Source of the DNA: Terriglobia bacterium | Lineage (GTDB): Bacteria; Acidobacteriota; UBA6911 | Length of the DNA: 64,000 nt | Direction of reading: 5' to 3' | NCBI GenBank assembly: GCA_020072565.1 | Contig: JAIQGI010000012.1 | Span: 1 to 64,000 of the forward strand | Shown: positions 1 to 64,000 of the stretch, one piece after another | Numbering within the stretch: the stretch's first letter is position 1 | Layout of the letters: each line of letters begins with the position of its first letter | Position numbers and translations under genes: made by a program | The notes under the pieces: generated by a model | Database searches by the model: none | Told to the model about the DNA's origin: nothing | What the model saw: the letters and a program-made list of their open reading frames with translations, nothing else

Positions 1-401
1 CGCAAAAAGCAGCGAGACTTTCCCACATTTCCCACAGGCCCTACTGGTTTTTTATTTTCTGATGTAAAGACAAAAACACCAGGCAGCGAAAGCACCTTAA
101 GAAGGCCGAGTTTTTGTCTAGACAATGGGGTACACCTTACAAGTCTCCTTCGGTAAAGCTTAATTATTATCTCCCACGGAACGTCCAGAATTTGTGCTCC
201 GCCATAAACCATTACTGCAACCGGCTGATGTTTTGAGAGGGTAAAAAGCTTATTGACGGTATTGAAGATCTTGTTCCCACGATGGGTCTCAATCGTGACG
301 GCACTATCCGCGGCAAGCGCTATGGCTAACTTGTTTATTATCGCAATTTCGGCTGTCATGTCTATCGCTGTTGTACCCCATTTGCCTATTTTTCGCAAGC
401 C
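1..401. other. AT-rich stretch without a recognised gene
   Basis: No reading frame here looks like a protein and no RNA gene was recognised. The base composition is visibly more AT-rich than the rest of the window. The only structure seen is an 11-bp inverted repeat, listed separately. The stretch could be the decayed flank of a mobile element, but nothing identifies one. Confidence 0.5.
124..382. repeat. Inverted repeat enclosing about 260 bp, possible MITE-like relic
   Basis: AATGGGGTACA at 124-134 is matched exactly by its reverse complement TGTACCCCATT at 372-382. One further matching base lies beyond a mismatch on the inner side. The enclosed DNA is AT-rich and codes for nothing recognisable. 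No target-site duplication is obvious. A non-autonomous element or a chance repeat are both possible. Confidence 0.3.
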
Positions 402-836
402 TTAGCATAAAGCATGTCGACCCATGCACGGCGCTATGATCTTCAAAAGCCGCGGTTTCCCAGGGGACGTACTTGCGGTCGACGTTGCCCAGCCCTCTTC
501 TGCGCGAACCTCATCCACAGTCAGGATATTGTTTTTCACCGTGATCTCCCAGGACCGCCATCTCGCTTCGGGGTCGCCTCGCAGGAATCCGCTCATGTCG
601 ATTTCAAGCCGGTGATTCCGCCTAGTCGCCGCGCTGAAGACATTCCGGCTGAATTCACTTTCAATCCTGCAGATCCAAGGTGCTAGCGTGTGCTGCGCAA
701 ACCAGCGTCCTACGGTCTCGGTATTAGTGAAGCAGTCTGCATCATCTTGGTATATAGATTCCTCTTGCACCGGGCTCTGCTCCAAGGAGGACATCAATGA
801 TCGCACGCTGCTTCTAGCAATCCAGGTCCCATACAA
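402..836 (-). pseudogene. Possible decayed small heat-shock (Hsp20-like) protein
   Basis: A 144-codon frame contains a short stretch, WEITVKNNILTVDEVRAEEG, that resembles the beta-strand region of Hsp20/alpha-crystallin proteins (typically a D-I-x-V-T-V-x-x-N-x-L-T-V pattern followed by charged residues). The flanking residues do not continue the family, there is no clear ribosome-binding site, and the C-terminal A-x-I/L-x-N-G-V-L signature is missing. It may be an Hsp20 remnant or a chance resemblance. The frame ends just upstream of the GntR promoter and runs in the opposite direction. Confidence 0.25.
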
Positions 837-841
837 AGCAC

Positions 842-878
842 TTGACAGGGTCCAAGTGTATACTGTATTAATACAGTA
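842..878 (+). promoter_or_regulatory. Promoter with overlapping palindromic operator of the GntR gene
   Basis: TACTGTATTAATACAGTA at 861-878 is a perfect 18-bp palindrome lying 15 bp before the GntR start codon. TTGACA at 842-847 and TATTAA at 866-871 form a -35/-10 pair with an 18-bp spacer, so the palindrome covers the -10 box. YtrA-type GntR regulators commonly repress their own operon through such sites; that this palindrome is the operator is inferred. Confidence 0.7.
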
Positions 879-893
879 GACAGGATAGCAGCC

Positions 894-1280
894 ATGTTTC
901 TCACGGTCAATGCCAGCGACGAGCGCCCCCTATATCAGCAGATCGTAGACGGCATTAAAGCCCTGATCGCCCGCGGCGACCTGCGGGAAGGGACGGCGCT
1001 GCCGTCCGTACGGCATGTGGCGAGCAGCCTGGGCGTCAACCTGAACACGATAGCGATCGCTTACCGGCAACTCCAGGAAGAAGGATTGGTCACGGTGCGG
1101 CACGGTGCTGGAGCGGTGGTTGCCTCGCGGCGCCTACGCGGCGGGAGGCCAGAGGAACTGCGGAAACCCTTGCGCACGGCGCTGACCCAGATGATCCTTG
1201 CGGGCCTCAAATACCGGGAGATTGTCGCCGCAGTGCGGGAAGAACTGGAATCGCTGCAGCAAAGAGGAGATTTGCGATGA
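894..1280 (+). CDS. GntR-family transcriptional regulator, YtrA type
   Basis: This 128-residue DNA-binding protein has an N-terminal winged helix-turn-helix (about residues 8-76, with the family pattern PLYQQIVDGIKALIARG, then LPSVRHVASSLGVNLNT). A short helical tail follows instead of a large effector domain. That size and shape fit the YtrA subgroup, whose members usually repress themselves and a co-transcribed transport or membrane gene. A perfect palindrome overlaps its promoter. Its stop codon overlaps the start of the next gene (ATGA), so the two are probably translationally coupled. The effector is unknown. Confidence 0.88.
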   Translation: MFLTVNASDERPLYQQIVDGIKALIARGDLREGTALPSVRHVASSLGVNLNTIAIAYRQLQEEGLVTVRHGAGAVVASRRLRGGRPEELRKPLRTALTQMILAGLKYREIVAAVREELESLQQRGDLR

Positions 1281-2227
1281 GTCCCGAAATGATGCACATC
1301 ATGCTGATCGTATCGCAGGTCCTGATTGTGGTTTCGGCGGGAGCGGCAATTCGCAGGAACTGGAACCGACCCCTGGACCACGGCCCCCAATACTACCTGG
1401 GGATCGAGGTTCCTCCCCATTTCTACGAGGCGGAGGGGCGACAATGGTTGCGACGCTACCGCGCGGCGCTCGCGGCTACGGCGGCGCCGTGCGTGATCGG
1501 ACTGGCAATCGCAATCGTTAACCAAGGCCTCTTCTTGACCGTCATTTGGCTTCAGGCGGTGCCATACGTCGTGTTCCTCGTGGGTTTTCCAATTTGGGTG
1601 CGACGGGCGCTGAAGATTACTCCGCGGCAGATGTCCGGCCTCGCGCTGGCGTTCGAGAACCGCCCTTTGGGCGAGCACATCTCGTGGGCCGCGGAGGCGG
1701 TGCTGGCAGTAGTTCTGGCAATACTGTGGGCAATAATGTTGTGGCGCACGCCGCAGGACTGGCGTCTGGCGCTGATCCTGAGCTGGCTCGCGATTGGAAT
1801 TCTTCCCACCAAGGTCATCCTGCTGCGAGGCGTGATTCCGTTCCCGCCGGAGCGCGTCGAAGAGTACCACCGGTGGTATGAAGCCAGCCGGAACTTTCTG
1901 CTTCAAACTGCGGAAAGGTGGCGCTGGCTATTCGTGGGCACGTTCGCGATGATCGTGGCAGTGCACGTCTGGCGCCCCCTGCTGGCGCCAGCGTGGTCAC
2001 GCCCGACATTGTTTTTTGCCTTTCTGGCCATCTATTACTGGCAGCTCAGACGGATGGGGCGCGCGGCGAAGCGGGTTGTGGGAATAGGCCGCGATCTCCG
2101 GCCCGCTGGATCGTGGGGCGGGCCGTTCGGTCCGGCGAAGCCGTCGTTCCCCGGGGGAAGGATCTGGTTCCTCTCCTATCTCGGCGGGTTGGCGCTGCTG
2201 CTCGTGTGGATGGCGATGTTTACGTGA
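1277..2227 (+). CDS. Multi-pass membrane protein coupled to the GntR regulator
   Basis: The protein has 316 residues and several hydrophobic segments: near the N-terminus, about residues 65-110, about 135-180, about 215-255, and a last one near the C-terminus. The soluble stretch after the first segment (YYLGIEVPPHFYEAEG) and the arrangement recall DUF1648/SdpI-like proteins found next to YtrA-type regulators, but I cannot assign a family with confidence. It starts inside the regulator stop codon (ATGA), so it is almost certainly the target of that regulator. A transport or cell-envelope role is possible; no catalytic motif was seen. Confidence 0.75.
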   Translation: MSPEMMHIMLIVSQVLIVVSAGAAIRRNWNRPLDHGPQYYLGIEVPPHFYEAEGRQWLRRYRAALAATAAPCVIGLAIAIVNQGLFLTVIWLQAVPYVVFLVGFPIWVRRALKITPRQMSGLALAFENRPLGEHISWAAEAVLAVVLAILWAIMLWRTPQDWRLALILSWLAIGILPTKVILLRGVIPFPPERVEEYHRWYEASRNFLLQTAERWRWLFVGTFAMIVAVHVWRPLLAPAWSRPTLFFAFLAIYYWQLRRMGRAAKRVVGIGRDLRPAGSWGGPFGPAKPSFPGGRIWFLSYLGGLALLLVWMAMFT

Positions 2228-2657
2228 TGCCTCAGGGGCTCAACGAAGGTGATCCCCGGCGCCCCTTGGTGCAGGCCGTGAACGCAACTCCTGGCGATCC
2301 TCGCATTAGTCTGTCAATCAACGGCATTACGCACGTGGATTCCAAGAGGCATTTGGACGCGGTGCTTACCATCATTTTTGCCATAGTCATCTGGCGTCAA
2401 GCGCCCGATGGCCGTGTACTGTACCGTCTCCGGCACCGCCGGCGCGACGGAACGATACATGTGGCGTTCGAAAATCTCGAACCTGCATCAGGTTGTAAAT
2501 GCCGCGCCGATCATGGCGCGTCTACTCGATATCGTGCACTTCTACCTCGTGAAGCAGGGGGAGGCAGAAGCTGGCGAGAACTGGGTGCCCCTGGCAACCA
2601 TATTCGACGGCGATTCCGTAAGAGGGCCTGGAGTCCGCCATTATTCTCGAGCTTGTA
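2228..2657. other. Gap without a confident gene
   Basis: A frame beginning ATG at 2227 overlaps the previous stop (TGATG) and runs to 2667, and another plus-strand frame runs from 2408. Neither gives a recognisable protein. The first would overlap the end of the gene on the opposite strand. The stretch may be a degraded gene. Confidence 0.4.
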
Positions 2658-3230
2658 TCAAGCTTGAGCTGAAACAGTCCCTGTTGCCGGCGAGGATGAG
2701 GATTCGGCTGGAACGATTTCCGGCGCGGCATTTTCAATCGCCAACCGGTCCTGACTCGTCACCTGGTTCCATACCTGGAAGCTGGCTTCTATCGATTGCA
2801 GCGAATCAAGTTTGGACAATGTGTCTGCCCGATTTCCCGCTTGCACGAGATGACCTCGCAAGATATCCCGGGCGATTTTCAGGAATTGCCTCAGTGCCTT
2901 TACAATATCGCGCATTTCCTCAGGATTGAAATTACCTGCTGCAGAGGCGGCGACCTGATTGGAGCCGGCAACCGACTGAGTGTCCGTCTCGCGCTTCACC
3001 GTGCGCGAACCGCCGACGTCCATTCTGCTATAAGTGCTGGCGGACAAGGAGAGGGCAGAGTCGGCAGACAGGGTAAAACGGTCTCCCTCGAGCGTTGTGA
3101 TCGTAATATCCCAATCCATTTTCCGGGTTAGTGTCGCCTGGGACTCTCGCACCAGGTTCGAAGCCGAACTCTGTCCGGGAGCATCCTTGAGGCTTAATTG
3201 CTGAAAGGGCAACGATAAAATTGCAGTCAT
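2658..3230 (-). CDS. Uncharacterised 190-residue protein
   Basis: I do not recognise a family. The start at 3230 is chosen because AAGGAG lies six bases upstream; an upstream in-frame ATG at 3254 has no such site. There is no signal peptide. The N-terminal half is Ser/Thr-rich with alternating hydrophobic residues (WDITITTLEGDRFTLSADS), suggesting beta structure. The middle is a charged amphipathic helix region (about residues 108-150), and the tail is rich in Ser, Pro and Ala. It stands alone, convergent with the gene before it and divergent from the fungalysin gene. Confidence 0.6.
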   Translation of the reverse strand: MTAILSLPFQQLSLKDAPGQSSASNLVRESQATLTRKMDWDITITTLEGDRFTLSADSALSLSASTYSRMDVGGSRTVKRETDTQSVAGSNQVAASAAGNFNPEEMRDIVKALRQFLKIARDILRGHLVQAGNRADTLSKLDSLQSIEASFQVWNQVTSQDRLAIENAAPEIVPAESSSSPATGTVSAQA

Positions 3231-3404
3231 CACGGGCTCCTTCCATGGAGTCAAATGCTTCTCGCTTCTTACCCCTACTCATCGGCGGTCGATCCAAAAC
3301 CATGAGTCACTTACGGCTTCCATTGAAGCATCCGGTCAGCTGAACCGAGGCGTGCCCGAGTTGGCTAGGTTCCATGAGCATTATTTCATTCGGCAGAGAA
3401 TGCG

Positions 3405-3427
3405 GGCCGCGCCCGCCGGGCGCGGCC
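3405..3427. repeat. GC-rich perfect hairpin between divergent genes
   Basis: GGCCGCGCCCG at 3405-3415 pairs exactly with CGGGCGCGGCC at 3417-3427. It sits in the 279-bp gap between the divergent unknown gene and the fungalysin gene. It has no T run, so a terminator is unlikely. A palindromic repeat or a regulatory structure is possible. Confidence 0.5.
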
Positions 3428-3509
3428 AACGTGTCTGATCCCAATGCTTGCCGGATCGATGTTTTTGCTTGCTCATCAATGGGTGGCGGGATAGAAATGT
3501 AGCCACCTT

Positions 3510-6500
3510 ATGAACATCTCCGAGCTGGGCCGTCGTAATATGGCATTCATTACCGGGCTGTTTTTTGTGGCGCTTGCCGGGGGGATTCGCCTCTTGCCGG
3601 GGACGGAGCAGGGCGTCGATGTCCGCCGCCTCGAAGCTACCGCTGCGGACAGGGCAGCAATATCGAGACGTACCGCCGAGGCACTCAAGACCGCAGCCCG
3701 ACAGCTAGGGACCGGCTTCACGCCTTCCTTCAGCGAATCAGGGCGCTTGCGCGCGCTTGCGCGCTTCGCCCCTCCTCTTTCAGCGCCGGACCTGCGCGAT
3801 GCGGAGATGGTTGGGCGCGAATTCGCCGCCGCTCACCTGGACCTGCTGGGCCTCGATGGCGCATGGCTTCCAGACCTGGAACTTGCCGCGCGTGATCATG
3901 CCGGGCGTAACACCCTGCTCAGATTCCGCCAGCAATGGGCCGGCATTCCTGTTTTCCAAAGCGACCTGCGCATTCATATCACCCCTGCGGGCGAAGTAGT
4001 CGAAGTCGATTTCCAGCTCGAATCGCTCCCACCCCCAGCCAACTCACCGGCGAATACCCCATCGATATCACCGGAATCGGCTTTATTGACCTGTATCGAT
4101 GGCATGGATCCGGCATTGACGAACCCTCGCCGTACAATTCAGGAACCGGCCCGAGGTCCACGCCGGCGCACAACGCTGCACTTTGGGCCTTTTTCGGACG
4201 AAGTGACGGCACAGTGGGTATGGTTTCCGGCGGGAAGACAACTGCGCCTGGCATGGCATTTCGATGCGGTCGCCACGGATGGGAAAAACTATTATGAATG
4301 TGTGGTCGATGCAACCGACGGGACGCTGCTCTACCGGAACTCGATCACGGACACCGAAATAACCGGCCTGGTCTTTGACGGCTCTTCGCCGCAGCCGAGC
4401 GCGACGCCGGGGGTCATCCCGCCGAAGCCCGATCCTCCCGATTTCGTCACGCGGGTGTCAATGTCGTTCGCGGGCGATCCGACTGCCTCTCCGATCGGGT
4501 GGGTGGGCCCCGATAATGAGACGATTGGAAACAACGTCATCGTCAGGGAGGACAAGGCTGGAGATAATGAGAAAACCCTGGGGGCTACGGCCAAAGCCAC
4601 AGACGGACACTTCGACTTCGATTTGCAGCTCGGACCTCTGGCCCCCTCACCCGTGAATTTTACAGAGGCCTCTTTGACCAGCCTGTTCTTCTGGTGCAAT
4701 CTGGCCCACGACTATTTTTACAAACTCGGCTTCACCGAGCCTGCCGGCAACTTTCAGGAAGACAACTTCAGCAAAGGCGGTGTGGGTCAGGATTCCGTGA
4801 GGGTAGACGCGCAAGATGGCATCGATCTCAGCGTGCCCAACCTGAACAATGCCAGCATGAGCACGCCCGAAGACGGTTCCAAACCCCGCATGAGTGCTTA
4901 TCTGTGGGGACCCTTGAATGGCCCGTACGTGGATTGTGCTTTTGATGCCGAAGTCGTCCTGCACGAATACACCCACGGGGTGTTTCGCCGGCTCACGCCT
5001 GCCATCGGAGGGGTTCAGGGCGGCGCGATGAACGAGGGCGACAGCGATTTTTTCTCGCTGAATTATCTCGTCCCGGCTTCGGCATCGCCGGATGGCAGCT
5101 TCACCCATGGCGGCTTTTCCAAACAGGACTTTCTTCATGGGACCCGAAGCCGTCCGTACTCTACCGATTTAGCCGTGAACGATCTCAGCTATGCGGATTT
5201 TGGGCACGTGAAAAGAAGTGGGGCCGAAGTTCATGCCGATGGTGAAATCTGGGTCGAAGGCATGTGGGAGCTGCGCGCAAGGTTAATCAAGAAGTTCGGT
5301 TACGAGGAAGGCCGCCGGCGCGTCGCCCAGCTCATGATCGATGCGATGAAACGTGCGCCCGCCAATCCGTCTTATGTGGACATGCGGGATGCACTGCTGG
5401 CCGCAGATCAAGCCGACCAGGCGGGCGCAGACGCCAATCTCATCTGGGAATCCTTTGCCCGGCGTGGGATGGGCTTCATGGCAGTCGGAGGCACCGGTTC
5501 GACACTGGAGGTGCTGCCCTCTCAAGACCTGCCATCGCCTTCAGGCAAGGTGCGCTTCTTTGAGAACGTCTTCTTCATCGGCGAGACGGTTCGAGTCTAT
5601 GTCGGGGACAGCAACAATGCGGAAGCAACCTTAACCTTGCCTATTGAATCAACGGGGGGCGACAGCGAAGCGCTCACCTTCACGCGCTCGGGCGCTCTTT
5701 ATCAGGCGAGCATCCTCTCAGAAAGCGGCACACCCACGAAGGATGACGGTAAGTTCCAGGTTGCGCCCGGAGACACCATTCGCGTGTCCTACCGTGATGT
5801 CGATGACGGCTCCGGCCGGGTCAGCGACGTGTTTGCGGAAGCGGGCATCCGGGCTGCTTATGACGTCAAGCCGCAGCCCAGCAGCCTGGAAACCCTACAG
5901 GAGACCAGGCTTTTTCTGATTGGCGACAATCTCACCCGGCTTTATTCCCTTCCCTTTGGGTTCCCTTTCTACAACCGGCTGATCGACTCCGTTTACATCT
6001 CCACAAACGGCCTGATCACGATCGGAATACCGGTCAGCAGCGGGTCCAGCTCTCAATCAGCCCTGAAAAACTACTCTGCAATCGCCCCCCTCTGGATGGA
6101 CTTGCGCACCACCGGAAACGCTGTCACACAAGAGGACGTCTACGTATCCAACCCAAGCCCCGACAGCATGCGTTTCCGTTGGGCAGCGGAAACCGTGAAG
6201 CGCGACAGCAAGGGAGTCCTGATCGCCGGCACTCCCGTTCAGTTTGCAGTCACGCTCTTTGAGAACGGCGACATTGTCTTCGACTATGGCTCCGGCAACA
6301 CCGGCCTGACACCCACGGTCGGAATCTCACGGCGCGCCGATGCCCTGGCGCAGATCTATGCCCCTTACAGCAGCAGCAATCCTAACCAGCCGGCCTCACT
6401 GGATTCTGCGCCGGCCCTGCACTGGGCCTATCCAGGCGGCGGCACGATGACGACGACCATTTTCCCCTTCCTGGACAATTCCGACTCGGGCTACACTGGC

Positions 6501-7802
6501 CTGGCCGTCGCCAACTATGGCGACAAATCCCAGGACGTTCTCTTCTCCGCACAACAGGACAATGGCCAGGCTTTTTCGCCGCCGATAAATCCCGAGTCCA
6601 TTTCCCTGACGGGAGGCGCCCAGGCCGCCGTCCTTGGCCAGCAGCTCTTTCCTTCACTTCCGGCGCAATTCAGCGGCTGGGTGGAAGCAAGATCGACCGA
6701 CAGCCGGCTTGCCGCCTTCTTTGTCACGGGAGACAACGCCCAGACTTATTTGAGCGGCGCGTTGACCGCGGCACGGCCATCCAGGGACCTGATTTTCACG
6801 CACATTACTGCCGCCGACGCGACTTCAGGAACCAGTCTCTATCTCGTCAATCCGGGAGGTGCCGCGGCCAACGTCCAAATCTGCTGGTACGACTCCGAGA
6901 CCAGCGCTCCCGCCCGCGTCATGCGCACGCTTGAGGCGCGCAGCCGCCTCGCTGCCGATGTTTCAACCTTATTTCCCTCGCTGCCTGAGAATTTCAAGAG
7001 CGGATATCTGCGGATTACTTCCGATACCGATATTGCAGGTGTCGCCCTGTCCCAAGGGAACGGCGCCCCGTGCATGATCATGGCGCAAGAACCTTCAGCG
7101 GCCGCGACTCAATTTGGGGCGCAGTTCGCCAGCGGTTACCTGGGAGGCATCGATTACGAGACGCAAGTGAGCCTCGTGAACACGTCCGACAGTCCGAGGA
7201 CGATGATGATAGAGCTGCGTGGCAACGATGGCCTGCGGGTGTCGGGTCCGGGAATTACCAATCCCAAATCTATTACCCTGGCTTCCGGCGGCCAGCTCCA
7301 TTTGCGCGGTGACGTGCTGTTCGGCCTGCCTGATCCAATCGCGGGTCCCGGCTTTTTTGAAGGCACTCTGGTGCTCGCGGCCGATGGCGCCGGAGTCGTG
7401 GGAGACGTGACCTTTGGAGAGGCGGTTACCCATCAGTTCGCCGCAAGCCTGCCGCTGGATGCCGCGCGCGGCTCAGATCTGATCTTTGCGCAGGTGGCCG
7501 AGGGCGGTGACGGCAAGCCCTACTTCACCGGCGTCGCCATGTTCAATCCTAACGCGAACGATGTCACCGTGCGCGTTCAGGTCTTCCAACGCAAAGGAAT
7601 CGTGTCCGGGACAGCCGATCTCAAGCTCAAATCCAACTCCCGCATTTCGCGCACGCTGGACCAACTGGTGCCGGGTCTCAACCAGATCGGCGGCTATGTC
7701 CGGGTAACCTCCACCGGCGGCCCGATCGCCGGCTTCGCAGTCTATGGCGACTCCACCCTGGATTTCCTGGTGGCAATTCCCCCGCAGTTCATATCGCGCT
7801 GA
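3510..7802 (+). CDS. Secreted fungalysin-type (M36) zinc metalloprotease with four C-terminal modules
   Basis: This 1430-residue protease should act outside the cytoplasm. A hydrophobic N-terminal segment (about residues 11-30; a second possible start is ATG 3540) is followed by a propeptide-like region (about 100-170) and the peptidase domain. HEYTH at 485-489 supplies two zinc-binding His and the catalytic Glu. MNEGDSDFF supplies the third ligand, Glu509, 24 residues after the first His; in A. fumigatus fungalysin the corresponding spacing is 30. Beyond about 790 comes a beta-sandwich region with STNG. From about 970 to the end there are four modules of about 110 residues, each with a T/S-G-hydrophobic-x-x-x-N-P/T core and a later S-G-Y/W/H-hydrophobic-x-hydrophobic-x-S/T-D-x-x-hydrophobic-A/G-G-hydrophobic core. 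The same four-module tail ends the subtilisin at 51971. The family's usual length is about 600, so this is a large modular version. Confidence 0.9.
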   Translation: MNISELGRRNMAFITGLFFVALAGGIRLLPGTEQGVDVRRLEATAADRAAISRRTAEALKTAARQLGTGFTPSFSESGRLRALARFAPPLSAPDLRDAEMVGREFAAAHLDLLGLDGAWLPDLELAARDHAGRNTLLRFRQQWAGIPVFQSDLRIHITPAGEVVEVDFQLESLPPPANSPANTPSISPESALLTCIDGMDPALTNPRRTIQEPARGPRRRTTLHFGPFSDEVTAQWVWFPAGRQLRLAWHFDAVATDGKNYYECVVDATDGTLLYRNSITDTEITGLVFDGSSPQPSATPGVIPPKPDPPDFVTRVSMSFAGDPTASPIGWVGPDNETIGNNVIVREDKAGDNEKTLGATAKATDGHFDFDLQLGPLAPSPVNFTEASLTSLFFWCNLAHDYFYKLGFTEPAGNFQEDNFSKGGVGQDSVRVDAQDGIDLSVPNLNNASMSTPEDGSKPRMSAYLWGPLNGPYVDCAFDAEVVLHEYTHGVFRRLTPAIGGVQGGAMNEGDSDFFSLNYLVPASASPDGSFTHGGFSKQDFLHGTRSRPYSTDLAVNDLSYADFGHVKRSGAEVHADGEIWVEGMWELRARLIKKFGYEEGRRRVAQLMIDAMKRAPANPSYVDMRDALLAADQADQAGADANLIWESFARRGMGFMAVGGTGSTLEVLPSQDLPSPSGKVRFFENVFFIGETVRVYVGDSNNAEATLTLPIESTGGDSEALTFTRSGALYQASILSESGTPTKDDGKFQVAPGDTIRVSYRDVDDGSGRVSDVFAEAGIRAAYDVKPQPSSLETLQETRLFLIGDNLTRLYSLPFGFPFYNRLIDSVYISTNGLITIGIPVSSGSSSQSALKNYSAIAPLWMDLRTTGNAVTQEDVYVSNPSPDSMRFRWAAETVKRDSKGVLIAGTPVQFAVTLFENGDIVFDYGSGNTGLTPTVGISRRADALAQIYAPYSSSNPNQPASLDSAPALHWAYPGGGTMTTTIFPFLDNSDSGYTGLAVANYGDKSQDVLFSAQQDNGQAFSPPINPESISLTGGAQAAVLGQQLFPSLPAQFSGWVEARSTDSRLAAFFVTGDNAQTYLSGALTAARPSRDLIFTHITAADATSGTSLYLVNPGGAAANVQICWYDSETSAPARVMRTLEARSRLAADVSTLFPSLPENFKSGYLRITSDTDIAGVALSQGNGAPCMIMAQEPSAAATQFGAQFASGYLGGIDYETQVSLVNTSDSPRTMMIELRGNDGLRVSGPGITNPKSITLASGGQLHLRGDVLFGLPDPIAGPGFFEGTLVLAADGAGVVGDVTFGEAVTHQFAASLPLDAARGSDLIFAQVAEGGDGKPYFTGVAMFNPNANDVTVRVQVFQRKGIVSGTADLKLKSNSRISRTLDQLVPGLNQIGGYVRVTSTGGPIAGFAVYGDSTLDFLVAIPPQFISR

Positions 7803-7895
7803 AAGCACCGTTTTTCGTTCCGCGGCAAGCGGCATGCTGAATCGAAGAAATGATCGTTTCTCGGGTGTTTGGCAACTACTGCGCTGGGGGATTCT

Positions 7896-7950
7896 ACGCC
7901 TCGCTTCAATCTGGTTCGCTATTATGGCGTGCTGGCCCCTTCCGCCGCCC
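7896..7950 (+). pseudogene. Scrap of an IS91-family (Y2) transposase
   Basis: Read from 7896 this codes for PRFNLVRYYGVLAPSAA, which matches the strongly conserved P-R-x-x-L-x-R-Y-H-G-V-L-A-P segment of IS91/IS801-type transposases. No other part of a transposase is seen on either side. It lies in the 298-bp gap after the fungalysin gene, which otherwise holds nothing recognisable. This is probably a relic of a lost insertion. Confidence 0.5.
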
Positions 7951-8100
7951 AGCTTCTCTATTTGATCCGATGGGCGCCCTCGCTGGTAATGGGCCTTTGA
8001 CTGGGGTTTGGTTTGACACGGCTTTTCAGCAGCAGCAAAATGTAACGAGAACCTGTGGGATGCTTGCTTTGCGCGCGTGTGATCGGCAGGAGGAGCCAGG

Positions 8101-8733
8101 ATGCTTGCATGGTTTGCTCACTTCATTGAGCGACATCCTCTGCTGCATCGTGCCGCACTTGGTATCTGGAAGAGGTTCCCGCCGAGAGTTGCCGGATTCC
8201 TCAGAGGGCTGCTCACAACCAATTGGGCAGTGGGCGCCGTCGCCATGCTCCTTGACACGGAAGCCGAGCCACCGGAAGTCCTGCTTGTGCAACACAGCTA
8301 CCGCTCCCAGGGCGCGTGGGGTTTGCCTGGAGGATCTCTCGAATCCAGCCTCAAGAGTCCGCTCGCTCCGAGGCCTGAGGAAGGCAACGACGATGTTCTC
8401 GAATCAACTCTTCGTCGCGAAGTCTACGAAGAACTCGGCATCGAGATTGATATTCTCCGGCTGATTCACACTGATGCGGTGCCGTATGTACCGGAGGAAC
8501 CCGGGCCGTATCGATTGGATTTCTACTACCAGTGCGCGCCCAAAATTGGGTTCGATGCGCTCCGGAAAAACCTGATTTCAGGCACGATTGTACCCCTCTC
8601 GCCCGAGATCAAGAGCATACGCCTCGTCCCCTTGAACCGCCTGCATGAGTACGATCTCTATTCCTGTGATGCCCGACTTCATTCCCGCCATCTGCCCAAG
8701 CTTGGGCCTGCGTTGCAGCCTGTCGGACATTGA
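8101..8733 (+). CDS. Nudix hydrolase with an expanded Nudix box
   Basis: The 210-residue protein belongs to the Nudix superfamily, which hydrolyses nucleoside diphosphates linked to another group. A strong ribosome-binding site (GGAGGAGCC) precedes ATG 8101. The first 40 residues form a basic, aromatic-rich helical extension. The beta strand AVAMLL and the loop WGLPGG lead into the Nudix box, whose second half REVYEELGI (about residues 110-118) is intact with the metal-binding Glu residues. Between GGSLE and REVYEELGI lies an insertion of roughly 14 residues (Pro/Leu/Glu-rich) that is absent from the usual G-x5-E-x7-R-E-U-x-E-E-x-G-U spacing. Substrate unknown. Confidence 0.85.
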   Translation: MLAWFAHFIERHPLLHRAALGIWKRFPPRVAGFLRGLLTTNWAVGAVAMLLDTEAEPPEVLLVQHSYRSQGAWGLPGGSLESSLKSPLAPRPEEGNDDVLESTLRREVYEELGIEIDILRLIHTDAVPYVPEEPGPYRLDFYYQCAPKIGFDALRKNLISGTIVPLSPEIKSIRLVPLNRLHEYDLYSCDARLHSRHLPKLGPALQPVGH

Positions 8734-8882
8734 AGGCGGAATTGACTGCGTTTCAGATCGCAGCGATGAAAGAGCCCAGGGGGATCGCGTCGCGACGAGG
8801 GGACCAGGGCCGTTACTGCAATACGCAAAAACGTCATGATTAAGGGGCAGGCAGCATTTGCGCCTGGGGGCAAACGGCCCAG

Positions 8883-9530
8883 TCACCGGTTGCGCAGTTT
8901 GATATCGCCGCTCAATTCCATGCTGAAGACCTGTCCGGTCTGCGGATCGGCAACGGCGCTCCGCCCGGTCATGTTGACCCGGATTCTGCGCACGTCGTCG
9001 CCGATATTGGTGGCGGCCCCGGTCGCGTCGAAATACTCCATTGAGAAAGCCGAGATGTTACTGGCCACAGGCTGGGCGACGCCTCCGTTCACGAGTTCGA
9101 TAGTGCGGGTGCCCGCGTTGTAGCGGATCGTCAGGTCTTCGTTGGCGTCCGCCGTATCACCATCGGGATCTCCCTTGTCCGGTTGGCCTGCCGCCGATCC
9201 TGTCAGATCCGAACAGACGCGCACCTCGGTCGCGCTCGTAATGATGATGCCCGGGAGACCTGCATGAAGCGGGTCGTTCCCTGCCTGCGAGATGGTTCGT
9301 TCCACCGTCTCCATGGCGATGCGTGTGCTCTCGATTACCGCTTGCACTTCGGTCTGATAGCTGGCGGTGCGCTGCGTCCGCCCGAGCAAATCGAAGACTG
9401 CTCCGGCGATGATCACCAGAATGAGGGATGAAAGCAGGAATTCGACAAGGCTGAAGCCTGACTCGGCGCTGATCCTGCAACGCACGGAAAATCGCTCGTC
9501 TGACGGCACGACACTCGCAAGTCTTATCAT
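8883..9530 (-). CDS. Minor type IV prepilin, PilW-like
   Basis: This 215-residue pilin-like protein has the prepilin peptidase site G-F-S-L-V-E-F (cleavage after Gly25) followed by a hydrophobic helix (LLSSLILVIIAGAVFDLL), the hallmark of type IV pilins and type II secretion pseudopilins. The rest is a beta-rich head with an Asp/Gly-rich loop (DKGDPDGDTADANED) that could bind calcium. PilW-like minor pilins help start pilus assembly. Its start codon shares a base with the stop of the preceding prepilin gene (TAATG), so the two are co-translated. No other pilus gene lies in the window. Confidence 0.85.
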   Translation of the reverse strand: MIRLASVVPSDERFSVRCRISAESGFSLVEFLLSSLILVIIAGAVFDLLGRTQRTASYQTEVQAVIESTRIAMETVERTISQAGNDPLHAGLPGIIITSATEVRVCSDLTGSAAGQPDKGDPDGDTADANEDLTIRYNAGTRTIELVNGGVAQPVASNISAFSMEYFDATGAATNIGDDVRRIRVNMTGRSAVADPQTGQVFSMELSGDIKLRNR

Positions 9531-10081
9531 TAGTTCCTCGGGCTGAAAACGGCTGAGACCGCCACCATCTTATTGAGGAAAGCCTTGAGATTCGTGGCGC
9601 CTGCCGCATCGACCGGCGTAACCGTCACGACCACCTGCTTGGCTAGCAGCACCTTGCCGGGGCGCGGATCGGGCACCGTGCTCACGGTCCAGGTAATGTT
9701 GAACCGGTTCAGAACTCTGTTAGCGGCTGGGTTAGCAACCTGAACCATCACCGGACCGTGGTTTCCGACGGTGAGGTCGACATCCGCCTGGTCACGACTG
9801 AAGACGTCGGCAAGAAGCTCGACTCTGCTCTGTGCTGCGACTGCGGCAGCCCACTTGGAGCGCGCCAGCGATTCAGAAGCCACGGATACGTAAATCATCT
9901 GGCCCCCGGCCAGCAGGCCGAAGGCCAGGATGAGCATCGCAATCAGCATTTCGACCATCGTGAACCCTGCCGTTGTCCGGTCCCTATCACGTGGTGGTCG
10001 TGATCCTGCCTCAGGCACTGTCCGGTCACAGAGGCCGAGCACCTCTTTGTCCTCACGAGGTGCCGCCTCGAGAGTTTGCAT
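9530..10081 (-). CDS. Minor type IV prepilin, PilV-like
   Basis: This 183-residue prepilin has a cleavage site G-F-T-M-V-E-M followed by a hydrophobic helix (LIAMLILAFGLLAGGQMIYVS). The start at 10081 is preferred because GGAGGG lies eight bases upstream; a frame upstream to 10159 starts in low-complexity AT-rich sequence. A leader of about 45 charged residues before the cleavage site is long for a prepilin. The head region is short. It is the first gene of a two-gene unit with the PilW-like protein, probably acting as a minor subunit of a type IV pilus or pseudopilus. Confidence 0.82.
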   Translation of the reverse strand: MQTLEAAPREDKEVLGLCDRTVPEAGSRPPRDRDRTTAGFTMVEMLIAMLILAFGLLAGGQMIYVSVASESLARSKWAAAVAAQSRVELLADVFSRDQADVDLTVGNHGPVMVQVANPAANRVLNRFNITWTVSTVPDPRPGKVLLAKQVVVTVTPVDAAGATNLKAFLNKMVAVSAVFSPRN

Positions 10082-10213
10082 GATCCGGTCCCTCCTCCTT
10101 GTGTCGCATATATTGTTTCGTGAGGGTCTGATTTCTTTCTTTTTTTTGTGAGTCAGCAATTGTCACGGATCGACCATGCTTGTGATTGCACGCCATGAGG
10201 ACTGTCCGGAGAC

Positions 10214-10405
10214 CTATTTTCGGAACAGCCCCGCATGCGCCGGGGCGCACCCTAGGACGCATGAAAAGCGCATGTCATCCGGTTGGTGAACCTCGGGATC
10301 GGGATCGCAATCGCAATCGAGGTCGCTATCGGCTTTTGTCGGCTGAGATTTCCGATTGCGACGGCGATTGCGATCCCGATACCGATTTGTCTATTTTCGA
10401 AGCAG
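10214..10405 (+). repeat. Hexanucleotide hairpin repeat, copy A
   Basis: The element contains a conserved 31-bp box (10237-10267) and a long imperfect hairpin: left arm 10294-10332, loop 10333-10351, right arm 10352-10384. The arms are built from 6-bp units of the type GATCGG/AATCGC. CTATTTTCGGAACAG (10214-10228) and CTATTTTCGAAGCAG (10391-10405) flank it as direct repeats with 13 of 15 bases equal. A second copy lies in opposite orientation at 40093-40290; their boxes match at 28 of 31 bases and the loops are alike, while the arms differ in sequence and unit number yet remain self-complementary. It occupies most of the gap between the pilin operon and the SRPBCC gene. Confidence 0.8.
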
Positions 10406-10439
10406 AGTAATATATATTGGATTGAGGAGGTGCGAGTCA

Positions 10440-10834
10440 TGCCAAGGACAATTCAGCAGAGCATTGCTTTGCCGGCAACCGCAGACCGACTGTTCGACAT
10501 GTATCTCGATCCTGCAAGCCATGAAGCGATCACAGGCGCTCCGGTGACCATCAGTCCGGAACCGGGATCGGAGTTCCGTGCCTTCAACGGAAGTCTGTCA
10601 GGGAAAATGCTCTATACCGCGCCCCACCACGTCATCGTACAATCGTGGCGGGCCAGTCATTGGAGTGCGAAGGACCTCGACTCTATTTTGATCCTGACGT
10701 TCTGGCCAGCCGGCGATTCCGGCCGCATCGAGCTCGCTCATATCAACGTGGCAGATCATGACGCGCAGGCGGTGACCGAAGGATGGGAGAAGTATTACTG
10801 GAAACCGTGGCGACGGTACCTGCAGAACAGATGA
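10440..10834 (+). CDS. SRPBCC / AHSA1-like protein
   Basis: This 131-residue protein has the START-like (SRPBCC) fold of Activator of Hsp90 ATPase homologues: an N-terminal MPRTIQQSIALPATADRLFDMYLDP, central strands with SEFRAFNGSLSGKMLY and IVQSWRASHW, and the C-terminal helix TEGWEKYYWKPWRRYL typical of the group. The start at 10440 follows AGGAGG eight bases upstream; the frame continues upstream into the hairpin repeat, but that part is not protein-like. Such proteins bind hydrophobic ligands; the specific ligand is unknown. It directly follows repeat copy A. Confidence 0.85.
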
Positions 10835-10884
10835 CGCAGACCGTTCCCCCCATCGCCCGGGCATCTTTCGGAAGAGAGTGACAG

Positions 10885-11325
10885 TTGAAAGGAGAGCTTG
10901 TTCCGCGTGAAAATTTCATCTTGCCTATATTTATTGTGGGAGCCGCCTCCCCTCTATATACAGGTTCAGGCGATATGAGATCTGACGAAATGCCAGTTCG
11001 AGCTCCCGAGTTCAGGGCAAAGGAGATCTATCTTCACGAAGCAGATGAATATGTGGGGCCGTTCTACAGACGCGAAGACGCCGCGCGATTCATCGAGCTG
11101 ATGGAATTGTTCGGCGAGAGCTCTGAGGGCATCGATATCGTGGAAGTCGAACGCAGAGACATAGTGTTACCTCTGAACCTTATCGTTACTTCTTTGCTGC
11201 ATCCCATCTGGCCAGCAGGATCGACAGATCCTTCAGTAAGGATTCCACCGCCACTGCCGCCTGGGGTGTCGGGGCGGCGTCTGCCTCCTGGAGGATGTCC
11301 AGGGCCGACAGGAGTTGGCCGCTGA
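10885..11325 (+). CDS. Small uncharacterised protein, 3' end overlapping the opposite gene
   Basis: A frame opens at TTG 10885; a more natural start is ATG 10975. The part from 10975 to about 11180 looks protein-like (AKEIYLHEADEYVGPFYRRE, then a helix with FIELMELFGESSEG). After that it runs antisense into the end of the Asp-box protein and becomes Pro-rich and unlikely. A GTG at 10907 opens a 23-codon frame whose TGA overlaps ATG 10975, which could be a leader peptide. Family not recognised. It may be a small real gene with a worn-out end. Confidence 0.35.
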   Translation: MKGELVPRENFILPIFIVGAASPLYTGSGDMRSDEMPVRAPEFRAKEIYLHEADEYVGPFYRREDAARFIELMELFGESSEGIDIVEVERRDIVLPLNLIVTSLLHPIWPAGSTDPSVRIPPPLPPGVSGRRLPPGGCPGPTGVGR

Positions 11326-14269
11326 GCGCGGCAAGTCCCGGCTCGCCGCCGGTGCCCGTGCCGCCGAATTCCCCGCCGGCTGTCCCCTCGATGGCAGCGA
11401 GCTTCTTCTCCAACACATCGATCGCCTGAGCGGCGTCACCGGTCGTGCGCGCACGCCGCGCCGCGAGGTCGACGCGGAGTTTGCGCAGTTCGGCCAGGGC
11501 ATCGGCATTTCTCTGGATGCCCTCATAGAGCCGCATGGACAAAGTAAATTGCTGCAGGAGCCCGGCTGCGGGAGTCGTCACCCGCGGGTCCATCTTGACG
11601 GTCAATGGGTGCGTGAGGCTCTTTCCGTTTACCGTGAGTCTTGCGGTGTAGCGCCCCGGATGCGCCCACGGCCCGCGCGGCTCTCTCCACGTGTTCTGGA
11701 AGATCGCCGAGATCGGGTACGAGAAACTCGCGACCGGGGGCGGGGCATAATGCAGATCCCAGACAAAACGATGCAGCCCCGCATCGGCTGAGAGTGTCTG
11801 CGAAGGCCGGATCCAGTATCGCGGCACGTTCCCGATGTCGGCAATTGGATCCGGCTTGTCCGCGCTCGAGAACTTGCGGACGAGCTTGCCCGCACCGTCG
11901 AGAATTTCCAGCGTCACAGGTCCGGCTGCGCGCGCTTTCAGATAGTAGTGGATGATCGCGCCATCCGGCGGATTCTGACCGGCCGGCTCATCGGGCGGCA
12001 GCGGCGTGTCGGTATTCTTGTTCCAGCGGAAGCGCCACGCCTCCTGCGGCTGAAACAGGAGGGCATCGGCGTCGAGGGCTTTCTGATCGATCTGCCGCAA
12101 CGGCGTGATGTCATCCAGGATCCAGAAGGACCGTCCGTGCGTTGCAACCACGAGATCGTCGTCTTTGATTACAAGGTCGCGGATGGACGTCGCCGGCATG
12201 TTCAATCGCAGAGACTGCCAGTGATCGCCGTCGTCAAACGAGACATACACCGCCTGCTCGCTGCCGGAAAACAGCAATCCTTTCCGCTTTGGGTCCTCGC
12301 GCACGACATTGATGATGCCGCCGCCGGGAATGCCGCCGGTGATGTGCGTCCAGGTCTTGCCGCCGTCGTGAGTGCGGTAGATGTGGGGGCGCAGGTCGTC
12401 CAACTTGAAAGTGTTGATGGCCGCATAGGCGGTTGCGGCATCCGAGTGGCCGGCATCCATCAGTGACACCTTCATCCACGGCTTCAGGTCGGGCGGAGTC
12501 ACGTCCTGCCAGGTCTTGCCGCCGTCGTGTGTCACATGAATCAGGCCGTCGTCGGTGCCGGCCCAGATGGTATGGATGTCCACGTACGACGGCGCAATCG
12601 TGTAAATGACGCCGCGCTGCACGGGGCGGGCGGACTCGCTGTCGCGATACTTACCGACATTGGCCGGGATCTCCCACATCTTTCTGGTCAGGTCCGGACT
12701 GATGTTGGCCCAGCTTCGGCCTCCGGAGGTAGTCATCCACAGCGTGTTCGACGCAAAGTACAGGGTGTGCGGATCAATCGGCGAGAAGAGGATCGGCGCC
12801 GTGCGCAGGACACGGAAGTTCGCGGCGCGGACCGGTTCGGGGGCGATGTTTTGCGCCTGTCCGGTGCGGCGGTCATAGCGCGTCGGCGTCCTGCCGCCAT
12901 AGACGATATCGGGATCGAGCGGATCCGGGGCGACGTACCCGTATTCGTCCACCCCCACCGGCTGCCACTCGCGGAAAGTGACCTGGCCGTCGTCGCCGCG
13001 GCTGGAAATGCAGACCGAACCGCTCTCCTGCTGGCCGCTGCAGACGCGGTAAGGGAATGCGTTGTCGGTCGTCACGTGGTAGAGCGCCGCAGTGGGCTGG
13101 TTATACCAGGAGCTCCAGGTGCGCCCGCCGTTCACCGTAATGATGGCTCCCTGGTCCGATGTGAGCAGAATGGTGTTCGCGTTATTGGGGTTGATCCAGA
13201 TCTTCTGATAGTCGTCGCCGCCCGGGGCCCCGCGGAAGGCGGACCAGCTCTTTCCTCCGTCAACGGACTTCCAGGTCACGATCGTGACCGAATACACGAT
13301 GTCGGGATTCTTCGGGTCGACCGCAATCTCGGCGGCATCGCTGGGACGCGTCGCGATGCGCGTGTCGCTGCTGGTGCGATACCAGCTCTCGCCCGCATCG
13401 TCGGAGCGGTAGACATAGCCCTGGCCGCGCACCTCGACGGTCGCGTACAGCCGGTTCGGCGCGCTCGGAGCCACGCCGACGCCGATCCGGCCGAGGCCCT
13501 CGGCGAAGGTCGGCAGCCCTTTGGTGAGCGGGAGCCAGCTGTCGCCGCCGTCCGAAGACTTGTATAGCCCGCTGCCGGGCCCGTTCCAGGCGGCGTTCTC
13601 CCACGGCCCCTGGCGCGATTCCCACAAGGCTGCGTAAAGGATGTCCGGGTTCACGGGGTCGAAGGCGAGATCCGATGCGCCCGTGTCCGCGTCCCTGTAA
13701 AGCACTTTCTGGAAAGTCCGACCGCCGTCGGTCGAACGGAAGACGCCGCGCTCCTCGTTCGGTCCGTAGGGGTGACCGAGCACGGCGACGAACAGGCGGT
13801 TCGCGTCGCGCGGATCGACGATGATCTCCGGGATCTGCTGGCCGTCGCGCAAGCCCAGGTGGATCCAGGTTCTGCCTGCATCGGTCGACTTGTAAATGCC
13901 GTCGCCGGTCGACAGGTCCGGCCGCTGCAGCCCTTCGCCGCTGCCGACGTACACCACGTTCGGGTCGGACGGCGCCACGGCGATCGCGCCGATCGAGCCC
14001 GTCGGCTGATCGTCGAAGATCGGCGTCCACGTCCGGCCGTAATCGTCGGTCTTCCACACGCCGCCGTTGACCACGCCGATGTAAAAGATGTTGGGCTGGC
14101 CGGCGACGCCTGCGGCCGCCTTGGTGCGGCTGGCCCGGTGCGGCCCGAGGTTGCGCCACTTGATCTCATGGAAGAGGCCGGAAGGGAACTGCTGGGCCGC
14201 GCCGATTGTGGACAGAGCTACCCCAATGAGGACAGCCGCGATTGCGGCAAGCCTGCGAATGATAATCAC
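11186..14269 (-). CDS. Secreted Asp-box (sortilin/VPS10-like) beta-propeller protein
   Basis: This 1027-residue protein has a signal peptide (IIIRRLAAIAAVLIGVALS, cleaved near AAQQ). About eleven Asp-boxes of the form S/T-x-D-x-G-x-T/S-W are visible, for example STDAGRTW, SVDGGKSW, THDGGKTW (twice) and SFDDGDHW. Such boxes fold as propeller blades, as in sialidases and the VPS10 domain of sortilin. The start is GTG 14269 with GGAGG six bases upstream. The last 250 residues are not propeller: a beta-sandwich region, then helices with LRKLRVDLAARRARTTGDA. No sialidase catalytic set was recognised, so a binding or scaffold role outside the cell is more likely. Proteins of this architecture are abundant in Acidobacteriota. 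Confidence 0.88.
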   Translation of the reverse strand: MIIIRRLAAIAAVLIGVALSTIGAAQQFPSGLFHEIKWRNLGPHRASRTKAAAGVAGQPNIFYIGVVNGGVWKTDDYGRTWTPIFDDQPTGSIGAIAVAPSDPNVVYVGSGEGLQRPDLSTGDGIYKSTDAGRTWIHLGLRDGQQIPEIIVDPRDANRLFVAVLGHPYGPNEERGVFRSTDGGRTFQKVLYRDADTGASDLAFDPVNPDILYAALWESRQGPWENAAWNGPGSGLYKSSDGGDSWLPLTKGLPTFAEGLGRIGVGVAPSAPNRLYATVEVRGQGYVYRSDDAGESWYRTSSDTRIATRPSDAAEIAVDPKNPDIVYSVTIVTWKSVDGGKSWSAFRGAPGGDDYQKIWINPNNANTILLTSDQGAIITVNGGRTWSSWYNQPTAALYHVTTDNAFPYRVCSGQQESGSVCISSRGDDGQVTFREWQPVGVDEYGYVAPDPLDPDIVYGGRTPTRYDRRTGQAQNIAPEPVRAANFRVLRTAPILFSPIDPHTLYFASNTLWMTTSGGRSWANISPDLTRKMWEIPANVGKYRDSESARPVQRGVIYTIAPSYVDIHTIWAGTDDGLIHVTHDGGKTWQDVTPPDLKPWMKVSLMDAGHSDAATAYAAINTFKLDDLRPHIYRTHDGGKTWTHITGGIPGGGIINVVREDPKRKGLLFSGSEQAVYVSFDDGDHWQSLRLNMPATSIRDLVIKDDDLVVATHGRSFWILDDITPLRQIDQKALDADALLFQPQEAWRFRWNKNTDTPLPPDEPAGQNPPDGAIIHYYLKARAAGPVTLEILDGAGKLVRKFSSADKPDPIADIGNVPRYWIRPSQTLSADAGLHRFVWDLHYAPPPVASFSYPISAIFQNTWREPRGPWAHPGRYTARLTVNGKSLTHPLTVKMDPRVTTPAAGLLQQFTLSMRLYEGIQRNADALAELRKLRVDLAARRARTTGDAAQAIDVLEKKLAAIEGTAGGEFGGTGTGGEPGLAALSGQLLSALDILQEADAAPTPQAAVAVESLLKDLSILLARWDAAKK

Positions 14270-14801
14270 AGTTCACCTCCAAGTCCGAAATGCTGTTCGG
14301 GGATGATGTTCAGAGCCGCGGCGGGCCTCTCCGAGAAAACCCGCCCGCTCGAGAAAATCTGAAGCTGCCACGAAGACGGCGTTTCCATTATATTGTAAAG
14401 CATTCTGCGGACCGCTATGCGAAGTAGGATTTGCCTGCTGTGACTCGCCGATTCGAAACGGCGTGGGCGAATCCGTGCTCGAGCTTGTAATATCTGCAGA
14501 CAAAACCCATCCCGAGGATATCAAGAACTTCATCGCCTGCGTCGAGTGCATCGAAAAGCAGTCCGACAGCTACGTTGTGGTAGGCGATGTCTGCAAAAAC
14601 GGCATCTCGTGCTCGGCGAGGCGATAGCCGATTTTGGAAGCCTCACTATTGCCTACCGGGCTTTTCAGAAGAGCCTTGAGGGCAAACCCCAGCCTCCAGA
14701 GAGAGGCGCTTGCAGGACCGGCTACCATAAGCGGCGTGAGTTGGTATCATTACAAAAACCTGCCCCAATCGACAAAATCAGGGCGGAGGAGGCACAAGAA
14801 T
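14270..14801. other. Divergent intergenic region, 532 bp
   Basis: It separates the Asp-box gene (minus) from the VOC gene (plus) and should hold both promoters. The first bases carry the Asp-box ribosome-binding site. A short cysteine-rich frame at 14463-14627 is listed separately. Nothing else was recognised. Confidence 0.5.
14463..14627 (+). CDS. Possible 54-residue Cys-containing small protein or gene fragment
   Basis: Opening at GTG 14463 the frame reads like real protein: ESVLELVISADKTHPEDIK, then four cysteines in FIACVECIE and VCKNGISC, and a stop at 14625. There is no good ribosome-binding site and the open frame continues upstream without a start, so it may be the tail of a degraded gene. 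Family not recognised. Confidence 0.25.
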   Translation: MGESVLELVISADKTHPEDIKNFIACVECIEKQSDSYVVVGDVCKNGISCSARR

Positions 14802-15296
14802 ATGGCAGGAAAAGTTAAGTCGGTACCAGAAGGAATGCACTCCATCACACCGCATCTGGTGGTGCGGAATGCGATCGAGGCCATCGATTTTTATCGCAAG
14901 GCGTTAGGCGCGGAGGCAAAAGGAGTCCACCGGACGCCCGACGGCAAGGTGATGCACGCGGAGCTGAAGGTCGGCAACTCAATGATTTTCCTGGCGGATG
15001 AGTTCCCAGGCATGGGAACCTGTGCATCGCCCCAGACGCTCGGTGGCAACAGTATCACCCTGAACCTTTACACGGACAACGTGGACCAACTCTTCAACCG
15101 GGCGGTCGCCGCAGGCGCCACGGTGGTGATGCCGCTCGCGAACCAGTTCTGGGGCGACCGTTACGGACAAATAAAGGATCCGTTTGGCCATACCTGGGCC
15201 CTGGGCCAGCATGTGGAGGACGTCACCCCCGAAGAGATGGAACGCCGCGGCCGCGAGGCATTTGCGCAGATGGCAAAAAACAAAGGAAAAAGTTGA
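14802..15296 (+). CDS. VOC-family (glyoxalase/PhnB-like) protein
   Basis: This 164-residue protein has the PhnB-type vicinal-oxygen-chelate fold: the first beta-alpha-beta unit begins ITPHLVVRNAIEAIDFYRKAL and the second half contains LNLYTDNVDQLFNRAVAAGATV and the closing WGDRYGQIKDPFGHTWALG. The start at 14802 follows GGAGGAGG; an in-frame extension upstream is not protein-like. PhnB-like proteins are usually annotated as glyoxalase/bleomycin-resistance relatives; the canonical glyoxalase metal ligands are not all obvious, so the activity is open. The C-terminus is a charged helix after HVEDVTPEEMERR. Confidence 0.9.
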   Translation: MAGKVKSVPEGMHSITPHLVVRNAIEAIDFYRKALGAEAKGVHRTPDGKVMHAELKVGNSMIFLADEFPGMGTCASPQTLGGNSITLNLYTDNVDQLFNRAVAAGATVVMPLANQFWGDRYGQIKDPFGHTWALGQHVEDVTPEEMERRGREAFAQMAKNKGKS

Positions 15297-15333
15297 CCTG
15301 CTGAGAATGGGAGAGATAACAGGACCTATCTTC

Positions 15334-15366
15334 GCCCCGGCGCCTGAGTACCTCAGGCGCCGGGGC
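15334..15366. terminator. Perfect 15-bp hairpin downstream of the VOC gene
   Basis: GCCCCGGCGCCTGAG at 15334-15348 pairs exactly with CTCAGGCGCCGGGGC at 15352-15366 around a 3-base loop, 38 bp after the stop codon. There is no T run, so it would be a stabilising or Rho-assisted hairpin rather than a classical intrinsic terminator. Confidence 0.6.
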
Positions 15367-15440
15367 GCTCTCATGCACACAAAAATGCTGCAGTTTACAG
15401 CAGAGCGCGGATTTCCGAGACCCCTTGCGTCTCACCGGAA

Positions 15441-15640
15441 TTAGCGGAGGGTTACGAGCCAGATGTCGGCGTCCGTCGCGCGTCGGACGTGGGGGGCCAA
15501 TGCTGTCGAGAACGACAGAAGAGATCTTCCGAACCTCCTTGGACTGAGTGTCGAGGACAAAGAAATCCTTCCCTTTGGACACTCGCGAAGAAGCTTGGTG
15601 TCCTCGTGGCAGAGTAGGTTCGCGACTGATGTGAAAGCAG
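15441..15640 (-). pseudogene. Decayed 3' end of a PD40/WD40 (TolB-like) protein
   Basis: In one minus frame the stretch reads KDFFVLDTQSKEVRKISSVV followed by DSIGPPRPTRDGRR. In another frame, after a small internal loss, it ends RATDADIWLVTLR and a stop. Together these rebuild the usual C-terminus of acidobacterial PD40 repeat proteins (LDT..KEVRK...S-DGR-xIYF...xEADIWLLTL). More scraps of the same repeat appear further upstream in other frames. There is no intact reading frame or start, so this is a gene relic with frameshifts and a deletion. Confidence 0.55.
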
Positions 15641-15734
15641 GTCCCCGAAGATTTGCTGGCCTGTTCCAAAGCATCGTCCTAAAATCCATTCGTGCCTGAT
15701 CAGGCATGGTTTCCCATCGAGGCGCGGGGGATTT

Positions 15735-16298
15735 GTGCTCAAGAAAAAGAGACTCGTTTTCATTGGTGTGGCGGTCCTGCTGGTTGTGAATTTATGGGTG
15801 AGCCTGGCGCAGGAGAGGACATTTCAAGTCGAATTATCCCGCTCCCTCAGTCCCGAGGGCAACTTCCTGACCTTCGCCCTGGTCGATCGTCCGGTGACCA
15901 AGGCCGCGGACCGGGCGGGCGACGATACCGTCGCGGCCGAGCGCGTCCGGCCGCGGGCCAAAACGCCCTTCGTCTGGAGCCAGAACCTCGAGGAGGCCAT
16001 GACCCGGGCCAAAGCGGCGGGCCGGAGGATTATCATCGACTTCGAGACGACGTGGTGCGGTCCATGTAAGACGATGGATGAATGGATTTGGACCGACGCA
16101 GAAGTATCGGGTCTGTTGGCTGCCGGGTTTGTGGGAGTCAAACTTGACGGTGATGTGGAAAAGGTGCAGGTAAAGAATTTCGGCGTGAGCGCCTATCCCA
16201 CAGTTCTCGTCCTCGATCCGACGGGAAAGGAAGCCTCCCGCTTCGTCGGATATCGCTCCTCCAAGGAGCTCATCGAGTTCCTCAGCCCGAAGCGATGA
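15735..16298 (+). CDS. Membrane-anchored or secreted thioredoxin-fold protein
   Basis: This 187-residue protein has an N-terminal signal or anchor helix (LVFIGVAVLLVVNLWVSLAQ) and a C-terminal thioredoxin domain with TTWCGPCKTMDEW (Cys108, Cys111) and the cis-Pro loop SAYPTVLVLDPTG. It should act as a thiol-disulphide oxidoreductase outside the cytoplasm; the WCGPCK motif is typical of reducing thioredoxins and the DsbD C-domain type. The start is GTG 15735 after a G-rich stretch. A variable linker (about residues 28-75) separates the anchor from the domain. It stands alone. Confidence 0.88.
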   Translation: MLKKKRLVFIGVAVLLVVNLWVSLAQERTFQVELSRSLSPEGNFLTFALVDRPVTKAADRAGDDTVAAERVRPRAKTPFVWSQNLEEAMTRAKAAGRRIIIDFETTWCGPCKTMDEWIWTDAEVSGLLAAGFVGVKLDGDVEKVQVKNFGVSAYPTVLVLDPTGKEASRFVGYRSSKELIEFLSPKR

Positions 16299-16355
16299 CG
16301 AGTTCGTTTCGGCAATGTGCTATTCTGATAATTTACGCTGATCCTGGAGGGACAT

Positions 16356-16739
16356 ATGCCATTCTGCCCTGAATGCCGCATGGGATACCGAGCGGAGTTC
16401 ACGCGCTGCCCGGATTGCGATGTTGACCTGGTCGAGTCCCTGCCGAAAGACGAGGAAGTGACACAGCCGGAGGAGTCCGGTGCGGAACTGGTCGAGCTGG
16501 CGACATTCCCCAATACATCGGAAGCAGAAATGATTCAGGAATTGCTCGAGGACAACGGGATAAGAACGGTGCTGCGCGGCGATGTCGATCCGCTCTTTGT
16601 CGGCGGCGCTTCACCCAGCACGCTGCTGGTCGAGCAAGCCGATCTGGAAAGAGCGCGCGCGTATTATGAGGACTTCTTCGCAGGGGATACGGAAGAAGTA
16701 CTGGAAGACGAGGACGCGAGCGAAGACACCCAGGAATAA
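16356..16739 (+). CDS. Zinc-ribbon DUF2007 protein
   Basis: This 127-residue protein begins with a rubredoxin-like zinc ribbon (CPECRMGYRAEFTRCPDCD: C-x2-C and C-x2-C) followed by a DUF2007 domain, recognisable in ELATFPNTSEAEMIQELLED and the later GVDPLFVGG-like segment. The tail is very acidic. DUF2007 proteins are described as putative signal-transducing proteins with no proven activity. The start at 16356 follows GGAGG. The family is cytoplasmic and this copy has no signal peptide. Confidence 0.85.
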   Translation: MPFCPECRMGYRAEFTRCPDCDVDLVESLPKDEEVTQPEESGAELVELATFPNTSEAEMIQELLEDNGIRTVLRGDVDPLFVGGASPSTLLVEQADLERARAYYEDFFAGDTEEVLEDEDASEDTQE

Positions 16740-16889
16740 TACAGTTCAACGTCCTGCACCCCGGACAGAGGGCGCACTCCACCCTTTCGCCGCGCCTGGC
16801 CCCAAAGGACGGCAGGCCTCTCCTCTCCCGGTGGATCCGGGGTGTAAACGAGCAGCAGCAGCGCTGCTTGCAGCATTGAATGGCACGAT

Positions 16890-16968
16890 TTTCACGAATG
16901 CGCCATTCGTGAAACCCGTGTCCCCAGTCCTCACGGCTTTATGATCACGTTGCTATAGGGGACACGGG
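16890..16968. terminator. Two nested perfect inverted repeats between convergent genes
   Basis: TTTCACGAATG (16890-16900) pairs with CATTCGTGAAA (16904-16914). It is immediately followed by CCCGTGTCCCC (16915-16925), which pairs with GGGGACACGGG at 16958-16968. The genes on both sides point inward (DUF2007 protein ends 16739, monooxygenase ends 17002), so a two-way terminator is the simplest reading. Confidence 0.5.
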
Positions 16969-17001
16969 TGCCTGTCACGGGACAGTGGGCTGCGCCGGCT
17001 T

Positions 17002-17301
17002 CTATGGGAGCTTGGCGGCGAGCACGTCGACTTTCTCGATGACGGGTGGCCTGGCAAACAGATCGGCAGCCTTTTCCTTCAATGCCGCGGCAACTCGGCC
17101 CGCAAGGTGTGCCTGCCGGCCCGCCTCGTCCGGAAAGGCATCGAAAATTCCGTATGTCGACGATCCCAGGCGGATCGCGAACCACGCCGTTGTGGCCGGT
17201 TCCTCCTGGACCACCGGAAGGCCTCCGCGGAGAAAACTCTCGACGGCTGCCTCTTTACCTGGTTTTGCCTCCAATTTTACGAAGAGCGCTACCTTTACCA
17301 T
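17002..17301 (-). CDS. ABM-domain putative quinol monooxygenase
   Basis: This 99-residue protein has the ABM (antibiotic biosynthesis monooxygenase) ferredoxin-like fold: KVALFVKLEAKPGKEAAVES, the conserved middle AWFAIRLGSSTYGIFDAFPD and the C-terminal helix HLAGRVAAALKEKAADLF ending PPVIEKVDVL. Related YgiN proteins act as cofactor-free quinol monooxygenases, or as small dimeric regulators of quinone redox state. The start at 17301 follows GGAG seven bases upstream; a longer frame reaching 17745 is not protein-like before this point. Confidence 0.88.
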   Translation of the reverse strand: MVKVALFVKLEAKPGKEAAVESFLRGGLPVVQEEPATTAWFAIRLGSSTYGIFDAFPDEAGRQAHLAGRVAAALKEKAADLFARPPVIEKVDVLAAKLP

Positions 17302-17732
17302 TTGCAATCTCCTATCCACGAGATTCTCACTCCTTGTTCCTCCCCCGGCTCCGTGTTCCGCGGTCCTCGATAGCGCTCCCGGTAATGGCCCTGACACTCT
17401 CTCAAAGTATTTCGGGAGGACGCGATCTGGATCCTGTGCAGGCTGGAGATCGGTTCCGTTTGAGGAATTGCGGCCATCGGGCCTCGAAGCCAAACTACTA
17501 CGGGCATGTTGGCAGCAGTGCGGGCTCATGTCAACCTGGTGATTTCCTTTGCCGGTCCCAGGGTTCTCAGCATGTCCTGCTGAAGTGTTACACTTACTTT
17601 GGAAATGATGTGACGATCCGAATGTCCCACGGGCTCCGGGCGGCAAGCGAACCTGCACTCGTTGGTGCCGACACGGTGAATCAGGCAATGAGTGCCGAAC
17701 CAGTGGCGCGGCGCGCCGAGGGGGGCGCTTAC
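17302..17732. other. Divergent intergenic region, 431 bp
   Basis: It lies between the starts of the monooxygenase gene (minus) and the GH13 gene (plus), so it should carry both promoters. No repeat, RNA gene or extra coding frame was recognised. Confidence 0.5.
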
Positions 17733-19214
17733 ATGGGCAAACCACATTTCCCTTCGCTCTACCAGATCAACACTCGCGTCTGGCTGACCGACTTGTCCCG
17801 CGGCCTGGGCCGGCCGGCCACGCTGGACGATATTCCGGACGTCGAGCTGGACCGCCTGGCCCAGGCGGGCTTTGACTGGATCTGGTTCCTGAGCGTTTGG
17901 CTGACGGGCCCGGCAGCGCGACAGGTTTCACGCAGCAACCACGAATTGCGAAAGGAACTCGAGGAGACTCTGCCAGACCTGCGAGAAGAGGACATCGCCG
18001 GTTCCGGGTTTGCGGTCGCCGGCTACATCGTGCATCCTGATCTGGGAGGAGATGCTGCTCTGGCACGGCTCCGCGAGCGCCTCCGGCGCCGTGGGTTGCG
18101 GCTGATGCTCGACTTCGTCCCCAACCACACCGGCCTGGATCATCCCTGGGTGGAGGATCACCCCGACTATTACGTTGCCGGGACGGTAGATGAGCTGGCG
18201 CAGGCGCCGCAAAATTACACCTGGATCAAACGGACGCAGGGCGGCCGCATCATGGCTTATGGGAGGGATCCGCATTTCCCCGGCTGGCCGGACACGCTGC
18301 AGCTCGACTACAGCAACCCGGCCACGCAGGCAGCGATGATTAGGGAACTGCTGAAGATCGCCGGGCAATGTGACGGGCTGCGCTGTGACATGGCCATGCT
18401 CATCCTGCCGGACACGTTCGAGAGGACCTGGGACCGCAGGGCGCAACCTTTCTGGCCCGCGGCGATCGTGCGAACTCGGGAGCAATTCCCGGACTTCTGC
18501 TTTATGGCCGAAGCCTACTGGGACCTCGAGTATACGATGCAGCAACAGGGATTCGATTACGCCTACGACAAGCGGCTCTATGACCGCTTGCGCGATGGAT
18601 ATGCCCGGCCGGTACGCGAGCATTTTCACGCGGGGCTCGATTACCAGAGCAAGCTGGCCCGCTTTCTCGAAAACCACGACGAACCGCGGGCGGCTGCCAC
18701 TTTCCCTCCGGAGACCCACCAGGCTGCCGCCGTCATTACTTTTCTTTCTCCAGGACTGCGATTTTTTCACCAGGGACAACTCCATGGGCGAAAGGCACGG
18801 ATCTCCCCCCATCTGGTCCGCGGGCCCGATGAATCCATCGACCGGAAGCTGGAACCGTTCTACGACCGGTTGCTCGCCGTGCTGCGCCGTTCCGCGGTTC
18901 GCAATGGCCAGTGGCAGTTGCTCGAATGCACCTCTGCCTGGGAGGGCAATTGGACCTGGGACTGCTTCCTGGCCTTTGCCTGGCAAGATTCTGGGGGAGA
19001 ACGGTTGCTCGTGACTGTGAACTATGCTCCCAACCAGAGCCAGTGTTATCTCCGGCTGCCTTTCACAGATCTCGGCAACAGCTGGTGGCGACTCGAGGAT
19101 TTGATCGATAATGCCATCTACGATCGGGAGGGGAACGACCTGCAAGCTCGGGGACTTTACCTGGATGTGCCTCCCTGGCAGGCCTGTGTCTTCTCCATGA
19201 GGAAGGAATCCTGA
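17733..19214 (+). CDS. GH13 (alpha-amylase family) glycoside hydrolase
   Basis: This 493-residue enzyme carries the four GH13 signature regions: DFVPNHTG (region I), GLRCDMAML (region II, Arg217 and nucleophile Asp219), EAYWD (region III, acid/base Glu260) and LENHDEPR (region IV, Asp316). There is no signal peptide, so it should act in the cytoplasm on alpha-glucans or oligosaccharides, or possibly as a trehalose- or glucosyl-transfer enzyme. ATG 17733 follows a G-rich ribosome-binding site; a much longer upstream frame is not protein-like. The C-terminal beta domain (about 395-493) is present. No maltose transport or glycogen gene sits nearby. Confidence 0.92.
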   Translation: MGKPHFPSLYQINTRVWLTDLSRGLGRPATLDDIPDVELDRLAQAGFDWIWFLSVWLTGPAARQVSRSNHELRKELEETLPDLREEDIAGSGFAVAGYIVHPDLGGDAALARLRERLRRRGLRLMLDFVPNHTGLDHPWVEDHPDYYVAGTVDELAQAPQNYTWIKRTQGGRIMAYGRDPHFPGWPDTLQLDYSNPATQAAMIRELLKIAGQCDGLRCDMAMLILPDTFERTWDRRAQPFWPAAIVRTREQFPDFCFMAEAYWDLEYTMQQQGFDYAYDKRLYDRLRDGYARPVREHFHAGLDYQSKLARFLENHDEPRAAATFPPETHQAAAVITFLSPGLRFFHQGQLHGRKARISPHLVRGPDESIDRKLEPFYDRLLAVLRRSAVRNGQWQLLECTSAWEGNWTWDCFLAFAWQDSGGERLLVTVNYAPNQSQCYLRLPFTDLGNSWWRLEDLIDNAIYDREGNDLQARGLYLDVPPWQACVFSMRKES

Positions 19215-19645
19215 AGGCCCGTGATCTATTTGTGCAGTGGCATGCCAAATGCACATTCGAAAGGATGCACATTACCGGGATGAACTGGTATCGAAGAACA
19301 TTGTTCCCAAGGCGACTTACGAAAAGATCAAGGACCTGATCATCGCAAAACAGAAATAAGCTGAAATGCTGGAGCGATGCCGCGATTCGAATGCACGAGT
19401 TCATTTGCAGCTGCTCTTAAGGAACTAGGAGATACCAGAGAGTTTTCACTTGCGGCAGAAGCCGATTGGAACTTTCTTTCGGAGGTCAGAGGCGGAAGCT
19501 GCTCAGGGATAACAGCACGTCAGGCGGTCCCGGGAGGATGGATTGTAGGCCGGCAGTCGCTGCGCGTACGCTTGCCGCCGGCCCTGGATCCAGCTCCCGG
19601 GCGTGAAGGTTGTGTGCGGTGGGACTGCGGTAAAGCATCCCATTC
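19215..19645. other. Gap between convergent genes
   Basis: The 431 bp hold a 38-codon frame (19243-19359), listed separately, and otherwise nothing recognised. Confidence 0.4.
19243..19359 (+). CDS. Possible short ORF or 3' gene remnant
   Basis: ATG 19243 opens 38 codons reading MPNAHSKDAHYRDELVSKN and then IVPKATYEKIKDLIIAKQK before TAA. It is charged, helical and protein-like, but has no ribosome-binding site. It could be the surviving tail of a larger gene. Family not recognised. Confidence 0.25.
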   Translation, partial: CQMHIRKDAHYRDELVSKNIVPKATYEKIKDLIIAKQK

Positions 19646-19897
19646 TCAAAACAACCGCTGATAGAGAAAAAGCACCAAAATCGCACCAAGAATTGACAAG
19701 AGGAGCCCGCCGGGATGAAATTTCGCCCCCGCCTTGGGTTTCCAAATGAACATGGCGACAAGGCCTCCTACGACCGACCCGACAATGCCTAACAGCGTTG
19801 TTGCTACAAAACCCATCGGATTCGCGCCTGGATAGACAGCTCGTGCAATGAGCCCTGCAAGGAATCCCAACAGGATGGACCACAAAATGTGCAACAT
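19646..19897 (-). CDS. GlsB/YeaQ/YmgE-family stress-response membrane protein
   Basis: This 83-residue protein has three hydrophobic segments and the family pattern ILWSILLGFLAGLIARAVYPG followed by GFVATTLLGIVGSVVGGL. GlsB/YeaQ/YmgE (transglycosylase-associated) proteins are small inner-membrane proteins linked to general or acid stress; their exact role is unclear. A strong ribosome-binding site (AAAGGAGG) precedes ATG 19897. It is a single-gene unit as far as can be seen. Confidence 0.92.
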   Translation of the reverse strand: MLHILWSILLGFLAGLIARAVYPGANPMGFVATTLLGIVGSVVGGLVAMFIWKPKAGAKFHPGGLLLSILGAILVLFLYQRLF

Positions 19898-20114
19898 GCG
19901 TATCCTCCTTTGTTGATTTTTTCTTACCGGGTCTTAACCGGAACGCTGGTGATGCGAGAAAAGCCTGGCAGTCTGAAAACTCAGAGCTGAGATGCTGCCC
20001 ATTTCGTCAAAGGCATGGACGAACAAACCGACTGAGATGACTAAACAACAAGCCGATGAAAAAGTCACTAAAATTTTCGCATGGGGAATAGGACGCGCCC
20101 TGCTTGCTTCATGC

Positions 20115-20451
20115 CTCTCGCATTCATCGAGTCCCCATGAATCGTCGAGCCTCACCGGCAAGGGCGCAGCAGCTCCTGGATTCGACGGGCCAGTGCCGGA
20201 TCGCCCGGAGCAGGGTACTGCACCTGGTAGAGTTCTCGAGGGAATCCGCCGAAATCGTGGATCGTCTCGGGCGTCGTGGTGATCGTGACCCCGGTTCCTG
20301 GGGCAAACCAGTGAGCCGAGATCGACAGGACAGCCTTCGGCTTTGGCACTTCTTGCCCTATACGCCGCCATCCTTCTGTGTTGTTGTTTTGCAGCACGGC
20401 ATTCATGGGATTGCCGTGGCCGAAAAAGATCGCAGGAAGCATTTGAGCCAT
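20115..20451 (-). pseudogene. Broken ygiD (extradiol aromatic-ring dioxygenase, LigB type)
   Basis: The first 99 codons from 20451 match the N-terminus of YgiD/4,5-DOPA extradiol dioxygenase: FFGHGNPMNAV, the ISAHWFAPGT motif and IHDFGGFPRELYQVQYPAPG. The frame stops after LLRPCR. In another frame the next family segment, VRLDDSWGLDE (usually RLD-x-WGLDHG), follows at once and then the similarity ends. Intact proteins have about 260 residues, so the gene is frameshifted and has lost roughly the last half, including the remaining iron ligands. Confidence 0.75.
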
Positions 20452-20493
20452 CCGGGAACGCTTCTCCTTTAGTCTGCCGTGCTCACAGGATGC

Positions 20494-20688
20494 CTATTTA
20501 GATTGGCGGTCCGGCTTTATCGATACGCCCTGGCCGACAGGCGGGGGAGTCGCCGGCCGGGCGGCCGCTGCCAGGGCTTGGCTTTCAAATGCGGCTACCT
20601 GCCCCTGCGTTTGCGGTGACAGGCTGGTGGCGGCCAGGACGACCGCGAGGAAGAAAGACCGAATGATAGCAGCTGCTTTGCAGACCAC
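20494..20688 (-). CDS. Possible small secreted protein
   Basis: A 64-codon frame from GTG 20688 begins with a signal-peptide-like segment (IIRSFFLAVVLAATSLSPQ) followed by a Gln/Ala/Pro-rich tail of about 35 residues. The ribosome-binding site is poor and no family was recognised. It lies between the ygiD relic and the M20 peptidase gene, all on the minus strand. It may be a fragment. Confidence 0.35.
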   Translation of the reverse strand: MVCKAAAIIRSFFLAVVLAATSLSPQTQGQVAAFESQALAAAARPATPPPVGQGVSIKPDRQSK

Positions 20689-20796
20689 ATCCTAACACCC
20701 ACACATAGTCTGCGGGAGCTTCTATAGTCAGTCAATCCGTCGCCGGGCTTCCAGGAGCTCACTGCTGTCTTCCGGATGCGTCCAGTGAACCCCTCC

Positions 20797-22182
20797 TTAT
20801 GCACACGGGCGGTTCCAGAAGGCCGGCAGCTCATTGTAGAAGTGCGCCACCGTTTTGATGCCGCCGAAGAAGTTGTCGAGATTGATGAACTCGTTCGGAG
20901 CGTGAGCGTTCTCGTCCGGCAAACCGAATCCAAGCAGCACGGAATCAATGCCGAGCAGCCTCTTGAAATCCACCACAATGGGGATGGAGCCTCCTTCCCG
21001 CTGATAGAGCGGCTTTTTGCCGAATCCTTTTTCCAGGGCCGCAACCGCCGCGCGCACGCCCGGGCTGTCCACCGGCGTAATCGCCGGCTCCCCGCCGTGA
21101 AGATTGCGCACTTTCACAGTGACGGTCTTAGGTGCGATGGACTTAAGATGTTTTTCGAACAGCTTCGCAATCTTCGCCGCCGACTGATCCGGCACAAGCC
21201 TCATGGAGATCTTCGCCAAGGCTTTCGATGGCAGTACGGTCTTTGCCCCTTCGCCCGTGTAACCGCCCCAGATGCCGTTGCATTCGAGAGTCGGCCGGGC
21301 CCAGAGCCGTTCGAGAGTGGTAAACCCTTTCTCACCGTAAAGCTCCTTCAATCCGAGCGATTTCGCATACTTCCTGTCACTCCAGGGAAGCTTCTTGAAG
21401 GCTGAGCGCTCCTCTTTCGTCAGCGGACGAACGTCGTCATACATTCCTTTGATCGTGATACGCCCATTTTTGTTGTGCAACGATGCGATCATCTCGGCCA
21501 GCGCCTGGATTGGATTATGAACGGAGCCGCCGAACGAACCGGAGTGCAGATCGCCGTTGGGTCCGGTCACTTCCACTTCCATATACGCCAAACCGCGCAG
21601 GGCATATGTGACCGATGGGACGCCCTTCGCAAACATTCCCGAGTCGGAGATGAGAATGACATCCGCCGTGAGCATCTCCTTCTGCTGCGAAACGAACGCG
21701 CCCAGGTGCTCGCTGCCGATTTCCTCTTCGCCTTCAAAAATGATCTTGATATTCACGGGCAGCGCGCCGCCGTCTTTCAGGAAGGCTTCGATTGCCTTGA
21801 GGTGGATGAAGATTTGCCCTTTATCGTCAGCCGCACCGCGCGCGTAAAGATTTTCCCCACGCACCGTCGCTTCGAATGGGGGCGATTCCCATTTGTCCAC
21901 CGGATCTTCCGGTTGCACGTCGTAGTGCCCGTAAAGAAGAATGGTCGGCTTGCCGGGCGCGCCCAGCCAGTCCGCATACACAACCGGATGTCCTTCGGTC
22001 TCCAGAATCTTTGCGTTGTGCAATCCTATGCGTGTCATGTGGTTCTCGAGCCACTGCGCGGCGCGAATCATTTCCGGTTTGCGGTCGCTCTGCGAACTCA
22101 CACTGGGAATGGCGAGCAGTTCTTTTAACTCACTGAGATACCGTTCGCGATTGGATTCAATAATCGAGAGGATGGTTTCCAT
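20797..22182 (-). CDS. M20-family metallopeptidase (dipeptidase type)
   Basis: This 461-residue zinc peptidase has the M20 metal-binding motifs LLYGHYDVQP (His86, Asp88), YARGAADDKGQ (Asp119 or 120) and FEGEEEIGS (Glu150-154), with the dimerisation lid domain in between and the late VDFKRLLG and FGLPDENAHAPNE segments carrying the last His ligand. It hydrolyses dipeptides or N-acyl amino acids in the cytoplasm; there is no signal peptide. The arrangement fits the carnosinase/CNDP-like group (M20F), whose usual length is about 460. It is transcribed alone, divergent from the TlpA fusion gene. Confidence 0.92.
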   Translation of the reverse strand: METILSIIESNRERYLSELKELLAIPSVSSQSDRKPEMIRAAQWLENHMTRIGLHNAKILETEGHPVVYADWLGAPGKPTILLYGHYDVQPEDPVDKWESPPFEATVRGENLYARGAADDKGQIFIHLKAIEAFLKDGGALPVNIKIIFEGEEEIGSEHLGAFVSQQKEMLTADVILISDSGMFAKGVPSVTYALRGLAYMEVEVTGPNGDLHSGSFGGSVHNPIQALAEMIASLHNKNGRITIKGMYDDVRPLTKEERSAFKKLPWSDRKYAKSLGLKELYGEKGFTTLERLWARPTLECNGIWGGYTGEGAKTVLPSKALAKISMRLVPDQSAAKIAKLFEKHLKSIAPKTVTVKVRNLHGGEPAITPVDSPGVRAAVAALEKGFGKKPLYQREGGSIPIVVDFKRLLGIDSVLLGFGLPDENAHAPNEFINLDNFFGGIKTVAHFYNELPAFWNRPCA

Positions 22183-22529
22183 GGGTCTGTCCTTTCCGAT
22201 TGAGTACTGGCAAGACTTCTGAAAGGAATATAGTCAGGGGGTAGTGGAAATGCAAGGAGGGAGCGCCGCAACCTGCGCCCATCGAGGTTCTGCCTCCTCC
22301 TTGAGGCGGACACCCCTGAACGGGACGCTCGCGAATCTTCCCCTGCTTTCTGCTTGAAACGGTCCCGTCTTGGGCTGATCATTTGCCGATCGGCGTCTTT
22401 TTGATTACCGTCGCCTGGTATGCAGCACGGTTTCTTAAATTGTCCCTGTATCCATGCAGCGTTCCAACGCGCTCCGGGGGAAATGGCACGGGTGGGGGAT
22501 CGGTCTTCGATTGAAGAAGGAGCACGCCT
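22183..22529. other. Divergent intergenic region, 347 bp
   Basis: It holds the upstream regions of the M20 peptidase gene (minus) and the TlpA fusion gene (plus). No clear promoter pair, repeat or extra gene was recognised. Confidence 0.45.
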
Positions 22530-23387
22530 ATGAATTCAACTCCTGAACCTGCAGACGCCACGCCGCCCGCCTCCTCGTCCAAGGGTCTGGCCGTTGGCAG
22601 TCTGATACTAGGCATTTTCGCTTGCGTGCTGAGTTTGGTGGTCATAGGTGCGTTATTTGGGTTGGCCGGCTTAATTCTGGGCTTCTCTCATGTCCGGCTA
22701 AAGCGCGGGGCGAACAGGATGGCGTGGGCAGGAATCAGCCTTTCCATCGTGAGCATTGTGGCCAGTGCCGCCATGGGGGCTGTCTTCTTCAACCTGATCC
22801 GGCAACTGCCGCTCAACGGTTCGTTGAGCGGCAGTTCATTTTCAGAATGGCAGGGGGTCTCAGCGCCGGACATCTCCGTCGCCACACTCGACGGCAAGGT
22901 GATCAGGCTGAGCCAATTCCAGGGGAAAAGGGTCGTGCTCGATTTCTGGGCGACCTGGTGCGGGCCGTGCGTAGGAGAGATCCCAGATTTCATCAAGCTT
23001 TACAATGAGACCCCTCGTGACGAGCTGGAAATCATCGGCATCAGCCGCGAGGATGAGGCGACGCTACAATCGTTTGTCAAAGACAAGGGTGTAAATTACT
23101 CCATCGGCACTGCCAGGGATTTGCCTTCGCCATACAAAGACGTGCTCTTCATCCCGACCACGTTTTTTATTGACCGGAAAGGCGTGATTCAGTCGGTCTT
23201 CGTCGGCTCACATGGTTTCAATCAATTGAAGGGAAATGCGCTGGGCAAAGATTTTGAAGGTGAACCGAAACCGGCGCCGTCCAGGCTATTGTCATTCGTG
23301 AAACCGGCGGCACTGTGTTCGATGCCGACGGTGGCCTGCTTGACCGGCGCGGTCCGCATGGTTCTGCGGCAGAATCCAGTCAGATGA
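22530..23387 (+). CDS. DUF4190 membrane domain fused to a TlpA-type thioredoxin
   Basis: This 285-residue protein has a membrane part with two helices (about residues 18-95, GSLILGIFACVLSLVVIGALFG-type, a DUF4190 pattern) joined to a TlpA/redoxin domain: APDISVATLDGKVIRLSQF, FWATWCGPCVGEIP (Cys144, Cys147) and the cis-Pro segment LFIPTTFFIDRKGVI. The thioredoxin domain would face the periplasm and reduce disulphides, as TlpA/ResA proteins do during cytochrome or metalloenzyme assembly. The start at 22530 follows AAGGAG. A perfect 15-bp inverted repeat lies in the coding sequence exactly at the junction of the two domains. Confidence 0.88.
   Translation: MNSTPEPADATPPASSSKGLAVGSLILGIFACVLSLVVIGALFGLAGLILGFSHVRLKRGANRMAWAGISLSIVSIVASAAMGAVFFNLIRQLPLNGSLSGSSFSEWQGVSAPDISVATLDGKVIRLSQFQGKRVVLDFWATWCGPCVGEIPDFIKLYNETPRDELEIIGISREDEATLQSFVKDKGVNYSIGTARDLPSPYKDVLFIPTTFFIDRKGVIQSVFVGSHGFNQLKGNALGKDFEGEPKPAPSRLLSFVKPAALCSMPTVACLTGAVRMVLRQNPVR
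22804..22836. repeat. Perfect 15-bp inverted repeat inside the TlpA fusion gene
   Basis: AACTGCCGCTCAACG (22804-22818) pairs exactly with CGTTGAGCGGCAGTT (22822-22836) around GTT. It encodes the linker QLPLNGSLSG between the membrane part and the thioredoxin domain. Confidence 0.85.
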
Positions 23388-23403
23388 AATCAGGGAGACC
23401 ATA

Positions 23404-24363
23404 ATGAGCGGATCACCCACCCTTCCCCCATCGGTTGAGTTCAAAGACCGGCGCACCGGACTCATTGCGTATGGCTGGCTGGAGATTGTGCTCGGAGGCC
23501 TGTGCGCATTGATGGTGCCTCTGCTGTTTTTCGCACTCACCCTGGTCCCGCCAACGTCCGGAGGCCCGGACTCGCGAGTGACGGGTGTTGCGGCGATGGC
23601 CTACGGTGTTCTAGCCGCGGCTCTGGTGTGGCTAGGCATTGGCTCCATTCTCTGCCGCCGTTGGGCGCGAGCGCTGTTGCTGATCCTGTCATGGGGTTGG
23701 TTCCTGGCGGGCATTCTGGCTTTGGGATTCTACGCCGTGTTCGCAGGCGCACTCTTCAGCAGGGATGCGGGCAATCCGCTGGGGCTGCTCGCTTTGACCA
23801 TAGGCATAATCTTCATAGCGATCTTCTTTGTCGCCCTGCCTGGAGCCATGGTGCTCTTTTATCAGAGTCACAATGTGAAGGCAACGTGCGAGGCGCGCGA
23901 CCCCGTGGTGCGCTGGACCGATACCTGCCCGCTGCCGGTCCTTGCCAGCTCGCTGTGGCTTGGCCTTGGCTCCCTCTGCCTGATGGTCATGCCTTTGCTC
24001 TACCGCAGTGTCGTGCCCTGGTTCGGCTCCCTGCTTTCCGGCGCCCCGGCCACCCTGATTCTCCTGGTCTGTGCGGTGTTTGGGCTGTACCTGGCATGGG
24101 CGACTTACCGGCGACAACTTGCCGCCTGGTGGGCTGCACTCGTCGCATTTGCGCTGCTGACCGCGTCTGCCGTAATCACCTTCATGAGGGTCGATCTGAT
24201 GGAGGTCTATCGACAACTGGGCTATCCGGAGGATCAAATCGAGCAGATCCGCAATTTCGGCCTTTTCACCGGCAAGGCAATGGCGTGGTGGACGGGACTT
24301 TTTTTCGTCATGTTCCTTATCTACCTGCTATGGATCAAAAAGTATTTTGACCGCCGCGTCTGA
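23404..24363 (+). CDS. Uncharacterised multi-pass membrane protein
   Basis: This 319-residue protein has about seven to eight hydrophobic segments in two halves, separated by a loop (QSHNVKATCEARDPVVRWTD) that recurs in acidobacterial membrane proteins of unknown function. It ends with a basic tail IKKYFDRRV. It starts 16 bp after the TlpA fusion gene and is probably co-transcribed with it. An intrinsic terminator at 24422 closes the unit. No catalytic or transport motif was recognised. Confidence 0.75.
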   Translation: MSGSPTLPPSVEFKDRRTGLIAYGWLEIVLGGLCALMVPLLFFALTLVPPTSGGPDSRVTGVAAMAYGVLAAALVWLGIGSILCRRWARALLLILSWGWFLAGILALGFYAVFAGALFSRDAGNPLGLLALTIGIIFIAIFFVALPGAMVLFYQSHNVKATCEARDPVVRWTDTCPLPVLASSLWLGLGSLCLMVMPLLYRSVVPWFGSLLSGAPATLILLVCAVFGLYLAWATYRRQLAAWWAALVAFALLTASAVITFMRVDLMEVYRQLGYPEDQIEQIRNFGLFTGKAMAWWTGLFFVMFLIYLLWIKKYFDRRV

Positions 24364-24421
24364 CGTCCCGTCCGCACCGGCGCGCGCCTCCGCGTCCGGA
24401 TCCAAGCAGGAGAGTCTCGTC

Positions 24422-24442
24422 AGGCATCTGCGATGCCTTTTT
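24422..24442 (+). terminator. Intrinsic terminator
   Basis: AGGCATC (24422-24428) pairs with GATGCCT (24432-24438) around TGC and is followed directly by a run of five T (24438-24442). It lies 59 bp after the membrane-protein gene and before the molybdopterin oxidoreductase gene. Confidence 0.8.
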
Positions 24443-24551
24443 GCCGGTTTCATGATAGGATCGGGCGTCCTGAGCGTGGGCGCCCTGGACCTCGCAAACT
24501 ATCGACTGGTAGGTCCCGGATTCGACTCCCGGGCTCATCAGACACTGCAAA

Positions 24552-26936
24552 ATGGGAAGCTTGATCACATCCAATCCCTTGAGCCGGCGTTGTTTCCTCA
24601 AGTGGAGCTCGCTGCTGGGATCTTCTTTTTTTTCTATCTTTCCCCTCGGGAGGCGCCCTTCCTCGATCGATCCGATTCAAGATACCGCCTCGGGAGAGCG
24701 CATCATCCGCGTGGGCTGTCCTTCGCACAACTGCGGGGGCCGCTGCCTACTGAAAGTTTATGTCCAGGATGGAGTCATTTACAGAATCGAAAGCGATGAC
24801 CGGCCCGCAGACAACCTGGAGGACCCGCAGCTCCGGGCCTGCATCCGCGGACGCGCCTACCGGCACCGTCAGTATCATCGTGACCGCCTGCAATACCCCA
24901 TGAAACGGACCGGAACGCGAGGCGAAGGTAAGTTTGAACGCATCACCTGGGAGCAGGCGCTGGATAAGGTGGCCGGCGAACTGGCCCGGGTCAAGAAGAC
25001 CTATGGGAATTCGGCAATGCTGGTTCCTTATGGGACGGGAAGCTACAGTCAGATCAACGGCCGCCAAACCGCGCAGCGTTTGTTGAATCTCTACGGCGGC
25101 TCTCTCGGCCAGTACAACAGCTATTCCTGGGCCTGCATCTCGAGCGTGACGTCGACGGTTTATGGAACCGATACCACAGGGAACCAGCGCCAGGACTGGG
25201 TAAACTCCAAATACATCCTGATGTGGAGCTGGAACCCCTCGGAGATGCGCGACGGCACCAACACGGAGTTCTTCGTCCGGAAGGCCCGGGAGAAGGGAGC
25301 CCGCGTTGTTTGCATTGATCCGCGCATGACCCTGAGTGCGGTGGCCCTGGCCGATGAATGGATTCCCATCCGGCCGGGCACGGACGTCGCCATGATGTCG
25401 GCCATGACGTACGTAATGATCAAGGAAGGCCTTTATGACTCTGAGTTCGTGAAGGCCTGTTGCATCGGGTTCGACGAGACTCAGATGCCGGCCGCCGCCA
25501 AGGGGGAGGAGAGCTATAAAGATTACATCCTGGGTACGCGCGATAAGATCCCAAAAACGCCGGAATGGGCCGAGGCCATCACGGGCGTACCACGGGCAAC
25601 GATCGCGCGCATTGCGAAGGAATACGCCACTCAAAAACCCGGTGTTCTCTACCAAGGATATGGCATGCAGAGGCGGGCGTACGGCGAACAGGTGGTCCGG
25701 GCCGGCTGCGTGCTGGCTGCCATCACCGGCAATGTCGGCGTCCCCGGCGGCTGGGCCGGAGGCATGGCCTTACAGGCTCAGGACGGCGGGCCGCTCTGGA
25801 ACGTTTTTCCCACGGGACCCAACCCGGTGAAAGCCAGCATTCCGTCCTTTCTCTGGACCGAGGCTGTCCTGCGCGGAAAGGACATGGGGCCGGATCTGGG
25901 CGTCAGGGGCGTGGACAAGCTGGATAACAACATCAAGCTGATTTATGCCGTAGCCTCGAATCTGTTGGCCAACCAGCACAGCAATCTCAATCGCACCGGG
26001 AAAATTCTCCAGGACGAACGCCTCGTCGAGTTTCTGGTGGTACAGGACAATTTCCTGACCCCCAGCGCGCGCTTCGCGGACATCCTCCTTCCGGCCTGCA
26101 CCCAGTTTGAGACCTGGGGTGTTGAGGACGGATGGAAGTACGGGGACGAAGTGATCCTCATGCCCAAGATCGTGGATCCGCCCTTTGAAACCAAGAGTGA
26201 CTACAAGATCTGTTCGGAGGTTGCGCAGCGCCTGGGGATTGGTCAGGACTATACCCAGGGGCGGAGCGAGCGCGATTGGGTGGAGTGGTCGTTGGGACAA
26301 CTCCGGAAAGCTCGCTTTCCGAAGCTCCCCGGTCTTGCGGAATTCGAGAAGAGCAATGCCGGCGTCTATTCCGTGCCTGTCACGAAGCCTGCCGTAGCCT
26401 TAGCCGATTTCCGTAACAACCCCGCGAAATATCCTTTGCGTACCCCGTCAGGCAAGATCGAGATCTTTTCTCAAAAGCTCCAGGCCGCCAACAAGCCGAA
26501 GGAAGTTCCTCCCGTCCCCAAATACATCCAGGAATGGGAAAGCCCCTTCGGCCCGGAAGCGAAGAAGTATCCCCTCCAGGCGGTGGGCCATCATACCCTG
26601 GCCCGAATCCATTCGACCCTTGCCAGGGTGGATTGGCTGGAGGAGGCCTTCCCGCAGAGGATTTTTCTCAATCCGATCGATGCAGCCGCCCGAGGCATAC
26701 AGAATGCCGACGAGGTCCGGGTTTTCAACGACCGTGGCGAGATGCGGATCCTGTGCCGCGTAACCCGGCGAATCATGCCCGGGGTCGTCGCCATTCCTCA
26801 AGGAGCGTGGTGGACGCCGGATGAAAAGGGGATCGACCGCGGTGGATCGGTCAACGTCCTGACTTCGGAGCGGTGGACTCCGTACGCGTTCGGCAACGCC
26901 CAGCACACGATCATGGTCGAGGTAAAGAAAGTCTGA
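24552..26936 (+). CDS. Tat-exported molybdopterin oxidoreductase, DMSO-reductase family
   Basis: This 794-residue catalytic subunit binds bis-MGD molybdenum cofactor and one [4Fe-4S] cluster. The N-terminus SRRCFLKWSS is a clear twin-arginine signal. CPSHNCGGRC and later RACIRGRAYR supply the cluster cysteines. The segment YSWACIS aligns with the molybdenum-ligand position of DmsA, so Ser is the likely ligand. Downstream motifs (WNPSEMRDGTN, RPGTDVAMMSAM, GVPGGWAGGM, HHTLARIHSTL) are those of DmsA/YnfE-type enzymes. The substrate is not deducible. An in-frame stop at 24510 leaves ATG 24552 as the only start, yet there is no clear ribosome-binding site. The electron-transfer subunit follows 10 bp later. 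Confidence 0.92.
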   Translation: MGSLITSNPLSRRCFLKWSSLLGSSFFSIFPLGRRPSSIDPIQDTASGERIIRVGCPSHNCGGRCLLKVYVQDGVIYRIESDDRPADNLEDPQLRACIRGRAYRHRQYHRDRLQYPMKRTGTRGEGKFERITWEQALDKVAGELARVKKTYGNSAMLVPYGTGSYSQINGRQTAQRLLNLYGGSLGQYNSYSWACISSVTSTVYGTDTTGNQRQDWVNSKYILMWSWNPSEMRDGTNTEFFVRKAREKGARVVCIDPRMTLSAVALADEWIPIRPGTDVAMMSAMTYVMIKEGLYDSEFVKACCIGFDETQMPAAAKGEESYKDYILGTRDKIPKTPEWAEAITGVPRATIARIAKEYATQKPGVLYQGYGMQRRAYGEQVVRAGCVLAAITGNVGVPGGWAGGMALQAQDGGPLWNVFPTGPNPVKASIPSFLWTEAVLRGKDMGPDLGVRGVDKLDNNIKLIYAVASNLLANQHSNLNRTGKILQDERLVEFLVVQDNFLTPSARFADILLPACTQFETWGVEDGWKYGDEVILMPKIVDPPFETKSDYKICSEVAQRLGIGQDYTQGRSERDWVEWSLGQLRKARFPKLPGLAEFEKSNAGVYSVPVTKPAVALADFRNNPAKYPLRTPSGKIEIFSQKLQAANKPKEVPPVPKYIQEWESPFGPEAKKYPLQAVGHHTLARIHSTLARVDWLEEAFPQRIFLNPIDAAARGIQNADEVRVFNDRGEMRILCRVTRRIMPGVVAIPQGAWWTPDEKGIDRGGSVNVLTSERWTPYAFGNAQHTIMVEVKKV

Positions 26937-26946
26937 GGAGCGGGTT

Positions 26947-27564
26947 GTGGTGAACCAATACGCTTTTTTTGTCAACTCGGATGCGTGCTCGGGATGCAAG
27001 ACTTGCCAGGTTGCCTGCAATGACAAGCATGACCTCCCGGTGGGCCAGCACTGGAGAAGAGTTTATGAAATCACGGCGGGAAGCTGGCAAAAGACCGAGG
27101 GCGCCTGGATTTCCACGGTAGTCGCTTACAATCTCTCCATGTCCTGCGTCCATTGCCTGGACCCCGTGTGCCTGACGAGCTGTCCATCAAATGTCATCTG
27201 GAAGAGGGATGACGGGATCGTTCTCATTGATGACAGCCGCTGCTCGCGTTGCCGCCGCTGCGAATCCGCCTGCCCCTACGGCGCCATCCGCTACGATCCT
27301 TCCACCGATTCACTACGGAAATGTCACCTCTGTGTGGACTACCTCGATTCCGGATTGGCTCCCGCATGCGTGGTTGCCTGCCCGAACCGGGCATTGGATT
27401 TCGGCGATTATGATGAGTTGAGGAGAAAATATGGAACCGTAGGCGGGGTCTTTCCTTTGCCGGATCCGGCGATCGCCGGACCCGCCCTCATCATCAAGCC
27501 CCACCGGAACGCCGCCCTCGCTCAGAGCCGCGACCCGGAAATAGCCAATTGGGGCGAACTCTGA
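26947..27564 (+). CDS. Four-cluster ferredoxin subunit (DmsB-like)
   Basis: This 205-residue iron-sulphur protein has four cysteine groups: CSGCKTCQVAC, CVHCLDPVCLTSCP, CSRCRRCESACPYG and CHLCVDYLDSGLAPACVVACP-type (the last spaced over 21 residues). Each binds a [4Fe-4S] cluster. It passes electrons to the molybdopterin subunit, and being without a signal it is expected to be carried out with that partner by Tat. GTG 26947 (or 26950) follows GGAG. The membrane anchor DmsC and the chaperone DmsD, normally the next genes, are absent here; the following gene is a thioredoxin fusion. Confidence 0.92.
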   Translation: MVNQYAFFVNSDACSGCKTCQVACNDKHDLPVGQHWRRVYEITAGSWQKTEGAWISTVVAYNLSMSCVHCLDPVCLTSCPSNVIWKRDDGIVLIDDSRCSRCRRCESACPYGAIRYDPSTDSLRKCHLCVDYLDSGLAPACVVACPNRALDFGDYDELRRKYGTVGGVFPLPDPAIAGPALIIKPHRNAALAQSRDPEIANWGEL

Positions 27565-27643
27565 TCCGGACAGCGAAAAAGAACCGCGAAACACGCGGCC
27601 TAACATAGCCGCAACCCAAACAGATATTAACCCGAGGAACCCG

Positions 27644-28831
27644 ATGAAATTTGCCGCCGCCTTTCTTGCCTTATCGATGCCGCTTTTTCCGCAAGCCTTG
27701 CCCGACGCCAAGGACCTGCTGAATCAAAGCGGGACCGCACTCAACAAGTTACACAGCTACCAATATGAATCGCAAATGGCCATGGAAATGAGCGTCGCGG
27801 GAACCCCCGTCAACGTGACTCTGACGAGTTCCGCGGCCGCGGTCAATCCCGACAAGAGAAGAGTAGAGACGAAATCCCAAATGGGCGGAGCCACGCTCGT
27901 GGCCGACGGCGCCTACACCTGGTTTTACAGTTCCGCCTTGAATCAATATGTGAAGAAGGCGGCACTGCAAACACCGCAGTCCATGCTGGCGAGCCTGGGG
28001 ATGGGCGACCTGCCGGATCCCGGGCAGATCTTCAAGGACCTGAAGACGGTTCGTGACGAACCGCTCGAAATCAACGGCCAAAAATTTGACTGCTGGGTGC
28101 TGGAATCCAGAATCGACAGGTTCGCGATGCCGCAAGCGCAGGGCATCGAGTTGACCGACGGAACTGCACGGTTCTGGATCGCCAAGGATCTGAAAATCAC
28201 GCTGCAGATGACCTTGTCTGGCAAGCTCCAGGGAGGGCCGATCCCGGGGGCGGTGGAAATGCAGCAGAAGATGACCATGTTGTCCCTGAAGGTCAATGTG
28301 GATCTGCCCGATGCGCTCTTCCGGTTCACTCCGCCGGAGGGGGCCAAGGAAGTGTCCGAGTTTGCCGCTCCCGGGCTCACCAAACCCGACCTGACGGGGA
28401 AGCCCGCACCCGCATTCCGCCTCCAAGCGCTCGAGGGCAAGGCATACGATCTTGCCGAATTGAAAGGGAAGATCGTCCTTCTTGACTTCTGGGCTACCTG
28501 GTGTGGCCCGTGCCGCACAGACATGCCGGATCTGGACAAGCTGCAGCAGGAATACGGCGGCAGCGGTCTCGTTGTGCTGGGCCTTAATGTTGGTGAAGAT
28601 CGCGAAACTGTGGAAAGCTATATCAAGAAATCCGGGGTCTCTTATCCGATGGCCCTGACCAACGGCACCAGCGTGGTTTCCGCCTACAAGATCAGCGCGT
28701 TTCCCACCTACGTGCTCATCGGGCGCGACGGAGCGGTCTTGGATATCCAGATCGGCAGCAGCGGGCCGGAGGCTCTCCGGAGCATGCTGGCGAAAGCCGG
28801 GCTCAAGCCGGGCGAGGGAAAAGACCGATAG
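27644..28831 (+). CDS. LolA-like (DUF2092) domain fused to a TlpA-type thioredoxin
   Basis: This 395-residue exported protein has a signal peptide (FAAAFLALSMPLFPQAL). Residues about 25-250 form a DUF2092/LolA-like beta-baffle that may bind hydrophobic molecules (HSYQYESQMAMEMSVAG, then FDCWVLESRIDRF). Residues about 255-390 are a TlpA/ResA thioredoxin domain with FWATWCGPCRTDMP (Cys287, Cys290) and the cis-Pro loop SAFPTYVLIGRDG. It should act in the periplasm as a thiol reductase. It lies 79 bp after the ferredoxin subunit and may be co-transcribed with the molybdoenzyme. The fusion is found mainly in Acidobacteriota. Confidence 0.88.
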   Translation: MKFAAAFLALSMPLFPQALPDAKDLLNQSGTALNKLHSYQYESQMAMEMSVAGTPVNVTLTSSAAAVNPDKRRVETKSQMGGATLVADGAYTWFYSSALNQYVKKAALQTPQSMLASLGMGDLPDPGQIFKDLKTVRDEPLEINGQKFDCWVLESRIDRFAMPQAQGIELTDGTARFWIAKDLKITLQMTLSGKLQGGPIPGAVEMQQKMTMLSLKVNVDLPDALFRFTPPEGAKEVSEFAAPGLTKPDLTGKPAPAFRLQALEGKAYDLAELKGKIVLLDFWATWCGPCRTDMPDLDKLQQEYGGSGLVVLGLNVGEDRETVESYIKKSGVSYPMALTNGTSVVSAYKISAFPTYVLIGRDGAVLDIQIGSSGPEALRSMLAKAGLKPGEGKDR

Positions 28832-28881
28832 GTTGACTTGAAGAGCTGATTGATGTTGTCCTTATTGAATGGGACGAGAGT

Positions 28882-30135
28882 TTACTCCATTCTGAGAGCT
28901 TCGACCGGGTCGAGCCGGGACGCCTTGACCGCGGGCCAGGTACCCGACAGCAGTCCGATAATTCCGAAGGTGATGAACGCGGTCAGGAACACGCGGGCAT
29001 TCACGAGCAGGTAGATGTCACCTTGCCGGCTCTTGTCCTCGAATAATTCGCTCAGGAAGGGAATGGCGCCGATCCAGTTGGCGAGCAGGATGGCGAGGAG
29101 GTAACCGAGGATGCCACCGATGATCGACAGCGCCAGTGCCTCCCCGAGGAACTGGACACGGATGTGACGCTTGCGGGCGCCGAGGGCCTTGAGCACGCCG
29201 ATTTCGTGCGTCCGCTCCTGCACGCAGAAGAGCATGATGTTCATGATGCCGACGCCGGCGACCGCCAGCGTGAGCAGTCCGATGACATTGAGCAGCCCCT
29301 TGGTTGCTACGTTCAAGCCGTTGATGATGGAAAACCCCTCGCTGAATCGATCCATGATCAGGGCCTTTTCATCGGCAGGATTGAACTTGTGGATCTCTCC
29401 GAGGACCCGGCGAACCTGCCGCACTGCGGCGTCCTCCATTCTGCCGCTGACAGGCTGGAACACCAGCACACTGTTGTATCGAATATCCCGCATGGTGCCC
29501 ATGACGTTGACTGGGATGAGCGCACAGTAGTCATCCTGGGTGAAGTAGTTCGAGATGGCGATCTTCTTCTTGAGCACTCCAACGACGGTAAATCGCACTC
29601 CCTCAATGAAGACATCCTGGTCGAGTGCCGGAGCCTGGCTGAAGAGCTTCTTTTTGAGGTCATACCCCAGCACGACCACCCGGCGCGCGTAGGCAATGTC
29701 CTCGGCGTTGAGGAAGCGCCCCTCGCCCATGAACATCCCGCGAACGACGCCGTATTCATCGTTCACGGCCCGGATGCCCGCGCTCGTCATCCGGTCGCCC
29801 CAGCGCAACTGCATCTCATTGTAGACCTCAGGGCTGGCGCGCTTCACGAGGGTGCAGCGTTGCCGGATCATTTCGACGTCCTGCGGCTCGGTGCGGATCA
29901 CGCGACCTGCGCGCGCACCCCCGGCCTGCATCGAGGTCTGGCCGTTCCAGATGACGACGACGTTGTCGCCGAAATAGCTGAGTCCCAGCAGCATCGCCTT
30001 CTGAAAACCGTCGCCGTAGGCCATGAGGAGGATAAACGAGGCGATGCCCCAGGTGATGCCGAGAACGGTCATCATCGATCGTTTGCGGTATGCAACCAGG
30101 TTTTCCAATACGCGCTTGAAGATCTCGACGACCAT
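28882..30135 (-). CDS. MacB-type ABC transporter permease (second)
   Basis: This 417-residue permease has the MacB/FtsX layout: one N-terminal helix (RSMMTVLGITWGIASFILLM), a large periplasmic MacB_PCD domain (about residues 45-270), then three helices with the FtsX motifs AVAGVGIMNIMLFCVQERTHEIG and LKALGARKRHI, and a C-terminal PAVKASRLDPVEALRME. The start at 30135 shares a base with the stop of the preceding permease (TGATG), so they are co-translated. There is no nucleotide-binding domain in the protein or in the neighbourhood. It probably pairs with the first permease and the adaptor in an efflux or export complex. Confidence 0.9.
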   Translation of the reverse strand: MVVEIFKRVLENLVAYRKRSMMTVLGITWGIASFILLMAYGDGFQKAMLLGLSYFGDNVVVIWNGQTSMQAGGARAGRVIRTEPQDVEMIRQRCTLVKRASPEVYNEMQLRWGDRMTSAGIRAVNDEYGVVRGMFMGEGRFLNAEDIAYARRVVVLGYDLKKKLFSQAPALDQDVFIEGVRFTVVGVLKKKIAISNYFTQDDYCALIPVNVMGTMRDIRYNSVLVFQPVSGRMEDAAVRQVRRVLGEIHKFNPADEKALIMDRFSEGFSIINGLNVATKGLLNVIGLLTLAVAGVGIMNIMLFCVQERTHEIGVLKALGARKRHIRVQFLGEALALSIIGGILGYLLAILLANWIGAIPFLSELFEDKSRQGDIYLLVNARVFLTAFITFGIIGLLSGTWPAVKASRLDPVEALRME

Positions 30136-31379
30136 CACTCGTACCTCAGAGCTTCGATCGGATCCACTACGGATGCCATGAAGGCCGGATAGATGCTCGA
30201 CAGCATGCCGACCAGGGTCAGGAAGCCGAACGCAATCCAGCCGACAGCGGGAGTGACGATCATGCCGGCGAAGAAGTCGATCTTGGGCAGCTGATTGATC
30301 AGCGCGCACAGTCCCCACCCAAGCAGCACCCCTGCCAGCCCGGCCATGAACGTCAGCGTCATGGACTCGGCGAAAAACTGCATCAGGATGCGGCGTGTCG
30401 TGGCGCCGACGGCCTTGCAGATCCCGATCTCGTGGGTCCGTTCGCCGACAGAGAGCAGCATGATGTTCATCACTCCGACACCGCCGAGAATCAGGGTCAC
30501 AACCGCCATGGCGCCGAGGAACACCTTGAGCGAGGCGAAGAGCTTGTATATCAGTTTCGCTTCCGTGACCGTGTTCCAGATCTGCAGCGCGTCTTTATCG
30601 AGGTAATCGAAGCCCTTTTCCTTCGCCAGAACCTGCCGGACCTGCAGTTCGGCCGCCTCTCCGATCTCCTCGCTGCGCGGCTGCAGGATCATGTTGGAAA
30701 GCTGATACTTCCCGTCGACCGCTTTGGGCAACGGGAAGTCGCGGGTGATCGTGTAGAAAGGGACGAAAATCATCTTCTGATCGGGGCCGCTGTAATTCGA
30801 GTTCTGGTCCTTATGGACCAGCTCCCCGATGACCAGGTAAGGCAACTCGCCGATCACGACGGTCTGGCCCACGGCGTTTACCTTGTCGAACAGCTGTCCT
30901 TTGACCTCTTCGCCGAGGATGCAGACACGCAGGGCGTTTGCATTGTCGCCCTCGTTGATCTGCCGCCCGCCGGGTTTCACCTCGATCGTGCGCATCTGCA
31001 TGTAGTCGGGGAAGACGCCGTGCGTGCCGAAGGTGCCGTTATTGATGTTGGAACGCACCGCCAGAGATCGTTGGACCTCGGGACTCGAACGTTGGAGGTA
31101 GACGGCACGCTCCTTTACCGTCATGTAGTCGTTCAGGGTGAGGCGGATGTCCTTTCCGGCGCGGACGCCATCGATCCCTTTGCTGGTCAAGCCGCCCCAG
31201 ACAATAATGATGTTCTGGCCGAGCGCGCGCGCCTTCTGCTTCTGTGCGACCCACATCCCTTCGCCCAGCGCCGTCATGAGAATCAGGCACACGAGCCCCC
31301 ACGCGATCCCGAACATCGTCAGGAACGAGCGCGTCTTGTTGGTCTTCAGATTCAACCACGTCTGTAACAGCAGGTCCAT
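30135..31379 (-). CDS. MacB-type ABC transporter permease (first)
   Basis: This 414-residue paralogue of the next gene has the same layout: N-terminal helix (RSFLTMFGIAWGLVCLILMTAL), periplasmic MacB_PCD domain, three C-terminal helices with GGVGVMNIMLLSVGERTHEIG and the closing PAFMASVVDPIEALRYE. Two non-identical permeases suggest a heterodimer rather than the MacB homodimer. The gene sits 107 bp after the adaptor gene in the same operon. ATP hydrolysis must come from a separately encoded ATPase, as none is found in the window. Confidence 0.9.
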   Translation of the reverse strand: MDLLLQTWLNLKTNKTRSFLTMFGIAWGLVCLILMTALGEGMWVAQKQKARALGQNIIIVWGGLTSKGIDGVRAGKDIRLTLNDYMTVKERAVYLQRSSPEVQRSLAVRSNINNGTFGTHGVFPDYMQMRTIEVKPGGRQINEGDNANALRVCILGEEVKGQLFDKVNAVGQTVVIGELPYLVIGELVHKDQNSNYSGPDQKMIFVPFYTITRDFPLPKAVDGKYQLSNMILQPRSEEIGEAAELQVRQVLAKEKGFDYLDKDALQIWNTVTEAKLIYKLFASLKVFLGAMAVVTLILGGVGVMNIMLLSVGERTHEIGICKAVGATTRRILMQFFAESMTLTFMAGLAGVLLGWGLCALINQLPKIDFFAGMIVTPAVGWIAFGFLTLVGMLSSIYPAFMASVVDPIEALRYE

Positions 31380-31486
31380 GCGTTCCCCCTGTCAGGCCTG
31401 CCAAATTGAGTTTTTGCGGAAGCGGTCTTCCAGACCGGATCTGACAATGCGAAAACCGGAATCGGAAGGCCTCACAGCAACCCGAC

Positions 31487-32728
31487 TTACTGGAGCACCA
31501 CGCGGTCGCCGAGCTTCAGTCCCGAGAGCAACTCGGTTCGGGCTCCATTGCTCAGCCCCGTTTTGACCGCAATTTGCCGCCGCCCCGTCCTGGTGGCGGG
31601 ATCCGGCACCTCGACGAAGGTCTCCCGCTTCTCGTTGTAGATGAGCGAACTCTCCGGAATGACGAGCACATTATGGTGCTCTTCGAGCACGATCTCGGCG
31701 TTCGCGCTCATGCTGACCTTCAGAAGGTCAAGATCGTTGTTGATCGACACCCGCACCTCGAAGCGCGTCACGTTGTCCTTCTCAACACCCATCGGGGCGA
31801 TGCGGAAGACCTTCCCCTGAAATCCCCGGTTTTTATAGGCATCGACGGTCACGCGCACCGCCTGGCCCTCCTTTACCAGCCCGATGTCCGTCTCATCCAC
31901 CTTACCCTTCACGTAGAGCTCCCTCACATCACCCAAGGTCATGATGAGAGTGGCGTTGGATCCCAACTGCAGGATCGAGGACACGGCGTCCCCGACCTCG
32001 AGCTCGCGGCTCAGGACCACGCCGTTGATGGGAGAGCGGATGCTGGCATACTTGAGGTTCTCTTCCGCTTGCTCCTGCTGCGCCTGAGCCTGAACCAATT
32101 CGGCCCGAACCGTTTCGGTAGTCCGACTGTTTTGTTCGAGCTCAGCCTCCTTCACCTGAACAGCCGCCTGGAGGGATTTGTGGGTGACTTCCGCGGCCTT
32201 CATCTTCTGCTCGATGCTGTCGAACTCCGCCTTGGAGACCAGTCCCTGGCCAAAGAGCCCCTGGTATCGTTTGTATTCGGCAACTGAAAAGTCGTAATCC
32301 CTGCTTTCGGCCTCGAGCTGCGTTTTGCGGAGGTTGGCCTGAAGGGTTTTCAGCTGGGACTGCATTTCCTCGAGCTTGCTCTCGGCCGCGTTGAGGAAGG
32401 CTTTCGCCTGCTTCAATTGGGCTTCCAGCGTCTCCTTATCCAACTCGACAAGGAGCTGCCCTTCGCGCACAGTGTCGCCTGCGTTCACATAAAGGTATTT
32501 GATGATTCCACTGGCTTTGGACTTGATCTCCACTTTTGACAACGGCTCGATCTTGCCGGTGGCCACCACCGACTTGGCGATGTTTCCCTGCTCCACCTTG
32601 GCCAGCTTCTCGGACGGGATGGTTTTGTCAACCGCGAACAGCGATCCAAAAACCCAGTAGCCGCCCAGAACCACAAGGAGTCCCACGATGGACAGGAATG
32701 AAATCGTGAAGATCCGTTTCTTGGCCAT
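31487..32728 (-). CDS. Periplasmic adaptor (HlyD/MFP family)
   Basis: This 413-residue membrane-fusion protein has an N-terminal anchor helix (FTISFLSIVGLLVVLGGYWVF), a lipoyl half (GKIEPLSKVEIKSKASG and VREGQLLVELD), a long coiled-coil hairpin (about residues 95-215), the second lipoyl half (SIRSPINGVVLSRELEVGD) and beta-barrel and membrane-proximal domains. It should link the two permeases to an outer-membrane channel, as MacA does for MacB. ATG 32728 follows GGAGG. It is the first gene of the adaptor-permease-permease operon. Confidence 0.92.
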   Translation of the reverse strand: MAKKRIFTISFLSIVGLLVVLGGYWVFGSLFAVDKTIPSEKLAKVEQGNIAKSVVATGKIEPLSKVEIKSKASGIIKYLYVNAGDTVREGQLLVELDKETLEAQLKQAKAFLNAAESKLEEMQSQLKTLQANLRKTQLEAESRDYDFSVAEYKRYQGLFGQGLVSKAEFDSIEQKMKAAEVTHKSLQAAVQVKEAELEQNSRTTETVRAELVQAQAQQEQAEENLKYASIRSPINGVVLSRELEVGDAVSSILQLGSNATLIMTLGDVRELYVKGKVDETDIGLVKEGQAVRVTVDAYKNRGFQGKVFRIAPMGVEKDNVTRFEVRVSINNDLDLLKVSMSANAEIVLEEHHNVLVIPESSLIYNEKRETFVEVPDPATRTGRRQIAVKTGLSNGARTELLSGLKLGDRVVLQ

Positions 32729-33203
32729 GAATTCACCTCCAGGTCTCTATACGCAAATCGATCCGAATAAGTTTGACGCTTTTTGGGGAACATCCTCTCT
32801 GCCGCCGGTGCGGGTGAAAGAGGCCGTGAGTGAAATAGAGGATCCGGCTTGCGGGGGCATTTCCCATGCCTGCAAATCCTGCAAATCTTCAGCCAACCCG
32901 TAAGTTATTGATGTGCCGACAAATTCTTCCGACGCACCTGTGATTGGCAGTCACAGGTGTGACGGTGCATTCACTCGCGACACTCGACGGTTGAGCCAAT
33001 GGCCCGCGGACTCGGCCATGGAGATACATGCCAGGTTCAGGGCAGATTTCACCGCCCGCGGGACTCCATCGGCAGGTGGCGGCGTGGAAAAAGGGCCGCG
33101 CGCGCTGGCGAACGGCTGGGCGAACAACCCTCAGCCAGTCCAATCGCTTGCGCGCGCAGCCCTGTTCCCCTTTGGTGCGGTACGGGCGAAATCGGGCACT
33201 GAC
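32729..33203. other. Intergenic region upstream of the efflux operon, 475 bp
   Basis: The stretch should hold the promoter of the adaptor operon (minus strand). A 9-bp perfect dyad at 32935-32959 is listed separately. No gene was recognised. Confidence 0.45.
32935..32959. promoter_or_regulatory. Dyad symmetry upstream of the efflux operon
   Basis: CACCTGTGA (32935-32943) pairs exactly with TCACAGGTG (32951-32959) around seven bases. It is about 210 bp upstream of the adaptor gene. It could be an operator or the end-of-transcript hairpin of the DUF4097 gene; it lacks a T run. Confidence 0.4.
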
Positions 33204-34052
33204 TCAAGACCGAACCAGCCGGACATCGCCGGATGCCGTTGATATATTCAGCTTGGTCGCGCCTGAGCCTAGCGTGCCGTATGCTTTCTTCCCATGGCCC
33301 TCGAGATCCTCGATGGTGAGGGGAAAATCGGATTGGATGGAGCCGCTGGCAGTGGACATCTGCACCTGGGCATCCAGTTGCGCAGGTGCCTTTACCGTCA
33401 CGTCGCCGCTGGCGCTGGAAAACTTAAGCTCCCCGCTGCCTTCGATGCGACTCAGTTCCACATCAACATCCCCGCTGGCCGTGTTTGCGCTGACCGTGCC
33501 GGCAATTCCCAAAACGGTGACATCGCCGCTGGCCGCGTTGGCCTGCACGTTGCCGTGAACCTGCGAGATTTTCACGTCGCCGCTGGCTGTCTTGGCGATC
33601 ACACTGCCCACAACCTGGCTTATGGTGATCTCGCCGCTGGCGGTACTCACACCGATCTCACCGCCGACGTTGGTGACGCTGATGTCGCCGCTGGCAGTGG
33701 AAAGCTTGTCATACTTGTAGTTGGATCCGCTGGGGACCTGGATGACAAACCGCACACTGGCATCGTAATTGCCGGCGCCGCGCGGGTATTGCGCCCTCAG
33801 CGAAACCTGATTGGAGGTGCTGAGATCCTCGACCTGAACCATTTCCTTGTCCCGGCCTTCCCGGTACGCCTGAACCGACACCACCGCGCCGTTATATCCT
33901 GTTACGGAGATTTCCCCGGATACGTTGGAAATGCTGATGCTGCCCCCCGCAGGCAACGCGTAGGTCTTCTGGAAATCCTGGCCCCAGGCTGTTGTGACCA
34001 TCAAACCAGCCAATAGAGCAACCGCCGCCAATCCTATGAGTTTTTTCTTCAT
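33204..34052 (-). CDS. Secreted DUF4097 beta-helix repeat protein
   Basis: This 282-residue protein has a signal peptide (KKKLIGLAAVALLAGLMVTTAWG). From about residue 95 it consists of tandem repeats of about 19 residues, with the core T-A-S-G-D-V/I-x-hydrophobic (STASGDISV, KTASGDVKI, NAASGDVTV, NTASGDVDV, SSASGDVTV, STASGSIQS, STASGDVRL). This is the DUF4097 pattern, which folds as a beta-roll. DUF4097 proteins are surface or periplasmic and of unknown function, often near transport or stress genes. ATG 34052 is chosen because the signal peptide begins there and GAGGAG lies ten bases upstream. Confidence 0.88.
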   Translation of the reverse strand: MKKKLIGLAAVALLAGLMVTTAWGQDFQKTYALPAGGSISISNVSGEISVTGYNGAVVSVQAYREGRDKEMVQVEDLSTSNQVSLRAQYPRGAGNYDASVRFVIQVPSGSNYKYDKLSTASGDISVTNVGGEIGVSTASGEITISQVVGSVIAKTASGDVKISQVHGNVQANAASGDVTVLGIAGTVSANTASGDVDVELSRIEGSGELKFSSASGDVTVKAPAQLDAQVQMSTASGSIQSDFPLTIEDLEGHGKKAYGTLGSGATKLNISTASGDVRLVRS

Positions 34053-34337
34053 GGCCTTCAAACTCCTCTGAAGTTGCTGAAATCCTGCGCACGACCAGTG
34101 AGTGATCATCTCCGCCAAAAGGTTTCAGCTCTGACAATAGTTTTGACGGCGCTGTTGGGCATCCGTTAGGATACCTGGTAACTGCGCAGGTCACATGGCG
34201 TAGGGCGGTGATGCCGGACTGACGCGGAACATCGTCACACTTCGGCTCGAACCTTGTTCTCTATGAGGCATTGGAATCGCGGAAGAAGTTTGAAAGTGCG
34301 GGATACGGATGAGAAATCGCTTCCCGAGGAGGATAAA

Positions 34338-34790
34338 GTGGAACGCTGGACCTCAATTAACGAAGCGTTGGATTTTGCGATTGGCGAGGAACAAGCTGCC
34401 GCCGACTTTTACAGCCGCCTGGCTCGTCAGACAAAAGTGCCCGGAATGAAAGAGGCACTGATGGGCTTCGCTCGAGAGGAGATGAGCCACAAAGCCAAAC
34501 TTGAATCCATCAGGGAGGGTGCCAGGTTCAGTTTCGCCACCCAGTCGGTGGCAGACCTGAAGATTGCGGAATATGTGGTGGATGTGACGCCGGATCCACA
34601 ACTCGCCTATAGAGATGCGTTGATCGTGGCGATGAAGAAGGAAAAGGCGGCCTTCAAGCTCTACACGGATCTGGCGGAAAGCATCCCTGATGACGCCCTG
34701 AAAACGGCCTTCCTGGCTTTGGCCCAGGAAGAGGCCAGACACAAACTGCGCTTTGAAGTCGAATACGACGACCTGCTGGTCGAGAATTGA
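34338..34790 (+). CDS. Ferritin-like / rubrerythrin-type protein
   Basis: This is a four-helix ferritin-like protein of about 150 residues. Glu residues in the pattern typical of a di-iron site are seen in FAIGEEQAAADFYSRLA, GFAREEMSHKAKLE, AMKKEKAAFKLYTDLA and LAQEEARHKLRFEVEYDD, each E-x6-Y or E-E-x2-H. The C-terminal rubredoxin domain of true rubrerythrin is absent. GTG 34338 is preferred because AGGAGG lies five bases upstream and the first helix starts there; in-frame starts further upstream (34254 TTG, 34263 ATG) would add a charged tail. A role in peroxide or iron handling is likely. Confidence 0.85.
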   Translation: MERWTSINEALDFAIGEEQAAADFYSRLARQTKVPGMKEALMGFAREEMSHKAKLESIREGARFSFATQSVADLKIAEYVVDVTPDPQLAYRDALIVAMKKEKAAFKLYTDLAESIPDDALKTAFLALAQEEARHKLRFEVEYDDLLVEN

Positions 34791-34847
34791 GCGCTGTAGC
34801 CAGAACTCCTCAACGACGGAAAGCGGTCACAAATGACACGCACCCTC

Positions 34848-34862
34848 CCGGGCGCCGCCCGG
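34848..34862. terminator. Short GC-rich hairpin between convergent genes
   Basis: CCGGGC (34848-34853) pairs with GCCCGG (34857-34862) around GCC, followed by ATTATTAG. It lies between the ferritin-like gene (plus) and the end of the EamA gene (minus) and may terminate one or both. Confidence 0.4.
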
Positions 34863-34964
34863 ATTATTAGTGAAAATCCAGCCGTCGGGCCCTGTCCCCT
34901 TCAACGGGCAAAGTAGTGCGTGGGTTGAAAAACAGGCGCAGCATGTAAGCAGTCACTACCGCAG

Positions 34965-35852
34965 CTAGCGGCTTCCGGCCGCGTCCCGCGCCGGCTGCAT
35001 GAGAACCAGGCTCAGCAGAATCATGCCTCCGCCCAGCATCTGCCAATGGTTCATTCGTTCGCTCAGTATGAAATATGCCAGCACCAGGATGCAGGGGAGT
35101 TCGGCAATGCTGACGACTGAGGCATGAAAAGCTCCGATTCTTCGAATCGCGGGGTACATCAGGTTCATAGGGATCACGGTCGAAAACAGTGCAAGACCCA
35201 CGATGAACAACCACTGACCCGGCGTAAACGCCAGGGTAAACCAGTGCCTTGGCGGCAGCACTGCCATCAGCGCCACTGTCGATACCGTGGACGTGAACGT
35301 CGTGATTACCAGTGAAGACATATCCCGGGCCAGCTTTTGGCCGTAGAGATTCATGAAAGCATAGGCAACAGCGGCACCCACCGACAGGATCAATCCCAGC
35401 CGGTCGACTCTGGCGGCGGCTCCATGGAACGGGTCAACAGCGCACACCACGCCGGCGAACGCCAGAGCCAGGGCCATCAACTCCCAGGTCGCAGCCCGGT
35501 GCCTTTCCACTACTATCTGATAGAGGAGGACCAATCCGGGGTAGGCAAACAGGATGATGCTCAGCAGCGACACATCGATACGCTGTGCCGCCCAGAAGTA
35601 ACAGACCGATATGGCGAAGTTTCCCGCCAGTCCCTGCCAGATCAGCCCGCGCACCTGTTGCCCCTTGAGTCTCGGGAGGCCGCGGGGTATCAGCATCATG
35701 GGCCACAGGCACACAACCGCCACCAGGTTCTGCAGGGGCAGCAGTGCCGCCGGCTGCAATCCTGAATGATAGGCCAGTTTGATCAGAATGGCGCTTGCCC
35801 CAAAAGAGCATGCCGCCAGAAACATCAATATGATTCCGTAGATGTGAGACAT
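34965..35852 (-). CDS. EamA-family (DMT superfamily) transporter
   Basis: This 295-residue permease has ten hydrophobic segments in two EamA repeats. The first begins ILMFLAACSFGASAILIKLAY, the second about residue 150 with GLILSVGAAVAYAFMNLYG. EamA proteins export amino acids or other small metabolites, or import nucleotide-sugar-like compounds. The start at 35852 is chosen because the first membrane helix begins at once; a frame extending to 35939 would add a non-hydrophobic, Arg-rich tail. It follows the Kbl-like gene on the same strand after a hairpin, so it could export a product of that operon, but the link is only positional. Confidence 0.88.
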   Translation of the reverse strand: MSHIYGIILMFLAACSFGASAILIKLAYHSGLQPAALLPLQNLVAVVCLWPMMLIPRGLPRLKGQQVRGLIWQGLAGNFAISVCYFWAAQRIDVSLLSIILFAYPGLVLLYQIVVERHRAATWELMALALAFAGVVCAVDPFHGAAARVDRLGLILSVGAAVAYAFMNLYGQKLARDMSSLVITTFTSTVSTVALMAVLPPRHWFTLAFTPGQWLFIVGLALFSTVIPMNLMYPAIRRIGAFHASVVSIAELPCILVLAYFILSERMNHWQMLGGGMILLSLVLMQPARDAAGSR

Positions 35853-35910
35853 ACCTTGCCGGCAGAGCGCGGATGAACGCGGCACGGCGGAGCTGCGTGC
35901 ATATTTGGCG

Positions 35911-35993
35911 GGCAAAAGGGGGGCATCCCGCTCTTCCACCGGGAATGGCTATCGACCGCCTGGCGAATGGAAAATCGGGATGCCCCTTTTGCC
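35911..35993 (-). terminator. Long imperfect hairpin between the Kbl-like and EamA genes
   Basis: GGCAAAAGGGGGGCATCCCG (35911-35930) pairs with CGGGATGCCCCTTTTGCC (35976-35993) apart from two extra G, with further pairing (TTCCA/TGGAA) inside. Read on the minus strand the distal arm ends in CCCCCCTTTTGCC, so it can serve as a terminator after the Kbl-like gene. Confidence 0.55.
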
Positions 35994-36084
35994 CCGGAAT
36001 TCTCTGTGGGATAAAAAAGATCTGACTGTCGGCGGTACGGAGGTGATCGGCGTTTGTCCGCATCCAGCCGTGGTCGGTTCCTGT

Positions 36085-37332
36085 TTACATCCCGAACTTT
36101 TCGATGAGTTCCTTCTTGCCCAGTCCCAGGATTCCGAGTTTGGCGCCCACCTTCTTGAACGCGGCAACGGCCTTGTCGAGGTGATGCTTTTCGTGAGCCG
36201 CGGAGAGCTGGGTGCGAATGCGAGCCTGTCCCTTGGGCACCACCGGGAAGAAGAATCCGACAGCGTAAACCCCCTCGGCGAACAGATCGCGGGCGAAATC
36301 CTGCGCCAGTTTTGCGTTGTAAAGCATTACGGGCACGATCGGGCTTTCCCCCTCTTTGATGTCAAAACCGGCATCTTTGAGCAGCCCGCGCCAGTACTTG
36401 GCATTCCACTCCAGCTTATCGCGGCGTTCCGTGTTGGCGAAGATGAGGTCCATCACTTTTAGAGCTCCGGATACGATGACCGGAGCCACCGTGTTGGAAA
36501 ACAGGAATGGGCGTGCCCGCTGGCGGCACATCTCCACCAGTTCCCGTCGCCCGCTGACGCAGCCGCCCGATGCACCGCCCAGCCCTTTTCCCAGCGTGGT
36601 CGTGATGACGTCGATTCGACCGAACACGCCGCAATGTTCGTGAGTCCCGCGGCCGGTCTTGCCGATGAAGCCGCTGGCGTGGGAATCGTCCAGGAAAACC
36701 ATCGCGTTGTACTTCTCCGCCAGCGCAACGATCTCGTCCATCTTGGCGAGATCGCCGTCCATGGAGAAGACGCCGTCGGTGATGATCATGCGGAAGCGCT
36801 TGTCATGGTGCTCCTGGAGTTTTTCCTCCAGATGCCCCATGTCCGAGTGTTTGAAGCTGTCCTGCATCGCTTTGCACAGGCGCATCCCGTCCACGATGGA
36901 GGCGTGAACCAGCCGGTCGGCGATCATGACGTCCTGATCGTTCAGGCACGCCTCGAAGAACCCTCCGTTTGCGTCCATGCAGGACGGGAAGAGCACGGTA
37001 TCCTCGGTCCCGAGGAACTCGGTCAATTTGTTTTCGAGCTGCCGGTGGATGTCCTGCGTGCCACAGATGAAGCGCACGGACGACATCCCGTAGCCTCGCG
37101 TCTCCAGTCCTGCGTGCGCCGCCTTGATGACCTCGGGGTGGCTGGACAACCCGAGGTAGTTGTTGGCGCAAATATTAATGCATTTTCTCACTCCCGAGCC
37201 GACCGGAAATTCGACCTCGATTTCCGACGATTGCGGCGAACAGATGTACCGCTCATCCTTGAACAGGCCTGCGGCTCTGATCCCCTGAATCTCGGTCTGA
37301 TACCAGTTGCGAACTGCATCGTTGAAGGCCAT
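36085..37332 (-). CDS. Alpha-oxoamine synthase, glycine C-acetyltransferase (Kbl) type
   Basis: This 415-residue PLP enzyme is very close in motif content to 2-amino-3-ketobutyrate CoA ligase (about 398 residues): AGLFKDERYI, CANNYLGLSSHPE, SVRFICGTQDIH, VHASIVDG (His143), FLDDSHASGFIG (Asp215, His218), TTLGKGLGGASGG (PLP Lys249) and PKGQARIRTQLSAAH. Kbl joins acetyl-CoA and glycine to 2-amino-3-ketobutyrate, or runs in reverse in threonine breakdown. Threonine dehydrogenase, its usual partner, is absent. Instead the gene follows a dedicated ACP, an acetyl-CoA synthetase-like gene and acpS on the same strand. That suggests a carrier-bound acyl donor, as in serine palmitoyltransferase or PigH-type enzymes. 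A strong GAGGAG precedes ATG 37332. Confidence 0.88.
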   Translation of the reverse strand: MAFNDAVRNWYQTEIQGIRAAGLFKDERYICSPQSSEIEVEFPVGSGVRKCINICANNYLGLSSHPEVIKAAHAGLETRGYGMSSVRFICGTQDIHRQLENKLTEFLGTEDTVLFPSCMDANGGFFEACLNDQDVMIADRLVHASIVDGMRLCKAMQDSFKHSDMGHLEEKLQEHHDKRFRMIITDGVFSMDGDLAKMDEIVALAEKYNAMVFLDDSHASGFIGKTGRGTHEHCGVFGRIDVITTTLGKGLGGASGGCVSGRRELVEMCRQRARPFLFSNTVAPVIVSGALKVMDLIFANTERRDKLEWNAKYWRGLLKDAGFDIKEGESPIVPVMLYNAKLAQDFARDLFAEGVYAVGFFFPVVPKGQARIRTQLSAAHEKHHLDKAVAAFKKVGAKLGILGLGKKELIEKFGM

Positions 37333-37402
37333 GGTTCTCCTCGATGATAGGGTTTTATATTAATGCGATGCTTACGGGCCCTGCAAACTGCAACTCAACC
37401 TT

Positions 37403-37458
37403 CTGAGGACGGGCGGGCGGGTCTGCACACTGCATTGACGGCGGTGCGCCGTCCTCAG
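37403..37458. repeat. Inverted repeat in the ACP-Kbl gap
   Basis: CTGAGGACGG (37403-37412) pairs exactly with CCGTCCTCAG (37449-37458) across 36 bases. It sits in the 134-bp gap between the ACP and the Kbl-like gene and could stabilise or process the shared transcript. Confidence 0.4.
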
Positions 37459-37466
37459 GGACTGCC

Positions 37467-37718
37467 TTACTTTTTCTGGTACCGTCGCACGAGTGCGACG
37501 ATGCTCTGGACGGTGTCAAAGGCGACCGGAGTGGCGTCCGCGTCGGGAATCTGGACGTTGCATTTCTTCTCGAGGAACCGCTTCAGCGACACCATCGAAA
37601 ATGAGTCTACAATCCCGCCTGAGATCAGCGGTGTGGTCTCGGTAACCTCGCGGTCGTCCCCTTCCTCGATGTATTCTCTTACGACATAGTCGCGAACCAT
37701 TTTGGTAAGTTCATCCAT
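37467..37718 (-). CDS. Acyl carrier protein
   Basis: This 83-residue carrier protein has the phosphopantetheine site ISGGIVDSFSMVSL (Ser39 in DSF) and the four-helix ACP pattern with LEKKCNVQIPDAD and FDTVQSIVALVRRY. DSF in place of the common DSL is seen in specialised ACPs rather than in the AcpP of fatty-acid synthesis. ATG 37718 is chosen because the family begins there (MDELTKMVRDYVVREYI); the frame extends upstream to 37769 without protein-like content. It stands between the acetyl-CoA synthetase-like gene and the Kbl-like gene, with acpS at the head of the run, so it is probably a dedicated carrier for the pathway. Confidence 0.9.
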   Translation of the reverse strand: MDELTKMVRDYVVREYIEEGDDREVTETTPLISGGIVDSFSMVSLKRFLEKKCNVQIPDADATPVAFDTVQSIVALVRRYQKK

Positions 37719-37840
37719 TATCGGCCTCGTCTCCATTCTGCTCGAGCGGCCGGGCCCCTGTTGCAGCACGGCGCGCTGCGATTGTCATTGATTTGCCGAT
37801 GCCCGGTTCGTCGGCATTCCTGGGCACCGGCACGTTGTCT

Positions 37841-39547
37841 TCAGTCGTTCATAATGGTGGAAAGATCCCCCACGGGCTCGTTGAATTCCTTGCAGCGCAG
37901 GACACGGCGCACGATTTTACCGCTTCGGGTCTTGGGCAGTGCGTCAATGAACTCGATCTCCTGGGGCATTGCCAGTGGCGACAACCGCTTGCGGATGTGA
38001 TTCATGATCTCCAACTCGAGGTCGTCGGAGGGTTCATAACCGGGCTTGAGCGTCACAAACGCCTTCACCACCTCCATATTGACCGGGTCGGGCTTGGCAA
38101 CGGCAGCCGATTCAGCGACGGCCGGGTGCTCCAGCAGGGCCGATTCGATCTCAAACGGCCCTACCAGATGCCCGCCCGTGTTGATCACGTCGTCATCCCG
38201 TCCCACAAACCAGAAGTACCCGTCTGAATCGATCGACGCCCGGTCGCCACAGAGGTACCAGCCGTTTTTAAACTTAGCCTGAAATCCCAGCTCGTTGTTC
38301 CAGTAATAACGGATCTGAGACGGCCAGCCGGGCCGGAGAGCAATCAATCCCGCCGCGCCCGTCTGATTCACCGGCTCGTAGGTCACCGGGTTCAGCACGG
38401 TAGCAGTGATCCCGGGGAAGGGCTTTCCCATGGAGCCGGGCTTGATCGGCATGCCGGGGAAGTTGGTAATGACGATACAGCCGGTTTCTGTCTGCCAGAA
38501 GGTGTCGTGGAACTCCCTGCCGAACACTTCGCGCGACCAGATTACCGCCTCGGCATTGAGCGGCTCGCCGACACTGCACAGATGGCGCAGGCACGACAAG
38601 TCGCGCTGCTTGACGAGCTCGTTCCCCTCTTTCATAAGCAGACGGATCGCTGTCGGCGCCGAATACCAAACTGTGATGCGGTGCTTTTCAATGAACTTGT
38701 ACCAGCGTTCCGCGCCGAAGCCGGAATCGAGGACCGCCTGGGTGATGCCGTTTGCCCAGGGACCGATGATGCCGTAGGACGTGCCGGTGACCCAACCGGG
38801 ATCGGCATTGCACCAATAGATGTCGTCCGGCCGCAGGTCGAGTACCCACTTCGCGGTGAGATACTGGGAAATGATGGAATAGTGAACGTGTTGTGCCCCT
38901 TTGGGCTGGCCTGTGGTTCCGGAGGTGTAATGAAGAACGGACGGGGTTTCCGCCTTCGTCGGATAGACGGTGAAATTCTCAATCCGCGGCATCTTTCCCA
39001 TCTGGAAAGATATTTCCCGTTCCTGGAGCGGCGCCTCGCCGGCGTCCACCACGATGATGTGCTGCAGGTCGGGCAGCTGATTGCGGATCTTGCGCACCTT
39101 GAGAACGTGCCTTTTCTGGGTGATGATTGCCGTCGTCTGGGCGTTGGCGAGCCGCACGAAGAGCGATTCGTCGCCGAAGGCGGAAAACAGGGGTTGTGCT
39201 ACGGCGCCTGTTTTCAGGATGCCGAGAAACCCGATATAAAGTTCGGGTACGCGGTCCATGAACAGGCAGACCCGTTCGCCCGCCTGGATTCCCAGCCCGG
39301 CGAGGAATTTGGCTATGGTGTTGGAGAGCACACGGATGTCATCGTAGGTGAACCGCTTCTCGTTGCCCTGATGATCTTCCCAGATCAGAGCCGGCTTCTC
39401 TGCCAGGCCCATTTTGCAGATGCGGTCGCTGCACATCCAGCCGATGTTGAGGTTGTCGCCCTTCTTATAGCCCAACTCCCGCTCGGAAATAGACCAATCG
39501 AAGTTTTTGGTGAGATCCTGATATGAAGGATAATTGCTTTTAGGCAT
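37841..39547 (-). CDS. Acetyl-CoA synthetase-like AMP-forming ligase
   Basis: This protein of about 568 residues is an ANL-family adenylate-forming enzyme of the AcsA type. Motifs in order are the P-loop HYTSGTTGQPKGAQHVHY, DIYWCNADPGWVTGTSYGI, VWYSAPTAIRLLM, HLCSVGEPLNAEAV, DTFWQTETG, GYFWFVGRDDDVINTGGHLVGP and the catalytic Lys in LPKTRSGKIVRRVL. The Trp in DTFWQTETG is the residue that restricts the acyl pocket of acetyl-CoA synthetase to acetate or propionate. It may therefore load acetyl groups onto CoA, or onto the adjacent ACP. ATG 39547 is used; a TTG at 39574 overlapping acpS is an alternative start. Confidence 0.9.
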   Translation of the reverse strand: MPKSNYPSYQDLTKNFDWSISERELGYKKGDNLNIGWMCSDRICKMGLAEKPALIWEDHQGNEKRFTYDDIRVLSNTIAKFLAGLGIQAGERVCLFMDRVPELYIGFLGILKTGAVAQPLFSAFGDESLFVRLANAQTTAIITQKRHVLKVRKIRNQLPDLQHIIVVDAGEAPLQEREISFQMGKMPRIENFTVYPTKAETPSVLHYTSGTTGQPKGAQHVHYSIISQYLTAKWVLDLRPDDIYWCNADPGWVTGTSYGIIGPWANGITQAVLDSGFGAERWYKFIEKHRITVWYSAPTAIRLLMKEGNELVKQRDLSCLRHLCSVGEPLNAEAVIWSREVFGREFHDTFWQTETGCIVITNFPGMPIKPGSMGKPFPGITATVLNPVTYEPVNQTGAAGLIALRPGWPSQIRYYWNNELGFQAKFKNGWYLCGDRASIDSDGYFWFVGRDDDVINTGGHLVGPFEIESALLEHPAVAESAAVAKPDPVNMEVVKAFVTLKPGYEPSDDLELEIMNHIRKRLSPLAMPQEIEFIDALPKTRSGKIVRRVLRCKEFNEPVGDLSTIMND

Positions 39548-39570
39548 GTCGTATTTTGCTCCGTTGATGT

Positions 39571-39948
39571 TCAAGCTTCCAGGATGACGATCGCGGCGCT
39601 CTGATTGGCATCATGAGTGATGGAGAGTCTGATGCGTCGCACGCCCAAGCGCTCGGATTCCCCTTTCAGGCGGTCGTATAACGTTACCTTGCAGCTGCGG
39701 TCACTTCCAGGCCCCACCTCAACTTCACGGAACATCGCCAGATCGGGGACCTGAACGCCCAGGGCTTTCAGGGTGGCCTCCTTGGCTGCAAAACAGGCAG
39801 CGTACCGGCGCGCCGGCATCCCGGCAGAGCTGCAGTAGTCAATTTCCCCGGCCGTGAAAATGCCATCCTCCCCCAGCCATTCGCCCTGGGAAAGCTCCCG
39901 CGCGATGCGGCTGGTTTCCAGAATATCAATTCCCAAACCCAGAATCAC
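39571..39948 (-). CDS. Holo-ACP synthase
   Basis: This 125-residue AcpS transfers phosphopantetheine from CoA to the serine of apo-ACP. It has the family motifs LGLGIDILETSRIA (metal-binding Asp), FTAGEIDYC, RRYAACFAAKEATLKALG (F-x-x-K-E-A motif) and RIRLSITHDANQSAAIVI. GTG 39948 is preferred because it opens the family sequence; a TTG at 39969 is an alternative start. It is the first gene of the run acpS, ligase, ACP, Kbl-like enzyme, which implies that it modifies the ACP of this operon. Confidence 0.92.
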   Translation of the reverse strand: MILGLGIDILETSRIARELSQGEWLGEDGIFTAGEIDYCSSAGMPARRYAACFAAKEATLKALGVQVPDLAMFREVEVGPGSDRSCKVTLYDRLKGESERLGVRRIRLSITHDANQSAAIVILEA

Positions 39949-39969
39949 GAGGTGAGAATCCTTCCTCAA

Positions 39970-40485
39970 ATTGCGTTAAACCGGGTGAAACCGCCAATCA
40001 ATCGGTAGGTTTTATATATGCAGAGTCCCGTGTGGGCAAGGGGGAAATTTGCACCGTAATGGAAGCGGGACAGGGCAGGTGCTCTTTTTGTGCTGCCGTT
40101 CCGAAAACAGGTAGTCGCGATCGGTATCGGCATCGGCGTCGCCATCGCAGTCGCAATCGCCATCGGAACCTTTAGCCGGCCAAAGCCGATAGCGATTGCG
40201 ACTGCGATACCGATACCGCTCCCGAGCCATGACTGAAGAGGCACGGCGATACATTGCCATTTTCACGCGTCCTAGTGTGCGCCCAGGCGCCTGTCGGACT
40301 TTCCAACCATACGGTTGAGATTTATTGGATGCGGCCACGCTGTTCCGTTCGCAGCCGATCCTGCCGCTCTGCAATTATTGCAGTGTCGGCCCGCGGATAA
40401 ACAACATACGATTAAGTGATTGACTTGCTGGGGGTAACACGACATTAGCCTCAACCAATGGATGCAGGTATTGCAGTGGCCGCTG
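39970..40485. other. Intergenic region carrying hairpin repeat copy B
   Basis: The 516 bp between acpS and the response-regulator gene hold repeat copy B at 40093-40290 and the upstream region of acpS. No gene was recognised. Two short frames that cross the repeat (Arg/Tyr-rich on one strand, Asp-rich in another frame) are products of its 6-bp periodicity. Confidence 0.6.
40093..40290 (-). repeat. Hexanucleotide hairpin repeat, copy B
   Basis: In the opposite orientation to copy A it has the same plan: conserved 31-bp box at 40260-40290, hairpin arms 40186-40218 and 40122-40166 around a 19-base loop at 40167-40185, and a TTTTCGGAAC end near 40099-40107. Its arms match each other almost perfectly apart from a 12-bp (two-unit) insertion in one arm. 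Their sequence differs from copy A, but the pairing is kept. Confidence 0.8.
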
Positions 40486-41850
40486 TTACTTCTTGTCGAG
40501 CTGGAATCTCCGGATCTTGTAATGAAGGGCGCGCAGGCTGATCCCGAGAGACTGGGCGGCTACGCGGCGGTTGCGGGTAATCCGGGAAAAGACGTTGCGG
40601 ATCACCGTTTTTTCGATCTCTTCGAGCGGCTGGTCCAGCGGAATCGTGATTTCCGGGCGGCTATCCTGGTCGCGATTGATCGGGCTGGGAAGATCTCGCG
40701 GTTCGAGTATGTCGGTGCGTGCCAGCAGTACCATGCGCTCTACGACATTGCGCAACTCCCTCACATTTCCCGGCCAGGTGTGGTGGAGCATCAGATCCAT
40801 GGTGCGGTCCGCGATCCTCTTCAGCTCCTTTTGATGGAGCCGGCAGAATTCCTCCAGGAAGGCCTGCACCAACACGGGAATATCATCCTTCCGGTCGCGC
40901 AGGGCCGGCATGGCGATCGGAACGACGTTGAGGCGGTAATAGAGGTCCTCGCGGAAGCGTTTTTCCGCGATCTCGGCGGCCAGTTCCTTGTTAGTTGCGG
41001 CGATGAAGCGCACGTCGACCTTTATGACGTTGGTGCCCCCCAGTCTTCTGAGCTCGCGTTCCTGCAGCACGCGCAGCAGGTCCACCTGCGTTTTCGGCGT
41101 CATGTCGCCGACCTCGTCGAGGAAGAGCGTGCCGCCGGATGCCATTTCGATGCGCCCCATTTTCATGGCCGCCGCGCCGGTGAAGGCTCCCTTTTCGTAG
41201 CCGAACAGTTCGCTCTCGAGCAGAGTGTCCGGCAGTGCGCCGCAATTGAGGGTCACGAACGGCCCGTCGCGGCGGTTGCTGCGGCTGTGGATGGCGCGGG
41301 CCACGAGTTCCTTCCCCGTGCCGCTCTCTCCCGAGATGAGCACCGTGGCGTTGGTCGGCGCCACCTCTGAGATGACCTTGAAAATCTGGCGGATCCGGCC
41401 GCTGTTGCCGATGATGTTGGAAAACTCCTCTTTGACGCTCAGCCGCCGGCGCAGGCGAAGGTTTTCCATGGAAAGGCGCTGTTTCTCGAGGGCCTTCTCG
41501 ATCAGCAGCGAAAGGCGGCGGCGATCGACCGGCTTACAGAGGTAGTCGTAGGCCCCGAGTTTCATTGCTTCCACGGCACCCTCGACACTGCCGTAGGCAG
41601 TGAGGAGGATCAGCTCGGTTTCGGGGCAGTTCGCGCGGATCCAGCGCAGCAGGGCGAGACCGGAGTCGCCTTCCATGCGCATGTCCGACACGACGACCTG
41701 GAAGTGATCGCCGGAGAGTGCTGCGACCGCCTGCTCGACGGAGGCCGCGGTATTTACCTCGTAACCGTCGTCTCCAAGAATGGCGGCCATGGCTTCGCGG
41801 ATGTTGATTTCATCGTCAACCACCAGGACCTTTGCAGGAAGCTTAGCCAT
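40486..41850 (-). CDS. NtrC-family sigma-54 response regulator
   Basis: This 454-residue protein has a receiver domain (VVDDEINIREA, phospho-acceptor Asp56 in VVSDMRMEGDSG, Lys in LCKPVD), a sigma-54 AAA+ domain (Walker A GESGTGKELVARAIH, the sigma-54 contact loop ELFGYEKGAFTGA, Walker B GGTLFLDEVGDM, the R-finger segment FREDLYYRLNVVPI) and a C-terminal Fis-type helix-turn-helix (NRRVAAQSLGISLRALHYKIRRF). It activates sigma-54 promoters. ATG 41850 follows AAGGAAGG and overlaps the kinase stop by 8 bp. A fitting -24/-12 promoter lies just upstream of the divergent lipoprotein gene at 43577. Confidence 0.94.
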   Translation of the reverse strand: MAKLPAKVLVVDDEINIREAMAAILGDDGYEVNTAASVEQAVAALSGDHFQVVVSDMRMEGDSGLALLRWIRANCPETELILLTAYGSVEGAVEAMKLGAYDYLCKPVDRRRLSLLIEKALEKQRLSMENLRLRRRLSVKEEFSNIIGNSGRIRQIFKVISEVAPTNATVLISGESGTGKELVARAIHSRSNRRDGPFVTLNCGALPDTLLESELFGYEKGAFTGAAAMKMGRIEMASGGTLFLDEVGDMTPKTQVDLLRVLQERELRRLGGTNVIKVDVRFIAATNKELAAEIAEKRFREDLYYRLNVVPIAMPALRDRKDDIPVLVQAFLEEFCRLHQKELKRIADRTMDLMLHHTWPGNVRELRNVVERMVLLARTDILEPRDLPSPINRDQDSRPEITIPLDQPLEEIEKTVIRNVFSRITRNRRVAAQSLGISLRALHYKIRRFQLDKK

Positions 41851-43252
41851 GGGCTGTTGCCTTCCTTTGGTTTGCGGGATCAAGAAGCGGCAGCTCGACC
41901 GTGAAGGTCGAGCCTTCACCCGGGACGCTCGCGACGTGGATGCGCCCGTTGTGTTCATGGATCACGCGGTGCACGATCGTCAAGCCGAGACCGGTCCCCC
42001 TGGGCCGGGTGGTGAAGAAGGGATCGAACAGCCGCGTCAGTTGCTCCTGCGGGATGCCCACCCCGGTGTCCTGGATGCGCACGACGGCCAGGTCAGCGGC
42101 TACGCCCGAGCCTTGCTGCCGGGAAGGTTCGACGCGGATGCGGAGAGCACCGCCGCGAGGCATTGCCTCCAGGCTGTTGATCACGAGGTTGAGGAAAGCC
42201 TGCTTGAGCTGGTCCTCGGACCCCACCACGACAGGAGAGCCTTGGATCGAAAGATCGAGCCCGACCTTTCGCGATTGGGCTTGATTTGCCAGCAGGTCGA
42301 CGATCTGGCGGAATATGACGTCCAGCCGGACCTCCGATGTGGGGGGGTCGCTGGGACGAGCGAAGGAGAGGAAGTTCTCCACAATCCCGGCGAGTCTGGA
42401 GATCTCCGACTCGAGGATTTTCATATACCTGCCGGCCTGTTCACCTTCCTGGGCCGAGGGCTTGAGTCCCGCCAGCTTGCGTTCGAGCAGAACCAGATTC
42501 AGGTTCATCGCCTCCAGCGGATTGCGGATTTCATGCGCCATGGCGGCCGCCAGCGTTCCCAGCGCAGATAGGCGCTCTGCAGTCCTCATCTGCCGTTCCA
42601 TGCGCATGACTTCCCGAACGTCGTGCACCAGGAGGAGGGTCCCGGTAGTGCGTTTCTGCGGATCACGGAGGGGCAGGGTCGTTACCCTGATCGGCCAGGG
42701 GTCGCCCTGCGTGCCGAGGTCGTGCTCGACTTCCTGCACATAGTCCCTCTGCTTGGTCGCGGCCTTCACTATTTCCCGCAATTGCGGGCGGCTTTGCAGC
42801 ACTTCCAATATATCCAGGCTCCCGTGGCCGGGAGGAATCTCCGGCAGGAGCCGGCGTGCAGCATCATTTGCCATTGTGAGGAGATCCTTGTCATCGAGCA
42901 CGACTACCCCGATCTCCAGGCTTTCCAGAATCTGAAACAGCAGGTTCCGGATCCTCTCCCTTGCCGCCGTGTTGCTGCGGTCACGCAGGATCGCCGTGGC
43001 GCTGGCCAGCGTCAGCAGGGCGCAGACGGTGTAGATCACCCACAGCGGCACACCATGGGGCTGAACCGGGAATAACTGCGTGCCGAAGTAATTGATCTCG
43101 CGCGAGCGGAGCGAGATTTCCCAGTGGAAAAGGAGCAGCAAGAGCCAAAGGAGGGCATTGAAAACGATAAGTAGAGTCCATAGGAAAATCCTGGGCAGGG
43201 GACGACTTTCCTTAAGCTTTTGATTCAGTAGTGCCGGCACTCGATCCTCCAT
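41843..43252 (-). CDS. Sensor histidine kinase partner of the NtrC-type regulator
   Basis: This 469-residue kinase has two membrane helices (about residues 22-43 and 68-88) bounding a very short outside loop, a PAS-like sensor (LESLEIGVVVLDDKDLLTMA), a HisKA domain with AAMAHEIRNPLEAMNLNL (phospho-His240) and a HATPase domain (N-box NLVINSLEAM, DTGVGIP, FDPFFTTRPRGTGLGL). The short outside loop suggests sensing in the membrane or cytoplasm. It is first in the operon with the response regulator. The start at 43252 is chosen over 43282 because the latter adds only a ten-residue tail. Confidence 0.93.
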   Translation of the reverse strand: MEDRVPALLNQKLKESRPLPRIFLWTLLIVFNALLWLLLLLFHWEISLRSREINYFGTQLFPVQPHGVPLWVIYTVCALLTLASATAILRDRSNTAARERIRNLLFQILESLEIGVVVLDDKDLLTMANDAARRLLPEIPPGHGSLDILEVLQSRPQLREIVKAATKQRDYVQEVEHDLGTQGDPWPIRVTTLPLRDPQKRTTGTLLLVHDVREVMRMERQMRTAERLSALGTLAAAMAHEIRNPLEAMNLNLVLLERKLAGLKPSAQEGEQAGRYMKILESEISRLAGIVENFLSFARPSDPPTSEVRLDVIFRQIVDLLANQAQSRKVGLDLSIQGSPVVVGSEDQLKQAFLNLVINSLEAMPRGGALRIRVEPSRQQGSGVAADLAVVRIQDTGVGIPQEQLTRLFDPFFTTRPRGTGLGLTIVHRVIHEHNGRIHVASVPGEGSTFTVELPLLDPANQRKATAHG

Positions 43253-43576
43253 AATGTGCCCTTCTTCACAGGTGAATATCAAAACAGGATATCACGAATT
43301 CTTTCTGGGATATGCAAAAACTGCAGAGTTATGGGGAACTGCGGCGCTGCCGGAAGTTTGCAAGTCAATGATGCTTGCCCCGTACCGTTCGCGGTATGAT
43401 TATATAAGTATGGTTGCTACAGTTAGATATGGCCGTGTTGTCTCACACGGGATGTAACAAGACCCTGCTGCCTGCCGACTGGTACAGGAGTTGCTATGGC
43501 AGTTACGGGTTAATCCTGTGTGATTGCTAATGTTTTCAACTCTAGAGATTGCCATCTCTAACCTCGAGGAGTAACT
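43253..43576. other. Divergent regulatory region between the kinase and lipoprotein genes
   Basis: The 324 bp hold a sigma-54 promoter (listed separately). They also hold a hairpin with a TTCG loop (CGTACCG at 43381-43387, CGGTATG at 43392-43398) and a CCGTGT/ACACGG dyad (43433-43450) about 40 bp upstream of the -24 box, a place where an enhancer-binding regulator could sit. Confidence 0.6.
43480..43495 (+). promoter_or_regulatory. Sigma-54 (-24/-12) promoter
   Basis: TGGTACAGGAGTTGCT matches the sigma-54 consensus TGGYACR-N4-TTGCW, with exactly 10 bp between the GG and GC pairs. It faces the lipoprotein gene, giving a 5' leader of about 70 bases. The next operon on the other side encodes a sigma-54 activator and its kinase. 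Confidence 0.8.
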
Positions 43577-44191
43577 ATGAACAAGGTAACGATGAGATTG
43601 GGTTTGATCGTGGCACTGTCCCTGGCAGCAGCCCTGCTTTTCTTCGCCTGTGCGTCCGCGCCCAAGGAAGAGATTGCTGCCACCCAGACCGCCCTTCAGG
43701 CGGCACAGACCGATGATGTTCGAACCTACGCCCCTGACGGCCTCCGTGATGCGACAGACACAATGGCCAAGGCGACGGCAGAAGTACAGGTACAGGACGA
43801 CAAGTTCGCCCTTTCCCGCGACTACAAGGCGGCTTCGGATCTGCTGAAGCAGGCCAAGGACAAGGCGGCCAAAGCTTTGACGGACGCCCAGACCAACAAA
43901 GCCAAGACCAAGGCGGATGCCGAAGCTTTGATTGCTTCTCTGACACCGATGCTCGATGAAGCAAAGAAGGCTCTGGCCACTGCTCCCAAGGGGAAGGACA
44001 CAAAGGCCGAGTTGGAAGCGATGCAGTCTGATCTGAAGAGCGCCGGGGAAGCCGTGACCGCGGCCAGCCAGGCGATGTCCCAGGAGAAGTTCATGGATGC
44101 TCTGGCCCAGGCGAACGCTGCCAAGACTAAGGCAAGCGGAATCATCGACCAGGTCGCCGCTGCCAAAGCGAAGATAAAGGGACGCAAGTAA
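43577..44191 (+). CDS. DUF4398-like helical lipoprotein
   Basis: This 204-residue lipoprotein has a signal ending LFFACASA (lipobox L-F-F-A-C, lipidated Cys25). The rest is Ala/Lys-rich alpha helix with heptad-like repeats (AEVQVQDDKFALSRDYKAAS, then TKADAEALIASLTPMLDEA), the pattern of DUF4398 proteins and of Lpp/OmpA-associated helical spacers. It is probably anchored in the outer membrane and reaches into the periplasm. GAGGAG precedes ATG 43577. It is the first gene after the sigma-54 promoter, and the L,D-transpeptidase gene starts 25 bp later. Confidence 0.85.
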   Translation: MNKVTMRLGLIVALSLAAALLFFACASAPKEEIAATQTALQAAQTDDVRTYAPDGLRDATDTMAKATAEVQVQDDKFALSRDYKAASDLLKQAKDKAAKALTDAQTNKAKTKADAEALIASLTPMLDEAKKALATAPKGKDTKAELEAMQSDLKSAGEAVTAASQAMSQEKFMDALAQANAAKTKASGIIDQVAAAKAKIKGRK

Positions 44192-44216
44192 ACCAGTCGC
44201 CGTTCCAGGAAGGTAA

Positions 44217-45335
44217 ATGGCGTTCTTGAAGAAACGAAGGATCGTGGGCTTTTCGGCGGCCATCCTGGTCCTGGTATCAGGGGTGGGGACGTATGAGCTG
44301 TGGATGAATGCGGCTGTGCGCGCCCGCCCCTGGCAACTCGAGGCTTACGTGGACATGCTGGCGGCCGACTGCCGGACCGGGCCGGGCGCCTATGCTTTTG
44401 GAAAAGAGCTCCAAGCCCTGGCCGCACAGGTCGATGAAGCGAAACGGTGTCTCTCCGCTGCCGGCGACGCATGGGTCATTCGCCGCAATTACTCCCCTTG
44501 TGTTCAGCGGCTGTGGAGTGCCTCGCTGGCCGCAGTGCGGATTCGCATGGGCGAGGCGTTACGATTCCAGGAACTGAAGGCGCGGCTCGACATTGCATTG
44601 AAAACTCTGGAGGTCGAACTCGGCAACGACAATAAGCTTGGGAAGGAGGGCGCGAAGTTCGAGATCCGAAATTACTCCCAGTCCCAGGCCCGGACACGCT
44701 TGGAGGCGGCCCGGAATCTCGCCGCGCTGGGACAGACAGAGTCGGCACTCAACGCCACACTGCACGCGCGCGCGGCTTGGGCACAGAGCGAGAACTTCGT
44801 GGCAGCTGAGCTGGCCCGTTACGGCGATACCCAGCGTCGCGCGCTGTGGGAGAAGCAGGCGCAGGATCTGCTGCGCTGGACCCGGCAAACCGGCCGTTCT
44901 GCCATCCTGGTGGACAAGCTGGAACATCACTGCCTGCTGCTGGCGGACGGACGTGTCGAGAAGGCATATGTTGCAAACTTGAGCCGGAACTGGTATCGGA
45001 TGAAGGTGCAGGAGCACGACGCTTCCACCCCCGAGGGGGAGTACAGAATCAAGCGGAAGTTGCCTTCAAGCAGCTTCGGCTTTGCTCTTCTTCTGGATTA
45101 CCCCAATGCTGCCGACTGGCAGCGCTTCGACTCCATGAAGAAGAGGGGGGAGATCGCGCCGCGCGCGAGGATCGGCGGCACCATAGAAATTCATGGAGGC
45201 GGCCGGCTCAACTCGGACTGGACGGACGGCTGCGTGTCGCTGGAGAACGCTGACATGGCCGACCTGTACAAGCGGGCCTACGTCGGCATGCCGGTCACGA
45301 TCGTGGGCACCAGCACGATAGGCGGCAAGCTGTAG
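44217..45335 (+). CDS. L,D-transpeptidase (YkuD domain) with helical N-terminus
   Basis: This 372-residue enzyme cross-links peptidoglycan or attaches lipoproteins to it. It has an N-terminal membrane anchor (GFSAAILVLVSGVGTYELW), a helical region (about 40-220) and a C-terminal YkuD domain with IEIHGGG and the catalytic motif SDWTDGCVSL (Cys339). The domain opens with LVDKLEHHCLLLADGRVEKAY. It lies 25 bp after the lipoprotein gene under the same sigma-54 promoter, so linking that lipoprotein to the wall is a natural but unproven role. Confidence 0.92.
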   Translation: MAFLKKRRIVGFSAAILVLVSGVGTYELWMNAAVRARPWQLEAYVDMLAADCRTGPGAYAFGKELQALAAQVDEAKRCLSAAGDAWVIRRNYSPCVQRLWSASLAAVRIRMGEALRFQELKARLDIALKTLEVELGNDNKLGKEGAKFEIRNYSQSQARTRLEAARNLAALGQTESALNATLHARAAWAQSENFVAAELARYGDTQRRALWEKQAQDLLRWTRQTGRSAILVDKLEHHCLLLADGRVEKAYVANLSRNWYRMKVQEHDASTPEGEYRIKRKLPSSSFGFALLLDYPNAADWQRFDSMKKRGEIAPRARIGGTIEIHGGGRLNSDWTDGCVSLENADMADLYKRAYVGMPVTIVGTSTIGGKL

Positions 45336-45492
45336 GGGGGAAGTCCGGGGATCTTGGATTGGGGATCTTGGGTTTGATTTGCCTTTGTCCAATACCGGAA
45401 ACCCGGGTCGTGTGAGGTGATCCTGTCGATAAGCTGATAGGCGGGTTTGAAGGGGTGTAGAATCGGTCGGTACCGCGCCGAGGGTTGGGATT
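45336..45492. repeat. Short gap with tandem GGGGATCTTGG phrases
   Basis: GGGGATCTTGGATT is followed by GGGGATCTTGGGTT (about 45350-45376), a near-perfect tandem 14-mer. This looks like a dispersed intergenic phrase rather than coding DNA. Confidence 0.4.
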
Positions 45493-46167
45493 ATGGATTT
45501 TAGGAGATTAAGCCGCTCGACCTGGGCCTTTTTATTATGCCTGCTCTGGGCGGTCTTGATGCAGGCCTGCCTTTCCTCCAAGACCGTTACCAACGCGCAG
45601 GCTGATGCACAGAGGAATGGCACCGGTGTCGTCAGGCGCGCGGATCTGAATGAGTTGCGCAGCCAGGCACGCGCCCTCGAAAACAAGGTGCGCAGGCTGG
45701 AGGCGGTGGAAAGCCATCTGTATCCGGGAGGGCCGGTGATCCTGGTTGACACGGCCCGAAGTCGGATCACACTGATGCTGGGCGCGCGCATAATTGTCCA
45801 GGGGACGTGCTCCACGGGCAACGGCATGGAATTGGCCGACGCCTCCGGCAAGCGATCGTGGACCTTCGACACGCCGCGAGGGCATTTCCGGGTGGTTGGC
45901 AAAGTGGCAAACCCTGTGTGGTATCGGCCGGACTGGTCCTACATCGAGGAAGGGGAGCCCATCCCCAAAGACCGCTCTCAGCGCGCCACGGCTAATGTGC
46001 TTGGAGATTACGCCATTGCTTTCGGTAATGGTTTTTTCATCCATGGCACCCTCTATACCCGTCTGCTGGGGGCCAATGTGACGCATGGTTGCATACGCGT
46101 GGACGACGGCACTCTGAAGAAGCTCTATGCGGCCGCGCAGCCTGGCACCCCGATCTGGATCTATTGA
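45493..46167 (+). CDS. L,D-transpeptidase, lipoprotein type
   Basis: This 224-residue protein has a lipoprotein-like signal (LLCLLWAVLMQACLS, Cys26 in LMQAC), a short coiled coil (LNELRSQARALENKVRRLEAV) and a YkuD domain. VDTARSRITLMLGARII opens the domain; HGTLYTRLLGANVTHGCIRV is the catalytic signature (His198, Cys200). It should act in the periplasm on peptidoglycan. It is the third gene downstream of the sigma-54 promoter, after a 157-bp gap, and is followed without a gap by a degenerate relative. Confidence 0.9.
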   Translation: MDFRRLSRSTWAFLLCLLWAVLMQACLSSKTVTNAQADAQRNGTGVVRRADLNELRSQARALENKVRRLEAVESHLYPGGPVILVDTARSRITLMLGARIIVQGTCSTGNGMELADASGKRSWTFDTPRGHFRVVGKVANPVWYRPDWSYIEEGEPIPKDRSQRATANVLGDYAIAFGNGFFIHGTLYTRLLGANVTHGCIRVDDGTLKKLYAAAQPGTPIWIY

Positions 46168-46911
46168 ATGCCAATGAGACGGTGCACGACGACCACACGT
46201 TCGCGCGCCCCCGGCAGGACCGGGGCTCTCATTCTGGCGTCGGCTGCGGTTCTTGCCGCATTGGCCGTCCCATCCTGCCGCTCACCACAGACTCAACAAA
46301 CCAGCCGGGGTTTGTCGGAAGAGCAGGAGCTGCGTGGAAAGATCGCAACGCTCAGCAGGCAAGAGCAGGTCCTGACCGCCGAACTCTCACTGGCCAAGTC
46401 CCCGGCGCCCTACCTCGCGGTAGACTTCGCGAACCGGAAGATTGATCTCAAGGTCCAGGGACACAGCCTTCGCAGCTTCGCAATCACGAAGATCCGGTGG
46501 ACCGGCGGCTCCCCGTTCATGGCGCAGACCTGGATGGAGACCGAAGCCAGGCCCCTGCAAACCACGACCCGAGCCCGGGTTGTGCCCGGATCGGGAGAGG
46601 CGACCACCTCGTCGGTCGCTACGCGCGAGCCCTGGGGACCGAAGCGGATGCCCTCAGACTTCGATTTGATCTGCAAAGGGGACCAGGCGCTGGAAATCCG
46701 TTCCTTGCCGTCGGAGCAATCCCGCACCCGTTTCACGCGCTGGATTGTGGGCAGTTACCGCCAGGCCCGCGATTGGGCGCGGCACGTCCTTATGGGGCGA
46801 AATTCTGCTTACCGCGAGTCCCTGGAAATATGGATGACAGAGGATGATGCCAGGATGCTCTTCTGGTCGCTTCCCAGACAATTCGGAATCCTTCTGATTA
46901 ACGTCTCCTGA
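46168..46911 (+). CDS. Exported protein with a degenerate YkuD-like N-terminal part
   Basis: This 247-residue protein has a basic N-terminus, a signal ending VLAALAVPSC (possible lipobox) and a coiled segment (LSEEQELRGKIATLSRQEQ). PYLAVDFANRKIDLKVQGHSL resembles the opening strands of a YkuD domain, but no HG...S-H-G-C catalytic motif follows. ATG 46168 directly follows the TGA of the L,D-transpeptidase gene (TGAATG), so it is translated with it. It may be a catalytically dead partner or regulator of the enzyme, or an unrelated envelope protein. Confidence 0.7.
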   Translation: MPMRRCTTTTRSRAPGRTGALILASAAVLAALAVPSCRSPQTQQTSRGLSEEQELRGKIATLSRQEQVLTAELSLAKSPAPYLAVDFANRKIDLKVQGHSLRSFAITKIRWTGGSPFMAQTWMETEARPLQTTTRARVVPGSGEATTSSVATREPWGPKRMPSDFDLICKGDQALEIRSLPSEQSRTRFTRWIVGSYRQARDWARHVLMGRNSAYRESLEIWMTEDDARMLFWSLPRQFGILLINVS

Positions 46912-46931
46912 TCCCGAAACGGCCGAGGCGA

Positions 46932-48746
46932 TCAGGTGTGTGCACGCGTGCGCCGGATCAATTCGGCGAGCACATCGCGCAGCTGCCCCAAAGTATCGAG
47001 GATTTTCTGCGACGGAGGTGCGTTCGGGGCCAGCCGGTCGAAATACAGGCAGCCTACCACCACGTTCTCAACAACGACCGGATAGAGCCCGAAGCTGCAG
47101 GCCCCGAGTGCCCGCACGATTTGGGAGTCCTGATAGCGGTCATCGTGCTGCGTATCGATGAAGATATCCCGCTTGGTCAGCAGCGCCAGCGTAAGGGATT
47201 CCTGGTGTCCGGACAACGGGATGTGAAGGTGCTCGATGACATCATCGATGGCGGGACCCAGGCCCAGCCGGCCTCGCACCATGGAGCGATCCGGTGTGGC
47301 CAGACAGAAGAAAACGCGATCGAAGCCGGCGCCCCTGTGACAGGCTTCCAGAGCCATCATCAGAACTTCGTTCAACTTGGGATTATTAACGGGTTCCACC
47401 GCAGCCTTGACTTCGGCTACCAGCTGGTCGAGCAGATTCTCGTCACAACTGGGCTGCGGTGCGGCAGCATGCGCCGCCGCGGGCCCGACGCCCACCGTGA
47501 CTGCGGCAAGAGCAGCACTGCCGGTGCCTTGCGCTCCTTCTCCGCCGGATAGTGCAAGCTGAAACTGGCGACGGAGATGAAGATCGTTGAACGGAACCCC
47601 GGCCACGGTGAATATGTCCTTGGTCTCGGTGACGGCCTCGTCAAGCACTTCTTCAACTATCTTCCGGCTCAGGTCCGCGATAGAGCTGTATTTCTCGAGC
47701 AGATTATCGATCGCCTGAGTTCTGTCCTCTGGTGGGCGGCGATAGACGCAATGGGTCAACTCGTGGCTGAAGGCCACGACGGTTTTCAGTCTCTCATCGT
47801 CGGTCTGTTTGCCGGAGCTGAGCGGATTGGACGGATCCATCGCGCGACTGACTGTTCCCGGCAGATTCCAACTGTTGGCCACGGCACGCCCAAGATCCTC
47901 ATAGGGGAACTCCATGACCTTTATGCAGGCTTCGTGCACGGTCAGCTTGTTATCCTGGATTTCCCGCAGGATTTTCTCATATGCCTCGGGGAAATATAGG
48001 ACGACCAGGATCTCGCCCAGGTTGCGGAACATTCCGCACAGGTAGGCTTGCTCTGAGTCCGGCATGTGCAGGTGCCTTGCGGCCTGGGAAGAGTGGCTGG
48101 CCGTCAGCAAAGACAGCAGCAGGAGTTCCTTCAGACCCGCAGGCCGCTTTTCATAGTTCTCGAGCAGCATGAGTCCGCCCGCGACGCGCTTGATCGACTC
48201 GATGCCCATCAGCGTCACGGCCCGGGCCACGCTGCAGACCGGCTTTCCTGAGCGATTGTAGTAGGCCGAATTCGCGAGGCGAAGAACTGCCAGCGTCAGG
48301 CTGTAGTCATGGAGAATGGTGTTCGTCAGGTGGCGGAAGGAGGCTTCGTCGTTCCCAATCATCCCCATGACTTCCAGGATGTGATGCGAAAAGGCGGGAA
48401 TGTTCTGACGTCCCTGGATTATCTCAAGCCACCGCTTGAGATGGACGTCGCGGTTGGAAAGACCGCTGCCCTGGGAGTGGCTTGCCGGGCTTGGCGATTC
48501 CTTCGCCTTCTGGGATGCGGAATCCTTCATGGGGTTGCGCGGGGCATTTTCTGCCGTTTTTGTCGAGATCTCGCTCACGTGCGCATTGTTGGGGACGATG
48601 CGAGGGACCCTTCGGAGCAGATGAGCACCGCACATGTTGCAGAAGCGGGATCCGTTGGGGACTTCGGCGCGGCAGTGGTGGCAGACGATCGGTTCGGCCG
48701 ATTCCCGCTTTGGTTTGGGCGTCTTGTCGTTCTGCGCTACCTGCAT
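46932..48746 (-). CDS. Zinc-ribbon HDOD-GAF signalling protein
   Basis: This 604-residue protein has an N-terminal zinc ribbon (CHHCRAEVPNGSRFCNMCG), a disordered linker, an HDOD domain (about residues 105-310, with RQNIPAFSHHILEVMGM, LANSAYYNRSG, AVTLMGIESIKRV and LCGMFRNLGEILV) and a C-terminal GAF-like domain (about 430-600). HDOD proteins are non-enzymatic relatives of HD phosphohydrolases used in bacterial signalling and stress control; GAF domains bind small ligands. It has no signal peptide. It is convergent with the L,D-transpeptidase operon and stands alone. Confidence 0.9.
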   Translation of the reverse strand: MQVAQNDKTPKPKRESAEPIVCHHCRAEVPNGSRFCNMCGAHLLRRVPRIVPNNAHVSEISTKTAENAPRNPMKDSASQKAKESPSPASHSQGSGLSNRDVHLKRWLEIIQGRQNIPAFSHHILEVMGMIGNDEASFRHLTNTILHDYSLTLAVLRLANSAYYNRSGKPVCSVARAVTLMGIESIKRVAGGLMLLENYEKRPAGLKELLLLSLLTASHSSQAARHLHMPDSEQAYLCGMFRNLGEILVVLYFPEAYEKILREIQDNKLTVHEACIKVMEFPYEDLGRAVANSWNLPGTVSRAMDPSNPLSSGKQTDDERLKTVVAFSHELTHCVYRRPPEDRTQAIDNLLEKYSSIADLSRKIVEEVLDEAVTETKDIFTVAGVPFNDLHLRRQFQLALSGGEGAQGTGSAALAAVTVGVGPAAAHAAAPQPSCDENLLDQLVAEVKAAVEPVNNPKLNEVLMMALEACHRGAGFDRVFFCLATPDRSMVRGRLGLGPAIDDVIEHLHIPLSGHQESLTLALLTKRDIFIDTQHDDRYQDSQIVRALGACSFGLYPVVVENVVVGCLYFDRLAPNAPPSQKILDTLGQLRDVLAELIRRTRAHT

Positions 48747-48871
48747 ATTTGAGAAACCCCCGTGCAGTATTCGGGTGTCAGACTTTCTGCTCCGGATGCA
48801 CCGAGTAGAGGTATTAGTCCAAGTACTGTCTTACTCTTCGGCAAGCCTGGGGGATTGCTATAGATCCAGTT

Positions 48872-49201
48872 TCACCTGCGCAGGAGGCCGAACAGAGCGT
48901 AGACCCAGGACCAGAGCGAAGCCTGCCGGCTCAGGCTCAGCGAGGGCTCGATCAGAAATGGATAGCTGAGGATTGCCAGCAGGAAGAGATGCATCATTGC
49001 CTGCCGGCGCGGACGCAGCCGGCTGGCGACTGCGTGGGCGTAACTATACCCTCCGAGCAGCAGGGCCTGGAAGAACAACATGCGGGTGGTCCAGACAGCC
49101 GGTGTGCCGCCAAACCAGGGGAGGATGTATTTGCCGATGAGGGGTTGGACCAGGAAGAGCAAGAAGGCGCTCAGAAACATGATCGCGCCGTAAAACAGCA
49201 T
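48872..49201 (-). pseudogene. Truncated spermidine/spermine-synthase-like membrane protein
   Basis: These 109 codons match the N-terminal membrane region of the large fused membrane spermine-synthase-like proteins: FLSAFLLFLVQPLIGKYILP, WFGGTPAVWTTRMLFFQALL, LGGYSYAHAVASRLRPRRQA. The known proteins run to roughly 700-900 residues with more helices and a SAM-binding domain; this one stops after WVYALFGLLRR. ATG 49201 keeps a good ribosome-binding site, so a short membrane protein could still be made. Confidence 0.65.
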
Positions 49202-49425
49202 TTTCAGCCTACCCTCCTGAGAGGAAGCATCTCTTCGTGTCCGCTGATCTCGCACGGAACATGACAACCCAGAAGGTGATTGAGATGATCAATACCCTGC
49301 TCGAGGTTCATCCCGGGCAAATAATCCAGGAGCCGGCAGTCAGAAGAAAACCCACTTCGGCAATCAGCTTCATTTTGACTCCTCGCCTCTGACTTCCGGC
49401 TCCTTGGAACCTGCCCGTGCGACCA

Positions 49426-50619
49426 TTAAATCGCCTGCTCCCGGCGGAGTTCCTGGATCTGTGCCTCCGTATATCCGAGACGTTGCAGGATCTCCCCCGT
49501 ATGAGCGGAGAGTCTGGGCGGAGGAGAGTCCAGGCTGGCGGGAGTTTTTTCGAAATGAGCCGTTAGGTTGAACAGCTGCAGTTCCCCTATCCCCTCGGCC
49601 TGGATTGTCTGCAGCGTTTTCCGATGCTTGATCTGCTCCTGGTTGAGAGCTTCCTCGAGCCCGAGGATCGCTCCCGAAGGAACATCGTTCCGGTTGAGCA
49701 TCTCGACCCAGTCGTCCGTGTTTTTCTCTTTCAATTTTGCCTCGATCAACGGCGTCAGGGCCTTGCGATTTTTTTTGCGCGCGTCCCGCTCCTGGAAACG
49801 GGGATCGGTTTTCAGCTCCGGCAGGCCAAGGACGTCTGCCAACGCTTCCCACTGTTCCTGTTTGTTGGCGGCGATGTTGATGTAACCGTTCCTGGTGGCG
49901 AAGGTGCCTGACGGCGCTGCGGTAAAATTGTCGTTCCCCATCAGGACCGGCTGCTGATGGCCGATCAGCAGATTGGCGGCGACCCATCCCATCAGCGGCA
50001 TGATGGTATCGAGCAGAGCCACGTCGATGAACTGACCTTCACCCGTCCTCTCGCGGTGATACAGAGCTGCCAGGATCGCGAAGGCGGCATTGAGGCCGCC
50101 CACGGTGTCGCACACCGGGAAACCAGTTCGGAGCGGATTGAGGCGTTCATCGCCATTAACCGCCATCGTGCCGCTCAGGCCCTGGATGATCTGATCATAG
50201 GCCGGTTTCATTGCGTCGGGCCCGGTCTGGCCGAATCCGGAGATGGCGCAGTAAATGAGCCTGGGATTGATCTCACGCAGCGCCTCATATGCTAAGCCGA
50301 GACGCTTCATTACCCCAGGCCGGAAATTCTCCACGATCACGTCGGTGTCCCGCGTCAGCTTTTTGAAAATTTCGCGCGCTGCCGGGTGTTTGAGGTTCAA
50401 TGTCAGAGACTTCTTGTTGGCATTCTGAGCGAGAAAACTGGTTCCCATCAACTCGGCATTCAGCTTCGGCACGTTACCCAGTTTGCGCGCCAGGTCGCCG
50501 GAGCCGGGAGGTTCGACTTTGATCACCTCCGCGCCGATCAGGGCGAGATGTAAGGTAGCAAACGGACCGGACAGGACGTTGGTCAGATCCAGAACGCGGA
50601 TCCCATCAAGTAATTTCAT
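49426..50619 (-). CDS. Family III CoA-transferase (CaiB/BaiF type)
   Basis: This 397-residue enzyme moves CoA between carboxylic acids. Family features: VLDLTNVLSGPFATLHLALIGAEVIKVEPPGSGD at the N-terminus with the expected Asp-containing loop VIVENFRPGVMKRLGL, AISGFGQTGP, YDQIIQGLSG and GQFIDVALLDT. The start at 50619 follows GGGGAGAGG; the frame upstream to 50700 runs through an intergenic phrase. It lies 170 bp after an HMG-CoA-lyase-like gene on the same strand, so the pair may activate and then cleave a branched 3-hydroxy acid. Confidence 0.9.
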   Translation of the reverse strand: MKLLDGIRVLDLTNVLSGPFATLHLALIGAEVIKVEPPGSGDLARKLGNVPKLNAELMGTSFLAQNANKKSLTLNLKHPAAREIFKKLTRDTDVIVENFRPGVMKRLGLAYEALREINPRLIYCAISGFGQTGPDAMKPAYDQIIQGLSGTMAVNGDERLNPLRTGFPVCDTVGGLNAAFAILAALYHRERTGEGQFIDVALLDTIMPLMGWVAANLLIGHQQPVLMGNDNFTAAPSGTFATRNGYINIAANKQEQWEALADVLGLPELKTDPRFQERDARKKNRKALTPLIEAKLKEKNTDDWVEMLNRNDVPSGAILGLEEALNQEQIKHRKTLQTIQAEGIGELQLFNLTAHFEKTPASLDSPPPRLSAHTGEILQRLGYTEAQIQELRREQAI

Positions 50620-50789
50620 TTGCCTCTCCCCTGCATGATATTTGGATTCTGAATTGCGAATCATTGCGATTTTGGATTTTAGATTTTGGATTGAACACAA
50701 TGAAGTCAGAAATAAACTTCAAATGATCAGGTTTTTGAAATCCAGAATCCACAATCGAAGGTTCGAACATGTGGCCTCGGATGCCGCCG
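50620..50789. repeat. AT-rich intergenic phrase (GATTTTGGATTTTAG type)
   Basis: The gap contains tandem ATTTTGGATT/TTAGATTTTGGATTG words (about 50665-50695). It is much richer in AT than the flanking genes and is continuous with a false N-terminal extension of the CoA-transferase frame. Such phrases recur between genes in several bacterial phyla. Confidence 0.45.
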
Positions 50790-51710
50790 CTATTGCGGGT
50801 GAGTCTGGATCGGGCCTGCCTTGTAGACCATCCCCGGCATTTCCCTCCCGAAGAAGGCGCTCACGCCGCGGGCTATCCCAATGAGCCTGCTGAGTTCAAC
50901 GTCGCGGCGCTGCCCGATGCGTTGCAGGTAGTGAACCAGGTCTTCAGTGCACACGTTGCCACCGGCGACTTTGGTGAACGGACAGCCGCCCAGGCCCGCA
51001 ACCGAGGACTCGAAGTACTTTACCCCGACCCTCATTGCCGCATAGCAGTTTGCCAGTCCCAGCCCATACGTGTTGTGGAAGTGACAAGTGCACTCCAGCC
51101 GGGAGTCGAGTTTAAAGATCCTTTCGAACATGCGCTCCACCTGATCCGGCACCGCGTGGCCGGCCGTATCCGCCAGGCTGATGTTTCGGATGCCGTTGCC
51201 GATGAACCGCTCCACGAGCCCGAGCACCCGTTCTTCCGGCACCGGCCCCTCGTAGCCGCATCCGAAGGCGGATTGAACCGACACCTGGACCCTTTTGTGC
51301 GCGGCGAGAGCCCGTCCGGCCATGGCAATAATGCGGCCGGCTGCTTCGGCGATCGGCATGCCCGTGTTCTTCCGGCTGTGCGTTTCACTGGCGGAGACGC
51401 CCATGCAGAACATATCGACATTGCATGCGGATCCGCGTTCGAGCCCCTTCTCGTTGAGCACCAGCCCCGAAAGGATCACCCGCTCAGGCTTCCGGCCCGC
51501 TTCCGAGAAATGGGTGAAGAGCTTGTCGGTGTCAGCCATCTGGGGAACTTTGGCTGGATGGACAAAAGACCCGATCTGGATAATGTCGACGCCCGCGGCC
51601 ATGAATTCTTCGATCCACGCTATTTTCTGTTCCATCGGAACGGTCTGCTGCTCCATCTGAAGCCCGTCCCGGAGACCCACCTCATGAATGACCGTCTGGT
51701 TCATCTCCAC
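50790..51710 (-). CDS. HMG-CoA-lyase-like (HMGL family) protein
   Basis: This 306-residue TIM-barrel aldolase begins with the HMGL signature HEVGLRDGLQ (metal- and acyl-binding Asp) and carries ISLADTAGHAVPDQV, CHFHNTYGLGLANCYAAMR (metal-binding His pair) and FESSVAGLGGCPFTKVAGGN with the catalytic Cys loop and CTEDLVHYL. HMG-CoA lyase splits 3-hydroxy-3-methylglutaryl-CoA into acetoacetate and acetyl-CoA at the end of leucine breakdown; relatives cleave citramalyl-CoA and similar compounds. The neighbouring CoA-transferase would supply the CoA ester. Leucine-pathway genes are otherwise absent here. Confidence 0.9.
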   Translation of the reverse strand: MEMNQTVIHEVGLRDGLQMEQQTVPMEQKIAWIEEFMAAGVDIIQIGSFVHPAKVPQMADTDKLFTHFSEAGRKPERVILSGLVLNEKGLERGSACNVDMFCMGVSASETHSRKNTGMPIAEAAGRIIAMAGRALAAHKRVQVSVQSAFGCGYEGPVPEERVLGLVERFIGNGIRNISLADTAGHAVPDQVERMFERIFKLDSRLECTCHFHNTYGLGLANCYAAMRVGVKYFESSVAGLGGCPFTKVAGGNVCTEDLVHYLQRIGQRRDVELSRLIGIARGVSAFFGREMPGMVYKAGPIQTHPQ

Positions 51711-51970
51711 ATCCTCCTGTGCAAACGCTCAATAATATGACGAGCCGGCGCTTTCCGACGAGAGGTTTCTTATCCCGGGAAAACTGATCCTTTTGGACCC
51801 AATCTGCGTCAAAGATGCGGGTGGAGCGTTGTATCGCAGGGAGGTTTTGCATATGGGTGTCTGTTTCGTTGAATCAGCTGCATTGGAATACTCAAACTGG
51901 CCTAAGAACCGGGCTGCGCTAGAATTATTGTGTTTATTGTCTGTGACGCCTGATTGCAGGGGGAGGAATC

Positions 51971-54900
51971 ATGCGTAAACACACAGCCCGCATCTTGTTT
52001 CGCCTTACGTTGCCTGCTTTTCTGGCCCTCACCGTGCATGCGTATGGACCGCCGCAGGCCTCTCTGCCGCCGGCAAGTCTGCCGCACGCACGGCCCCAGG
52101 GCCCGGCACCCATGCAGTCTCTGTTGCGCCATGCGATTCCCGGAACCAGGGATCTGCAGCTGATCGTCGAGTTGACAGATCCCCCGGCAGCTCAGACGAT
52201 GGCGGCACCGGCCGCGCGCGGCGCGATTGTTCCGGCAGGCGCCGGGCAGGGCGGGAGAGTAAAATTTGACTCCCCGCAAGCGGTGACTTATCGGACTCGG
52301 CTGGCGCGTGCACAGAGCCTCATGATGGACAGATTGCGCGCCCTGAACGGAGTGCAGGTTCAACGCGCTACGGATCTGGTGATGAACACCATCATCGCGC
52401 GCGTCCCTGTCGAGCAGTATTTTGCGGTGCGGCGGATGCCGGGGGTGAAAAAAGTCTACTTCTCGCGGCCGCAGCGCATGAACCTCAATGCTGCAGCCCC
52501 TCTTCTTAATGCCGCGGCGCTGTGGGCCCGTGTCCCCGGGGGCCGCCCCAATGCGGGCCAGGGAGTGAAGATCGGTCTCATCGACACCGGGATCGATGTC
52601 GGCAATCCGATGTTTGCAGACAGCACTGCGCCGACACCGGGTTCGCTCCCGTCCGGCTACCCCAAATTTGATGCCGGCAATCAGGCATTTACGAATCACA
52701 AGGTGATTGTGGCGCGCGACTACGTCGGCCTGCTGGCCAACCCACAGCGCGTGCAGACTGCCACCGACGAAGTCGGGCACGGCAGCTTTGTGGCCGGCTG
52801 CGCAGCGGGGAAACTGGTCAATGCTCCGCTGGCGCAAATCTCCGGGATGGCGCCCGGCGCTTTTCTGGGGAGCTACAAAATCTTCGGCACTCCGGGTATC
52901 AATGACACGACGACGACCGCGGCGGTTTTGGCCGCAATCGACGACGCCGTGAACGATGGTATGGACGTCCTCAATCTCAGTCTGGGGGCATTGGACTATA
53001 TCCCACCGTCGGAAGATCCGGAAGTCACCGCCATCAATAATGCCATCGCTGCCGGTCTGGTCGTATGCCTGGCGGCCGGAAATGACGGTCCCGCTACCCA
53101 CACGATCAGCACTCCGGGCTCGGCTCCGGAGGCCATCGCTGTGGGCGCGGTTTGGGACTCGCGCGTTTTTGCGGCACAGCTGCATGTAACCGGCCCTGGT
53201 ACCGTGCCGGCGAACCTCCAGAATCTTGCTTACGAAAACGGGACCGGACCTGCAATTGCGACGCCAATTCCGGCGACACCGACGACTGATGTGGCCTTGC
53301 TGGATGGCACCGGACTGGCTTGCTCTGCTCTGCCCTCCGGAAGCCTGAGTGGCAGGATCGGCATAATCGAGCGTGGTACCTGCACCTTCCTCTCAAAAGT
53401 CACCAACGCCGCCAACGCGGGTGCTCGCGCGGTGATCGTTTACGACAATATCCCGGGGGAATCCACTTTCCAGATGGGGGGACTCAACGGAACCCTGACT
53501 CCTGCCGTGATGATATTCAATGCGGATGGTCTGGCTCTCCAGAGCTTTCTGGCCGGCAACCCAGGTGCAACCATCAGCATCGGCGCCAGCACCGATAACC
53601 AGTTGCCGACCCCCATTCTTCCGGTCCTTGTCAGGGACAGTTCGCGCGGACCGGCAGCCGATTTTGGCATGAAACCGGATCTCGTGGCCGTCGGTTGGAA
53701 CGTCTATTCGGCCGCTCAGAACTCCAATCCGGCCGGAGTCCTCTTCGACCCTTCGCGCTTCACCGTGAGTCAAGGGACCAGTTTCTCGACGCCGATGGTG
53801 AGCGGTGCGGCGGCGGCGCTGATGCAGTTATTCCCGAGCCTTTCCCCCGCAGGCGTCAAATCTGCACTCACCAATACCGCAGGTCAAGTCACGATCGATG
53901 GTACGACCCCGGCCACCATAGTGCAGGCAGGAAACGGCCTGCTCAACATGGGAAATGCTTCAGCCGCCGGCGCCATTTTCTCTCCGACCAACCTGAACTT
54001 CGGCGTACAGTCCTACGCAGGCAGCATCTCACTGACACAAACACTCGGCATCACCAACGTCACCGGAGGCACGGATCAATACACGCTCTCAGTTCAACCG
54101 CTCATCCCAGGCCCTGCGATCAGCCTGAGTTTGACGAGTACAGGTTCGGTTCCACCCGGCGGGAGCACGAGTGTCGACGTCTCGATTCAGGCGGCAGCCC
54201 CCCTGACAGGAGGATTTCAGGGATTCATTACGATTCGAAGCGCGCAGACCTCCGCGAACTACGCGATTCCATACTGGGCCGGAATCTACCTGCCGGATCC
54301 CACGCGCATCCTGACCGTGAGCCAAAGCTCGACAGGGGCAAACATCTTCACCAACCTTACCGATGCCCTAGCGGCCGCCAACCCGGGCAACATCATCGAA
54401 ATCGCCGACAGCCAGACGTACTCGGTGCCCTCAGCAGCGCCGCTCACGATCAGCACCAACGCTCAAGGGCTGCCATTGCACGGCATCACCATACGCGCTG
54501 CAGCAGGCCAGACGCCGGTCCTCGACGGCACGTCCACAACATCTCTAGCCGATATTCAAGTGGTGGGCCTGCAAAATGTCCTCCTTCAAGGCCTCACCAT
54601 CAACGGCGGTGAGACGGGAGTTGACATCCTTCAGCCGTCTTCATCCCTGCCCCTGTCGGTGACCATCGATCATTGCAGCATCACCAACCAGGCGGCGAGC
54701 GTCACTTCTTCGGGGATTGTTGTGGAAAATGGCGGCGACGTCGACATCACGTACTCCACGATTTCCGGAAGCGCCAGCACGGGAGTTGCTTTTCTGAACG
54801 GCGGGCAGCTCACCATGAGCAATTCTACGGTTCAGAACAACGCGAGCGACGGGATTGATGCCATCGACGCCAACGTGCAGCTGATAAACTCGACCGTCAG

Positions 54901-57082
54901 CTCCAATGTCGGCGAGGGAGTCTCGCTCGTGGGCTGTTCGGGCACGCTCACCGGCAGCACGTTCGCGAGCCACTCGGGAACTTTCGGCGACGGCGTTCAG
55001 ATCGTGGATGGGATGTCGACAGTCACGGGCAATACTTTCGCCTCGAACGCAGGGGCGGCCATAGCGCTGGAACCCGGTATCATCACGACCCCCGTTGGCA
55101 CCACCCCGGGCCCGGGTCCGACCGTGGCTCTGAGCAGAAACATCATGCGCTTAAATGATTTCGGAGTGCTGATCGACCAGGGCCAGAACATCCGGCTGGA
55201 TGGCAATCTGATTGAGGACAATGTACAGGGGTTGCAGGTGAACGGTACGTCGACGGCGCTGCTGACCAACAATATCGTGGTTCGATCCACAGACAGCACG
55301 GTAGGGGACGGCATTACGGTAGCCGGTTCGAGTGCTGTGCGCATCGTCAACAACACGTTCTACAAAAACAGTCACAAGGGAATCGTGCTTGCCTCGGGCG
55401 CTTCAGTTTCCATCGCCAATTCCATTATCAGCGCCAATGTCGCCGGCGATCTGGGGGGGCTCGGTGCAGGAAGCATACAAAGCTCTCTCATCGGCGACGG
55501 GACCCTCGCATCGGGCAACAACAATATTGCAGGAGACCCGCGGCTGGCCAATCCTGCCGCGGATGATTTCAGCCTGGCGCCCGGATCGCAGGCCATCGAC
55601 AACGGCTCCAATGCGGCTGCGAACCTGCCGTTCCTGGATTATAACGGGCGATTCCGCGTAGCGAGCTTCGGTTCCTCGCCGGGCAGCGGCATAGTGGATA
55701 TGGGTGCGATCGAGGCGGGGTCATCCTTCCCGCTTGTTTACCCTCTTCTGGTCAACGGATTCAACTCCACGATCGGCGACAACTACACCACGGGATTCGC
55801 GGTGCTGAACGACACGGGCTCTCAGGTTTCGGCGGGATTCGCTGCCTACGGTCCCAACGGCTCGCTTCTCTCCGGCAGCAGCAATCCGACCACGCCTTCG
55901 GTCGTCAATCCGGGTGTCCAGATCCCGATCCTCGGGTATCAGCTTTTTGGCCTTACTCGTGCGGCCGGCGAGATTGGAGGGGTGCTGGAGAGTGCCGCTC
56001 AGCGGCTCACGGGGTTCTTCCTGATCTTTGATCAGAACCTTGCGCGCGTAGCCGACGGTGTGGACGTCTCCGCTGATACGGCCACCCAATTTCTGTTCAT
56101 GCGCCACGAGTTCGATGCGGCCGGGAAGGCGACCTATGCGCTTTTCAATCCCGGCGTCAACGCGGCTACAGTCAACGCGAGCTTGCTGGATGTGACTGGA
56201 GCCCAAGTCGATCAGCTGACGCAACCGCTTGTGCTGCCGCCGAAAGGGCAAACCCTTTTTACCTTCCCCGATTTTGCCGCTTCCTCGGGTGTGGTCAGCG
56301 TCAGTTCGGACCGTCCGGTTGCCGGCCTCGAAATCTTTGGCAACACAGCGGAGGTCGCAGCCTTGCGGGCTGTTGTCCCGGGCACGGAAGCACGGCTCTT
56401 TTTCCCTCACTTTGCGGTGAATCAGGGGTACACGAGCACCCTGGGGGTCGTGAACACGGCTGCGACGCCGGCCAACCTCACGCTCACCGCCTATGGAAAT
56501 GACGGCTCCGTTCTGGGAACGCTCGCGCAACGCACCGTCGGCGCCCACGGACAGCTTTTCGAATCGGTCGCGAGTCTTTTTGGGCTTAGCCCGGGTGGGC
56601 CGAACCTTACCACCGGCTACGTCATCGTTGAGAGCGACCAGGCCGGCATCACAGGTTTCTCCGCGTTCAACTATGACAACGGCGGTGTCCATTCGAGTGC
56701 CGCGGTGCCCGGCGAGAGCATTCCGAGTCAAACGCTGCTTTTTTCGCACGTCGCCCATCAAGTCCCTGCCGGATCCGGGGGCAATTACCTGACGGGGATC
56801 GCGTTACTGAATCCATTCGGAACCAGGATTTCCTATACCCTCCGAGTATTCGACAGTACCGGTGCCGAGGTGGCTGAGATGACGGATTCTCTCGGACCGC
56901 ATGCGAAGGTCGCCAAGCTCTTAAGCTATCCGAGTCCGGGGGTCGGCTTTTTCACGCAGCCGATCTCGCTCTCCGGCGGGCATGTTGAAGTCACGACCGA
57001 CTATCAGCTGCTGGGTTTCGAGCTTTTCTTCACGCAGTCCCTCACACAGCTCGCTGCAGTGATGGCCCAATTTCCAAACTGA
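51971..57082 (+). CDS. Giant secreted subtilisin (S8) with PA domain, beta-helix and four C-terminal modules
   Basis: This 1703-residue protease has a signal peptide (about residues 1-27) after a strong GGGGAGG site, a propeptide, and an S8 domain with IGLIDTGID (Asp205), DEVGHGSFVAG (His270) and QGTSFSTPMVSGAAA (Ser604). A PA (protease-associated) insert lies at about 410-550 (RIGIIERGTCTFLSKV, AGARAVIVYDN). A Fn3-like strand region follows, then a right-handed parallel beta-helix at about 820-1215 with repeating short NG/NS-rich turns. The tail from about 1255 has four modules of about 110 residues of the same kind as those ending the fungalysin at 3510. It should be anchored at or released from the cell surface. 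Confidence 0.92.
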   Translation: MRKHTARILFRLTLPAFLALTVHAYGPPQASLPPASLPHARPQGPAPMQSLLRHAIPGTRDLQLIVELTDPPAAQTMAAPAARGAIVPAGAGQGGRVKFDSPQAVTYRTRLARAQSLMMDRLRALNGVQVQRATDLVMNTIIARVPVEQYFAVRRMPGVKKVYFSRPQRMNLNAAAPLLNAAALWARVPGGRPNAGQGVKIGLIDTGIDVGNPMFADSTAPTPGSLPSGYPKFDAGNQAFTNHKVIVARDYVGLLANPQRVQTATDEVGHGSFVAGCAAGKLVNAPLAQISGMAPGAFLGSYKIFGTPGINDTTTTAAVLAAIDDAVNDGMDVLNLSLGALDYIPPSEDPEVTAINNAIAAGLVVCLAAGNDGPATHTISTPGSAPEAIAVGAVWDSRVFAAQLHVTGPGTVPANLQNLAYENGTGPAIATPIPATPTTDVALLDGTGLACSALPSGSLSGRIGIIERGTCTFLSKVTNAANAGARAVIVYDNIPGESTFQMGGLNGTLTPAVMIFNADGLALQSFLAGNPGATISIGASTDNQLPTPILPVLVRDSSRGPAADFGMKPDLVAVGWNVYSAAQNSNPAGVLFDPSRFTVSQGTSFSTPMVSGAAAALMQLFPSLSPAGVKSALTNTAGQVTIDGTTPATIVQAGNGLLNMGNASAAGAIFSPTNLNFGVQSYAGSISLTQTLGITNVTGGTDQYTLSVQPLIPGPAISLSLTSTGSVPPGGSTSVDVSIQAAAPLTGGFQGFITIRSAQTSANYAIPYWAGIYLPDPTRILTVSQSSTGANIFTNLTDALAAANPGNIIEIADSQTYSVPSAAPLTISTNAQGLPLHGITIRAAAGQTPVLDGTSTTSLADIQVVGLQNVLLQGLTINGGETGVDILQPSSSLPLSVTIDHCSITNQAASVTSSGIVVENGGDVDITYSTISGSASTGVAFLNGGQLTMSNSTVQNNASDGIDAIDANVQLINSTVSSNVGEGVSLVGCSGTLTGSTFASHSGTFGDGVQIVDGMSTVTGNTFASNAGAAIALEPGIITTPVGTTPGPGPTVALSRNIMRLNDFGVLIDQGQNIRLDGNLIEDNVQGLQVNGTSTALLTNNIVVRSTDSTVGDGITVAGSSAVRIVNNTFYKNSHKGIVLASGASVSIANSIISANVAGDLGGLGAGSIQSSLIGDGTLASGNNNIAGDPRLANPAADDFSLAPGSQAIDNGSNAAANLPFLDYNGRFRVASFGSSPGSGIVDMGAIEAGSSFPLVYPLLVNGFNSTIGDNYTTGFAVLNDTGSQVSAGFAAYGPNGSLLSGSSNPTTPSVVNPGVQIPILGYQLFGLTRAAGEIGGVLESAAQRLTGFFLIFDQNLARVADGVDVSADTATQFLFMRHEFDAAGKATYALFNPGVNAATVNASLLDVTGAQVDQLTQPLVLPPKGQTLFTFPDFAASSGVVSVSSDRPVAGLEIFGNTAEVAALRAVVPGTEARLFFPHFAVNQGYTSTLGVVNTAATPANLTLTAYGNDGSVLGTLAQRTVGAHGQLFESVASLFGLSPGGPNLTTGYVIVESDQAGITGFSAFNYDNGGVHSSAAVPGESIPSQTLLFSHVAHQVPAGSGGNYLTGIALLNPFGTRISYTLRVFDSTGAEVAEMTDSLGPHAKVAKLLSYPSPGVGFFTQPISLSGGHVEVTTDYQLLGFELFFTQSLTQLAAVMAQFPN

Positions 57083-57091
57083 TTCAAACCA

Positions 57092-57123
57092 CGAAACACA
57101 CGAAACCACTTTCGTGTGTTTCG
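57092..57123 (+). terminator. Perfect 14-bp hairpin after the subtilisin gene
   Basis: CGAAACACACGAAA (57092-57105) pairs exactly with TTTCGTGTGTTTCG (57110-57123) around CCAC, ten bases after the stop. It is both a likely transcript end and part of a dispersed CGAAACACACG phrase that recurs at about 58410 and, shortened, at about 27588. Confidence 0.65.
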
Positions 57124-57382
57124 CGGTTCCATGAAGGGTCTTGGCGGTGATTCTATCGCGGCGATCCGTTGCCGGGGCTTCGCCTGTCATCCCTTGCCGC
57201 TGGCAGTGCTGATCTTGGGGACCAGCTTGGTAGCCAGTCTCATAATCCACCTCCTGCCGGTACTCCTGGAATACGGTATAATCCCGCCACTGGTTTCGAC
57301 TTAGTTGCATGCTCCGACGAGACCTCGTAGGCATTGGATGAATGAGTGCGCGAGAGCGCTCCAGAGTGAGGTTACCCAGACC

Positions 57383-58369
57383 ATGGACGACAGATCATTC
57401 GACGGCAAGCAGATCTTGATAACTGGGGGCCTCGGCTTCATCGGCTCCAATCTCGCTCGCAGGCTCGTGGACCTCGGAGCCAGGATCACCCTCGTGGACA
57501 GCCTCGTGCCGGAATACGGGGGCAACCTGTTCAACATTGACGGCATACAGGACCGTCTGCGCGTCAACATCTCGGATGTAAGGGATGAGTACAGCATGAG
57601 ATACCTGGTCCAGGGGCAGGACATGCTCTTCAACCTGGCGGGCCAGACAAGCCATGCAGACTCAATGCAGGATCCCTACACTGATCTGGACATCAATTGC
57701 CGGGCACAACTGTCGATTCTGGAAGCGTGCCGAAAGCACAATGCGGGAATCAAGATCGTTTTCGCCAGCACGCGCCAGATCTATGGGAAGCCCGAATACC
57801 TCCCCGTCGATGAGAAACATCTTCTCAGCCCTGTCGATGTCAACGGCATCAACAAAATGGCGGGTGAGTGGTATCACGTGCTGTACAGCAGAGTCTATGA
57901 CATCCGTGCGTGTTCACTGCGCCTGACAAACACGATCGGTCCCAGAATGAGGGTCAAGGATTCGCGCCAGACCTTTCTGGGCACCTGGATCCGCCTTCTG
58001 GTCCAGGGAAAACCGTTCGAGGTCTGGGGTGGCGAGCAGATGCGTGATTTTACCTATATTGATGACGCGGTGGATGCCCTCCTCTCTGCGGCGGCCTGCG
58101 AAGACACTAACAGCCAGGTGTTCAATCTGGGCGGGGACTGCATCATCAGCCTCAAAGATCTGGCTGACCTGTTCATCGAGATCAATGGCGGCGGCCAGTA
58201 CATGATGCGGCCTTACCCGTCGGAGCGAAAAAAAATAGATATCGGCAACTACTATGCGGACTTCAACCGGATCAAGTCTGTTCTGGGCTGGGAGCCCAGA
58301 GTAACCTTGTGCGAAGGGCTGAGGCGCACTCTGACCTACTATCGAGAACACCTGGAGCACTACCTCTGA
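57383..58369 (+). CDS. NAD-dependent epimerase/dehydratase with altered active site
   Basis: This 328-residue extended short-chain dehydrogenase has the NAD-binding GGLGFIGSNLARRLVDLG motif, DIND-type Asp, LAGQTSHADSMQDPY and SLRLTNTIGPRMR. It resembles UDP-glucose 4-epimerase and CDP-tyvelose-type nucleotide-sugar epimerases used for surface polysaccharide. The catalytic Y-x3-K is replaced by N-G-I-N-K (Asn154, Lys158), so the usual Tyr acid/base is missing. ATG 57383 is chosen because the NAD motif follows at once; an ATG at 57338 is possible. It has no sugar-biosynthesis neighbours here. Confidence 0.85.
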   Translation: MDDRSFDGKQILITGGLGFIGSNLARRLVDLGARITLVDSLVPEYGGNLFNIDGIQDRLRVNISDVRDEYSMRYLVQGQDMLFNLAGQTSHADSMQDPYTDLDINCRAQLSILEACRKHNAGIKIVFASTRQIYGKPEYLPVDEKHLLSPVDVNGINKMAGEWYHVLYSRVYDIRACSLRLTNTIGPRMRVKDSRQTFLGTWIRLLVQGKPFEVWGGEQMRDFTYIDDAVDALLSAAACEDTNSQVFNLGGDCIISLKDLADLFIEINGGGQYMMRPYPSERKKIDIGNYYADFNRIKSVLGWEPRVTLCEGLRRTLTYYREHLEHYL

Positions 58370-58469
58370 ATTCTCACTTCCGTCTCGCTGATCCAGACGG
58401 ATTTGGAGTCACGAAACACACGGGATCTTTTCGTGCCCCTGTTGGGTTCCGTGGTTCCATCTTGGCGCG

Positions 58470-60656
58470 CTACCTGATGATGCCCATCTCCTTAAGGAGG
58501 TTGGCGGCGCCGTCTACTTCGCTCATGTTCCAGAGCATGTACCGGCTTTCGACGTGGATGGACCGCGTCTTGACCTTGTCGAACAGGAAGTTCGAGGCCA
58601 CCGATTCGTAGGTTCCGTCGAAGAGGAGACCCACCAGCTCGCCCTTGCCGTTCAGCGTCGGCGAGCCGGAGTTGCCACCCGTGGTATCCACAGTCGAGAG
58701 GAAGTTCACGGGCACATCTCCGAGGGCGGCATCGAAATAGGGTGTTTTTATCTTGCCTGCCAGCTGTTGCTTGATTACGTCGATCTGGTGCCGCGGCGCG
58801 TTAAAATCGCCCTCCCCGGTCTGCTTCTCGACGATGCCCTTCAGACCCGTCTGAGGTTTATAGAAGAGGCCATCCTTGGCATCCACGCCCTTGACCTGGC
58901 CGTAGGTCACACGCAGCGTACTGTTCGCATCCGGTGCCACCAGGCCGCCGGACTTGGCCAGCAACGCCTCCATGTAACGAGGACGCAGGCGGGCGGCAGC
59001 GCCGGCCCGGTCCTTGCCGGCCTCGCGGATCGATTCCGCGACGAGTTCCAGCGTCCCGGCGAGAGAGATAAACGAGTCCTTGATGGAAACCAGCTCGGGC
59101 GTGCTCTTTTCCATCAGGCCGAGGCGGAAATCCCGATCACCCATCTTGGTGCCGGCATAGAGCTTGTCGAGGTACACGTCGATGGATTTCTCCGCCTCGG
59201 GCTTTGCCATCCCCGGCCTGAGGCCGACGATCTTGTCGAGCGGCTCAATCCTCTGCTCCGCAGGAAGGGCGGCCGCCAGCCCCATCGCCCATCGCAGGAA
59301 CACGCGGTCCACGGTGGCGTCCAGAGTGCGCTGCATGCGATCCTGGTTTTCGCGTATGCGGCTCCAATCGCGCTCCTGGAACCCGGCATCCCGATCGAGG
59401 TCCTTTTTGGACCGCTGGATAGAGAGGCGGTACAGCGTTTGTGCCGCACTTAAATAATTGGAGGCCGAGGCCAGGTTTCCCATAACCGCGTTCCGCTCGC
59501 GGGTCTTTTCTCCTTCCGCCTGCATGGCCTGAAGCGCCGGCAGAACATCCCCATATTTCTGTTTCCGCGCGGGATCGGCTGCGATCCAGCTTGCCAGCTC
59601 ATTCTCCATGGTCCGCTTTTGGGCGAGCGCTCCTCCCTTCACGAGGCCCTCGAGCATGCCCCTTTGATTGGTCAGGTTGTTGTTGAGGCTCTGGATGCGT
59701 CCCGCGACTTTGATGGCCAGTTCCTTGTTGCTGGCGATCAGCTTGTCGATGAGCGCCAGCTGTTCCTGCGCGAGGCGGATCGAACGCGGGAAGGACCACT
59801 CGGCCGTCTCCTTCACCTCTGCATAGGTCTGGTATCGCTGTGTACGACCTGGATAGCCGACGACAAAGACCAACTCACCCGGTTTGACCCCTTCGGAAGA
59901 AACCTGCAGCCAGTGTTTTGGCCGGTAGGGGACGTTGTCTTTTGAATACGGGACTGATTTGCCGTCTTTGCTGACGTAAGCGCGCAGGTAACTCCAGTCG
60001 CCCGTGTGGCGCGGCCAGCGCCAGTTGTCGGTTTCGCCGCCGAACACGCCGATCCCCTCGGCGGGCGCGTACACCACGCGCACGTCCTTGATGTCGAGCT
60101 GAGCAATCTCGAAATACTTGAGGCCCTCGAAGAAGGATGCCACGCCGCAGCGCGTTCCGTCTTTCTCGCAGGCGGCGATGCGCTCCTTGATCCTGCGATC
60201 GATGATGTCGCTGCGCTGCCGGTCCGTGGACTTGGGATCAATCTTGCCGGTGATGGCCTCGGTCACTTCCGTGACGGCAGTCGTGACGTAGACATGCTGG
60301 CCGGGGCCACTCGACAATTCCTGATCGCGGGTTTTTGCCAGATAACCGTCGGCGAGCAGATTGCGCTGGGGCGTCGAGTTGTACTGCAGACCGCCCGTGA
60401 CGCAGTGATGATTCGTGACGATCAAGCCGTCGGGCGACACCAAGGATGCGGTGCAGCCACCGAGCGAGACAACGGCGCCCATAGGCTGGCCCGTGAGATC
60501 GGCGAAAGCCTTTGGGTCCCCCTTGAAGCCCAAAGCCTGTAGCTGTGCGGCGAGTTGCGGAATCTGCTGAGGCATCCACATGCCCTGCTCGGCGCGCAGC
60601 CCGATGGCGGGCAACAAAGCCGTGGCGAATAGAACGATCTTCCGTAGAAAGGCCAT
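58470..60656 (-). CDS. S46-family dipeptidyl-peptidase (DPP7/DPP11 type)
   Basis: This 728-residue serine peptidase has a signal peptide (FLRKIVLFATALLPAIGLRA) and chymotrypsin-fold halves separated by a helical insert. IVTNHHCVTGG carries the catalytic His84, and DTTGGNSGSP carries the nucleophile Ser663. FDG (Gly681) lies 18 residues after Ser663; that position is Gly in DPP7 (hydrophobic P1) and Arg in DPP11 (acidic P1), so a DPP7-like preference is likely. It releases dipeptides from peptide N-termini in the periplasm. ATG 60656 follows GGAGG. Confidence 0.93.
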   Translation of the reverse strand: MAFLRKIVLFATALLPAIGLRAEQGMWMPQQIPQLAAQLQALGFKGDPKAFADLTGQPMGAVVSLGGCTASLVSPDGLIVTNHHCVTGGLQYNSTPQRNLLADGYLAKTRDQELSSGPGQHVYVTTAVTEVTEAITGKIDPKSTDRQRSDIIDRRIKERIAACEKDGTRCGVASFFEGLKYFEIAQLDIKDVRVVYAPAEGIGVFGGETDNWRWPRHTGDWSYLRAYVSKDGKSVPYSKDNVPYRPKHWLQVSSEGVKPGELVFVVGYPGRTQRYQTYAEVKETAEWSFPRSIRLAQEQLALIDKLIASNKELAIKVAGRIQSLNNNLTNQRGMLEGLVKGGALAQKRTMENELASWIAADPARKQKYGDVLPALQAMQAEGEKTRERNAVMGNLASASNYLSAAQTLYRLSIQRSKKDLDRDAGFQERDWSRIRENQDRMQRTLDATVDRVFLRWAMGLAAALPAEQRIEPLDKIVGLRPGMAKPEAEKSIDVYLDKLYAGTKMGDRDFRLGLMEKSTPELVSIKDSFISLAGTLELVAESIREAGKDRAGAAARLRPRYMEALLAKSGGLVAPDANSTLRVTYGQVKGVDAKDGLFYKPQTGLKGIVEKQTGEGDFNAPRHQIDVIKQQLAGKIKTPYFDAALGDVPVNFLSTVDTTGGNSGSPTLNGKGELVGLLFDGTYESVASNFLFDKVKTRSIHVESRYMLWNMSEVDGAANLLKEMGIIR

Positions 60657-60940
60657 GACGGTATCTCCTCCTGATTAGAATGGCTTGTGCACCGCAAGTT
60701 TTATCCGGCATCAGCTGGCCGAGCAAGAGGAAAATCCTGGCCTCTTGCTCAGTCACGGCACGTGTTCTAGGATCTTAGGATGCATTGAAGGCGCTCTGCT
60801 CTACTTCCATGCACCCCGGTGGGTGAGGTGACCGCCCTGAGGTTTGCGCGCATTTGACGTTGCTTCTTCAGGCGGATACGCGCTACAAATAACTATCGAT
60901 TCATGCATCCATGCAGTGATTCGCAGTCGGGGGAAGTGCT

Positions 60941-62320
60941 ATGAAAAGCAATCGGCAGGATTCCAAATCATCGCGAGGTGTGGGACGTCGGGTGTTTGTT
61001 CAGGCTGCGCTTGGAGGTACGGTTGCCGGAGTCTGCTCCGCATTTCAAGACGCTGCGCCCGGTAAGGTCGGGGGTCTGAAAAATAGTTACCGGGAAGTCT
61101 TCGAGACGCCAGTCGTGGCGCACCATCAGGTGGTCGTGGCCGGCGGCGGCCCCAGCGGCGTAATCGCTGCGATTGCGGCGGCACGCAGCGGCGCGGACAC
61201 TCTGCTGATAGAGCGCTACGCGTTTCTGGGCGGGAATGGCACTGCAGGGCTGATGACCTGTTACAACGGCTTCCGAAACCAGCGACCTCCGGAGGCCTTG
61301 CAGACTGTGAAGGGCATTCCTGCCGAGTACATTGCCGAACTGGTCAGGCTGGGCGGTATTGCGGATATCGATAGCTACGAAAGAACGGTCCAGCACGATA
61401 TCCGGAAGGGCGACATCCCCTATACGGTGCCCTTCGATGCGGAAGCTGCCAAGGTCGCCTGCCTGAACCTGCTCAAGAAAGAAGGGGTCAAGCTCCGCTT
61501 GCATAGTTGGGTGGTTGCTCCCATGGTCGACGGCTCGCGGGTGACAGGAGTCATCGTGCATTCGAAGTCGGGCCGGCAGGCCATCGCCGCGGATGCCGTG
61601 ATCGACTGCACGGGTGACGGCGACGTTGCTGCTGCGGCTGGCGCTCCTTTCATGGGCCCCGCCGCCACTGGCGACCGCATGGCGATGAGCCTTATGTACG
61701 GCCTTGGCGGCGTGCCTTCTACCATCAAGGGGCCTTTTGGCGGCATGCGTATCGGCGACCATGTGGTACGATGGGGCCCCCGTCTCCAGGGCGATGGCCT
61801 CGATGTCGAGACCTTGACGCGCGTCGAGGTCGAAGCGCGATTAAAGCTGTGGGACGATGTTCTGACGTTGCGGAAAAAAGCCGGGCAGGAGTCGATCTAT
61901 CTTGCGCAGACGGCCACCACCATCGGTGTCAGGGAAACGCGCAGGATCATGGGCGAGTATGTCGTCACCGAAAAGGACGCAATCGAAGGGATCCATTTCC
62001 CGGATGTGATCGCGATCAGTTCCAATCCCATGCCCGAGTATCATGGCCAGCGGTATTTCTTCAAGCACGAAGGCTTCGATATCCCTTATCGCTCGCTGGT
62101 GCCCAAGAAAGTGGATGGGCTGGTGCTGTCGGGACGCTGCATTTCCTGCGAACAGGGGCCATTCCAGTCGGCGCGCTCAATGGCGCCGGCGATGGCGGTC
62201 GGCCATGCATCGGGTTGCGCGGCCGCGCTGGCCGCCCTCAAGGGGGTGCCACCCCGGAAGTTGGACGTGAAGGCGCTCCAGAAATTGCTTCTGAGCCAAA
62301 ATGCCGAATTGCGCCTGTAA
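60941..62320 (+). CDS. Tat-exported FAD-dependent oxidoreductase
   Basis: This 459-residue flavoprotein has a twin-arginine-like N-terminus (GRRVFVQAALGGTVAG), the FAD dinucleotide motif VVVAGGGPSGVIAAIAAARSG, GGNGTAGLMT, AADAVIDCTGDGDVAAAAGAPF and a late GLVLSGRCISCEQG. This is the FAD_oxidored (PF12831) pattern. The substrate is unknown; related proteins are annotated as succinate-dehydrogenase/fumarate-reductase-like or 3-ketosteroid-type enzymes without proof. It is transcribed divergently from the S46 gene, 284 bp away. Confidence 0.88.
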   Translation: MKSNRQDSKSSRGVGRRVFVQAALGGTVAGVCSAFQDAAPGKVGGLKNSYREVFETPVVAHHQVVVAGGGPSGVIAAIAAARSGADTLLIERYAFLGGNGTAGLMTCYNGFRNQRPPEALQTVKGIPAEYIAELVRLGGIADIDSYERTVQHDIRKGDIPYTVPFDAEAAKVACLNLLKKEGVKLRLHSWVVAPMVDGSRVTGVIVHSKSGRQAIAADAVIDCTGDGDVAAAAGAPFMGPAATGDRMAMSLMYGLGGVPSTIKGPFGGMRIGDHVVRWGPRLQGDGLDVETLTRVEVEARLKLWDDVLTLRKKAGQESIYLAQTATTIGVRETRRIMGEYVVTEKDAIEGIHFPDVIAISSNPMPEYHGQRYFFKHEGFDIPYRSLVPKKVDGLVLSGRCISCEQGPFQSARSMAPAMAVGHASGCAAALAALKGVPPRKLDVKALQKLLLSQNAELRL

Positions 62321-62402
62321 TATCTGAATCGACTAAATACCAAGCGGAGGGCTCAGAGAAAGACAGGATTGTTTTCTCAGCGCCTTCTGCGTTGGGACTT
62401 TC

Positions 62403-64000
62403 TCACTTTTTTGCGAATTCGACGAGCTGCATCAGGAGCCAGACGTTCGGGTCGAGGGCGACATCGGCTGGCTCCTTGTCGAGCTTGATAGTGAATGTCT
62501 GATCACGCTGTTCGAGCTGCACGGTCTGAATTGCCGGTGCAGCATTCCTCTCGGTAACGATGCCGATATCCAGCGCCGTCTTGTACACCAATTCCCCCGC
62601 ATGTGCCTGGAGGATCTCCACGGTCAAGATGCCGCCGGCATAGGACCACGTGCCCTTCAGCGCAGGTTGGCCCGGCGTGTAAACCCACTGGCGGAAGAAA
62701 TCCCCGAGCTTCCTGCCGGACACCTCCTCCATCACACCCTGGAAATCTCCGGTCAGCGCATTCCCGTTCTGATAGCGCTTGTAGTACGTCGAAATGCCCT
62801 TCCAAAATGCCTCGTCGCCGACCAGGCGGCGCAGCATATGGAGAAACCAGCCCCCCTTCTGATAGCTGTTGGTGCTGAGGATGTTGTTGAGTCTGGGATT
62901 CGCCGGCGTGACGATCGCAGCTGCCGGGTTCTTTTGGAAGTACGCGATGATACGATCGCGGTCGCTGCGGAGCCCGCGGACCATCACGTCGCGGCCGTAA
63001 GTATATTCGTTATAGACGTGGGTAAGGTAGGTGGCGAATCCCTCGCTCAGCCAGGTGTGATCCCAATCGGACTCGGTCACGGAATCACCGAACCACTGGT
63101 GGGCGATCTCGTGGGCGAAGAGCCCTTCGTTGCGGCCCTGCCCGCTGACGGATCTCTCAGAGTAGAAGATGTTGCTGGAATTTTCCATGCCGCCATAGCG
63201 GGTCTTGGATTGGACGTTGGCCAGTTTTTCGTAAGAGAACGGGCCGATCCGCCAGCTGAAGAATTCCAGCGGCTTCATGGCGATGCGGTAATCGGAGAAT
63301 CCGGCGTCACGGTCCGCGGCGTAGACCCAACTCTGGACGGGAACTCCCGTGACCTGGCCGATCTTTTCGACGGCGAAACGTGCGACGCCGATGACCATGC
63401 AGTAGGTGGCGATGGGAACCGATTCCCGGTAGCGTGTGAGACGGCGGTTGCCCGTGAGGCTGGTTGTCTCGACCAGGTCACCGTTCGCGACAACCTGGTA
63501 GGCCTCTGGTGCCGTGATAGCAAATTCGCAAGTTGCCTTGTCGTACGGATGATCGATCGTGGGAAGCCAATGGCGGCAGCGATCGGGGAAATTGTCACCG
63601 AAGAAAGCACGTTCCTTGTTCTTGTTCGGACCGATGATCAGGCCGTCGGCCGGGATGCCGGAGTAATTGACGATGATCCGGCGCCGCTCGCCTGCCTGTG
63701 CGGCTGTGCCCAGATTGATCTGAAGACGGTTGTTCTCGTGCTTGAAGACGAGCGCCTGACCATCGCTCCTGACCCCGCTCACGGTCATGCCGGTCTTGCC
63801 GTCCGCGGATTTGCCGATCAAGTCGAGCGAAAGCTCCATCACGCCGCCAGCCTTGAACAGCACTTCGATTCCTGTTTCGCCGGCGATCGTGTTGGTGTCG
63901 TCCTTGAGCTCGAGCTTGAAGATGTAGTTCCGGATGTCAACCCCGGGCTGGCGCGGGTAACTGTCGGCAAAGACCAGCACCGCAACGATCAGGATGGATG
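62403..64000 (-). CDS. M1-family zinc aminopeptidase, 5' end beyond the window
   Basis: At least 532 residues are seen. The zinc motif GLFAHEIAHQWFGD (HExxH) is followed by the distal ligand Glu in WLSEGFATYL, and the exopeptidase motif YGGMENSSN is present. The N-terminal beta domain is complete from DIRNYIFKLELKDD, preceded by the end of a signal peptide (ILIVAVLVFADSYP) that continues past position 64000. It removes N-terminal amino acids from peptides outside the cytoplasm. It neighbours the S46 peptidase, so the two may work together on peptides. Confidence 0.92.
   Translation of the reverse strand, partial: SILIVAVLVFADSYPRQPGVDIRNYIFKLELKDDTNTIAGETGIEVLFKAGGVMELSLDLIGKSADGKTGMTVSGVRSDGQALVFKHENNRLQINLGTAAQAGERRRIIVNYSGIPADGLIIGPNKNKERAFFGDNFPDRCRHWLPTIDHPYDKATCEFAITAPEAYQVVANGDLVETTSLTGNRRLTRYRESVPIATYCMVIGVARFAVEKIGQVTGVPVQSWVYAADRDAGFSDYRIAMKPLEFFSWRIGPFSYEKLANVQSKTRYGGMENSSNIFYSERSVSGQGRNEGLFAHEIAHQWFGDSVTESDWDHTWLSEGFATYLTHVYNEYTYGRDVMVRGLRSDRDRIIAYFQKNPAAAIVTPANPRLNNILSTNSYQKGGWFLHMLRRLVGDEAFWKGISTYYKRYQNGNALTGDFQGVMEEVSGRKLGDFFRQWVYTPGQPALKGTWSYAGGILTVEILQAHAGELVYKTALDIGIVTERNAAPAIQTVQLEQRDQTFTIKLDKEPADVALDPNVWLLMQLVEFAKK

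What the first reader, a model, noticed from the sequence alone, without database searches (positions are those of the whole stretch)
40093..40290. Hairpin repeat B: same box and loop, arms changed in step with each other
Against copy A the box agrees at 28 of 31 bases and the loop is alike, but the stem units differ in sequence and number. Pairing within each copy is kept (nearly perfect here apart from a two-unit insertion). Change in step on both arms points to selection on, or a copying mechanism acting on, the hairpin itself, such as a DNA or RNA structural element with its own mobility.
Basis: partly seen in the sequence, partly recalled or inferred. Interest (0 to 1): 0.72.

Follow-up and report, generated by a model that had tools for sequence, protein, structure and literature searches.

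The report
Hairpin-carrying miniature IS110-type mobile element
The hairpin is one of about 35 scattered copies of a small "passenger" jumping element in a soil-type bacterium, whose two ends match those of a recently active IS110-family insertion sequence; its two arms pair because both are made of the same self-matching six-letter unit, not because evolution kept them in step.

Summary
A 40-nt-arm hairpin lies at 40120-40226, and its box matches copy A at exactly 28/31 bases. It is one of about 35 dispersed copies in a 7.46-Mb Acidobacteriota MAG. The inference does not hold: across 24-27 copies, a copy's own arms pair no better than arms taken from different copies (0.747 vs 0.740, p=0.17; 80.3 vs 79.7% of cells paired). 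The test would have seen matching in only 10-20% of copies. Arms pair because both are arrays of the near-palindromic hexamer ATCGSN. Copy B is an exception: its arms match best of 27 copies, and two other copies have inverted hairpins. These are the two signatures of replication template switching. The 'box' is not part of the hairpin. It is the left end of a modular element (median ~165 bp) with fixed ends and interchangeable cargo. The same ends bound a recently active IS110-family insertion sequence (9 identical left ends, 8 near-identical right ends) that inserts at TCAACGCAG^AGG inside another palindromic repeat. Two miniature-element loci sit at that exact break point. No REP-associated (Y1) transposase is linked. 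Best reading: B is an old, chimeric, non-autonomous IS110-type element carrying a hairpin. Trans-mobilisation is inferred, not shown.

The parts
40096..40301 (-). Copy B: whole miniature element (left end at 40301, right end at 40096)
   Evidence: ends located by the head/tail motifs
40096..40109 (-). Right end (tail) TGTTTTCGGAACGG; family consensus TATTTTCGGAACAG, which agrees with the IS110-type right end at 13/14
40120..40166 (.). Hairpin arm 1: eight ATCGSN-type units
40167..40185 (.). Loop AACCTTTAGCCGGCCAAAG, conserved across type-1 copies
40186..40226 (.). Hairpin arm 2
40227..40265 (-). Subterminal segment of the type-2 cargo family: B is a chimaera of a type-2 left end and a type-1 hairpin
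   Evidence: compare L008/L011/L020; coordinates
40260..40301 (-). 'Box' = left end (head) of the element with a subterminal hairpin TGCGCC/GGCGCA
   Evidence: 28/31 with copy A; head profile hit; pairing 94.3% across heads
10226..10405 (+). Copy A: same element, opposite strand (head 10226-10267, tail 10392-10405, loop 10333-10351)
10203..10225 (+). Tail-like remnant (TGTCCGGAGACCTATTTTCGGAA) directly before copy A: probable remnant of an earlier tandem unit
   Evidence: a near-identical sequence ends the element at C27

Best explanation
B is an old, degenerate, chimeric copy of a non-autonomous mobile element of IS110 type. The element consists of about 40 bp of left end (the 'box', a small subterminal hairpin), an interchangeable cargo (here a long hairpin of ATCGSN hexamers) and about 14 bp of right end. 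Both ends match those of a multi-copy IS110-family insertion sequence in the same genome. The most likely life cycle: the IS110 recombinase, guided by a bridge RNA supplied in trans, recognises the joined ends (...TTTTCGGAACAG|TCTC...), excises the unit as a circle and inserts it at a CAG core, without target duplication, into a palindromic repeat (TCAACGCAG^AGG) or next to an existing unit. The hairpin arms pair because each is an array of one near-self-complementary hexamer. Arms diverge by slippage and point mutation, and are occasionally homogenised (B) or the hairpin inverted (two copies) by replication template switching. Shown: copy number, ends, modular cargo, IS ends and family, shared insertion point, absence of family-wide covariation. 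Inferred: mobilisation in trans, bridge-RNA guidance, template switching as the cause.
For: About 35 dispersed copies. Across 52 heads and 26 tails conservation stops abruptly after the final CAG. The box occurs with several unrelated cargos and in tandem. Nine contig ends carry one identical 126-nt left end. Eight carry the matching right end, whose reading frame hits IS110 transposases (37 aa, E 5e-4; 64 aa, E 2e-11). A head profile trained on miniature elements only finds the IS left end from position 1 (E 1.7e-6); tails agree at 13/14. Miniature elements at C16:37549 and the C7 pair interrupt TCAACGCAG^AGG exactly where the IS does, and intact sites are plentiful. No family covariation: (power 0.88 if 10% of copies matched).
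Against: The interior of the IS is absent from the assembly, so its two ends are never seen on one contig and only 64 aa of the transposase are known. NCBIfam's IS110 model matches that fragment only weakly (E 0.03) and Pfam does not match it. Most miniature elements are flanked on the left by TTTTCGRAR-CAG rather than TCAACG-CAG, which is not fully explained. No empty orthologous site was found: the only same-genus genome is ~77% identical. One of five covariation measures was mildly elevated (7 vs 4.7 pairs with double change, 6/500 shuffles).
Confidence: 0.74

Rival explanations
1. A REP/BIME-type element mobilised by a REP-associated tyrosine (Y1/HuH) transposase through a single-stranded intermediate.
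For: Dispersed intergenic palindrome with a subterminal hairpin, insertion without target duplication and tail-to-target similarity all resemble IS200/IS605-type elements; 8 Y1_Tnp genes exist in the genome.
Against: None of the 8 Y1_Tnp loci carries the heads or tails within 1.5 kb. The ends are shared with an IS110-family element instead. No GTAG or CGTC tag at the foot of a short palindrome as in the REP classes of PMC3733652.
Confidence: 0.1
2. A structured RNA or DNA element kept by selection on base pairing, for example an mRNA stabiliser or terminator.
For: Strong hairpin; the small head hairpin keeps pairing in 94% of cells with some covariation (3/500).
Against: The long arms show no covariation across 24-27 copies despite adequate power. 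Unit number in the two arms is not significantly correlated (rho 0.27, p 0.19). Copies with 4 against 8 units persist.
Confidence: 0.08
3. The ends are a recurrent insertion target rather than element ends: the IS110 simply inserted into an older hairpin repeat that already contained head and tail.
For: IS110 elements are known to target repeats (PMC11208160).
Against: Head and tail are in the repeat part of the IS copies; the flanks outside differ between copies and together reconstitute a different repeat, TCAACGCAGAGG...CCTCTGCGTTGA. Miniature elements interrupt that same repeat at the same base.
Confidence: 0.08

Closest known systems
IS110/IS492-family insertion sequences (IS621 type, bridge-RNA guided; PMC11208160)
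   Same: Long left non-coding end, very short right end after the stop codon, no terminal inverted repeats, insertion at a short shared core without target duplication, target inside a palindromic repeat, IS110 transposase C-terminus.
   Different: The hairpin elements carry no recombinase; about 40 + 14 bp of ends enclose an unrelated hairpin cargo. Such miniature forms were not found in the held literature.
MITEs / palindrome-associated non-autonomous elements
   Same: Short, dispersed, non-coding, ends shared with an autonomous IS in the same genome.
   Different: No terminal inverted repeats and no target duplication (except one palindromic unit at C42:20677-20733); cargo is swapped between copies.
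REPs/BIMEs with RAYT (PMC2817692, PMC3733652)
   Same: Intergenic palindromes in many copies, tandem or mosaic arrangement.
   Different: About 165 bp not 20-40 bp; no linked Y1 transposase; IS110-type ends.
BOX elements of Streptococcus pneumoniae (from memory, a lead only)
   Same: Modular repeats with a variable number of internal units.
   Different: No sequence relation was tested.
Quasipalindrome template switching (PMC8604942)
   Same: Arm homogenisation and spacer inversion, both seen here.
   Different: Here it would act on a few copies of a mobile repeat; described there in yeast genes.

Membership tests
IS110-type mobile element (non-autonomous member) | Ends shared with an element encoding an IS110/DEDD recombinase | tested here: met
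   IS110 transposase C-terminus 7 nt before the shared right end; head profile hits the IS left end, E 1.7e-6. The recombinase N-terminal DEDD domain was not recovered.
IS110-type mobile element (non-autonomous member) | Site-specific insertion at a short core, no target duplication | tested here: met
   TCAACGCAG^AGG break point for the IS and two miniature-element loci; flanking trinucleotides do not match between the two sides as a duplication would.
IS110-type mobile element (non-autonomous member) | Bridge RNA in the left end of the autonomous element | tested here: inconclusive
   A stem with an internal loop holding UCUCUGUG and AACGCAG, complementary to the target strands, is present, but in the reverse order of IS621; only 132 nt of the end are available. 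No Rfam hit.
REP / RAYT system | REP copies flank or neighbour a Y1 (RAYT) transposase gene | tested here: not met
   8 Y1_Tnp loci, none with heads or tails within 1.5 kb.
REP / RAYT system | GTAG or CGTC tag at the foot of a 20-40 bp palindrome | tested here: not met
   Element is ~165 bp; ends are CAG-core IS ends.
MITE | Terminal inverted repeats | tested here: not met
   Left and right ends are unrelated in about 25 miniature elements; a single palindromic unit at C42 is the exception.
Structured RNA under selection | Covariation above background in the long stem | tested here: not met
   (one of five measures mildly elevated).
Known Rfam family | Match at gathering score | tested here: not met
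   0 matches in the window.

The most novel reading that the evidence does not exclude
A genome-wide system of cargo-swapping miniature cassettes moved in trans by an RNA-guided IS110 recombinase: any hairpin (or other short DNA) that acquires ~40 bp of left end and ~14 bp of right end becomes mobile, inserting at bridge-RNA-chosen palindromic repeats and stacking in tandem at donor-like junctions.
Probability: 0.4. Interest if true: 0.72.

Novelty: new variant of a known kind. Interest (0 to 1): 0.5.

Why it matters
IS110 elements are the founding case of bridge-RNA-guided recombination. Natural non-autonomous derivatives that keep only ~55 bp of ends would show which end sequences suffice in vivo and that the guide can act in trans on unrelated cargo. 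The case is also a caution: two copies of a low-complexity hairpin can look perfectly co-evolved while many copies show no covariation at all.

Tried and rejected
RAYT / IS200-IS605 as mobiliser: no ends near any Y1_Tnp gene. The 23S rRNA intervening-sequence (four-helix bundle) protein as partner: 8 genes, no convincing hairpin copies nearby. Integron attC: considered, no R/L box motifs seen, not scored. Terminal peptide ...GDQVRLRFELESITENTTFVHRKPYGAQ at the left end as a transposase: no homologue in 396 genomes or plasmids, now read as a chance frame in the non-coding left end. IS110 genes found by PF01548 in four genomes do not carry these ends. Complete IS sought on about 40 short contigs and many contig ends: not present. 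Viral contigs: loop pattern absent. Wider genome collection: one exact head match, an Acidobacteria MAG. The window's own flanks in the same-genus genome are too divergent for an empty-site test.

Full report
WHAT IS THERE. At 40120-40226 of the window lie two arms built of the hexamer ATCGSN around a 19-nt loop. The single strand folds far better than shuffles (z -4.7). Copy A is on the opposite strand at 10226-10405. Judged from the ORF list, both copies lie between genes. No Rfam family matches.

HOW MANY. The window is the first 64 kb of contig C12 of a 7.46-Mb, 135-contig Acidobacteriota MAG. A search of that genome with copy B gives 63 matches, many of them the same hairpin on both strands, at about 35-40 places. 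Most are found again with the family consensus. A head-only search finds still more places whose cargo is not this hairpin. In the same family, genomes G001, G002 and G005 carry the box and, in G001 and G002, hexamer hairpins with other loops. One exact head match in the named collection is an Acidobacteria MAG.

DO THE ARMS CHANGE IN STEP? For 25 copies, local alignment of arm 1 with the reverse complement of the same copy's arm 2 scores 0.682; with arms dealt among copies it scores 0.671 (p 0.18). Unit numbers of the two arms are not significantly correlated. In register with the loop, 27 copies give own-arm identity 0.747 against 0.740 (p 0.17). A planted signal in 10% of copies would be found with power 0.88, in 20% with 0.98. 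On an ungapped alignment of 24 copies, 80.3% of cells pair against 79.7% in shuffles (121/500) and the covariation score is 0.072 against 0.063 (55/500). One measure, pairs with double changes, is mildly raised (7 against 4.7; 6/500). So the arms pair in every copy because every arm is an array of the same near-self-complementary unit. Copy B is an outlier: its arms match at 22/23, best of 27, and they share the unit GTCGCA. Two copies (L016, L026) have the loop, and in L016 clearly the arms too, inverted relative to the box. Arm homogenisation and spacer inversion are the two products of template switching between inverted repeats (PMC8604942).

THE ELEMENT. The box is not part of the hairpin. 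Aligning 52 heads and 26 tails shows a unit with a constant left end (CAG|TCTCTCATGCGCCGGGGCGCACCCTGTGACGCATGAAAA) and right end (TATTTTCGGAACAG|), after which conservation drops to zero at once. The median length is about 165 bp. The tail motif occurs 11 times at one mismatch or better in 1.54 Mb and never in a shuffled control. Between the ends lie different cargos: the ATCGSN hairpin (type 1), a GATCGTG hairpin (type 2), a GGGCGCGGGCGGCCCGACCGCGCCC hairpin and others. Units stand in tandem at C7:300419/300602, C3:16048/16224 and C4:209873/210019. Copy B joins a type-2 left end (40227-40265) to a type-1 hairpin, so it is a chimaera. The head holds a small hairpin TGCGCC/GGCGCA, paired in 94.3% of cells with some covariation (3/500); a larger alternative fold of the head shows none.

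THE AUTONOMOUS RELATIVE. Nine contig ends carry an identical 126-nt sequence that starts with the same head, each preceded by different DNA ending in TCAACG. Contig ends at C1, C7, C25, C50, C70, C76, C99 and C101 carry the matching right end: a reading frame ending ...DLGADYFERLHRDRIRRYHVKRLEHLGYKVKLTEEAA*, 7 nt, then AATTTTCGGAACAG. The peptide matches IS110-family transposases (E 5e-4 with 37 aa; E 2e-11 with 64 aa); curated models are weak or silent on so short a piece. A head profile trained without these IS copies finds the IS left end from its first base (E 1.7e-6). The right flanks begin AGGxCGCxGAG and the left flanks end TCAACGCAG. Together they restore a palindromic repeat, TCAACGCAGAGG...CCTCTGCGTTGA; 82 sites with one mismatch or less occur in 1.54 Mb. 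Miniature elements at C16:37549 and the C7 pair interrupt that repeat at the same base. Since miniature elements physically link head and tail, and both IS ends lie in the two halves of one target, the two IS ends most likely belong to one IS. No contig shows this directly.

HOW IT PROBABLY WORKS. IS110 recombinases excise their element as a circle and insert it at a short core, guided by a bridge RNA that reads target and donor; off-target insertions near donor-like sites occur (PMC11208160). The minimal donor is short, so ~14 bp of right end plus the start of the left end could suffice in trans. About half of the miniature elements follow TTTTCGRAR-CAG, which is the donor's own right end, in keeping with stacking beside earlier units or donor-like insertion. 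A stem in the IS left end holds UCUCUGUG and AACGCAG, complementary to the target, as a target loop should, but in the reverse order of IS621; this is only a candidate. Mobilisation in trans is inferred.

WHAT IT IS NOT. None of 8 Y1_Tnp genes has the ends, and the REP tags of PMC3733652 are absent. The 23S intervening-sequence protein genes are unlinked.

NOVELTY. IS110 elements and MITE-like elements are both known. A miniature, hairpin-carrying, cargo-swapping IS110-type element was not found in the held papers, which do not cover all journals. I call it a new variant of a known kind.

Noticed in passing
L238/L241/L235 (G000:C38:1-138, C6:1-136, C103:9064-9193): IS110-type left end with a possible bridge-RNA target loop (AGGUC stem; UCUCUGUG and AACGCAG complementary to the target), guide order reversed against IS621.
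   Followed up: partly
G000 genome-wide, e.g. C7:93423-93494: A separate palindromic repeat TCAACGCAGAGGxCGCxGAG...CTCTGCGTTGA, about 80 sites per 1.5 Mb, is the insertion target.
   Followed up: partly
L263 (G000:C42:20677-20733): A 57-bp near-perfect palindromic unit made of two inverted IS heads back to back.
   Followed up: no
L093, L099, L101, L108 (G001, G002): Relatives carry the same ends and ATCGSN arms but a different, longer loop, suggesting repeated loop replacement.
   Followed up: no
L059 (C8:201700), L108, L092, L132: Other cargos or neighbours are also unit-repeat hairpins (GTGGACCTGGAC; CTTTGAGATTCTTCGAG), so unit-repeat hairpins seem a favoured cargo class.
   Followed up: no
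Contig ends of G000 (C116-C135): Many contigs break at shared ends of other multi-copy repeats, some recognisable by eye as IS3- and IS66-like; the genome is rich in recently active insertion sequences.
   Followed up: no
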